A stretch of 34,466 bases of DNA from assembly GCA_944332025.1 (NCBI GenBank), contig CALVJB010000011.1, positions 1 to 34,466 on the forward strand. The letters run 5' to 3'. The position numbers and the translations under genes were made by a program. Under the pieces are notes generated by a model. It ran no database searches. It was not told the origin of the DNA and saw only the letters and a program-made list of their open reading frames with translations. Positions 1 through 34,466 of this stretch are shown here, piece by piece; positions within the stretch are counted from its first letter, which is position 1; the number at the start of each line of letters is the position of its first letter. This stretch comes from an uncultured Bacilli bacterium. GTDB taxonomy: Bacteria > Bacillota_I > Bacilli_A > RF39 > UBA660.

Positions 1-1556
1 CAAGTTGTACTATCTTCTATCATATCACTATAAGCATTTCCTACATAATTAGTTAGATATTCCCCATTTAAAAATGTTTCAATTGTATTTGTACTTGAAA
101 ATGTAGTTGTATCTCCAAATGCACTTGTTATAAATTCTCCGTTACTCTTTAATGGTTCGGCACTAACTATTTTTGTTCCTATTCCATTTTCATGGCTTAC
201 TATTCTATATAGATTATTCTCATCATTTCCAAATCTTACATACTCACCACTATATCTACTTGAAAGTAATGTACCTGATAGACTAGTATCATTATCTCCT
301 TCTAAGCGATAGGGATTTTCTATTGTTCCATTACCATCTACGATACGAACGCTAGATTTTAGATTTATGGATGGCCGGACACCGGCCGAATTGGTCGAAG
401 TGTCGCTGAGCGCATTGCCATCGTAGTTCACGAAACGCACCATAGACGAACTATATGGTGTTAAGGTCAACCAAATAAGTCCATTATTTAAATAACCATT
501 ACTATAAGTTGTTCCTGTATAACTGGACTGATACTCATATATATTAAGTAATCCAACGGCATCTGTTACAGTTGTCTCCCCATTTGGTCTTGTTATACTA
601 CCAAATGCTGTACCATCTAATGTCGCATCCCATACTGCATCTGTAACAATGAACTTATCTGGTTCTCTTAAATTACCTAAGAATCCATCTACTGTCGTAT
701 CATTTAACCACTCTTCCATATAACTTCCTTCAAAGTCTGTACTACCACTAGAGTAAGTAACTGCACTTATATTCCATTGGGTTACTAACTTAGTAGTATT
801 CGCTTCTTTATTAACAGATACTGCTCTCCATAACTTTCCACTATACCAGATATAGTTATTTGGATCTTCTCCAGTGATAAATGTATCTGTCCCATCATCA
901 TATTGATTTTCTTCTGGTATATTTGCAAGTAACACATCACTTACTGGTTCTGCTACTCTATCTAATCCATACACATTTATTTGGACACTAAATTGTAGAT
1001 TTCCTCCATCTCCTTGAGGATTATAATCTTCATCTACCCACATTCTTAGTCTATAGTTATTACTCTCACTACTACTCATACTACTTGTATATAAACTCAT
1101 CTCTCCAGCAGGTCTTCCTGTAAAGTTATTGGCACTTGCTTCTTCATTATATACTTCTGGTGTCATTAACTCTTCTTCACCATCATCTGTTAATCTTGTT
1201 AAATATAACTTTATATTAGATCCATCTATCTTTCTATCATTAGTTGTTACATCCTTAGCAGATATCTCATAATTAATATTAACATCTCCTGATATATTAC
1301 TACTAACAGTAAAATCAAAATACTCTCCAGGATTTAATCTTGTCTTACCTGTTTTATCTGTTGTCGGTAATGCTCCATTTAAACTAATAGTATTATCAGT
1401 CTCTTCATATGTCATCGTAATAGATCCCGTTGTTATGGTATTTAATTTAGTGCCTGTGGCACTATAGTTAAACACAGCCCAACTTACTCCTATTAATGCT
1501 ATTACCATTAATAGTATTAATCCTATTATTACTATCTCTTTCTTAGTTTTTGTCAT
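1..1556 (-). CDS. Large secreted/anchored surface protein with lectin-like (DUF6273-like) domains, partial
   Basis: The ORF starts at the ATG at 1554-1556 (RBS AGGAGAG 8-9 bases upstream) and stays open to the left edge, giving at least 518 residues with the C-terminus missing. Residues 1-35 form a Lys-rich start and one hydrophobic segment ending in SWAVFNYSATGT, as in TasA/camelysin-type exported proteins. A beta-rich region follows to about residue 190. A domain beginning near NYIWYSGKLWRAVSV and ending GVRPSINLKSSVRIVDGNG resembles the repeated C-type-lectin-like or DUF6273-like domains of Firmicute surface proteins. A second domain starts near YVRFGNDENNLYRIV and is cut by the window edge. 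It is likely exported and cell-surface exposed; the ligand is unknown. It has its own promoter and is separated from yqeH by a terminator. The stretch coding for VRFVNYDG to SAGVRP is strikingly GC-rich. The domain name is from pattern recognition; export is a stronger inference. Confidence 0.8.
   Translation of the reverse strand, partial: MTKTKKEIVIIGLILLMVIALIGVSWAVFNYSATGTKLNTITTGSITMTYEETDNTISLNGALPTTDKTGKTRLNPGEYFDFTVSSNISGDVNINYEISAKDVTTNDRKIDGSNIKLYLTRLTDDGEEELMTPEVYNEEASANNFTGRPAGEMSLYTSSMSSSESNNYRLRMWVDEDYNPQGDGGNLQFSVQINVYGLDRVAEPVSDVLLANIPEENQYDDGTDTFITGEDPNNYIWYSGKLWRAVSVNKEANTTKLVTQWNISAVTYSSGSTDFEGSYMEEWLNDTTVDGFLGNLREPDKFIVTDAVWDATLDGTAFGSITRPNGETTVTDAVGLLNIYEYQSSYTGTTYSNGYLNNGLIWLTLTPYSSSMVRFVNYDGNALSDTSTNSAGVRPSINLKSSVRIVDGNGTIENPYRLEGDNDTSLSGTLLSSRYSGEYVRFGNDENNLYRIVSHENGIGTKIVSAEPLKSNGEFITSAFGDTTTFSSTNTIETFLNGEYLTNYVGNAYSDMIEDSTT
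366..452 (-). other. GC-rich island inside the surface-protein gene; candidate DGR variable region
   Basis: Between about 371 and 450, 45 of 80 bases are G or C (56%), against about 31% in 451-530 and 37% in 301-360. The reading frame continues through it without a stop and encodes the segment from SSMVRFVNYDG to NSAGVRPS. Codons here end mostly in C, G or T (AAC, TAC, GGC, CTC, AGC, GAC, ACC), unlike the A/T-ending codons on either side. Position in a lectin-like fold just before a GVRP motif, plus NNC/NNT-type codons, matches variable regions overwritten by diversity-generating retroelements. No reverse transcriptase or template repeat is in this window, so this is a hypothesis. Ordinary gene conversion from a GC-rich donor is the main alternative. 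Confidence 0.4.
373..387. repeat. Perfect GC-rich inverted repeat, 6-bp stem with 3-nt loop
   Basis: GGCCGG-ACA-CCGGCC on the plus strand, so GGCCGG-TGT-CCGGCC in the coding sense, encoding the Ala-Gly-Val-Arg-Pro stretch. It lies at the 3' (coding-sense) end of the GC-rich island, where DGR targets often carry a GC-rich hairpin. It could also be a by-product of GC-rich codons for GVRP. Confidence 0.6.
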
Positions 1557-1628
1557 TTAAAACGCTCTCCTATACTACTTATTAGGATATCTATATTTCT
1601 TTATCCTATACCTTTATTATCTATTTTA

Positions 1629-1657
1629 ATATTACCACATAGAGCCCACTTAATCAA
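1629..1657 (-). promoter_or_regulatory. Promoter of the surface-protein gene
   Basis: On the minus strand TTGATT (1652-1657), 17-base spacer, TAATAT (1629-1634), about 70 bases upstream of the ATG. It fits a sigma-A promoter. Confidence 0.65.
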
Positions 1658-1696
1658 ATAAAAAAATAATGATTAATGTTATTTAACCATTATTTT
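1657..1696 (-). terminator. Rho-independent terminator after yqeH
   Basis: Arms at 1663-1675 and 1684-1696 pair over 13 bp (one G-U), loop 8 nt, followed on the minus strand by a U-rich tract. It closes the yqeG-yqeH transcript and overlaps the -35 of the next promoter. Confidence 0.7.
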
Positions 1697-1700
1697 ACAT

Positions 1701-2702
1701 CTATATTAAATTATTTCTTATATAACTACTAACTCTAGAATCTAAATAGATATCAACAGTTCCTTTATTAACTATCTTTATAAATCCTAATCCATTAATA
1801 CATAGATCTTCATTATATGCTACTTCATAAGTTCTTTTCTGTAAATCTTTTAAATCATCATGTTTACTAGATATTCTTCTAATCTTTAAATCATTAGACA
1901 TATAGAAAGTAAAACTATTCTTTTCTCCTTCTACATAATCTATTCTAAAGAACTTATCTACTATTACACTTTGTCCTTTCCTAAGTTGAAAAGTCTTAGG
2001 TTTTATCTCTTTTCTAGGACTTATTTTCTTAAAATCATCACTACTTATATAATTAACTATACTACCACTATCAACAAGTCCTGGAGTATCTATTAGTGTT
2101 AAATACTCATTTATTTCTATTTTAACTGTATTTAGTGTAGTAGAAGGAAGTGGTGAAATAGTTAATTCTCTATCACTAGTAGAATAGTTTTTTAATAATT
2201 TATTTATTAAAGTACTCTTTCCAGCATTAGTATGTCCTACTACATAGACATTATTAGTAGTCTGATATAGTTTTATTTGTTTTAATAAATAATCTATATT
2301 ATAGTTTTTCTCACTACTTATAACTATTACTTTATCAAAGATATTATTATCTTTAAAATATTCTATTAGTTTGTCATCATTTACTGATTTAGGTAGAACA
2401 TCTCTTTTATTTAGTACTAATATCATCTTATTAGGAATAATTTCTCTTATCTTATTAAGATCTTCTTCTATATTAAGTAAATCTGCTATATAAAGTACTA
2501 AATCTTTAGTCTCTCCTACACTTTTAAGTATCTCTAAATACTCATCATTACTTTTAGTAACTACTTGATATTCTCCATAGTTTTTAATTCTAAAGCATCT
2601 TTGACAATAGTCTTTATCTAAACTAGTAGTATAACCTTCCCCTAAAATATTCCCATCTTGAAGTTTAACTCCACATCCAAGACAATACTTCTCATTATTC
2701 AT
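1701..2702 (-). CDS. yqeH: Ribosome biogenesis GTPase YqeH
   Basis: Circularly permuted GTPase of the YqeH/YlqF group, which in Bacillus is needed for assembly of the 30S subunit. The N-terminal zinc site is visible as CLGCG (residues 9-13) and CQRC (33-36). The GTPase motifs come in permuted order: NKRD (G4, about 98-101), then the P-loop GHTNAGKST (about 156-164), then DTPG (G3, about 206-209). At 333 residues it is slightly shorter than the Bacillus protein (366). Its start overlaps the end of yqeG by 8 bases, so the two are translationally coupled, an arrangement common in Firmicutes. A terminator follows directly. Assignment is firm. Confidence 0.95.
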   Translation of the reverse strand: MNNEKYCLGCGVKLQDGNILGEGYTTSLDKDYCQRCFRIKNYGEYQVVTKSNDEYLEILKSVGETKDLVLYIADLLNIEEDLNKIREIIPNKMILVLNKRDVLPKSVNDDKLIEYFKDNNIFDKVIVISSEKNYNIDYLLKQIKLYQTTNNVYVVGHTNAGKSTLINKLLKNYSTSDRELTISPLPSTTLNTVKIEINEYLTLIDTPGLVDSGSIVNYISSDDFKKISPRKEIKPKTFQLRKGQSVIVDKFFRIDYVEGEKNSFTFYMSNDLKIRRISSKHDDLKDLQKRTYEVAYNEDLCINGLGFIKIVNKGTVDIYLDSRVSSYIRNNLI

Positions 2703-3210
2703 AATACTTTCCTTTCTTGAAAAGATTACTTTTACTATACTTTGACATAATCTTTTCTTCTAAATATCTATTAATATTAGTAATCTTTAAATCTTTAACT
2801 GTTAGGGGATCTACAAATATTTTAGTAATATTACCTTTATAGCCATATCCCATATCTGTAATAAATTGATCTCCTATGATAGCGATATTTTTAGACTCTA
2901 AATAATATTTAGATTTAATCTTTTTAAGTGTTCTAATAGTAGGTTTAAGTGCAAAGGGATATGAATCTACATCTAAGTCTTCACTAAACTTAGATACCCT
3001 TCTTTTAGGACTATTAGAAACTATAATTACTAAAAAGCTCTTTTTCAAGTTAGTAATTAACTCTTTAACATTACTCTCTACCTTTACACTATCTATTAAA
3101 GCTAGGGTATTATCTAAATCAAAGATTAAACACTTAATGCCTTTCTTCTTTAATTTATCATAATTAATATCAAAGATATTCTTCTTATATATATCAGGTA
3201 AATATTTCAT
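2695..3210 (-). CDS. yqeG: YqeG family HAD-type phosphatase
   Basis: HAD superfamily class IIIA protein of 171 residues, the usual length. Motif I is DLDNTLA (residues 31-37), motif II is the Ser in VSNS (about 64-67), and the late motif is GDQFITD (about 113-119), so both acidic catalytic sites are present. The physiological substrate is not established. It lies directly upstream of yqeH with an 8-base overlap. RBS AAGGAG lies upstream of the ATG. Confidence in the family is high; the function is unknown. Confidence 0.9.
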   Translation of the reverse strand: MKYLPDIYKKNIFDINYDKLKKKGIKCLIFDLDNTLALIDSVKVESNVKELITNLKKSFLVIIVSNSPKRRVSKFSEDLDVDSYPFALKPTIRTLKKIKSKYYLESKNIAIIGDQFITDMGYGYKGNITKIFVDPLTVKDLKITNINRYLEEKIMSKYSKSNLFKKGKYYE

Positions 3211-3256
3211 AGACTTACTCCTTTATATTTAGTATATAACAAAATTACATTTAATG

Positions 3257-4669
3257 CTAGTTATTTACTTTTTGTCTTAAAGGCATTTTATTCATATCTA
3301 AAGTATCAAAACTATAGCCATTACTTAAACAATAATCAATTATTTTACTTAGGGCATCTCTTGTATAAGTCTTCGTATCATGCATTAAGATAATGTTATA
3401 TTTATCATGAGAGAGATTATTAACTACACTATTATATAGTTTATGAGGATTAGTTGCAAAAGAAGCATCACCACTATCAAGATTCCAATCATAGTACTGA
3501 TAACCTTTATTTATGACTTCTCTTGTTAAAGTACTCATAATTCCTTCACTATATTTTTTAGATATAGTATTACTAGAACCACCAGGAAATCTAATTAAAT
3601 TAGTCTCTACTCCTGTCAAATTATAGATTCTTTGTCTAACTAATTCTAAATCATTAAAATAATTATCTACTGAAGCATAAATAATATCGTATTTATGACT
3701 AGCAGTGTGAATACCTATAGAGTGTCCTTCATTAACAATTCTTTCAATCAAAGAATCACTTCCATTAGTAGTAACAAAAAATGTCGCTTTAACTCCCTTT
3801 TCTTTTAAGATATCTAAAATAGCATCAGTAGTACCATCTCTTGGTCCATCATCAAAAGTAAGATAGATTGTATTAGGTTTTAAATTTTCTCTTACTTTAA
3901 CAGTTCTAGTTATTAAAGACTCATTATTACTTTTATCTTTTACTTTATAAGTAACTGTATAATCTCCTACTTTAGTATTATCTATATTATTAATAGTTTT
4001 TATTTCATTAGTTAAATCACCATCACAATTATCATTAACAGTTATATTTTCTTCTACATAAGACTCATTTAAGCCTAAAAAGATGTTATTATCACCATTT
4101 AAAGTAATAGTAGGACTCTCAACATCTTTAGATATTATCTTTCTAACTACTTTACTTTTATTACCACTACTATCTTTAACTGTATAAATAATTCTATCTT
4201 TTTCTTGTTTTACTTTAACTTTATCAGTAATATTATTATCAACATTATCATAAGCTTTAAATCCTAGTTCTTTATATTCACCATTAGGACAATAATATTC
4301 TTTTTCTTTTCCTTCTAATATTATAGCAGGTGCTACCATATCTTTTACTATAACTGTTCTTTTTAATTTATAAGTAAATAAGTTATTTTTATAGAAATAT
4401 TTTACTTCATAAGTACCTATCTTTGAAGTATTTACATTACTAATGACTTTAATTTTTTTCTCTTCTTCTTTATTAAAGAAACTAGTTTTAATACCCATAT
4501 CTTCATATTTAGAGTTTATATTAACAGTAACAACACTACTTCCAACTAAGTATATTTTAGGCACAAACAAAAAAAGAAGAAATGAGATAAGAAAAACAAG
4601 GCTTAAAATAATACTTAAAAATATATTTTTACTAGTTTTAATTTCTTCTCTTCTTCTTTTAACTTTCAT
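3257..4669 (-). CDS. Membrane-anchored polysaccharide deacetylase (NodB domain with Ig-like repeats)
   Basis: Residues 1-15 are Lys/Arg-rich and are followed by one membrane segment (about 16-40), giving an N-in, C-out protein. Three beta-sandwich, DUF5011-like repeats follow (about 40-265), recognisable by recurrent YxVKDxSGNKS/YKVKDKSNNES strands. The C-terminal NodB carbohydrate esterase 4 domain has TFDDGP (about residue 272, catalytic base and metal Asp), HTASH (metal His pair), RFPGGSS (motif 3) and LMHD (motif 5). All key residues look intact. The likely reaction is N-deacetylation of peptidoglycan GlcNAc or MurNAc at the outer membrane face, as in PgdA-type enzymes that give lysozyme resistance. 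It follows sigK with an inverted repeat between them and has its own RBS (AGGAG). Substrate choice is inference. Confidence 0.88.
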   Translation of the reverse strand: MKVKRRREEIKTSKNIFLSIILSLVFLISFLLFLFVPKIYLVGSSVVTVNINSKYEDMGIKTSFFNKEEEKKIKVISNVNTSKIGTYEVKYFYKNNLFTYKLKRTVIVKDMVAPAIILEGKEKEYYCPNGEYKELGFKAYDNVDNNITDKVKVKQEKDRIIYTVKDSSGNKSKVVRKIISKDVESPTITLNGDNNIFLGLNESYVEENITVNDNCDGDLTNEIKTINNIDNTKVGDYTVTYKVKDKSNNESLITRTVKVRENLKPNTIYLTFDDGPRDGTTDAILDILKEKGVKATFFVTTNGSDSLIERIVNEGHSIGIHTASHKYDIIYASVDNYFNDLELVRQRIYNLTGVETNLIRFPGGSSNTISKKYSEGIMSTLTREVINKGYQYYDWNLDSGDASFATNPHKLYNSVVNNLSHDKYNIILMHDTKTYTRDALSKIIDYCLSNGYSFDTLDMNKMPLRQKVNN

Positions 4670-4681
4670 ATTTTCACTCCT

Positions 4682-4721
4682 AATACTAGTATAGCAAGTT
4701 ATAAGTAATTACACTAGTATT
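4682..4721. repeat. Inverted repeat between sigK and the deacetylase gene
   Basis: Perfect 9-bp arms AATACTAGT (4682-4690) and ACTAGTATT (4713-4721) separated by 22 bases. One arm abuts the sigK stop, the other the RBS of the deacetylase gene. There is no clear U-tract, so it may be a processing or regulatory hairpin rather than a terminator. Confidence 0.5.
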
Positions 4722-4722
4722 A

Positions 4723-5433
4723 TTAGCTAAAATCTACATCATTATACTTATTATTTTTAATAAACTCTCTAAGTATTTTAGTAAGTGCTCTTTTTTCTAT
4801 ACGTGAGACATAACTTCTAGAGATATTAAGCTCATCTGCAATCTGTTTTTGTGTCCATAAATCATTCCCTTCAAGTCCATATCTTTTAACTATTATTTCT
4901 CTTTCTCTTTTAGTTAAAACTTTTAAGTAAGAATTAAGTAGTTTAACATTATCTTTTAAATTAATCTCTTCTATAAAATCAGGTCTTGGTGCTTTTATAA
5001 CATCAAGGATAGATATTTCATTACCTTCTTTATCAAAACCAACTGGTTCATTTAAGGAAATATTTTTATTATTTTTGTTATTAGCACGAAAGTACATTAG
5101 TATTTCATTTTGAATACATTTAGCACAGTAAGTAGTAAGACGATTTCCTTTATTAGGAACAAAGGTATCTACGCCTTTAATAAGGCCAATTGTACCAACA
5201 CTAATAAGATCATCTTGGTCAACATTTTTATAATCAAATTTCTTAACGATATGAGCGACTAGTCTAAGGTTATGTTCTATTAATTTATTACGAGCTTCCT
5301 TATCTCCTTCACCCATTTTTTTAATACACTCTTCTTCCTCACTCTTTGATAGTGGTTCTTTAAAGACTTGATTAGAGTAACTTGCTGTAAAAGTAAAGAA
5401 GCCTCTTAGACTATCAAATAAATTAAACAACAT
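4723..5433 (-). CDS. sigK: RNA polymerase sigma factor, sigma-K type
   Basis: Sigma-70 family protein of 236 residues. Region 2 contains EHNLRLVAHIVKKF and the IGLIKG-type core-binding and -10 recognition segment; region 4 has LTKREREIIVKRYGLEG and the helix-turn-helix SRSYVSRIEKRAL. The segments EARNKLIEHNLRLVAHIVKK, DKEGNEIS and SRSYVSRIEKRAL match Bacillus SigK nearly word for word, closer than to SigE, SigF or SigG. About 20 hydrophobic residues precede the conserved EPLSKSEEE, like the pro-sequence removed in late sporulation. The gene is uninterrupted (no skin element). RBS AGGTGAT lies upstream. SigK drives late mother-cell genes in spore formers; whether this organism sporulates cannot be judged here. 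Confidence 0.9.
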   Translation of the reverse strand: MLFNLFDSLRGFFTFTASYSNQVFKEPLSKSEEEECIKKMGEGDKEARNKLIEHNLRLVAHIVKKFDYKNVDQDDLISVGTIGLIKGVDTFVPNKGNRLTTYCAKCIQNEILMYFRANNKNNKNISLNEPVGFDKEGNEISILDVIKAPRPDFIEEINLKDNVKLLNSYLKVLTKREREIIVKRYGLEGNDLWTQKQIADELNISRSYVSRIEKRALTKILREFIKNNKYNDVDFS

Positions 5434-5531
5434 AAATTATCACCTAATAAATAATATGTCAAAAAAAAGGAGTTAGAATATCTAAGTCCAATATTGCCAT
5501 AAATTACCAGTTAAAATGATCACTTGTTCTA

Positions 5532-5560
5532 TTGTTATATAGATTACAGTATGATACTAT
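5532..5560 (+). promoter_or_regulatory. Promoter for small hydrophobic peptide RNA, locus A
   Basis: TTGTTA (5532-5537), 17 bases, TACTAT (5555-5560) with TG upstream of the -10. The predicted RNA starts near 5567 with the conserved block GAACATTTAATGGTTGGGTG (5569-5588). Confidence 0.65.
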
Positions 5561-5622
5561 ATATATGAGAACATTTAATGGTTGGGTGTTATCTCTAAGT
5601 ATTTATATTTGGAGGTGATACT

Positions 5623-5715
5623 ATGAGTAAAAAAGACTTTTTAATTTCAACATTACTATTTATAATAATTTTACTTATTGTATTACTTTTTGTTGTTATC
5701 ATTATATTAATATAG
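5623..5715 (+). CDS. 30-residue hydrophobic peptide (candidate type I toxin), locus A
   Basis: ATG at 5623 preceded by a strong RBS (GGAGGTGA), stop TAG at 5713. The 30-residue product starts MSKKDFLIS and is otherwise almost only Leu, Ile, Val and Phe, enough for one membrane helix. It lies on the strand opposite to its neighbours, has its own promoter and terminator, and faces a convergent promoter whose RNA would overlap its 3' end. This layout matches Firmicute type I toxin genes such as txpA, bsrG and fst, where a membrane-damaging peptide is held off by an antisense RNA. A related locus lies at 12126-12454. The peptide itself is not one I recognise by sequence. Confidence 0.65.
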   Translation: MSKKDFLISTLLFIIILLIVLLFVVIIILI

Positions 5716-5721
5716 AATTAT

Positions 5722-5767
5722 AAAACAAAAAGAAAGCACTTAACTAAACAGCAGTTTAATTAGGTGC
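5722..5767 (-). terminator. Terminator of the antisense RNA, locus A
   Basis: Arms 5736-5749 and 5754-5767 pair over 14 positions with a 4-nt loop, including one wobble and one mismatch. On the minus strand they are followed by TTTCTTTTTGTTTT. Confidence 0.6.
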
Positions 5768-5845
5768 ATAACCCTTACAGGAGAAGCACTTAACACATGT
5801 GACGTTAAATGTTCTCTTTTTTTAGTATATGTAAATTTCTTTTAC
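5726..5845 (-). ncRNA. Predicted antisense RNA (antitoxin candidate), locus A
   Basis: Predicted from a convergent promoter at 5852-5880 and a terminator at 5736-5767, giving an RNA of about 120 nt that is fully complementary to the 3' part of the peptide mRNA. Its 5' end would form a hairpin (ATATGTAAA/TTTACATAT), and it then carries GAGAACATTTAA, the same block found at the 5' end of the sense RNA. So both the sense 5' end and the antisense RNA can pair with the sense 3' region. Ends are estimates. Confidence 0.5.
5781..5823 (+). terminator. Terminator of the peptide mRNA, locus A
   Basis: GAGAAGCACTTAAC (5781-5794) pairs with GTTAAATGTTCTC (5804-5816) with one bulge and one mismatch, followed by seven T. 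The right arm is also complementary to the 5' end of the mRNA (GAGAACATTTAA), so a long-range 5'-3' fold could compete with the terminator. Confidence 0.65.
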
Positions 5846-5851
5846 ATATTA

Positions 5852-5880
5852 ATAATAGCATAAATGGCACGTTTACGCAA
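5852..5880 (-). promoter_or_regulatory. Antisense promoter, locus A
   Basis: Minus strand TTGCGT (5875-5880), 17 bases, TATTAT (5852-5857) with TG before the -10. The same element recurs at 6096-6124 and, diverged, at 12426-12454. Confidence 0.6.
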
Positions 5881-5971
5881 GTATCTAACTTATAACTTTA
5901 TAATTTTAAAACATTAAAACAACTTCCTCTTCTCCTAATTAGTCTTGCCTTACTAATACTTGCAATTAAAA

Positions 5972-6089
5972 TATAAATAGCAACACTCTAATCAACGTTT
6001 GAGGAGTGTCTGCAATCCAAAAACTTATGGAGGAGACATTCGCTTGCAAATCAAATGTTCCTCTTTTATTAATATGTAAATTTTTTTAC
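5972..6089 (-). ncRNA. Decayed copy of the locus: orphan antisense RNA
   Basis: The block 6071-6133 repeats 5826-5889 almost base for base: the 5' hairpin, promoter and flank. Its minus-strand RNA would carry GAGGAACATTTGAT and end at a hairpin with arms 5983-5988 and 6004-6009 plus inner pairs. The matching plus-strand terminator arms remain near 6030-6066. No peptide gene with a start codon is left. The frame ending at 5976 still encodes a hydrophobic stretch (LPLLLISLALLILAIKI) with no ATG, GTG or TTG start, which suggests a dead toxin. Confidence 0.45.
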
Positions 6090-6095
6090 ATATTA

Positions 6096-6124
6096 ATAAT
6101 ATCATAAATGTTATATCTACACAA
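6096..6124 (-). promoter_or_regulatory. Antisense promoter of the decayed copy
   Basis: Minus strand TTGTGT (6119-6124), 17 bases, TATTAT (6096-6101). Spacing and the TG-A preceding the -10 are conserved relative to 5852-5880 although the spacer sequence differs. Confidence 0.55.
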
Positions 6125-6128
6125 GTAT

Positions 6129-7232
6129 CTAACATGTACTTTGTTTTTTAACTTTAACATGTTTATTAGTATTATAATGAAAAACATTCTCTTCATTATC
6201 TATATAGGAAGGTATTCCTCTTTTAGCAAGTGAACTTTGTAATAATTTTAAATCTACTATTTCAGAAACAAATTCTTGATTATCAATTAAGCAAGCAAAA
6301 GAACTATTAGTTAAAGCTCTTTCATAAACATCTTTTCCATAACTAGATATTAATTTTTCTTTCTTAAGTTCTATACTACCTATACCAAATTCTGCAATTA
6401 AATTATTATGCTTAGATAAATCATCTGCAATAGTTGTAGTTTTTTCTTCTATATCTTTTAAAAATTTAATATATTCTTGTTCTTGTTTTTCTATTCTGCT
6501 ACCTATAGTATCTAAAAATCCTTTCTCTTCACAAATTCTTATTAAATCTTTAGCAGTTAAATAATGACCACTAGATAGTAGAATTAGACTACCCCCATTT
6601 GCATTAGCATATCCCTTATCATTAAAATCTGTACTCCAATATGAAAAGATTTTATTAGAATTATTTTCCCATATCTTTTCTCCATCGTATTTAGAAAATT
6701 CCTTAAATTTACCATCAGTACCAAGATAGCTAACTGTATTACCATATCCAAGGCGACACATTTTAGATAAAGGATGCTCTCCTTTACTAAAATCACTAAC
6801 ACTTAAGAAACCATTAAATCTAACATATTCACCTTTCTCTTCATCTAAAAATGTTTCTTTATTAAAGTCAAAATATCTAAAATTTCTATCTATCCACGAA
6901 ACTTTGGAATCCTTACCAACCATAGCATAACCATATTCATTAAAGTCTGCGGCAATATCATATCTATATGGTAATAATTCATTATCTTCTTCTCTTACAT
7001 AAGCATATTCTTTATTAGCAGTTTGTACTACTTTAAAACCATTAACAAAGTCTCTACTATCATCAATAATATCAAAAGATTTTTCTGGTCTAGTCCATCT
7101 TGGTAATGCTATAGGAACATAAATTCCCTCATTAGTTCTTTCATTCAAGGTATAACCAAACTTTCTTATGTTTTTTTCAATAAACACATCATTAGCTTTA
7201 ATACTAACTATTTTCTTAGGCAAATTCTCCAT
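6129..7232 (-). CDS. WG-repeat-like protein of unknown function
   Basis: 367 residues from the ATG at 7230-7232, chosen because GAAGGAA precedes it; a longer start at 7250 has no RBS. The first two thirds contain about three beta-rich units of the WG-repeat kind, for example VNGFKVVQTANKEYAYVREE, then FNEYGYAMVGKDSKVSWIDR, then a unit with SFDFNDKGYANANG-like strands. A Glu/Lys-rich helical segment follows (about 245-290, coiled-coil-like) and then a helical tail. No signal peptide or membrane segment is seen, so it is probably cytoplasmic. WG-repeat proteins are common in gut Firmicutes with no settled role. It stands 29 bases after priA and may be co-transcribed. Confidence 0.7.
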   Translation of the reverse strand: MENLPKKIVSIKANDVFIEKNIRKFGYTLNERTNEGIYVPIALPRWTRPEKSFDIIDDSRDFVNGFKVVQTANKEYAYVREEDNELLPYRYDIAADFNEYGYAMVGKDSKVSWIDRNFRYFDFNKETFLDEEKGEYVRFNGFLSVSDFSKGEHPLSKMCRLGYGNTVSYLGTDGKFKEFSKYDGEKIWENNSNKIFSYWSTDFNDKGYANANGGSLILLSSGHYLTAKDLIRICEEKGFLDTIGSRIEKQEQEYIKFLKDIEEKTTTIADDLSKHNNLIAEFGIGSIELKKEKLISSYGKDVYERALTNSSFACLIDNQEFVSEIVDLKLLQSSLAKRGIPSYIDNEENVFHYNTNKHVKVKKQSTC

Positions 7233-7261
7233 AATAATTCCTTCTTTCATATTTTTTTATT

Positions 7262-9418
7262 TTACAAATGTATTGGATTAAAGTCAACATCTAAGTTAAC
7301 TTTATTTATAGTAGCATAATACTCTACTAGTTTTTCTAAGACTTCGTGAATATTATCTTGATACTGATATTTTAATATTAATTGATAGTAATAAATATTC
7401 TGCTTTTTAAAGATAGAGGCAGGACTAGGTCCTAAAATAATAGTTTTATCTAAATACTTTTGACATACTTTCTCACACTTTTTCGCTTCTATTAAAGCTT
7501 GTTTACTATCTTTACTAGAAATGTTTAAAGATACAAGATAATAGTAAGGGGGATATTTCATTAACTTTCTTACTTTCATCTCTTCTTTATAAAAAGACTT
7601 ATAATCATTCTCCTTAGCACACTTAATAGCATAATTATCTTCATTAAAGGTTTGAAAAATTACTTTACCTGCCTTATCACTTCTTCCTGCTCTTCCTGCT
7701 ACTTGACTAAGAAGATCAAAAGTTTTCTCACTACTTCTAAAGTCAGGCAACATTAGTGAAGTATCAGCATTTATTACTCCAACTAAAGTAACATTAGGAA
7801 AATCAAGTCCTTTAGCAACCATCTGTGTACCTAGTAATATATCTGCATCTCCCTTACTAAAAGCATCTACTATTTTTTTATGAGCACCTTTCTTACTAGT
7901 AGTATCAACGTCCATTCTAAGGACTCTTGCAGTAGGAAAAATATCTTTTAACTCTTCTTCTATCTTCTCAGTACCAACTCCTAAGTCTTTTAAAGACTTC
8001 TCATGACACTTAGGACATGTAATTTCATACTTAGTTGCATAACCACAATAATGACATCTTAAGATATTACTACTCTTATGATATGTTAAAGTTATATCAC
8101 AGTTAGGACATTTAACACTCTCTCCACAATTAGAACAAGTAACAAAAGATGAATAACCACGTCTATTTAATAGAAGTATTACTTGTTCGCCTTTTTCTAT
8201 AGTCTTATTAATTTCATCTATTAAAGGAAGAGAGAAATGTCCTTTTGCCTTACCTATTTCTTTATTCATATCAATTAACTCTACTTTAGGCAATTCTTTA
8301 CCATTTACACGTTTTTCTAGTGTTACTAGATTAAAGACATCTTTTAAGCCTCTAGCATACTCTTCTAACATAGGTGTTGCACTACCAAGTACTACCTTTG
8401 CTCCCAACTCTTCTGCTCTTTTTATCGCTACATCTTTAGCATTATATCTAGGATTATTATCTTGTTTATAAGAATCACTATGACACTCATCGATAATGAT
8501 AAGACCAAGATTAGATAAAGGTGCGAATACGGCACTTCTAGCACCTATTACAATATCTACTTCACCTCTTACAATTCTTCTATACTCATCATATTTCTCT
8601 CCATCTGACAAGGCGCTGTGGAGTAGTGCTATATTACTTCCAAATCTTTCTTCAAATCTTTTAATTAACTGAGGAGTTAAAGATATTTCAGGTACTAAAA
8701 CAATACTTTTTTTACCTTTTTTTAAGTACTTATCAATTAACTCCATATACACTTCTGTCTTACCACTACCAGTAACACCATATAGTAATGATACTATTTT
8801 TTCAGTAGTTAAAATATTATTAACGGCCATTTCTTGTAATGGAGTTAATTTCTTTATTTTCTTATCACTTTCTTCATAATCTAGTCTATAAACTTCTTCC
8901 TCTTTTACTCTTAAAATATTATTTTTAACTAAAGTATTAAGAATAGATGTAGAAACATCTTTTAACTCCTCACGATTTAATTTTTTCTTACCAGTAAATA
9001 ACTCTACTACTTCTCTTTGTTTATCTGTTAATTTCTTATCACAATCATTTAAGTAGTATACTTTTCTATATTTCTTATTAACCTTACCTTTAATACTAGC
9101 TTTAAATCCTTTAGGAAGCATTACTTGATAACAACTAATTAAAGATGCTAGAGTTGTCTCTTTTAAATATTTACCAAGTTCTAATAACTCTTTAGTAAGT
9201 ATTACTTCTTCATCAAGGACTTCTTCTATTTCTTTTAAGTTATCTACATCACTGTTTTTATCTTTTTCTAAAATAAATCCCACTAAAGTTCTATTACCAA
9301 AAGGAACCTTTACTCTTTTACCTATTTCTATTTTATCTTCTAAAGATTTAGGAACTAGATAATCAAAGATTCTATCTACACTTTTATTAGTTATCTCAAC
9401 TAAAACACCTACTACCAA
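7262..9418 (-). CDS. priA: Primosomal replication restart helicase PriA
   Basis: 3'-5' helicase that reloads the replisome at stalled forks. In order: N-terminal DNA-binding domain (FDYLVP, VPFGNRTLVGFI), winged-helix-like part, Walker A GVTGSGKTEVY, DEAH-type box IIDECHSD, the zinc-binding insertion with four CxxC pairs (CSNC, CPNC, CHYC, CPKC), then GTQMVAKGLDFPNV and QVAGRAGRSD helicase motifs. At 718 residues it is near E. coli length (732). The start is a TTG at 9416-9418 with AAGGAG about 9 bases upstream; no in-frame ATG or GTG is closer. It lies 59 bases downstream of the rhomboid gene. Confidence 0.95.
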   Translation of the reverse strand: MVVGVLVEITNKSVDRIFDYLVPKSLEDKIEIGKRVKVPFGNRTLVGFILEKDKNSDVDNLKEIEEVLDEEVILTKELLELGKYLKETTLASLISCYQVMLPKGFKASIKGKVNKKYRKVYYLNDCDKKLTDKQREVVELFTGKKKLNREELKDVSTSILNTLVKNNILRVKEEEVYRLDYEESDKKIKKLTPLQEMAVNNILTTEKIVSLLYGVTGSGKTEVYMELIDKYLKKGKKSIVLVPEISLTPQLIKRFEERFGSNIALLHSALSDGEKYDEYRRIVRGEVDIVIGARSAVFAPLSNLGLIIIDECHSDSYKQDNNPRYNAKDVAIKRAEELGAKVVLGSATPMLEEYARGLKDVFNLVTLEKRVNGKELPKVELIDMNKEIGKAKGHFSLPLIDEINKTIEKGEQVILLLNRRGYSSFVTCSNCGESVKCPNCDITLTYHKSSNILRCHYCGYATKYEITCPKCHEKSLKDLGVGTEKIEEELKDIFPTARVLRMDVDTTSKKGAHKKIVDAFSKGDADILLGTQMVAKGLDFPNVTLVGVINADTSLMLPDFRSSEKTFDLLSQVAGRAGRSDKAGKVIFQTFNEDNYAIKCAKENDYKSFYKEEMKVRKLMKYPPYYYLVSLNISSKDSKQALIEAKKCEKVCQKYLDKTIILGPSPASIFKKQNIYYYQLILKYQYQDNIHEVLEKLVEYYATINKVNLDVDFNPIHL

Positions 9419-9477
9419 AGTAACACGCTCCTTTCTTACTAAAACTTTAGTTCGTAAAATACTTTAAAGAAAAAGGC

Positions 9478-10626
9478 TTATGCAAATAAAGCCATATATA
9501 CTAAGAATCCAAAGAAGATTAAACTAACAATAAGTCCATTAACCTTCTCAAAAGTACTACTCTTATATTTAACACCTACTCCTATCATCATAGAAAATCC
9601 ACCGATTAAACCACCAATATGGGCAGCATTATCTATTCCTGGTACCATAAACCCAAGGAATAAGTTAATAACTATTAAAGGTATTATCTGACTCTTAATA
9701 ACAGTACCTAAATAGATACGATAATGATATCCAAAATAAAGTAATGCTCCAAGTAAACCAAATATCGCTCCACTTGCTCCTACACTTAAAGCATTAGGTG
9801 TAATAACTACTGATAATAAGGAACCACATATAGCACTAAATAAGTAAACTACTAAGAATCTCCATTTACCAATAAAGCTTTCTAATTGCATTCCTATAAT
9901 CCATAAAGCATACATATTGAATAGAAGGTGAGCAAGATTAGCATGAACAAACGCTGCAGTAATTAATCTATAATACTCTCCCATTTTAACAAATGGTCCA
10001 TAACTACCTAAATATGCTGTTACAATATCAGAATTACCTAAAAGCATAGGAATAAAGAACACTAATATGTTAATTATAATTAAAGCATAAGTAATAATAG
10101 GTTTCTTAGGTGAAAAGACATCGGCAACTCTCTCTTGATCTTTCTGATTATGTTTATTAATATCATTAGTTACTTTAATAAATAATTCTATTCCCTCTTC
10201 ACTAAATTTAAGTTTACGTGAAAGATCTGGAAAAATAGACTTTAATAACTTATTTTTCTTAACATCTGCATCTTCATGTACTTCAACCGCTGTTATATTA
10301 TCAGTCTTAAAATCATCTAAATTAACCGCCCCACCTAAATCTAAAAAGATACTAAGTGTATTTAACTTAAATGATAAAGTCTTTTTCTTTATTTTTCTTA
10401 AGATTCTATTAGTCTTAAATATATCAAATTTATATTGTTCATCATTATGAATATATCTCATTACTAATCTAACTACTTTATAATCTTCATCTAGGTTTTC
10501 AAGCCAAATTTCATCTTCAGCACCTTGAAGTATTATAGGCGTATAACCTTTCTCTGTTATAAAATAATGAAGAAGTTTCATCGCTAAAGTATTTTTTTCA
10601 TTCATATCTATAATATGTTCTTCCAT
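9478..10626 (-). CDS. Rhomboid family intramembrane serine protease (GluP-like)
   Basis: 382 residues. A soluble N-terminal domain (1-170) resembles the cytosolic domain of Bacillus GluP/YqgP. The rhomboid core (175-365) has six or seven membrane segments. Catalytic Ser is in GASGAIFG (about S285) and catalytic His in AAHIGG (about H336); the HANLAHLLFNMYAL loop-helix (about 228-241) supplies the usual His and Asn of the oxyanion site. The TPR tail of Bacillus GluP is absent. It should cleave membrane proteins within the bilayer; the substrate is unknown. The FemX-like gene lies just upstream. Confidence 0.92.
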   Translation of the reverse strand: MEEHIIDMNEKNTLAMKLLHYFITEKGYTPIILQGAEDEIWLENLDEDYKVVRLVMRYIHNDEQYKFDIFKTNRILRKIKKKTLSFKLNTLSIFLDLGGAVNLDDFKTDNITAVEVHEDADVKKNKLLKSIFPDLSRKLKFSEEGIELFIKVTNDINKHNQKDQERVADVFSPKKPIITYALIIINILVFFIPMLLGNSDIVTAYLGSYGPFVKMGEYYRLITAAFVHANLAHLLFNMYALWIIGMQLESFIGKWRFLVVYLFSAICGSLLSVVITPNALSVGASGAIFGLLGALLYFGYHYRIYLGTVIKSQIIPLIVINLFLGFMVPGIDNAAHIGGLIGGFSMMIGVGVKYKSSTFEKVNGLIVSLIFFGFLVYMALFA

Positions 10627-10685
10627 ATAAATCCCCTTCCAATATGTATTCTATCATATTTTTTAAGGGAAATAAATGTTTTAAG

Positions 10686-11957
10686 CTATTTTTTATGTAA
10701 TGATAAGTTCTTAACCCATTTATAACAAGAAAAAGCTATTTTATAGAGTCTATAACTATTCTTTGATATAACTAAATCAAACTCTCCTACTAACTCATGA
10801 ACTCTAGCATTAAAACCTCTTTTAAAGTCAAATAAACCATATCCTTTAGATTCTTTATTAAAGTTACCATCTATACCATAGAAATTAAAAGCATCATAAC
10901 CATGATCTTTAGCATAGTTAATCATTTCATATTGAAGTAAGTACTGAGCATTATACTTCATATAATCTTTATAACTAGCTCCAAATAGATAGATAATTTC
11001 ATGTCCATAAAGCATATAAAGACCACCAGATATTATTTTTTTATCTCCGTCTTTACTAATATGTTCATCTAAAGTTTTAATCTTTTCTTTTAACCTTTCT
11101 TGTTCAAGTTTAATTTCTTTAACTTGCCCTTCTTTTTTCTTATTACCTTCCATATTTTTTAATTTAATTTCATTATCTTCCATAGTCTTAACAGATGACT
11201 CTTTTAATTTTTTAAAGTTAATCTCTATTAATAATACTTTAACTAAATCTTCTTCTTTCAAGACTTTATACATATTCTGATAATATGATAAAGGTCTATC
11301 AATAAACTCTCTTCTTTCTCCCGTATGTTTCATTAATTTTTTAAATTCATCTAACTCATCATAAGTAGCATCTATTACTTTTAAAGAGTTTTTCTTACTA
11401 TTATTAATTCTCCATTTAGTACTACTACGCATCTCTTTAAATAATTCATCAAAGGTTTTATCTTTAAGATCTAAAACAGATATCCATCTAGGCTCTAAGT
11501 CTTTTTTTTCATCTTGATCTATATAAAATCCCATATGTTTATAACCTAATTTCTTCATAAGAGCGAAAAAATCATCTTTCCTAGTATTAGGAACAACCTC
11601 TCCATCTACAGTTCTTTCTTGATAATCTAAATAAGGATTTATTTTTAAGAATAGAGCATTATTTTCTTTTAAGTATTTTTTTAACTCTAAAGTAAACTCT
11701 TCTATAAGTTTAAAATCATTATAATCGATTAAAAAACCACGTGGTGCATAAAACATTTTCTTAAAGAATTTTATATTTTTACTAAGTAATAGTGTTGCAG
11801 CGACTAATTTACCATCTTTTTTCATCCCTACATAATGACTATCCCAACCATTAGTCTTTTTTATTTCAGCCCAATAAGGAGTTTGAAAAAAACTAGTATA
11901 CTTACTTTTAATAGAGTAATCTAAAAATTCTTTTTCATTAAGTATAACAAATTCCAT
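10686..11957 (-). CDS. FemX/MurM-like peptidoglycan bridge aminoacyltransferase (FemAB family)
   Basis: 423 residues with the two GNAT-like halves of the Fem family. Recognisable segments are FFQTPYWAEIKK near the N-terminus, MFYAPRGFLIDY, MRSSTKWRINNSKKN, then FGASYKDYMKYNAQYLLQYEMI and FNFYGIDGNF. A Lys/Glu-rich helical hairpin of about 70 residues (about 245-310) corresponds to the coiled-coil arm of these enzymes. They add amino acids from aminoacyl-tRNA to lipid II, building the interpeptide bridge. Here the arm is longer and highly charged. Which amino acid is transferred cannot be told from sequence. The start is the ATG at 11955-11957. Confidence 0.88.
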   Translation of the reverse strand: MEFVILNEKEFLDYSIKSKYTSFFQTPYWAEIKKTNGWDSHYVGMKKDGKLVAATLLLSKNIKFFKKMFYAPRGFLIDYNDFKLIEEFTLELKKYLKENNALFLKINPYLDYQERTVDGEVVPNTRKDDFFALMKKLGYKHMGFYIDQDEKKDLEPRWISVLDLKDKTFDELFKEMRSSTKWRINNSKKNSLKVIDATYDELDEFKKLMKHTGERREFIDRPLSYYQNMYKVLKEEDLVKVLLIEINFKKLKESSVKTMEDNEIKLKNMEGNKKKEGQVKEIKLEQERLKEKIKTLDEHISKDGDKKIISGGLYMLYGHEIIYLFGASYKDYMKYNAQYLLQYEMINYAKDHGYDAFNFYGIDGNFNKESKGYGLFDFKRGFNARVHELVGEFDLVISKNSYRLYKIAFSCYKWVKNLSLHKK

Positions 11958-12041
11958 AATAAAAGATCATCCTCTCTTTATTTATATTATAAGTATACCC
12001 CAAAAGTGGAAAAGAAAAAAGTTTTTAAAGAAAGTTTTTAA

Positions 12042-12078
12042 ACAAAAATGCCTAAACCCCATATATAAGTTTAAGCAT
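12042..12078 (-). terminator. Terminator between the 12.1-kb locus and the FemX-like gene
   Basis: ATGCCTAAAC (12048-12057) pairs with GTTTAAGCAT (12069-12078) with one position that is G-U in the minus-strand RNA, followed on that strand by TTTTTGTTT. It would stop minus-strand transcripts coming from the HAD operon. Confidence 0.65.
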
Positions 12079-12125
12079 TATGTTAAATATTACGAAATTT
12101 AGTTACTAATTTATTACATTTTCTC

Positions 12126-12155
12126 TTGCTATATAGAAAATTAATTTGATACTAT
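12126..12155 (+). promoter_or_regulatory. Promoter for small hydrophobic peptide RNA, locus B
   Basis: TTGCTA (12126-12131), 18 bases, TACTAT (12150-12155) with TG upstream of the -10. The RNA would begin just before GAACATTTAATAGTTGAGTG (12165-12184), which matches the locus A 5' block at 18 of 20 positions. Confidence 0.6.
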
Positions 12156-12211
12156 ATTTACAAGGAACATTTAATAGTTGAGTGAATACCAAACTCTATA
12201 AATAGAGGGAG

Positions 12212-12304
12212 GTGATATTAATAAACAAGAAAGATTTTTTAATTTTTTCTCTAGTAATGATTATCTTCCTTTTACTATTCTTACTATTTATAGTATTAAT
12301 ATAA
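12212..12304 (+). CDS. Hydrophobic peptide of about 27-30 residues, locus B (start codon unclear)
   Basis: A second copy of the locus A peptide gene: NKKDFLIF followed by Leu/Ile/Phe/Val only, stop TAA at 12302-12304. The codon aligned with the locus A ATG is ATA (12221-12223), not a normal start. The only standard in-frame start is a GTG at 12212-12214 inside the GGGAGGTGATA ribosome-binding sequence, which leaves almost no RBS spacing. The gene is therefore either inactivated, started at a non-canonical ATA, or translated weakly from GTG. The surrounding promoter, antisense promoter and terminators are all kept. Confidence 0.5.
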   Translation: MILINKKDFLIFSLVMIIFLLLFLLFIVLI

Positions 12305-12311
12305 AGGAAAT

Positions 12312-12339
12312 CCACCTAACTCAACAATGATTTAGGTGG
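12312..12339 (-). terminator. Terminator of the antisense RNA, locus B
   Basis: CCACCTAA (12312-12319) and TTAGGTGG (12332-12339), perfect 8-bp stem with 12-nt loop. The minus strand continues ATTTCCTTTATATT, a modest U-rich tract. It occupies the same place as the 5736-5767 hairpin of locus A. Confidence 0.5.
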
Positions 12340-12358
12340 TACTAACTTTTATTAAAGT

Positions 12359-12397
12359 AACACTCAACATGCGAATATTAAGTGTTCCTCATTTTTT
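12359..12397 (+). terminator. Terminator of the peptide mRNA, locus B
   Basis: AACACT (12359-12364) pairs with AGTGTT (12381-12386), with further inner pairs, and six T follow at 12392-12397. CACTCAAC at 12361-12368 is the exact complement of GTTGAGTG near the mRNA 5' end. Confidence 0.55.
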
Positions 12398-12425
12398 ATT
12401 TTATGCAAATTCCTTTTACATGTAC

Positions 12426-12454
12426 ATAGTATCATATTAATTAACTTTTGTCTA
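12426..12454 (-). promoter_or_regulatory. Antisense promoter, locus B
   Basis: Minus strand TAGACA (12449-12454), 17 bases, TACTAT (12426-12431) with TG before the -10. It overlaps the last codons of the HAD gene. Confidence 0.5.
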
Positions 12455-13151
12455 TACTAAATAACAAGTCACTAACACTATCTACTACTTTATTAGTAAT
12501 AGTATTTAACTCATCACAAGAATTATTAACTCTATAGCCATTATAATCTCTAACCATATCTATATCATTAATACCATCACCAATAGTAAAGACATTATCC
12601 TTTACTATTTTTTCTCTTACTAATATCTTCTCTATCATTGAAGACTTGCTAGCATTAACAGAAACAATCTCTACTAAATAATGATTATCTTCTTTTTCAT
12701 AATAACATTTAATATTAGTGTATCTCTGCTCTATATATTTTTTAACATCAAGAGCATTATCATAACTATATAGTTTTAACATGATTTTAACAACATTAGA
12801 AGTATCTGTTACTTTCTTTTTAAAAACATCAATTAAAACTACATCATATATATCTTTATTATTATTTGCATATTCTAAAACACTACCAACTAACTCTTTA
12901 TCTAAAGTAAATACATTAAGAATTTCTAATTTTTTAGATAATAGTAAGGATCCATGATTTAAAATCAAATAATCATAAGGTATTTTATATTTATCTATCA
13001 TTATTTTTAAATCAACATAACTTCTACCTGTTGCAAGTACAAAGAGATTACCTAAAGTTCTAAATTCATTTACTTTATCTATATTTTTCTTTATATCTAT
13101 ATCATTTTGATAAAATGTTCCATCATAATCACTTATTAATATCTTCTTCAT
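12441..13151 (-). CDS. Cof-type HAD hydrolase
   Basis: 236 residues. Motif I SDYDGTFY (7-14) carries the nucleophile and acid Asp pair, LATGRS (about 39-44) is motif II, a C2 cap follows (about 80-175), and GDGINDIDM (about 192-200) is motif IV. This is the Cof/YidA group, which dephosphorylates sugar phosphates or flavin and PLP-type cofactors; the substrate cannot be assigned. Length is a little short for the group (about 260-280). Its first codons lie inside one copy of a 37-bp direct repeat flanking yhcG, so its present upstream region derives from the 3' end of an ASCH-type gene. Confidence 0.85.
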   Translation of the reverse strand: MKKILISDYDGTFYQNDIDIKKNIDKVNEFRTLGNLFVLATGRSYVDLKIMIDKYKIPYDYLILNHGSLLLSKKLEILNVFTLDKELVGSVLEYANNNKDIYDVVLIDVFKKKVTDTSNVVKIMLKLYSYDNALDVKKYIEQRYTNIKCYYEKEDNHYLVEIVSVNASKSSMIEKILVREKIVKDNVFTIGDGINDIDMVRDYNGYRVNNSCDELNTITNKVVDSVSDLLFSIDKS

Positions 13152-13177
13152 AATTCCAAATACCTAACTTCCCTTTA
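13141..13177. repeat. 37-bp direct repeat, copy 1 (left of yhcG)
   Basis: Matches 14221-14257 at 36 of 37 positions, including 30 identical bases in a row, exactly 1080 bp apart. On the minus strand it contains the HAD gene start (ATGAAGAAG) and supplies the last bases of the yhcG stop. Confidence 0.9.
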
Positions 13178-14200
13178 ATCTGATTCAACTTCTAATCTTT
13201 TTTCAATATCTTCAATACTAGGTAAAGTATTTTCTAAAAATTCAGGTATCTCTGATAAAATTTTATATTCACTTACTCCAATAGGCTTATTTATATCTTT
13301 TAGTGCTAATTCAGCTGTAACTCTTTTCTTATCTTTACAAAGTAATATTCCAAATGTTGGATTATCACTGTCTGTTTTAATATATTTATCAACAGCACTT
13401 AAATAGAAATTTAATTTACCTGCATACTCAGGCTTAAATTCAGTTGTTTTTAATTCAATTACAACGTAACATCTAACTTTTAAGTTATAGAATAGTAAAT
13501 CAATATAATAATCTTCATTATCTATCTCTAAATGATATTGCCTTCCTATAAATGCAAAACCATTTCCCAATTCCAATAACAATTTTGTTATATTCCTTGT
13601 TAATTCTTGTTCAATATCTAATTCTTTTAAATCTTTATTATTACTAGTTGTTATAAAATCAAAAATATATGGGTCTTTTAATAATTCCTTTATTTGTTCA
13701 TTATTAGGAGATTTTAATGTTGTATCAAAATTAGTAATTTTATTTTCTAATAATGCCTGTCTTTCATACAATTTACTAGCAATTTGATGTATTATTACAG
13801 GTCTTGCCCAACCATTTTGAACAGACTCTTTAATATACCATTTCCTAACATTTTTATCTTTTACTCGATCCATTATAGTTGTTATAGATGACCAAGGTAA
13901 TTTTGCAACATCATGTTGCAAAAATTCATCATTATCAAACTCCGTTGCAAATTTCTTCATATATCTTAAATTTCTTGCAGACATCCCTTTTATTGTAGGA
14001 AATTCAATCTTCAAATCTTTTGCCAAAGTATCTATAAAAGATGAACCCCATTTATTATTTTCAACTAACTTTAAACCAATATTATAGTACATTAAAATTA
14101 AATTTTTATTTGCATTCGCTACTACTTTATTTCTTGTCGTTATTAGTGTTCTTTTAATATCATTTAATAATTCAAAATATTTATCATTATTTTCTATCAT
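13175..14200 (-). CDS. yhcG: YhcG-family PDDEXK nuclease (DUF1016)
   Basis: 341 residues. The N-terminal helical, winged-helix-like domain (1-150) has the family stretch MYYNIGLKLVEN...WGSSFIDTLAKDL and MSARNLRYMKKFA. The C-terminal nuclease domain (about 200-335) has YIDLLFYN (catalytic Asp) and CYVVIELKT (E-x-K), then the FKPEYAGKLNFYLSAVD helix. These residues look intact. YhcG proteins are mobile, patchily distributed genes linked to restriction and genome integrity, with no settled role. The gene begins within the ASCH stop (ATGA overlap, 14197-14200) and ends exactly in a copy of a 37-bp direct repeat. It therefore looks like an insertion into an older ASCH-HAD gene pair. Confidence 0.88.
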   Translation of the reverse strand: MIENNDKYFELLNDIKRTLITTRNKVVANANKNLILMYYNIGLKLVENNKWGSSFIDTLAKDLKIEFPTIKGMSARNLRYMKKFATEFDNDEFLQHDVAKLPWSSITTIMDRVKDKNVRKWYIKESVQNGWARPVIIHQIASKLYERQALLENKITNFDTTLKSPNNEQIKELLKDPYIFDFITTSNNKDLKELDIEQELTRNITKLLLELGNGFAFIGRQYHLEIDNEDYYIDLLFYNLKVRCYVVIELKTTEFKPEYAGKLNFYLSAVDKYIKTDSDNPTFGILLCKDKKRVTAELALKDINKPIGVSEYKILSEIPEFLENTLPSIEDIEKRLEVESD

Positions 14201-14616
14201 TTTTCCTCCATTATATATTTATCTTCTTCATAATTCCAAATACCTAACTTTCCTTTAGCTAATATAGGTCTATCCAATACTTGAATATCATCTAAAATCC
14301 AAGCATACCTACCAAGCTTATAATCACCAACTAAATATTCTAGCTTGTCTTTCTTTATCTTATCTAAAAACTCTTCATTCATATAAACACAATCTACTAA
14401 ATTACATTTACAAATGATATAACCAAAGTTTAAATTAACATCTTTTACAAGATTCATTAACTCTTTATTATTTTTCCATTCTTTAGGTATTTTTGTAGAA
14501 CTAGCATGAATATATAACTCTCCTCTATAATTAGTTTTAAAGCTCCTTGTCTCTATTTTCTTTTTACCAAGTTTTATCAAAGTTGCATATGGTTCTGTTA
14601 AACTAAGTACTTTCAC
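14197..14616 (-). CDS. ASCH-domain protein
   Basis: 139 residues from a GTG start at 14614-14616, chosen because GGAGG lies 8 bases upstream and the family begins MKVLSLxxPYA; an ATG 21 bases earlier (14637) lacks an RBS. Conserved parts are LSLTEPYATLIKLGKKKIETRS, YRGELYIHAS and LGRYAWILDDIQ. ASCH domains are PUA-like folds expected to bind RNA or modified nucleosides; some are nucleoside hydrolases. The start overlaps the DUF5680 stop by 4 bases (GTGA) and the end overlaps yhcG by 4 bases. The C-terminal sequence GKLGIWNYEED is the one duplicated downstream of yhcG. Confidence 0.82.
   Translation of the reverse strand: MKVLSLTEPYATLIKLGKKKIETRSFKTNYRGELYIHASSTKIPKEWKNNKELMNLVKDVNLNFGYIICKCNLVDCVYMNEEFLDKIKKDKLEYLVGDYKLGRYAWILDDIQVLDRPILAKGKLGIWNYEEDKYIMEEK
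14221..14257. repeat. 37-bp direct repeat, copy 2 (right of yhcG)
   Basis: Codes for the C-terminal part of the ASCH protein (KGKLGIWNYEED). It is the probable original copy; see 13141-13177. Confidence 0.9.
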
Positions 14617-15086
14617 TTTATAATTCCTCCATGACATTTTAATTCATATATTAGTTTTTTATCTTTATATATCTGTTCAGTACCTATAAAGTTTTCCATA
14701 TCTCCATCTACGTTAAAGGTATAAAGGTAATCTTCATTTATAAACTCTTTAGGACCTCTAATAGGCATAATATCTTTATCTTCTCCTACTTTCATAAGAG
14801 CGACTCTTAAGACTTTGTCCATCACTTCTTCAGTTAGGCTATCATCTATTGTAACTCCATAATAATTCATACCCCAAAGAATATTATCATTATAATAAAC
14901 TACTTCTTCACCCATAAACTTAACTCCACCAAAATAAGTATCATGATAAGTAAAGTTGCCATCTGTAAACTCATAATCTTTGGACTTTAATCTACTAGGT
15001 AAAACTTTAGGAGCATCACTATTAGCATAAGTACCTTTCTTTGCATTCACTAAAAACTCTAAAAATTCTTTGTTATTTATATTCAT
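14613..15086 (-). CDS. DUF5680 domain protein
   Basis: 157 residues, no signal peptide or membrane segment. The N-terminus FLEFLVNAKKGTYA followed by Ser/Pro/Arg-rich SRLKSKDYEF, YHDTYFGG and WGMNYYG is typical of the DUF5680 family, whose function is unknown. In related bacteria the domain often accompanies a helix-turn-helix, which is absent here. It is the first gene of the DUF5680-ASCH-yhcG-HAD operon and is preceded by a structured leader with a terminator-like hairpin. RBS AAAGGAGA lies upstream of the ATG. Confidence 0.75.
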   Translation of the reverse strand: MNINNKEFLEFLVNAKKGTYANSDAPKVLPSRLKSKDYEFTDGNFTYHDTYFGGVKFMGEEVVYYNDNILWGMNYYGVTIDDSLTEEVMDKVLRVALMKVGEDKDIMPIRGPKEFINEDYLYTFNVDGDMENFIGTEQIYKDKKLIYELKCHGGIIK

Positions 15087-15117
15087 AATCTATTTATCTC
15101 CTTTAATTATCAAATAT

Positions 15118-15200
15118 TAAAAAGGCTAGCCACCTTTGACTAACCTTGTAAAATGTCTAACGACACCTGACATTAGTATAAAGCATTTCTGCTCCTGTGC
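15118..15200 (-). ncRNA. Structured leader or small RNA upstream of the DUF5680 operon
   Basis: The minus-strand transcript from the promoter at 15205-15234 would begin near 15198 and fold into three hairpins: an AAGCA/TGCTT stem (15181-15185 with 15198-15202, just at the start), AATGTC/GACATT (15152-15157 with 15169-15174, 11-nt loop), and a terminator-like stem (15122-15129 with 15140-15147) followed by U residues. It could be a regulatory leader that attenuates the operon or a separate RNA of about 80 nt. It matches no riboswitch class I can recognise. Confidence 0.4.
15119..15147 (-). terminator. Terminator or attenuator before DUF5680
   Basis: Arms 15122-15129 and 15140-15147 form an 8-bp stem (one G-U), loop about 10 nt, then TTTTT on the minus strand. 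It lies between the promoter and the operon's first gene, so it must be read through for expression from that promoter. Confidence 0.55.
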
Positions 15201-15204
15201 TTAT

Positions 15205-15234
15205 ATATTACACTAAATATCATATATTAGTCAA
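15205..15234 (-). promoter_or_regulatory. Promoter of the leader/DUF5680 operon
   Basis: Minus strand TTGACT (15229-15234), 18 bases, TAATAT (15205-15210), located only a few bases after the rluD stop. Confidence 0.6.
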
Positions 15235-15239
15235 TTTTT

Positions 15240-16130
15240 TTATTCACTCTCCAAATTCTTTAAATAATCTAAAAATTCTTTAGGAGGCTCTTGTTCAAAA
15301 TATAACTCTTTTCCTGTAATAGGGTGAATAAATCTAATACTCTTAGAATGTAACATCTGTCCAAACTCAGTTACATTTTTATGATTACCATATAAAGGAT
15401 CATTACTAACTGGATGCTTAATGTAGTTTAGATGTACTCTTATCTGATGAGTTCTACCTGTTTCTAAGATACATTCTATTAAAGTATTATTTTTAAATCT
15501 CTTTAATACTCTAAAATTAGTTATTGCATCTTTACTATTATGAGATGTCACTGCCATCTTTTGTCTATTAGACTCATCTCTTCCAATTGGTGCATCAATA
15601 GTACCAGTTTCATGCATAATTAGGCCATCAACTATGGCAAGATAATGTCTTTCTATTTTTTTATTTTTAATCATATCACTTAAAAGTTCCATAGTTTTAA
15701 TATCTTTTGCAACTACCATTAAACCACTTGTATCTTTATCAAGTCTATGAACAATACCTGGTCTAAAGGTACCATCATTACTTACCTTAGAGTGATAAAT
15801 AAGAGCATTAACTAAAGTATCAGTAACATGTCCTGGAGCAGGATGAACAACAAGTCCACTCCCTTTATTAATAATCATTAAGTATTCATCTTCATAAACA
15901 ATATCAAGAGGAATATTAGTAGGTTCTAAATTGTCTAAATTTATCTCTTCATCAAGACTTACTTCAACAACATCACCTAGTTTTACTTTATAACTAGCAT
16001 TTTTATCTTTACCATTAACAAGTACTTTATTGTCACTTATAAGTTTAGATACTCTACTCCTAGATAAATCACTGTTACTTGCAATATAACTATCTAGTCT
16101 TACACCTTCACTATTTACTTCTAACTTCAT
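15240..16130 (-). CDS. rluD: RluD-family 23S rRNA pseudouridine synthase
   Basis: 296 residues. An N-terminal S4 RNA-binding domain (about 1-60, RLDSYIASNSDLSRSRVSKLI) is followed by the pseudouridine synthase domain. Motif HRLDKDTSGLMVVAK (about 128-142) carries the catalytic Asp, GRTHQIRVH is the conserved late motif, and a GLVVHPAPGH loop is present. RluD makes pseudouridines in helix 69 of 23S rRNA; the Bacillus homologue is YlyB. It overlaps lspA by 20 bases, the classic lspA-rluD pairing of Firmicutes. Confidence 0.93.
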   Translation of the reverse strand: MKLEVNSEGVRLDSYIASNSDLSRSRVSKLISDNKVLVNGKDKNASYKVKLGDVVEVSLDEEINLDNLEPTNIPLDIVYEDEYLMIINKGSGLVVHPAPGHVTDTLVNALIYHSKVSNDGTFRPGIVHRLDKDTSGLMVVAKDIKTMELLSDMIKNKKIERHYLAIVDGLIMHETGTIDAPIGRDESNRQKMAVTSHNSKDAITNFRVLKRFKNNTLIECILETGRTHQIRVHLNYIKHPVSNDPLYGNHKNVTEFGQMLHSKSIRFIHPITGKELYFEQEPPKEFLDYLKNLESE

Positions 16131-16593
16131 TTTTCTTACCTCTTTCTTTTAATATTTCTTTAATTATAACAATAACAATTCCTACTACTATTAATATATC
16201 TGCAAAGTTAAAGATAGGATAGTTATATCCTAATATTTTAAATGATAAGTAATCTATAATGTAACCATCTATTAATCTATCAAGAAAATTACCTAATAGA
16301 CCTGCTAAGGCTAAAGAATAACCTATAGAAAGTACTCTATCGTCTAAATTATTCTTTAACTCATAAATTATAAAGAATAGACAAATTATTGCGATAAGTA
16401 TTAATAGATAAATCCTACTTGCAAATAAAGAAAAGGCTGCCCCATCATTTAAAACATAGGTTAAGGAAAAGAAATTATCTATAATATTAACAGTTGTTAA
16501 ATAAGTACTAACTAAGTATTTTAACAATAAATCTATTCCTAATAAAACTATAACTAATATAACCGATAATACAATATTACTCTTCTTCTTCAT
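16111..16593 (-). CDS. lspA: Lipoprotein signal peptidase II
   Basis: 160 residues with four membrane helices. It removes the signal peptide from diacylglyceryl-modified prolipoproteins. The catalytic Asp pair is in GYIIDYLSF and FNFADI; the conserved LNDGAAFSLF and GNFLDRL segments are also present. It overlaps dnaE by 17 bases and rluD by 20, so the three form one transcript. The Lys/Arg-rich C-terminal tail is cytosolic. Confidence 0.94.
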   Translation of the reverse strand: MKKKSNIVLSVILVIVLLGIDLLLKYLVSTYLTTVNIIDNFFSLTYVLNDGAAFSLFASRIYLLILIAIICLFFIIYELKNNLDDRVLSIGYSLALAGLLGNFLDRLIDGYIIDYLSFKILGYNYPIFNFADILIVVGIVIVIIKEILKERGKKNEVRSK

Positions 16594-19540
16594 TTTCTCT
16601 CCTTATATAATTAATTTTACTAACTACTAATTGTAATTCATCATATCTTTTTTCTACTGTTCCTGTAAATATACAAATATCTCCTTTTTTAATATCCATA
16701 TTATTTTTATATACTCTAGGAAAGAAGATAAAATCAATAGAGGCTGTCTCATCACTTGCAGTTATAAAGGCCATATCTTCATTTTTCTTAGTCTTAATCG
16801 CTTTAACTTTCTCTACCATTACCATAACATTAACTATTCTATTAAAGTAATTACCTATACAATTAATACTAACAATATTCTGATACTTACTCTTATATGT
16901 AGTAACAGGATGATTACTAATATAAAAACCAAAGCACTCTTCTTCTTGTTCTAATAAAACACTATTAGGAAATTCATTAGTAATAATTATCTCTGGCTTT
17001 AATACTAAGCTCTCATCTAAATCTATAGTTAAAGTTCCATAATTAACTAAACTATCTAAATTAGTAATTAATGTTTTTTTATTATACCCTAAATTTCTAA
17101 AAGCATCAGCTTTTATTAAAGACTCTAATTGTTTTTTAGTAACCCCTCCTCTAACTAACTTAGAAAAAGCATCATATATATCAGTAAATTCTTTATCTCT
17201 TGATTTTAATACTAAACTAGAAACACTTGTTCCTACACCTTTAATAGTAGAAAACGGAAAGATTATATTATTACCATCAATAACAAATCTATTAGTACTC
17301 TTATTTATATCAGGCTTTAATACTTTTAAATCATGACTTCTTATCTCTCTTAAGTATTCTTGCATTTTAGAGGATGCTCCTATAACATTATTTAAAAGAT
17401 TAGCATAGAACTCTAACTTATAATGTACTTTCAAATAAGCCATTTTATAAGCGACTAGAGAGTATGCAACAGCATGGGATTTATTAAAACCATAACCGGC
17501 GAATTTTAAGATGCTTGCAAATATTGTTTTAGAAATACTCTCATCATGTCCTAACGCTTTCGCTTTACTTATAAATTTACTTTCTTCATTCTTCAAAACA
17601 TCTACTTTTTTCTTACTAATCGCCCGTCTTAAAATATCCGCTTCTCCTAATGTATAACCTGCATATATGTTTGCAACTTGCATTATTTGTTCTTGATATA
17701 TCATAATACCATATGTTTCTTTTAAAATAGGTTCTAAGGACTTATCTTGATATATAACTTTCTCTCTTCCTTCTTTTCTTGCTATATATAAATCTATATT
17801 TTCAGCAGGACCAGGTCTAAATAGAGCGATCGCTGCGATTAAATCATCAAAACTACTAGGTTTAAGCTTTCTTAAGAAACCTCTCATTCCATTAGATTCA
17901 AATTGAAAGATACCACTAGTATCACTATTTGCAAATAAAGTATAAGTATCTCTATCATCTAGAGGAATATCATTAAACTCTATTCTTTCACCTCTAGTTT
18001 TATAAACCATATCCATGACATTCATGATAATAGTAAGATTTCTAATTCCTAGAAAATCCATCTTTAATAGACCTAACTCTTCTAAATAGTTCATAGAATA
18101 TCCTGTTAAGTACATATCATCACTTTTAGTTAAAGGAATAACTTCATCTAAGTCCTTCTTACACATAACAATACCCGCAGCATGTGTTCCAATCTGTCTT
18201 GGAAAGCCTTCGATAATAGAAGCGACTTTATAGACTTTAGATAATGTTTCATCGCTATTTATATATGCTCTAAACTTCTCATTTTCCCTATAAAACTCCT
18301 CTAACTTCTTATGAGACATAACAGGTATAAAAGAAGTTAGTCTATCTACTTTATATAAAGGTACACTAAATATACGAGATACATCTCTTAACACTTGTTT
18401 AGCAGCAAGAGTTCCAAATGTAACTATTCCAGACACTCTTTTTTTACCATACTTATCAGTAACATAATTAATAATATCATCACGATATATATCAGGTATA
18501 TCTGTATCTATATCAGGCATAGTCTTACGTTCTGGATTTAAGAATCTTTCAAATAGTAAGTTATATTTTAAAGGATCTATTTCCGTAATACCAAGAGAGT
18601 ATGCTACTAAACTACCTGCTGCACTACCCCTACCTGGTCCTACTAATATACCTTTCTTTTTAGCATATCTAATAAAATCATAAACAACGAGAAAGTAATT
18701 GGCAAAGCCCATGTTATTAATTATATTTAACTCATAACTTAATCTATCAAGATAATCTTTAGTAACATTATTATTAAGTCTTTTAGATAGCCCTGCTTTA
18801 GCAAGACTCATTAAATAAATAGATGAATCTACTCCTTTAGGACATTCATATATAGGTAGTAATAAACTAGGTTTAGGAAACTCTAAATTACATTCATCTA
18901 CTATTTTTAAAGTATTAAGTAGTCCTATATTTTCATAAGTATTAATAATATCAGTAACTTCTAATTCTTTATTTAAAGTATCATAACTAATATTATCATT
19001 AAGAGTCTTACCATCTCTAATTAAATAAAGATATTTTAAATAATCACTATCTTCTTTTCTCTTATATAAACATGATTTTAAATAAACTATATCTTTAGTA
19101 ATAACTAAAGCCTCACTTTCCTCTTTCTTATTACTAAAGCCAAGATAAATATCCGTAAATTTATCTTTATGTTCTAAATAGAAATTTAAACTATCAAAAG
19201 GTACTAAAAGAAAAAGATTATTTTTATATTTAATAATATCATCTATTGTAATACTATTATCATTTACTCTTGTACATATTTTAATTAGATTAAGATATCC
19301 CTGATAGTTTTTAATATAAAGTAATATTTTATAATTATCAAAAGATACTTCTAGCCCAACAACAGGTTTTATTTTCTTAAGATTACACTTCTTAATAAAT
19401 TCCATTGTTCCATACATATTATCATCACAGATAATAGCATTAGTTCTATTATTTTTTATATTATAATCTATAATATCATCTATTGTTAAAAGACTAGAAA
19501 GTAAAGAGTAATTACTCTTAACATATAACATATTATACAT
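16577..19540 (-). CDS. dnaE: DNA polymerase III alpha subunit, DnaE type
   Basis: 987 residues from the ATG at 19538-19540. A longer reading from 19591 would begin within the promoter's -35, so it is rejected. The N-terminal PHP domain has lost the usual metal-binding His (VKSNYSLLSS instead of HxHxxYS), so proofreading there is unlikely. The polymerase core has GPGRGSAAGSLVAYSLGIT, MPDIDTDIPD (catalytic Asp pair), FGTLAAKQVLRDV, FRPGPAENI and YGIMIYQEQIMQV. Helix-hairpin-helix and OB-fold parts follow (from about 780). DnaE in Firmicutes extends RNA primers beside PolC; whether a PolC exists cannot be seen here. Confidence 0.95.
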   Translation of the reverse strand: MYNMLYVKSNYSLLSSLLTIDDIIDYNIKNNRTNAIICDDNMYGTMEFIKKCNLKKIKPVVGLEVSFDNYKILLYIKNYQGYLNLIKICTRVNDNSITIDDIIKYKNNLFLLVPFDSLNFYLEHKDKFTDIYLGFSNKKEESEALVITKDIVYLKSCLYKRKEDSDYLKYLYLIRDGKTLNDNISYDTLNKELEVTDIINTYENIGLLNTLKIVDECNLEFPKPSLLLPIYECPKGVDSSIYLMSLAKAGLSKRLNNNVTKDYLDRLSYELNIINNMGFANYFLVVYDFIRYAKKKGILVGPGRGSAAGSLVAYSLGITEIDPLKYNLLFERFLNPERKTMPDIDTDIPDIYRDDIINYVTDKYGKKRVSGIVTFGTLAAKQVLRDVSRIFSVPLYKVDRLTSFIPVMSHKKLEEFYRENEKFRAYINSDETLSKVYKVASIIEGFPRQIGTHAAGIVMCKKDLDEVIPLTKSDDMYLTGYSMNYLEELGLLKMDFLGIRNLTIIMNVMDMVYKTRGERIEFNDIPLDDRDTYTLFANSDTSGIFQFESNGMRGFLRKLKPSSFDDLIAAIALFRPGPAENIDLYIARKEGREKVIYQDKSLEPILKETYGIMIYQEQIMQVANIYAGYTLGEADILRRAISKKKVDVLKNEESKFISKAKALGHDESISKTIFASILKFAGYGFNKSHAVAYSLVAYKMAYLKVHYKLEFYANLLNNVIGASSKMQEYLREIRSHDLKVLKPDINKSTNRFVIDGNNIIFPFSTIKGVGTSVSSLVLKSRDKEFTDIYDAFSKLVRGGVTKKQLESLIKADAFRNLGYNKKTLITNLDSLVNYGTLTIDLDESLVLKPEIIITNEFPNSVLLEQEEECFGFYISNHPVTTYKSKYQNIVSINCIGNYFNRIVNVMVMVEKVKAIKTKKNEDMAFITASDETASIDFIFFPRVYKNNMDIKKGDICIFTGTVEKRYDELQLVVSKINYIRRENEEEE

Positions 19541-19562
19541 AATAATCACTCTCCTCTCTTCA

Positions 19563-19591
19563 TTTATATCATACAGATGTATGCGAGTCAA
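19563..19591 (-). promoter_or_regulatory. Promoter of dnaE-lspA-rluD
   Basis: Minus strand TTGACT (19586-19591), 17 bases, TATAAA (19563-19568) with TG before the -10. The predicted start of transcription leaves about 15 bases before the ATG at 19540. Confidence 0.7.
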
Positions 19592-19610
19592 TAAAATTAT
19601 GCGATTTTAT

Positions 19611-19639
19611 TTGACTTTGTGTTATATTTATGATAAAGT
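19611..19639 (+). promoter_or_regulatory. Promoter of rpmB
   Basis: TTGACT (19611-19616), 17 bases, TAAAGT (19634-19639) with TG before the -10, divergent from the dnaE promoter. Confidence 0.65.
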
Positions 19640-19675
19640 TATAAAGCAGAAACGTTTAGTAAAGGAGGAATTATT

Positions 19676-19858
19676 ATGGCAAAGAAAGTTACTAGCAAAA
19701 AGCCTTTAACTGGAAATAGTAGATCACATGCTTTAAATGCTACTAAAAAACAACAAAAACCAAATTTACAAGTAATTAGACTTGAAGATGGAACTAAAAT
19801 TAGAATGAGTGCAAGAGAAATTAGAAGTTTAAGAAAACAAGATAAGCAAGCTGCTTAA
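19676..19858 (+). CDS. rpmB: Ribosomal protein bL28
   Basis: 60 residues, basic. The signature KKPLTGNSRSHALNATKK followed by PNLQVIRLEDGTKIRMSAREIRSLRK matches bL28 (62 residues in Bacillus). It is the cysteine-free form, so no zinc ribbon. A strong RBS (AAAGGAGG) precedes the ATG. It is a single-gene transcript with its own promoter and terminator, as in many Firmicutes. Confidence 0.95.
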   Translation: MAKKVTSKKPLTGNSRSHALNATKKQQKPNLQVIRLEDGTKIRMSAREIRSLRKQDKQAA

Positions 19859-19862
19859 AAGA

Positions 19863-19895
19863 AAAAAGATAATCGCCACAAACGATTATCTTTTT
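19863..19895. terminator. Bidirectional terminator between rpmB and the 20-kb hypothetical gene
   Basis: Perfect 13-bp stem AAAAAGATAATCG (19863-19875) / CGATTATCTTTTT (19883-19895), loop 7 nt, U-tracts in both directions. The stop codon of the minus-strand gene (19886-19888) lies within the stem. Confidence 0.85.
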
Positions 19896-20161
19896 CTATT
19901 ACTATAATGCATACTAGCTTGTTTTCTCATATAATCCAAATTTCTAGCTTCTTGTTCTCTAGCAAGTCCTTGAAAATATGCTAAATCAAAAGTTTGATTT
20001 TTTTGTTCTGTAATTCCTTCTTTAGTATTACCTAGAACAGTTGCAATTTGAGATGTCATATTAGGCATAGTTTTAACTAAACTATTAGCTAAATTCCCTC
20101 CGACTCTAGCCGAAGCTAAAGCCTCAGTATATGACTTTTCTCTTATTTGATAATTATTCAT
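19886..20161 (-). CDS. Small soluble helical protein, unknown
   Basis: 91 residues from the ATG at 20159-20161 (NNYQIREKSYTEALASARVG), chosen because AAAGGAG precedes it and the promoter at 20191-20219 excludes the longer reading. It is predominantly helical and polar with a Gly/Asn-rich middle (GGNLANSLVKTMPNMTSQI) and a Gln/Arg-rich C-terminal helix (FQGLAREQEARNLDYMRKQ). No membrane segment or known motif is seen. It has its own promoter and shares a terminator with rpmB, so it is a single-gene unit. I do not recognise the family. Confidence 0.65.
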   Translation of the reverse strand: MNNYQIREKSYTEALASARVGGNLANSLVKTMPNMTSQIATVLGNTKEGITEQKNQTFDLAYFQGLAREQEARNLDYMRKQASMHYSNRKR

Positions 20162-20190
20162 TAATTGCTCCTTTCTTACTGCGTGCTGAT

Positions 20191-20219
20191 ATATTATCAT
20201 ATTTTTGATAATTTGTCAA
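20191..20219 (-). promoter_or_regulatory. Promoter of the small helical protein gene
   Basis: Minus strand TTGACA (20214-20219), 17 bases, TAATAT (20191-20196) with TG before the -10; a near-consensus promoter. Confidence 0.75.
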
Positions 20220-20249
20220 ACGTTTTTTTGTACTGCAATTACTGAATAC

Positions 20250-20771
20250 TTATCTTTCTAAATAATCTGCCCCTTTAAAAGCTCCTCCTTCTGGTTCTTC
20301 TCTTAATAAATCATTAAAATTTTGTTGTCTTAAAGCTTCATATATAACAATAGCAACACTATTAGAAATATTTAATGCTCTAACATTAGATGTCATTGGT
20401 ATTCTAAGACAATGAGATAAATCATTTTTTAATATTTCTTTTGGAATACCAGTAGATTCTTTTCCAAAGATAAAATATAAGTCTAAATTATCTTTATTAC
20501 TATAATCAAAACTAGTATGAGGAACTCTTCCATATCTAGTTAAATAATAATAAACACCTTTATTTTTAGATGTAAAATCATCCCAAGATTCATATACAAC
20601 ATAGTCTAATTTATCTATATAGTTAACTGCACTTCTTTTTAAATGAGCCTCATCTAAAGAAAATCCTAATGGTTTAATTAAATGTAATTTTGTATTAGTA
20701 GCAACACAAGTTCTCATAATATTACCTGTATTTTGTGGAATCTCAGGTTCAAACAAAACAATATGATTCAT
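20250..20771 (-). CDS. trmL: tRNA (cytidine/uridine-2'-O-)-methyltransferase TrmL
   Basis: 173 residues, starting MNHIVLFEPEIPQNTGN at 20771; GGAGG lies 5 bases upstream, so longer readings are rejected. SPOUT-class methyltransferase acting on the wobble base (position 34) of tRNA-Leu in E. coli. Conserved motifs are PEIPQNTGNIMRTC, KPLGFSLDEAHLKRSAVNY, FGKESTGIPKEIL and RIPMTSNVRALNISNSVAI, the last forming the knotted SAM site. It lies 13 bases after the thioredoxin-like gene. Confidence 0.94.
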   Translation of the reverse strand: MNHIVLFEPEIPQNTGNIMRTCVATNTKLHLIKPLGFSLDEAHLKRSAVNYIDKLDYVVYESWDDFTSKNKGVYYYLTRYGRVPHTSFDYSNKDNLDLYFIFGKESTGIPKEILKNDLSHCLRIPMTSNVRALNISNSVAIVIYEALRQQNFNDLLREEPEGGAFKGADYLER

Positions 20772-20784
20772 AGTACCTCCAAGT

Positions 20785-21288
20785 CTATTCTTCTGTTGTA
20801 TCATTAACATCTAAAAAGCTCAAAGCTTCTTCTCTAGTTAAAATTGCACCATTTAGTCCATCTTCAACATCTGTAGGAACACCATCAGTAAATTTAATTA
20901 AACATGGAGTTCTAAGGACAGTAAAATCTGAGTCTGCTAGTAAATTATTGACATAAGATGTTTTATCATCTACATCCTCTAAATTAACATAAACTAAATC
21001 TTCATAATTATTTTTTTCTAAAGGCGACTTCATAGTTTCTTCAAATTCTCTACAATCACTATCACTAGCAGTACACAAATATAAAATTGGTGATGGATTC
21101 TCTGTTAAATAATGTTCTACTTCTTTAGAATTAATTTCAAGAACAATATCCTTTAATACAGGAATTTCTTTTTGATATGATTCATAATTATTATAAAGAC
21201 TAGCTAAGTACAATACTAGAACTATTACTACTATATATATAACTACTAAAATTATATAATTCTGTTTTTGTTTCTTTTTACTTTTCAT
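20785..21288 (-). CDS. Membrane-anchored thioredoxin-like protein
   Basis: 167 residues. Lys/Gln-rich residues 1-10, one membrane helix (11-30), then a thioredoxin-like domain facing outside. The region aligned with the redox site is LYLCTASDSDCREFEE: the position of the second Cys of CxxC is kept but the first is Asp, and an extra Cys lies earlier. RTPCLIKF provides the cis-Pro loop, again with a Cys beside it. It is therefore not a standard CxxC oxidoreductase and may be structural or monothiol. The Asp/Glu-rich tail is probably disordered. It precedes trmL in the same direction, with a possible TTTTCA-17-TACAAT promoter in the 130-base divergent gap to the next gene. Confidence 0.7.
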   Translation of the reverse strand: MKSKKKQKQNYIILVVIYIVVIVLVLYLASLYNNYESYQKEIPVLKDIVLEINSKEVEHYLTENPSPILYLCTASDSDCREFEETMKSPLEKNNYEDLVYVNLEDVDDKTSYVNNLLADSDFTVLRTPCLIKFTDGVPTDVEDGLNGAILTREEALSFLDVNDTTEE

Positions 21289-21422
21289 TTTCTATCACCT
21301 CTAACTTAAGTTAATTGTAACACAAACTTAACCTTTTGAAAATAATAGTTTACAATTTTTAGGCAGAAAAACTTTCCTATTATATCAGTTAACATAAACT
21401 ACAAATAAAGGAGGAGAAAGTC

Positions 21423-21608
21423 ATGTACAATAGACCTATATACCCAAGCAATAATAGAAATGGTTTCATTCCTTTAATAATTGGTGGTGTTATAGGATAT
21501 GGACTAGGAAGCAATAATAGGCCTAATTTTTATCCAATGTACCCTATTCCAGTTTATCAAGTATATCCACCATATTATTTTTATAGACCCCCATATAGAG
21601 GAAGATAA
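21423..21608 (+). CDS. Small Tyr/Pro-rich protein with one glycine-zipper segment
   Basis: 61 residues, with strong RBS AAAGGAGGAG. Order: Asn/Pro-rich start, a hydrophobic glycine-zipper stretch FIPLIIGGVIGYGLG (about 15-29), then a Tyr/Pro-rich tail with PMYPIPVYQVYPPYY and ending Arg-rich. No known family is recognised. The composition is reminiscent of spore coat or surface proteins, which would fit the presence of sigK, but this is only resemblance. It is on the plus strand between two minus-strand genes, so it is its own unit, with a weak terminator at about 21607-21627. Confidence 0.7.
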   Translation: MYNRPIYPSNNRNGFIPLIIGGVIGYGLGSNNRPNFYPMYPIPVYQVYPPYYFYRPPYRGR

Positions 21609-21631
21609 GAAAAATCTTTCTTTTTTTGAAA

Positions 21632-21654
21632 TAAAAAGCCCTATGGACTATTTT
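21632..21654 (-). terminator. Terminator of greA
   Basis: The greA stop codon lies within the stem: AGTCC/GGGCT with a 3-nt loop, extended by A-T pairs, followed on the minus strand by TTTTTATTTC. Confidence 0.65.
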
Positions 21655-22121
21655 ATTTCAGTTATTTCAACTTCATAACTTCCATTAGGACTTTCTACTG
21701 TAATAACATCGCCAACTCTATGATTAAGTAGTGCTTTAGCGATAGGACTTTCATTAGAGATTCTTCCTTCAAAAGGATCTGCTTCTTGACTACCTACTAT
21801 TTGGTATTCATCTGTATCATCTTCATCGTCTACATATTTAATAGAAACTGTACTACCAAGACCAACTACATCTTTTGGAATATCTTTAATAATTTCTACA
21901 TTTTCAAGCATCTTCTCAATAGTTTTAATTCTACCTTCAATTTGAGCTTGTTCATTTTTAGCAGCATCATAGTCAGCATTTTCAGATAAATCTCCTAAAC
22001 TGCGTGCTTCTTTAATAGCCTGAATATTAGCAGGTCTTTTTTCATTTATTAATTCACTTAATTCATTTTTCAAATCATTAAGTCCTTCTTCTGTTAAATA
22101 AACTGTTTTTTTGTTTCCCAT
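21648..22121 (-). CDS. greA: Transcript cleavage factor GreA
   Basis: 157 residues, the usual length. Start ATG at 22119-22121 follows RBS GAGGTGATT; an alternative GTG lies inside that RBS. The N-terminal coiled coil (about 1-75) ends in the acidic tip SLGDLSENADYDAAKNEQ, whose Asp/Glu pair activates RNA cleavage in backtracked polymerase. The C-terminal FKBP-like domain (80-157) includes SNESPIAKALLNHRVGD. It is a single-gene transcript. Confidence 0.96.
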   Translation of the reverse strand: MGNKKTVYLTEEGLNDLKNELSELINEKRPANIQAIKEARSLGDLSENADYDAAKNEQAQIEGRIKTIEKMLENVEIIKDIPKDVVGLGSTVSIKYVDDEDDTDEYQIVGSQEADPFEGRISNESPIAKALLNHRVGDVITVESPNGSYEVEITEIK

Positions 22122-22183
22122 TGTAATCACCTCAAAAATTAATATAAACTAGCTAGGCTCTCCCTAACCATAATACGAGTAAA

Positions 22184-22212
22184 ATTTTAGCACAAATTTA
22201 GCAAAATAGCAA
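22184..22212 (-). promoter_or_regulatory. Promoter of greA
   Basis: Minus strand TTGCTA (22207-22212), 17 bases, TAAAAT (22184-22189) with TG before the -10. Confidence 0.6.
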
Positions 22213-22268
22213 GTATTTTTTTTAGAAATTACTACTAGATATAGTATGCTTTACACTTAGAAATGATA

Positions 22269-22967
22269 CTAAGAATTAACAATCCACTCTATTATTAACT
22301 TTTTTATAGCAAAGTATTCGTACTCCTCATATTGCATATTACAAATACAATATTTCTTATTAGCAATATGAGAACAAAACATACATTCATCTAAATTAAA
22401 ACAGTCTTGAATAAACAAAGAATTACTTATTTTATTAGAACAAATAACACTATAAGAATTACTACAATTATTAGAATCATCCACCCTAATTGAAAAAGTA
22501 CAGTTACCACTGCGTTGTGATGCTAATAAGTATTCACTTCTAGCACAACCATCACAGAATACTATATTTTTACAATTAGAACAATTTGTAGAATTATAGA
22601 CATAACTAGAATCATATATAGTATCACTTTTACTAACATAAGTAGAATTATAACACCTCTCAGTTGTAATAGTGTTAATATCTTCCCAAGTGCTAATTAA
22701 TTCTTCTAAAGAACTAAAAGATATCTTTTCCTTCATAAACCCTTTACTACTATCAAGTCTTTCCATATTATATTTAGTAATAAAACCAGTAGCATTATCA
22801 AAATCAGTATAAGTCTCTTCATTAGTCAAATTATCATAAACTTTACGAGGAAGCTTTATATCAAAAGCATATTTTTTATAAATATTATCTAAGGAATCTT
22901 TATTCTCTACTAGAAATACTGCTTTAAATATCTTATTTATAATCAATAATATTTCTTCCCTACTCAT
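22269..22967 (-). CDS. Cys/Ser/Asn-rich repeat protein, probably a beta-helix
   Basis: 232 residues. The N-terminal 100 residues are helical and charged. From about residue 105 comes a repeat of short turns: CYNSTYV, IYDSSYV, NSTNCSNCKN, FCDGCARSEYL, NSYSVICSNK, NSLFIQDCFN, then CMFCSHIANKKYCICNMQYEEYEY. The regular spacing of small and Cys residues every 5-6 positions, ended by KKYCIxNxQYxxEEY, is seen in predicted right-handed beta-helix proteins of phages and uncultured bacteria. No signal peptide is seen. Its start overlaps the end of the ATPase gene by 8 bases, so they are coupled and probably act together. Role unknown. Confidence 0.6.
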   Translation of the reverse strand: MSREEILLIINKIFKAVFLVENKDSLDNIYKKYAFDIKLPRKVYDNLTNEETYTDFDNATGFITKYNMERLDSSKGFMKEKISFSSLEELISTWEDINTITTERCYNSTYVSKSDTIYDSSYVYNSTNCSNCKNIVFCDGCARSEYLLASQRSGNCTFSIRVDDSNNCSNSYSVICSNKISNSLFIQDCFNLDECMFCSHIANKKYCICNMQYEEYEYFAIKKLIIEWIVNS

Positions 22968-24798
22968 ATCTATTACTTCCTTTTTTTCTACTATTAGAAA
23001 GAGTTATTAAGATATCTTTTAACTTTCTCGTTGTAAAGTTAGAGAAATTATTCTTAACATTATTTTGTACTTTTTTAATCTTGTCACTTACTTTAACTTT
23101 ATCTCTTTTCAAAGGAACTGCTACAAAATCAGTAGTTTTCGCTTTAACTACTGGTAGTAATTTGCCATACTTACTTACTCTTACTACAACTTCTCTATTA
23201 TTTAAACCTGTAAGTAAATTAATTTTATCTTCATCAGTTACACTTCTAGCAAATTTAATATCTAAAACATCTTTTAATATAACCGCATCACTTCTTGAAG
23301 TTCTAAAAGCATAGTAATTAATAACATTGGCAAAGATTGAATCTTGTAATTTCTTACTAATCTGTCCGAAATACTGTTCTGTTAGAATAAGAGCGATATC
23401 AAATTTTCTCGCTTCTGCAAGAATCCTTTCCATAATGGGATTTTCAAGTAAGGATACTTCATCAACAACTAGTATTAATTTCTTACCTATTTTATCTTCT
23501 ATAGCAGATTCTAGTATTCCTTCCATTACTAAAGAAGAAATAGTTTTAACAATTCTATCACCTAAAATACTTCTATCTAAAGAAAATATAGTTAAGTCAT
23601 TATCTTTTATTACATCAGGGATTCCTTCATCAAGCTTTTCAAAAGTAGAAAACACTAACATCTCATCTATAAAACTAATTATTGGAGAAATGCTTTCATT
23701 ATAATAATTAGTCTTTAAGTCATTAAATTCTGTTAAAAAGAAAGAAATAACTGTATCATTAAGTTTAGGAGTTAGTTCTTTTACTAGACTATTACGATAC
23801 TCTAAATCTAGTAAAACTTTTCTAATGTTAGCAAAGGAAAAGTCTTCTTTTACAAGTAATAAATTAATTGTATATCGTAAAACTCTTTCTAATTTTAAAT
23901 TATATTGGTCCCTCATCAAGTTTTGAAATACTGATAATAACAGTTCATTTTTTATAACAACATCACTGTTTCGAGATAAAAACAAATCACATCTATCATT
24001 AAAGAAATCTATTACTCTACATTTATCTAACACACCAATATCTTTTTCTATAGAAGCATGAGGATCTATTATCACAACTTTATATTCATCACTACTTAAC
24101 ATTAAATTTTTAACTAATAAACTGATAAGTTTAGATTTTCCACTTCCACTACTACCTACTATTAAAGAATGTTTAAAGAAGTCATAATCTTTATAATCAA
24201 GAAATAACTTATTATTTAGATACGGAAAAGCATCTACACTAAAAATACCAGTATTATCACTAGTTAAAAGAGGTAATACTTTCTCTAAGTTTAAATATTT
24301 ATTCTTTTTCTCATAAGAAAATCTTTTATTATTACTAAAATCAACACTAAGTATATAAGTAGGTCTTGCTATTAAAAATCTTCTTCTAATATAATTATTA
24401 CCATTCTTAAAGAATAAATAAGTCTTAAATAGTCTCTTACTACCAAAAGGTATTATATTAATAATAATATACTTAAGTTCTCTATTATGTTTTAATCTAT
24501 TAATATCAAAAAGTTCTACAGCATTTTTATCGACATCTAAAATAACAGGTTTCCCTTTATTATAATCAATTACTATATTTACATCATTTTCTTTTATCAA
24601 AAAGTCATCTATAGAGTTTATAGTTGGTGGCACTTTATATTTTGTAACTAAGTAGTATTTAACTTTATTACTAGATATTTCTATAACTATTTTAAACTTT
24701 CTAAAAGTACCATTATATTTACATATATAATCTATCAATTCTTGCCAAGATTCTTTTGAAACATTATCTTTATTTAAATAAATAGATTGTACTATCAT
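22960..24798 (-). CDS. VirB4/TraG-like (HerA-type) ATPase
   Basis: 612 residues. N-terminal 180 residues form an unassigned beta-rich domain. The ATPase core has the P-loop GSSGSGKSKLI (about 213-223), VIIDPHASIE (the DPHG-type motif of conjugative and IV-type ATPases, with Ala for Gly) and the Walker B LILVVDEVS, followed by LAEARKFDIALILTEQYFGQI and IFANVINYYAFRTSRSDA, as in the TraG/VirB4-like ATPases that lack a membrane anchor. The family pumps DNA or protein, or drives DNA-end processing in the HerA branch. No other conjugation gene is nearby. RBS AGGGGAG precedes the ATG. Confidence 0.75.
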   Translation of the reverse strand: MIVQSIYLNKDNVSKESWQELIDYICKYNGTFRKFKIVIEISSNKVKYYLVTKYKVPPTINSIDDFLIKENDVNIVIDYNKGKPVILDVDKNAVELFDINRLKHNRELKYIIINIIPFGSKRLFKTYLFFKNGNNYIRRRFLIARPTYILSVDFSNNKRFSYEKKNKYLNLEKVLPLLTSDNTGIFSVDAFPYLNNKLFLDYKDYDFFKHSLIVGSSGSGKSKLISLLVKNLMLSSDEYKVVIIDPHASIEKDIGVLDKCRVIDFFNDRCDLFLSRNSDVVIKNELLLSVFQNLMRDQYNLKLERVLRYTINLLLVKEDFSFANIRKVLLDLEYRNSLVKELTPKLNDTVISFFLTEFNDLKTNYYNESISPIISFIDEMLVFSTFEKLDEGIPDVIKDNDLTIFSLDRSILGDRIVKTISSLVMEGILESAIEDKIGKKLILVVDEVSLLENPIMERILAEARKFDIALILTEQYFGQISKKLQDSIFANVINYYAFRTSRSDAVILKDVLDIKFARSVTDEDKINLLTGLNNREVVVRVSKYGKLLPVVKAKTTDFVAVPLKRDKVKVSDKIKKVQNNVKNNFSNFTTRKLKDILITLSNSRKKGSNRYE

Positions 24799-24841
24799 AT
24801 TAAAACTCCCCTTTAGTGAAGTTTAACATAAATGAAAAGAA

Positions 24842-24879
24842 AAAAACTGACATTTATATTTTATATTTTGTCAGTTTTT
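24842..24879. terminator. Bidirectional terminator upstream of the ATPase gene
   Basis: AAAAACTGAC (24842-24851) pairs perfectly with GTCAGTTTTT (24870-24879), 18-nt A/T loop. It would stop minus-strand transcripts from the small-peptide locus C before the ATPase gene. Confidence 0.7.
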
Positions 24880-24907
24880 AGGTCTATTAATTTATAGAAA
24901 AGTGTGA

Positions 24908-24913
24908 TACAAT
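24908..24913 (+). promoter_or_regulatory. Extended -10 of a plus-strand (antisense) promoter, locus C
   Basis: GTGTGATACAAT: extended -10 with weak -35. The RNA would begin near 24920, contain hairpins TGAAGA/TCTTCA and CATCTATT/AATAGATG (24953-24970), and run toward the peptide gene on the other strand. Confidence 0.4.
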
Positions 24914-24975
24914 ACATATATGAAGAGATTCTTCATAAAATAAAAATGAATACATCTATTAGAATAGATGCTTTC

Positions 24976-25029
24976 AAAAAAATGTGTTTTTTTAGATAAC
25001 ATCTAATTCCAAAAGAAATTAGATGTTAT
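24976..25029 (-). terminator. Double hairpin downstream of peptide C
   Basis: A perfect 13-bp stem (24996-25008 with 25017-25029, 8-nt loop) begins just after the peptide stop. It is followed by an A7-TGTG-T7 stretch (24976-24993) that forms a second stem-loop on the minus strand ending in U. Together they look like the end of the peptide mRNA. Confidence 0.55.
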
Positions 25030-25031
25030 TA

Positions 25032-25109
25032 TTATCTAAAGATTAAGGTGATAATAATGAATAACAAGATAATGATAATTATGAAATATGATTTTTCTCG
25101 TTTGTTCAT
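25032..25109 (-). CDS. 25-residue hydrophobic peptide (candidate type I toxin), locus C
   Basis: ATG at 25107-25109 with RBS AAAGGAG 8 bases upstream, stop TAA at 25032-25034. The product starts MNKREKSYF, continues with an Ile/Leu/Phe-only stretch and ends in Arg: one membrane helix with charged ends. The RBS touches a 26-bp perfect palindrome upstream and a terminator hairpin follows directly. A plus-strand promoter faces it. This is the same layout as loci A and B, with different sequence. The opposite strand also has a 32-codon ORF (25057-25155) with an AAGGTGAT site, less convincing because of its mixed composition. Confidence 0.6.
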   Translation of the reverse strand: MNKREKSYFIIIIILLFIIITLIFR

Positions 25110-25121
25110 ATATCTTGCTCC

Positions 25122-25147
25122 TTTCTATAATTTTAAAATTATAGAAA
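25122..25147. repeat. 26-bp perfect palindrome at the RBS of peptide C
   Basis: Perfect inverted repeat centred between 25134 and 25135, arms TTTCTATAATTTT. Its left end overlaps the AAAGGAG of the peptide gene (25118-25124), so in the mRNA it would hold the ribosome site next to a 13-bp hairpin; it could equally be a protein operator. Confidence 0.75.
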
Positions 25148-25192
25148 AGGCTTAGTTTTTCCAAATAAATGTATTCGTATTTAGTGTAACAT

Positions 25193-25222
25193 AAAACTCG
25201 TATCTTTCATAGTACGAGTTTT
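25193..25222. terminator. Terminator of the nine-gene operon ending in araC-type gene
   Basis: AAAACTCGTA (25193-25202) pairs perfectly with TACGAGTTTT (25213-25222), 10-nt loop. Confidence 0.7.
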
Positions 25223-25239
25223 CGTAAATTACTTCTTTG

Positions 25240-26034
25240 TTAATCTTCTATTGGTATTAAAAACTCTGTTATTCCATCGTGATAATATTCAAGTTCTGGT
25301 AATGGTCTAATATTATATTGCAAATTCAAAAACATTGTCTTATAAAACTTTTGACTAACTCTTCTAATATCTTCTGCTTCCTGTGAATTTATTATAAAGA
25401 CAATCCATTTACTTTTAGGAATAACATATTTAGATAAGCCTGTTAATTTTTCTTTATATAAACACCAATATTCAAATCTATCACTTTTATATCTATCTTC
25501 ATAAGTAACCATACCATAATCTGGATACTTACTAAATTTATTTATACACTCATCAAAAAATCTTGGAGCATCTTCTTTAATAGTATCATTAGTAGTCTTA
25601 ACACCTACTCCATATAAAATAAATTCATCTAAAGAAATAATGTTATATATTAAATCACTACTATCAGTTATCTCTTCTTTAAAGACAATTCTAGGAAAAG
25701 TCTTAATACCAGTCTTTAATTCTTTCGCTTTACTAGGTTTAACTCCATAAAACTTATAAAAAGCCCTTGAAAAAGATGTTGGATTATCATAATGATATTT
25801 AATTGCAACATCTATTATTTTCTCATTCTTTACAGTTAAATCATAAAAAGATAATGTTAATCTTCTTTTTCTAATATACTCTGCTATTGTATTATTACAA
25901 AGTAAGCTGAAAAGTTTTTTAGCAGTATAAACATTAACTCCTAGAATTCTAGCGATTTTTTCATAGTCTATATCATTTTCTAGGTTATCTTCTATATAAT
26001 CTATTACTTTATTTAATTCATGATAAATATTCAT
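25240..26034 (-). CDS. AraC-family regulator with GyrI-like effector domain (Rob type)
   Basis: 264 residues. Two helix-turn-helix motifs of the AraC kind lie at the N-terminus (about 8-105): DYEKIARILGVNVYTAKKLF and the second ending NPTSFSRAFYKFYGVKPSK. The C-terminal half (about 115-262) is a GyrI-like small-molecule-binding domain, recognisable by DEFILYGVGVKTT and WCLYKEKL... and ending PLPELEYYHDGITEFLIPI. This is the architecture of Rob and multidrug or stress sensors. It lies 2 bases after the superoxide reductase gene, so it may control oxidative or toxic stress responses; that role is inferred from position. Confidence 0.88.
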   Translation of the reverse strand: MNIYHELNKVIDYIEDNLENDIDYEKIARILGVNVYTAKKLFSLLCNNTIAEYIRKRRLTLSFYDLTVKNEKIIDVAIKYHYDNPTSFSRAFYKFYGVKPSKAKELKTGIKTFPRIVFKEEITDSSDLIYNIISLDEFILYGVGVKTTNDTIKEDAPRFFDECINKFSKYPDYGMVTYEDRYKSDRFEYWCLYKEKLTGLSKYVIPKSKWIVFIINSQEAEDIRRVSQKFYKTMFLNLQYNIRPLPELEYYHDGITEFLIPIED

Positions 26035-26036
26035 AA

Positions 26037-26408
26037 TTATTTAATTTCAGTAAGCCAAAGACTATGTAAATTACAGTAAGCATAGATTTTATTATATTCG
26101 CTACTATAAGGAAAACTTACTTCTGGTTTATCTCCTGCTTTTAATTTTTTAATCATATAACTATCATCACTTGCAAGAATTATAAAAGAAATATAATGTT
26201 CTTCAGTCATAGGATGCTCCACTTCTCCTACTTTAATATTAATCATTCCCTCTTTAATCTCATAAACTGGTAAATGTTTCTCAGTAGCAGCATCAACAGT
26301 ATTAGCATCAATTAATTCCATTTTATCTCCACAACATACTAGAGCCTCGCTCTTATCTTCTAATTTTAAAATAACATTTCCACATTTTTTACATACATAA
26401 ATTTTCAT
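26037..26408 (-). CDS. dfx: Desulfoferrodoxin-type superoxide reductase
   Basis: 123 residues. The N-terminal rubredoxin-like centre I has CKKC and the CC pair (residues 6-9 and about 28-29), binding one iron. Centre II has the four His of the active iron (in EKHLP, GEVEHPMTEEHYI, CNLHSLW) and the Cys of YAYCNLH; the catalytic Glu-Lys of EKHLP is present. It reduces superoxide to peroxide, a trait of anaerobes, and so supports an anaerobic or microaerophilic lifestyle. It is followed by the Rob-type regulator. Confidence 0.95.
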   Translation of the reverse strand: MKIYVCKKCGNVILKLEDKSEALVCCGDKMELIDANTVDAATEKHLPVYEIKEGMINIKVGEVEHPMTEEHYISFIILASDDSYMIKKLKAGDKPEVSFPYSSEYNKIYAYCNLHSLWLTEIK

Positions 26409-26442
26409 TAAACATACCTTCTTTCTATATCTATTATAATTT

Positions 26443-27222
26443 TTATTTTTTATCTTTACAAGTAGTAACTAAATTTTCTAATAGACATGCGATAGATAAA
26501 GGGCCTATTCCCTTAAATCTCGGAGTATAACTAACAGTATCACTATCTATTAAAGCATCTCCTAGTCCTACATCTATAACAACACATTCATCTTTTAAAT
26601 CACTACTTTTAAAAAGATTATTAACACCAGTTGCACTTATAACAATATCACTATTTTTTAACACACTAACTAAATCTTTAGTCTTAGAGTGACACATCGT
26701 AACAGTAGAGTTTTTATTTATTAAGTAACTTGCAAGAGGCCTAGATAAATTATAACTTCTACCAATAATAGTAACATTTTTCCCGCTTAAAGAGATATTA
26801 TAAAACTCTAATATCTTTATAACTGCAAGTACAGTCGAATTAATTAATCTAGGTCTATTTATAGATAAATAATATTGATTAAGAGGATTTACTCCATCTA
26901 TATCTTTATTTATATCTATTCGCTTATAACAAGAATATTTATCTATATTTTTAGGTATAGGCTCTACTAATAAAATACCAGTTATTTCACTATCTTTATT
27001 TAATTCATCTATTAAAGATGTAACTTTTGATGTATTAGAATTATATAGTTTGTAACATCTAAAATATACATCTAATTCGTCACATTTATCTATTAGTAAC
27101 TCACAATATTTAGAGTCATTAAAGCTGATAATTGCAAGAGTAACTTTCTTATTTTTAACATCTCTTTTTACTTTAGTTAATATATCTTTTTCTAAAGTAC
27201 TACACTCTAAAACTCTACTCAT
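26443..27222 (-). CDS. folD: FolD-like protein with altered active site
   Basis: 259 residues, against about 285 in FolD. The family normally interconverts methylene- and formyl-tetrahydrofolate. Fold and cofactor motifs are clear: IDGVNPLNQYYLS, IIGRSYNLSRPLASYL (Rossmann, NADP), VVIDVGLG and KGIGPLSIACLLENL. The catalytic region is not normal: the Y-x-x-x-K motif (Tyr50 and Lys54 in E. coli) is replaced by SKYCELLIDK, in which the Lys54 position is Ile, and the VQLPLP motif is VEPIP, losing Gln98. Proton-transfer and cyclohydrolase functions may thus be lost. It overlaps the dGTPase gene by 8 bases. Alignment was done by eye. Confidence 0.85.
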   Translation of the reverse strand: MSRVLECSTLEKDILTKVKRDVKNKKVTLAIISFNDSKYCELLIDKCDELDVYFRCYKLYNSNTSKVTSLIDELNKDSEITGILLVEPIPKNIDKYSCYKRIDINKDIDGVNPLNQYYLSINRPRLINSTVLAVIKILEFYNISLSGKNVTIIGRSYNLSRPLASYLINKNSTVTMCHSKTKDLVSVLKNSDIVISATGVNNLFKSSDLKDECVVIDVGLGDALIDSDTVSYTPRFKGIGPLSIACLLENLVTTCKDKK

Positions 27223-28339
27223 ATTTCTTAATCTCTCTTACTAAAAAGTCATCAGTCATACCAGCGATAAAGTCTATTACTTGTCTTTTTATATTAGTGT
27301 TTTTTAGATATAATTCATCTTGATGATTTAAAAATATTTTATAAATAATACTATCTTTATTATTAGATTTTATATCTTCTAAATAGATATGATATAGTTT
27401 ATTAATACCTTTTTCATAATAGTCTAATTCTTCTTTAGTCATAGACTTACTATAAATATTATCATTATTAAATTTCTTTAAGGCAAATAGAGCATTATAA
27501 ACTTTATCACTCATCTTAATATAAGGTTTATCCATACTCTCATTAATAATATCTAAGACAATAGTATTAACAATATCTCTATTATTATCACCTAAAACAT
27601 CTCTTATACTTTCTGGTATATCACTTCTTTTAAATCTATCTATCATAATAGCATCTTCAATATCTCTACCAATATATCCTATAATATCACTAATTCTAAC
27701 TACACAACCTTCTAAAGTCATAGGACGATATGTTTTAGATTTCCTTAAGTCTTTATAACTTTCATTATATTCAGATAAAAACTCATCCTTATCCTTCTTC
27801 ATTGGTTCATATATTGGACTTAACATCTCCCCATTATGAGTCATAATACCATCTAATGTTTGAAGGGTTAAATTAAGTCCTTTCCCATCAGTTGCCACAA
27901 ACATATAGTATCTTACTCCCTGGATATTATGAGCGAAATATTCTCCTAGTTCTTTAAATGATAATCTATTTAATATTGCTTCTCCTGTATGTCCTAAAGG
28001 TGTATGCCCTATATCATGACCTAAGGCAATGGCCTCTATTAAGTCTTCATTTAAGTTTAAAGCCCTACCAATAGTTCTTGCTATTTTACTAACTAATTGA
28101 ACGTGAGTAATTCTTCTACTAACGTGATCATTAGAATTAAGAGTATAAACCTGAGTCTTATTTAAGTATCTTGTATAAGACAAGGAATGTATTATTCTAT
28201 CTATATCATGAAAAAATGGAGGCCTAATATCTTCATTTTCCTCTTTAAACCTAATAGCATCACTACTTCTAGTAGCATATTTACTTAAGTTTTTTTCTTT
28301 GCTTAAAAAATTCTCTTTAGCTTTATCAAAATTTTCCAT
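27215..28339 (-). CDS. dgt: dGTP triphosphohydrolase-like HD protein
   Basis: 374 residues from the ATG at 28337-28339 (MENFDKAKENF), the better of two candidates: it lies 4 bases after the previous stop with GAAG-rich RBS, while the ATG at 28360 has no RBS and overlaps the upstream gene. The HD domain metal ligands are in THVQLVSKIAR (His), ALGHDIGHTPLGHTGE (His-Asp) and RISDIIGYIGRD (Asp). It hydrolyses dNTPs to the nucleoside and tripolyphosphate, helping control the dNTP pool. It overlaps folD by 8 bases. Confidence 0.9.
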   Translation of the reverse strand: MENFDKAKENFLSKEKNLSKYATRSSDAIRFKEENEDIRPPFFHDIDRIIHSLSYTRYLNKTQVYTLNSNDHVSRRITHVQLVSKIARTIGRALNLNEDLIEAIALGHDIGHTPLGHTGEAILNRLSFKELGEYFAHNIQGVRYYMFVATDGKGLNLTLQTLDGIMTHNGEMLSPIYEPMKKDKDEFLSEYNESYKDLRKSKTYRPMTLEGCVVRISDIIGYIGRDIEDAIMIDRFKRSDIPESIRDVLGDNNRDIVNTIVLDIINESMDKPYIKMSDKVYNALFALKKFNNDNIYSKSMTKEELDYYEKGINKLYHIYLEDIKSNNKDSIIYKIFLNHQDELYLKNTNIKRQVIDFIAGMTDDFLVREIKKYE

Positions 28340-28343
28340 TAAA

Positions 28344-28712
28344 TCACTTCTTCCCGACATAGTACTTTTTAGTTTTTACTAATCCTCTTCTCATCTTAAC
28401 ATAATTTTCAAAGTTATCTTTAACATAATTATTTCTATCAAAGGTATCATCAACTAACACCCTATTTTCTTCAGTAAAATCATCACTATTTAAATATAGG
28501 CACTCATCATAATTAACAATACTTAGTCTTTTATTATCATCTCTTTCAGACTTTAAAATAACAAAATTATTAAAGCCATCTAACTCCTGATAACCATTTT
28601 TAGTTTCAGATACAATTATCTTATCTAAAAACTTAAAATCAACCTCTCCACAAACAAAATCTTCTGCAAGCATAACATAAACTGGAACCATATAATATTC
28701 TTTACTACCCAT
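28344..28712 (-). CDS. Unknown protein, paralogue of the next gene
   Basis: 122 residues, no membrane segment. It begins MGSKEYYMVPVYVMLAEDFV and resembles the product at 28723-29127 (YYKVPVYELQEDLV) in its opening; both share the aromatic-Val-Pro-Val-Tyr start, a middle beta-rich part and a Lys-rich C-terminus. Acidic middle (SDDFTEENRVLVDDTF). No family is recognised. Position inside a nine-gene operon, 10 bases after its paralogue and 4 before dgt, suggests co-expression with nucleotide-pool genes only by location. Confidence 0.65.
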   Translation of the reverse strand: MGSKEYYMVPVYVMLAEDFVCGEVDFKFLDKIIVSETKNGYQELDGFNNFVILKSERDDNKRLSIVNYDECLYLNSDDFTEENRVLVDDTFDRNNYVKDNFENYVKMRRGLVKTKKYYVGKK

Positions 28713-28722
28713 AACTACTTCT

Positions 28723-29127
28723 TTAACTCCTTTTACTATTTTTTAAATTTCTTATCTTACAACCAATATTTCTTAATTTCTTATTATCTATATTCTTATA
28801 GATATTATTAAAGTTTGAATTATCAAAATTATCTACATAATAATCTAAAAACTGTTCTGTTACTAAATTCTTAGGAATAAACTCTTCTTTGAATGTAAAT
28901 AATGCTACACCCCTATTTTGTTTTTTAGTCTCTAAAGTATTTCCTCTAATTAATTTTAATTTATTACCACCTACCATTTCTTTAGTTAAAATCTCTATAC
29001 TAAAATAACCTGTTAAAAGTTCTTTTGCAAATAGATGGTATGGTGTTACAACAATATAATCCAACTGATTATAACTTACTAAATCTTCCTGCAACTCATA
29101 AACTGGAACTTTATAATATCTAAACAT
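28723..29127 (-). CDS. Unknown protein, paralogue of the previous gene
   Basis: 134 residues: MFRYYKVPVYELQEDLV followed by YIVVTPYHLFAKELLTGYF and a basic, Asn-rich C-terminus (RNIGCKIRNLKNSKRS). It is soluble with alternating beta strands. It shares its N-terminal motif with the product at 28344-28712, so the two arose by tandem duplication and then diverged in the rest. It lies 5 bases after the U32 gene at 29133-30317. No known domain is recognised. Confidence 0.65.
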   Translation of the reverse strand: MFRYYKVPVYELQEDLVSYNQLDYIVVTPYHLFAKELLTGYFSIEILTKEMVGGNKLKLIRGNTLETKKQNRGVALFTFKEEFIPKNLVTEQFLDYYVDNFDNSNFNNIYKNIDNKKLRNIGCKIRNLKNSKRS

Positions 29128-29132
29128 AACAA

Positions 29133-30317
29133 CTATCCTTTCTTTATTAATCTTATCATAGAATAAGGAATAAGTCTTGTGTCAAATGGTAATTTTAGTA
29201 TTTCTTCTGGATGTCGTGCAACTTCTATTTTCTCATTATCTTCGTTATAGATAGTTTCTATTTTATAAGGATAAATCTCTCCATTAGGTGTAAATATCTC
29301 TACTTCATCACCTACTTTAAAGTAGTTACGTTCTTTTAAAACAATAGATTTCATCTTTTCATCATAACCTATTATAAGTCCTAAATACTCTTGATTAGAT
29401 ACTTCTTGTCTACCTGTATAATATTGATCCGTCTCATCTGCTAGATGATTAAAGTATTGACTAGTTGTATCACGATTAGCGACAGAGTCAAGGCGTTTTT
29501 GATATTCAAGTAATTTTTCATCAGTTAAGGTTTCATCATAAATACTATCTATTAAAAATCTATAACTTCCTATAACTGTTGCAAGGTAATAAAGACTTCT
29601 CATTCTACCTTCTACCTTTAGAGAACTAACCCCAATATATATTAAGTCTTTAATATACATTGCCATGTTTAAATCTTTAGTAGCGAGTGTAAATTTATCA
29701 TTACTATCATAGTCAAAGGCAAAACGACATACTTGAGCGCATCCTCCACGGTTTGCATCTCTATTAGTAACATAATTAGATAAAGCACATCTGCCACTAA
29801 AACAAGTACACATGGCTCCATGAATAAAGACTTCAGTCTCTAGATTAGGTATACTTGATATTTCTTTTATTTCTCCTTTTGATAGTTCTCTTGCAAGTAC
29901 TACTCTACTTGCTCCTAAATCTCTATAAAACTTAGCACTACTTATATTAGTAATAGAGTCCTGAGTTGATATGTGTACTTCTACTTCTTTATGATTATCT
30001 ATAATATATTTTGCAAGATATAAATCACTAACAATAAAAGCATCTATACCACAGTCTATAACTTCTTTAATATACTCTTCCATACCTTTTCTATCTTTAT
30101 CATGAAAGACAATATTAGTGGTTAAATAGACACGTTTTTTTAGATTATGAGCGAAAGTACATCCTTCTTTTAATTCTTCTAAACTAAAATTAGTAGCATT
30201 CGCTCTTAAACTTAGTTTTTCTCCTCCTACATAAACAGCATCAGCACCATATAACAAAACTACTTTAAGTCTTTCTAAATCTCCTGCTGGTGCTAGTAAT
30301 TCTATTTTTTTCATCAT
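29133..30317 (-). CDS. trhP: U32 family protein, tRNA hydroxylation type (TrhP2/YrrO)
   Basis: 394 residues, TIM-barrel U32 family. Motifs ELLAPAGDLERLKVVLLYGADAVY, FIHGAMCTCFSGRCALS and GGCAQVCRFAF (Cys cluster for an Fe-S site) are intact, and KVEGRMRS is the usual late motif. In Bacillus YrrN and YrrO support 5-hydroxyuridine formation at U34 of tRNA; older annotations call such proteins collagenase-like peptidases. A small barrel-like domain ends the protein (about 310-394). The shorter U32 gene at 30946-31779 is the likely YrrN partner, separated here by the pyrophosphatase gene. Confidence 0.88.
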   Translation of the reverse strand: MMKKIELLAPAGDLERLKVVLLYGADAVYVGGEKLSLRANATNFSLEELKEGCTFAHNLKKRVYLTTNIVFHDKDRKGMEEYIKEVIDCGIDAFIVSDLYLAKYIIDNHKEVEVHISTQDSITNISSAKFYRDLGASRVVLARELSKGEIKEISSIPNLETEVFIHGAMCTCFSGRCALSNYVTNRDANRGGCAQVCRFAFDYDSNDKFTLATKDLNMAMYIKDLIYIGVSSLKVEGRMRSLYYLATVIGSYRFLIDSIYDETLTDEKLLEYQKRLDSVANRDTTSQYFNHLADETDQYYTGRQEVSNQEYLGLIIGYDEKMKSIVLKERNYFKVGDEVEIFTPNGEIYPYKIETIYNEDNEKIEVARHPEEILKLPFDTRLIPYSMIRLIKKG

Positions 30318-30334
30318 ATCACTACTTTCTTAAT

Positions 30335-30937
30335 TTATATATGACTTGCAATAAAGTCTACTACATCATTTTCGTTTACTTCTAGTAACTTCATATCTTC
30401 ATCTGTAACATCTGTAAAATATTTATCTAGTTTTTTATATTTAGATATAGAGTTTAAAGGGTATCCAGGATTAATTTTATTACTCTTAGTACTTACCATA
30501 TAGAAATCATCTTTAGACCAAGTATATGTAGCTTCTTCTCCCTTTTCATTAATAACTGCTAAACCATATATCCATTTACAATTAATTCTACCATTTTTAC
30601 CATATTCTTTTACTAAGTTAGTATAATATTCAAGTGCTTCTTCATCAGTTAGACTCTTACCATTTACACGTCTTACAAATAAACCTGGCTGTTTTTCTTC
30701 AGGAACACCTTCCATATATAGGGTATCATCCATACCCATACAAGGTCTATTTGTTTTCTTATAACACTCTCTTGCTTTTATTAAAGCATTTTCTATAGCA
30801 GTATTTCCATCTTCTTCTACATCTAATTTAATATCTATATCTTTTAAAGATAATACTTCTATTCCTAATTCTTTTAATCCCTTACTAAATCTTTTTGATT
30901 TAGATTGATTAGAAGTTGCAAAAATAATTTGTTTCAT
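30335..30937 (-). CDS. rdgB: Ham1/RdgB-family nucleoside triphosphate pyrophosphatase
   Basis: 200 residues. The N-terminus IIFATSNQSKSKRFSKGL matches the SxNxxK motif, with DVEEDGNTAIENALIKARECYK carrying the conserved acidic and Lys residues and MGMDDTLYM the acidic metal ligands. It hydrolyses dITP, ITP and XTP to monophosphates, keeping deaminated purines out of DNA and RNA. The usual EDSGL is MDDTLY and the C-terminal GYDPIF motif is NPGYPLNS, so it is a diverged member. It lies between the two U32 genes. Confidence 0.82.
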   Translation of the reverse strand: MKQIIFATSNQSKSKRFSKGLKELGIEVLSLKDIDIKLDVEEDGNTAIENALIKARECYKKTNRPCMGMDDTLYMEGVPEEKQPGLFVRRVNGKSLTDEEALEYYTNLVKEYGKNGRINCKWIYGLAVINEKGEEATYTWSKDDFYMVSTKSNKINPGYPLNSISKYKKLDKYFTDVTDEDMKLLEVNENDVVDFIASHI

Positions 30938-30945
30938 CTTCTCAC

Positions 30946-31779
30946 CTACTTTACTTTATAGATAGTCTCTCTATATAAGAACCCTCTATTATGTCCTGCT
31001 AATTCATCTATTCTTTGCTTATCAAAATTAACAAAAGCATTTATTAATTCTTTATATTCTAGAGAACTATAATCACCTTGTTCTATAATTCCATAGTTAA
31101 TACCAGAGTCTTTTAATTCTTTATAAACATTACTTAAATTAAGACGTTTATTATAAAAGAAAGTAGTACCATTACTATCTTCTTTAACTAAGAACTCTTG
31201 CCCACTTTTAGGCTCTTTAATAGGAATTAAGTCACTCTTACTTTTATTTTTATTATCAAAATAACTAGTAAGTAAATTCCTTCTAGACATAGCGACTACT
31301 GGATTACCAAGTAATAAAATAAATAAATCACTTTTAGTATTACTTCTTATATTAAGTACTTCATTTTTAGTTATTTCATTAGATAAATATGCTCCTTTAA
31401 CACCTAAATCATAATATAAATTAATAGTATCACTATTAGTGACCATATGAGTTCCATTATAGATTAAATTTATTGATAAATTATTTTCTCTAATTAAGTT
31501 TAGAACTGCTAAATCATAAAAGAAAATACCATCTATTTTTATACTCTCTAGTTCTTTTAATACACTAAGTAAATCATTTAATTCATTATTAAATATCATT
31601 TTATTTAGTACTATATATAGTAATTTATCAGTACTTTTTCTACATTCTCTTATATTAGAAATACTATAATATTTAAAATAATCAACTGCAAAGTTTTCTA
31701 ATGGTAAAATAATACCATCTAAGCCATTATCTAAATATTCTAAATAATTATTATCTCTTATTACACCTAAAAGTTTCAT
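30946..31779 (-). CDS. Short U32-type protein (TrhP1/YrrN-like)
   Basis: 277 residues. Similar barrel fold to the larger U32 protein: LDGIILPLENFAVDYFKYY, IKIDGIFFYDLAVLNLI, LGVKGAYLSNEITKNEVL. The Cys cluster of the family is missing, as in the small partner YrrN of Bacillus, which acts with YrrO. It is the first gene of the nine-gene operon and has a clear promoter. The role as partner rests on context and size. Confidence 0.7.
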   Translation of the reverse strand: MKLLGVIRDNNYLEYLDNGLDGIILPLENFAVDYFKYYSISNIRECRKSTDKLLYIVLNKMIFNNELNDLLSVLKELESIKIDGIFFYDLAVLNLIRENNLSINLIYNGTHMVTNSDTINLYYDLGVKGAYLSNEITKNEVLNIRSNTKSDLFILLLGNPVVAMSRRNLLTSYFDNKNKSKSDLIPIKEPKSGQEFLVKEDSNGTTFFYNKRLNLSNVYKELKDSGINYGIIEQGDYSSLEYKELINAFVNFDKQRIDELAGHNRGFLYRETIYKVK

Positions 31780-31820
31780 AACATCAGTCCTTTTACAATA
31801 TTTCTTGTCTCAATATCTAT

Positions 31821-31849
31821 ATATTATCATTAGTGCAAATTACAGTCAA
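31821..31849 (-). promoter_or_regulatory. Promoter of the nine-gene operon
   Basis: Minus strand TTGACT (31844-31849), 17 bases, TAATAT (31821-31826) with TG before the -10. Gaps in the operon down to 25240 are at most 34 bases, so this is the likely main promoter. Confidence 0.75.
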
Positions 31850-31861
31850 CTTAATTATAGT

Positions 31862-31889
31862 CAAAAGAAAAGAGCTAAAATTAAGCTCT
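31862..31889 (-). terminator. Terminator of ftsA-ftsZ
   Basis: AGAGCT (31871-31876) pairs with AGCTCT (31884-31889), 7-nt loop, followed on the minus strand by TTTCTTTTG. It overlaps the ftsZ stop codon. Confidence 0.65.
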
Positions 31890-33030
31890 AGAAGTTTTTA
31901 TCTCTTAAAAATGGAGGAAAATCATAATCTGTATCATCTAATAATTCTCCACCGTCATCGTCGTCATCATCAGTTTGAGGCATTGTAGCCACATATGATA
32001 TTTCTTCTCTACTTCTTCTATTAGGTGTACTAGATTGTCCTACATTAGAGAACACTGGTTGTTTAGTATTCTCTTCTCCTTTTTTATCAAATCCTGTAGC
32101 GATTACAGTAACAATTACTTCATCAGACAAGTTTTCATTGATAACTGAACCAAATATTGTATTAATATCATTACCAGAGGCTGCTCTTACTACTTCAGCT
32201 GCCTGTTCTGCTTCAAATAGTGTTAAATTAACTCCACCAGTTATATTGATAATAGCATCGGTTGCCCCTGTAATACTAGTTTCCAAAAGAGGACTAGATA
32301 CAGCTTGTTTAGCAGCTTCTATCGCTCTTTCTTCTCCTACCCCGATACCAATACCAATAATAGCACGACCTGAATCTTTCATAACTGATTGTACATCTGC
32401 AAAATCAAGGTTAACAAGTCCAACTACAGCAATTAAATCAGATATTGATTGAACTCCACGACGAAGAACATTATCTACTTCTTTAAACGCTTCTAACATT
32501 GGTGTTGTCTTATCAATAATTTCTCTTAATCTATCATTTGGAATAACAATTAATGTATCTACATGCTTTTCTAGCTCTGCTAAACCTTTTAGAGCATTGT
32601 CCATTCTTTTTCTTCCTTCAAAAGTAAATGGTTTAGTAACAATAGCAACTGTTAAAGCTCCAAGTGCTTGAGCAATTTCAGCAACTACAGGAGCAGCACC
32701 TGTACCTGTTCCACCACCCATTCCACAAGTGATGAATACCATATCTGCACCAGTTAAGGCATCTTCTATTTCTTTTTTAGATTCTAAAGCTGCTTCTCTA
32801 CCAATATCAGGACGAGAACCTGCTCCTAAACCATCAGTAAGATTAGCACCAAGTTGAATTTTAACATCTGCTTTAGAGTTATTTAGTACTTGTAAATCAG
32901 TATTAGCAACTATAAATTCTACTCCTTTAACACCTGACTCTACCATTCTATTAACGGCATTACCACCGCCACCGCCACAGCCGATTACTTTTATTTTCGC
33001 TAATTGATCCATTTCTAGTCCGTTTCCCAT
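31888..33030 (-). CDS. ftsZ: Cell division protein FtsZ
   Basis: 380 residues. Tubulin-like GTPase forming the division ring. Motifs: [13 protein letters not shown], the tubulin signature [12 protein letters not shown], and NLDFADV. The variable linker is short (about 320-360) with a run of Asp, and the C-terminal tail [12 protein letters not shown] is the docking peptide for FtsA and other partners. A strong RBS (AGGAGG) precedes the ATG. It lies 16 bases after ftsA in one transcript. Confidence 0.98.
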
Positions 33031-33046
33031 GATTGTTCCTCCTTAA

Positions 33047-34294
33047 TTAGTTTTCAAAAAAGTGACCAAAAAATTTATTTGTCATATTATCATTATTTGC
33101 ATTTTTCTTTTTAGGTGATATAAAATTTTCTATTTCATCAAGATCAAACATATTTATATCTCTTTCTTTCAAGACACATTTCTTATCAAAATACTTACAT
33201 GCTCCAAAAGCACTTGTATATTTATTGTGCCTTGCACCTATTTCTGTCATATTAAAACAATTAGCAGTATTTCCTAAAGTTTCTTCAACTACATAGTTAA
33301 ATCCTGCAAGTTCGCTAATACCACCTACTACAATTATATAACTTATTTCTCTTTTTGTTAAGCGATTTATTTCATTTTTTGCAAGTTTTAAGATTTCTTT
33401 TAAACGAGATTCTATAACTTCTGATATTTGCATCTGATTAATAGTAATTTTTTTATTTTCTTTTGTAGTAATAGTAGCATTATCATTATTATCAGCATAT
33501 CTAGGTGTTGATAGAGCAAATGTTTCTTTTAATTTTCTTGCTTCTTTTAAATCTACTTTATATATAAAAGATATATCTTTATCTACACTACTACTTCCAA
33601 CAGGAATATATGAATTTTTAATCATTATTCCTTTATTAAAGACTCCAATACTAGTAATATCTGTTCCTATATTAATAACAACTCCCATTTTACGATCAAG
33701 ATCTTTAGATGCTATTGTATAGTAATCTGCCTGAGTATTATAGATTATATCAGTTATATTAATACCAACACTTCTAACAAGATTGATAAATGGATATATC
33801 TCTTCTTTAGGAGAAGTAGCAACTACAGCTTTTAAGAATAGTTTTTCTCCTTCTTCATCTAAAGGATTAGTAACACTGGCTTCTTCATCTACTGTAAATG
33901 ATATAGGTAGACAACTAACAAGTTCTCTTGTATTATCATAAGTATCTTCTACAGTATCACGTATAACTGCGTCTATATCTTTACCTCTAACTTTATTTTC
34001 TCTTATATTAACAAGTCCACTTTCCATAGTCATACTAGCTCTATTAGCAGGTAAAGTTAGTATTACTTCTCTTATTTTCATACCTAGTTTTTCTTCTGTT
34101 AATTTAATAGCATTTAACAAAGAACTTTTTAATTTTTTCTCATCATAAATAGTATTTTTCTTTAATCCTAACGTTTTAACTGAGGTAGATGCTAAAATAT
34201 GGTAGTTATTAGTATTACTAGCACTACTAGCATTTACTACTACTATTTTAATTTCACCATTCCCTATATCTAGACCTGTATAGATATGATTCAT
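33047..34294 (-). CDS. ftsA: Cell division protein FtsA
   Basis: 415 residues, actin-like ATPase that tethers FtsZ to the membrane. Phosphate motif GLDIGNGEIKIVV at the N-terminus, the SHS2 insertion domain (about 80-165), VVINIGTDITSIGVF and VVGGISELAGF (phosphate 2 and adenosine motifs). The usual C-terminal amphipathic helix is probably NKFFGHFF at the end. The RBS is weak (GGTAGTGG). The first gene of the ftsAZ transcript. Confidence 0.96.
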   Translation of the reverse strand: MNHIYTGLDIGNGEIKIVVVNASSASNTNNYHILASTSVKTLGLKKNTIYDEKKLKSSLLNAIKLTEEKLGMKIREVILTLPANRASMTMESGLVNIRENKVRGKDIDAVIRDTVEDTYDNTRELVSCLPISFTVDEEASVTNPLDEEGEKLFLKAVVATSPKEEIYPFINLVRSVGINITDIIYNTQADYYTIASKDLDRKMGVVINIGTDITSIGVFNKGIMIKNSYIPVGSSSVDKDISFIYKVDLKEARKLKETFALSTPRYADNNDNATITTKENKKITINQMQISEVIESRLKEILKLAKNEINRLTKREISYIIVVGGISELAGFNYVVEETLGNTANCFNMTEIGARHNKYTSAFGACKYFDKKCVLKERDINMFDLDEIENFISPKKKNANNDNMTNKFFGHFFEN

Positions 34295-34343
34295 TAGTTA
34301 ACACCACTACCTTTCCGCTTACCCTTTCTTACTCTATAGATTA

Positions 34344-34372
34344 ATTATACATAATTAATTGATATTTAACAA
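34344..34372 (-). promoter_or_regulatory. Promoter of ftsA-ftsZ
   Basis: Minus strand TTGTTA (34367-34372), 17 bases, TATAAT (34344-34349) with TG before the -10, about 50 bases upstream of ftsA. Confidence 0.75.
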
Positions 34373-34412
34373 GAGAAAAAACAAAGTTCTCAGGATAAAA
34401 TAATGAAAAAAA

Positions 34413-34463
34413 GTTAAAAAGCCGTAGAATCTTTGATATATAAAGGTTTTATGGCTTTTTTAT
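34413..34463. terminator. Bidirectional terminator near the right edge
   Basis: AAAAAGCC (34416-34423) pairs with GGCTTTTT (34453-34460), with imperfect inner pairs, U-rich on both strands. It separates ftsA from whatever lies to the right. Confidence 0.7.
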
Positions 34464-34466
34464 ATA

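Follow-up and report, generated by a model that had tools for sequence, protein, structure and literature searches.

Is the short hydrophobic reading frame at locus A, in the 34,466-nt stretch of DNA from an uncultured Bacilli bacterium that was analysed here (the window), one half of a type I toxin-antitoxin module, as an earlier note on this DNA proposed, and if so, does the module belong to a family already described? Because a conserved frame, an antisense promoter, covarying RNA pairing and a multi-copy, unannotated family fit the predictions of a type I system, we consider it very probable that locus A is a type I toxin-antitoxin-like module on the chromosome, that it belongs to a new family present in many copies, and that it combines a double lock on its mRNA, made by a Shine-Dalgarno hairpin and 5'-3' closure, with an antisense RNA that would act at the mRNA 3' end. 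The analysis shows the module's anatomy, its covarying pairing, selection on its peptide, a conserved promoter and its distribution; that it is transcribed, that its peptide is toxic, that RNase III takes part, how translation is released and what the module does for the cell are what we infer.

Two convergent units at locus A

The sense unit lies on the plus strand. Its predicted promoter, TTGTTA-17-TACTAT with an extended -10 TG (5532..5560; -35 at 5532-5537, -10 at 5555-5560), has comparable counterparts at other copies and is followed by the mRNA leader (5567..5594, from folding and covariation), which reads GAGAACATTTAA from 5567. A predicted hairpin (5586..5619) would sequester the Shine-Dalgarno (SD) sequence GGAGG (5611-5615) of the putative toxin gene, a 30-aa hydrophobic ORF (5623..5715; MSKKDFLISTLLFIIILLIVLLFVVIIILI), and the unit ends in a terminator hairpin with a T run (5781..5823), which alignment (A1) and its compensatory changes identify as both leader partner and antisense target. 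On the minus strand, a promoter with the sequence TTGCGT-17-TATTAT (5852..5880; -35 at 5880-5875, -10 at 5857-5852) is predicted to drive an RNA of ~120 nt with a 5' stem-loop, the putative antitoxin (about 5846 to 5727), which ends in its own terminator, seen in sequence and folding as a hairpin at 5767-5736 with a T run (5727..5767) and recurring at other copies. On direct reading, the sense promoter, strong SD, ORF and sense terminator, as well as the minus-strand promoter and separate minus-strand terminator, all lie where the earlier note had placed them. The block GAACATTTAA, which it had assigned to the 5' ends of both RNAs, is indeed common to the two (5569-5578 on the plus strand and again 5814-5805 on the minus strand), but the antisense copy sits ~30 nt inside, behind the 5' hairpin.

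A consensus promoter scan of the region returned 3 promoter-like sites where 6.3 were expected, which is not significant, so the case must rest on comparison. Across 186 distinct modules, the antisense promoter has the consensus TTGACA-17-TACTAT with an extended -10 and lies opposite the terminator; at locus A the -35 is weak (a 3/6 match), which counts against the toxin-antitoxin reading. Judged by sequence alone, the conserved convergent promoter and terminator define an antisense gene that overlaps the toxin mRNA. Its RNA is complementary throughout to the mRNA terminator region and covers the mRNA 3' end, beyond both the ORF and the SD. When folded, the predicted mRNA and antisense RNA of locus A are each far more stable than shuffles (z = -6.2 and -4.6, respectively), and the antisense 5' stem-loop was no better than shuffles in a cut that shortened the stem-loop itself, so no weight is placed on it.

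The peptides of the family are hydrophobic, 22-33 aa long, and fall into several groups (KKDF-type, KTF-type, short KKDF...IYR, MRK.EKFLC-type, MKKRVFVLKVLR and MNKREKSYF). Within subfamilies the in-frame pN/pS is 0.20-0.52, and both shifted frames give higher values in every group; by this measure the peptide is under purifying selection, and most units retain the frame, the SD and the stop. Loss of the frame among relatives would have spoken against the module as first proposed, and what the comparison finds is a short hydrophobic peptide gene under selection, as expected of a type I system.

The predicted mRNA fold and its antisense target

Two successive parts of the mRNA 5' end pair with the terminator: the first 10-13 nt with its last 10-13 nt, and the sequence that follows with its 5' arm; at locus A, GAGAACATTTAA pairs with the 3' arm and the leader stretch that follows it with the 5' arm. 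In a count anchored on the first four positions of the leader:terminator helix, which were themselves excluded from scoring, 92.2% of positions 5-11 were paired across 84 distinct units, as opposed to 25-39% in slid-register controls and no more than 72% in any of 1000 permutations, and compensatory double changes occupied 199 cells, as opposed to at most 85 in controls; given that the sequences are related and non-independent, these figures constitute strong support and not exact probabilities. Leader:3' duplexes average -33.9 kcal/mol when leader and 3' end are cognate, -20.4 when they come from different subfamilies and -10.8 when the leader is shuffled, and the first 10 nt of the mRNA have a probability of 0.98 of pairing with the 3' end (0.22 in shuffles). 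The 5'-3' fold of the mRNA that the earlier note had raised is thus borne out as a covarying leader:terminator pairing in the family, and with it the conservation of RNA pairs on which that note had staked its reading.

In folds of 125 full-length mRNAs the SD is on average ~86% paired, mostly with the leader. Because no more than 34 of 101 leaders have a perfect 5-nt anti-SD upstream, as compared with 9 after scrambling, the hiding of the SD rests on folding and not on strict complementarity. The hidden SD, which is predicted, and the long-distance pairing, which covaries, would together make for a non-translatable primary transcript. When the 3' module is removed in silico, the SD stays paired, and since it is predicted to remain hidden in 3'-truncated mRNAs, the folds give no account of how translation is released, which also counts against the reading.

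For the antisense RNAs of this genome, predicted antisense:target energies are -71 kcal/mol with the cognate target, -41 within the same subfamily and -22 with others. Because cross-pairing is so much weaker than cognate pairing, these modelled energies suggest that the modules are probably specific. The recognition hairpin of the antisense RNA resembles the mRNA leader with a loop added.

Copies, decay and distribution

Searches by DNA similarity and with a covariance model built on the 3' module identify ~26 units in this genome (1.59 Mb, 95% complete), several of them in tandem pairs or clusters, and the same arrangement recurs hundreds of times in relatives. The two related loci that had been noticed alongside locus A are real, but they are part of a far larger, family-wide expansion. 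The window holds three units besides A. The first, A' (5900..6151, plus strand), is a decayed unit whose KTF-type toxin survives only as its end, with the antisense promoter and RNA intact on the minus strand; remnants occur at the same place in relatives. Locus B (12091..12440, plus strand) is a subfamily-1 unit in which, by comparison with relatives, the usual ATG start is ATA and an in-frame GTG lies upstream, and locus C (24880..25240, minus strand) is a divergent third unit with the peptide MNKREKSYFIIIIILLFIIITLIFR. The missing start codon of B and the missing intact toxin of A' were counted against the toxin-antitoxin reading. The orphan antisense RNA of A', whose gene adjoins the truncated toxin, is predicted to bind subfamily-2 relatives at -41 to -50 kcal/mol, and the toxins of that subfamily could be its targets in trans. 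Locus A itself lies between a sigma-factor gene and priA-side neighbours, a site at which most close relatives have the unit, others lack it and a few show it visibly decayed; from this pattern, the copy is one inherited in place with loss and not a recently mobile one.

Many copies, inverted-complementary 5' and 3' ends and some tandem clusters are also what one would see if the units were short, MITE-like, non-autonomous mobile elements, whose terminal inverted repeats would mimic 5'-3' pairing and whose small ORF would be incidental. We regard this as extremely improbable: conservation reaches past the repeats into promoters on both sides, the repeats covary between subfamilies instead of forming one sequence, the ORF has an SD and is under purifying selection, and units are retained at orthologous positions, where they decay in place.

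It is also unlikely that the antisense-controlled peptide serves a non-toxic role, as a membrane regulator, a pheromone or a secreted, bacteriocin-like peptide. Short hydrophobic peptides do act as membrane regulators, and several subfamilies here differ in charge; against this, we saw no signal or processing site in the peptides, the many redundant, decaying copies and the antisense gene kept at A' better match addiction-like modules, and double repression of an mRNA combined with a cis antisense RNA is a hallmark of toxins (PMC6733600).

The type I toxin-antitoxin-like family has a narrow range. With model R1, the module was detected in all 34 genomes of the same genus (relatives of Candidatus Onthousia; 1-27 copies each) and in 168 of 243 genomes and 108 of 148 genera across the family, which sits in what we take to be the GTDB order RF39. 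Outside the family, it was detected in 1 of 346 genomes sampled from the class, and no module was found among 295 genomes sampled from the phylum. Exact pattern matches in named records all come from Candidatus Onthousia or from MAGs labelled uncultured Bacilli, Tenericutes or bacterium. The sole outside unit (L195, in genome G441 of another family of the class) looks complete and reflects either horizontal transfer or a mis-binned contig. An origin from prophages or plasmids was considered and rejected: there was no phage match, the viral contigs searched contained no family member, and a related subfamily-2 peptide had no plasmid match.

Several features of the surroundings were recorded. 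The palindrome TTACGAAAATTCGTAA(C) occurs upstream of many toxin promoters in this genome (G000), at 24 sites as opposed to 1 in the reversed control; it was missed by a 60-nt upstream window, and the figure of 24 comes from a separate count. Sites include C2:22439, C9:24574 and C54:6214, and also C51:1075, C34:11876, C46:3457 and C77:536, and the palindrome likewise precedes several genes whose products look, by eye, to be of Bro/KilA-N/RhuM type, together with an XRE-like regulator. It is possible, from this placement, that TTACGAAAATTCGTAA is a shared operator. SOS control through it was rejected: the lexA promoter of the same genome has CGAACACTTGTTTA and CGAAGATTTGTTTG, so the palindrome is not a LexA box. 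A second, GTTCGmTTG-like element overlaps the -35 in 51 of 112 distinct upstream regions of related loci and in 1 of the shuffles. On contig C54, a group II intron match (L012, 2877-2950) lies next to a unit cluster. Elsewhere in the window, 38-bp direct repeats (13140-13177 and 14220-14257, 97% identical) flank a gene at 13175-14200 that matches PADLOC PDC-S02 (E 7e-129), possibly a recent insertion of a candidate defence nuclease.

Known systems and a proposed mechanism

Neither the peptide nor the RNA had been familiar when the locus was first noticed, and searches of Rfam, Pfam, NCBIfam, PHROGs and PADLOC gave no credible family match. Toxin profiles of the type I families in Pfam and NCBIfam produced nothing near a curated cut-off, and the antitoxin and sRNA covariance models of Rfam 15 produced no credible match; a weak hit to Betaproteobacteria_toxic_sRNA at A' (E 0.19) was taken as chance. 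Our literature search found no paper joining 'type I toxin-antitoxin' with RF39 or Mollicutes RF39. General anatomy and peptide size are nevertheless shared with described type I families, and the modules could in principle be a diverged branch of one of them (TxpA/BsrG, Fst/Ldr, Ibs, AapA or the C. difficile CD2517.1-like group), which we think very improbable given the want of a credible Pfam, NCBIfam or Rfam match and the confinement to a single taxonomic family. The kind of system is known; as judged by these searches, the family and its target topology appear new.

In txpA/RatA and bsrG/SR4 of Bacillus subtilis, convergent genes give an antisense RNA that overlaps the 3' end of the toxin mRNA, and the toxins are 38-59 aa long. 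Convergent RNAs with a 3'-end overlap are likewise found here; unlike those systems, ours has shorter peptides, with no similarity in the Pfam scan, and we know of no covarying 5'-3' leader:terminator lock in them. Comparison supports the type I architecture that the earlier note had likened to txpA/ratA, but the fold is nearer to aapA/IsoA and hok. The full-length hok mRNA is kept translationally inert by 5'-3' pairing, Sok binds its 5' leader, and the toxin is about 50 aa long. The inert, 5'-3' paired mRNA of hok/Sok (E. coli plasmid R1; discussed in PMC6733600) resembles the one proposed here, whereas Sok acts on the 5' leader and our antisense RNA on the 3' end, and there is no detectable relation between them.

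The closest mechanistic analogue, by its fold, is aapA/IsoA of Helicobacter pylori, where a 5'-3' interaction keeps the full-length mRNA inert and a truncated form is translated (PMC6733600). It shares with our family a ~30-aa toxin, an mRNA of ~225 nt, a long-distance 5'-3' lock, SD hairpins, a cis antisense RNA and several module-specific chromosomal copies (PMC6733600). The long-distance interaction recurs here. IsoA lies over the ORF and, in the truncated mRNA, blocks the SD region; this is not found here, and instead the antisense RNA covers the mRNA 3' end, its site is the leader's own binding site and the leader mimics the antisense RNA. There are 6 copies there and about 26 here, and no sequence relation was detected. 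C. difficile modules such as CD2517.1-RCd8 and CD0956.2-RCd10 also combine a convergent small membrane toxin with an antisense RNA, at >10 modules per genome, but their toxins are 34-53 aa long with a lysine-rich C terminus and many lie on prophages (PMC6563280), whereas the present family was not found in viral contigs. Type I systems have been reported in Proteobacteria, Firmicutes, Tenericutes and, in one case, a cyanobacterium (PMC12390103).

In the mechanism that we propose, the sense RNA would encode a small, membrane-inserting toxic peptide, and a local hairpin would hide the SD during transcription. After synthesis of the terminator, some 20 bp would form between it and the 5' leader, closing the mRNA so that ribosomes could not start on it. 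The convergent antisense RNA would pair perfectly with the mRNA 3' end, and the resulting duplex would most likely be directed to RNase III. Leader and antisense RNA share nearly the same recognition sequence and would therefore compete for one 3' site, and since the antisense RNA binds the leader's 3' partner, lock and antitoxin would be mutually exclusive. Toxin would be made only when the mRNA escapes both locks, e.g., once its 3' end has been trimmed or the short-lived antisense RNA has been lost; candidate roles include genome stabilisation and a response to stress or phage. We lean, if only slightly, toward the view that a mimic of the antitoxin is built into the toxin mRNA itself, the leader reproducing the antisense recognition hairpin without its loop and self-lock and antitoxin being alternative ligands of one 3' site, in ~26 module-specific copies per 1.6-Mb genome and in most of one uncultured gut Bacilli family.

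If true, this would bring to light, in an uncultured clade, a large type I family, apparently unannotated, whose copy density exceeds any of which we are aware. With its hundreds of natural variants carrying compensatory changes, one could test by comparison how toxin mRNAs fold back, how antitoxins discriminate among paralogues, and how modules arise and decay; it would also raise the question of why small, reduced gut genomes retain dozens of such modules.
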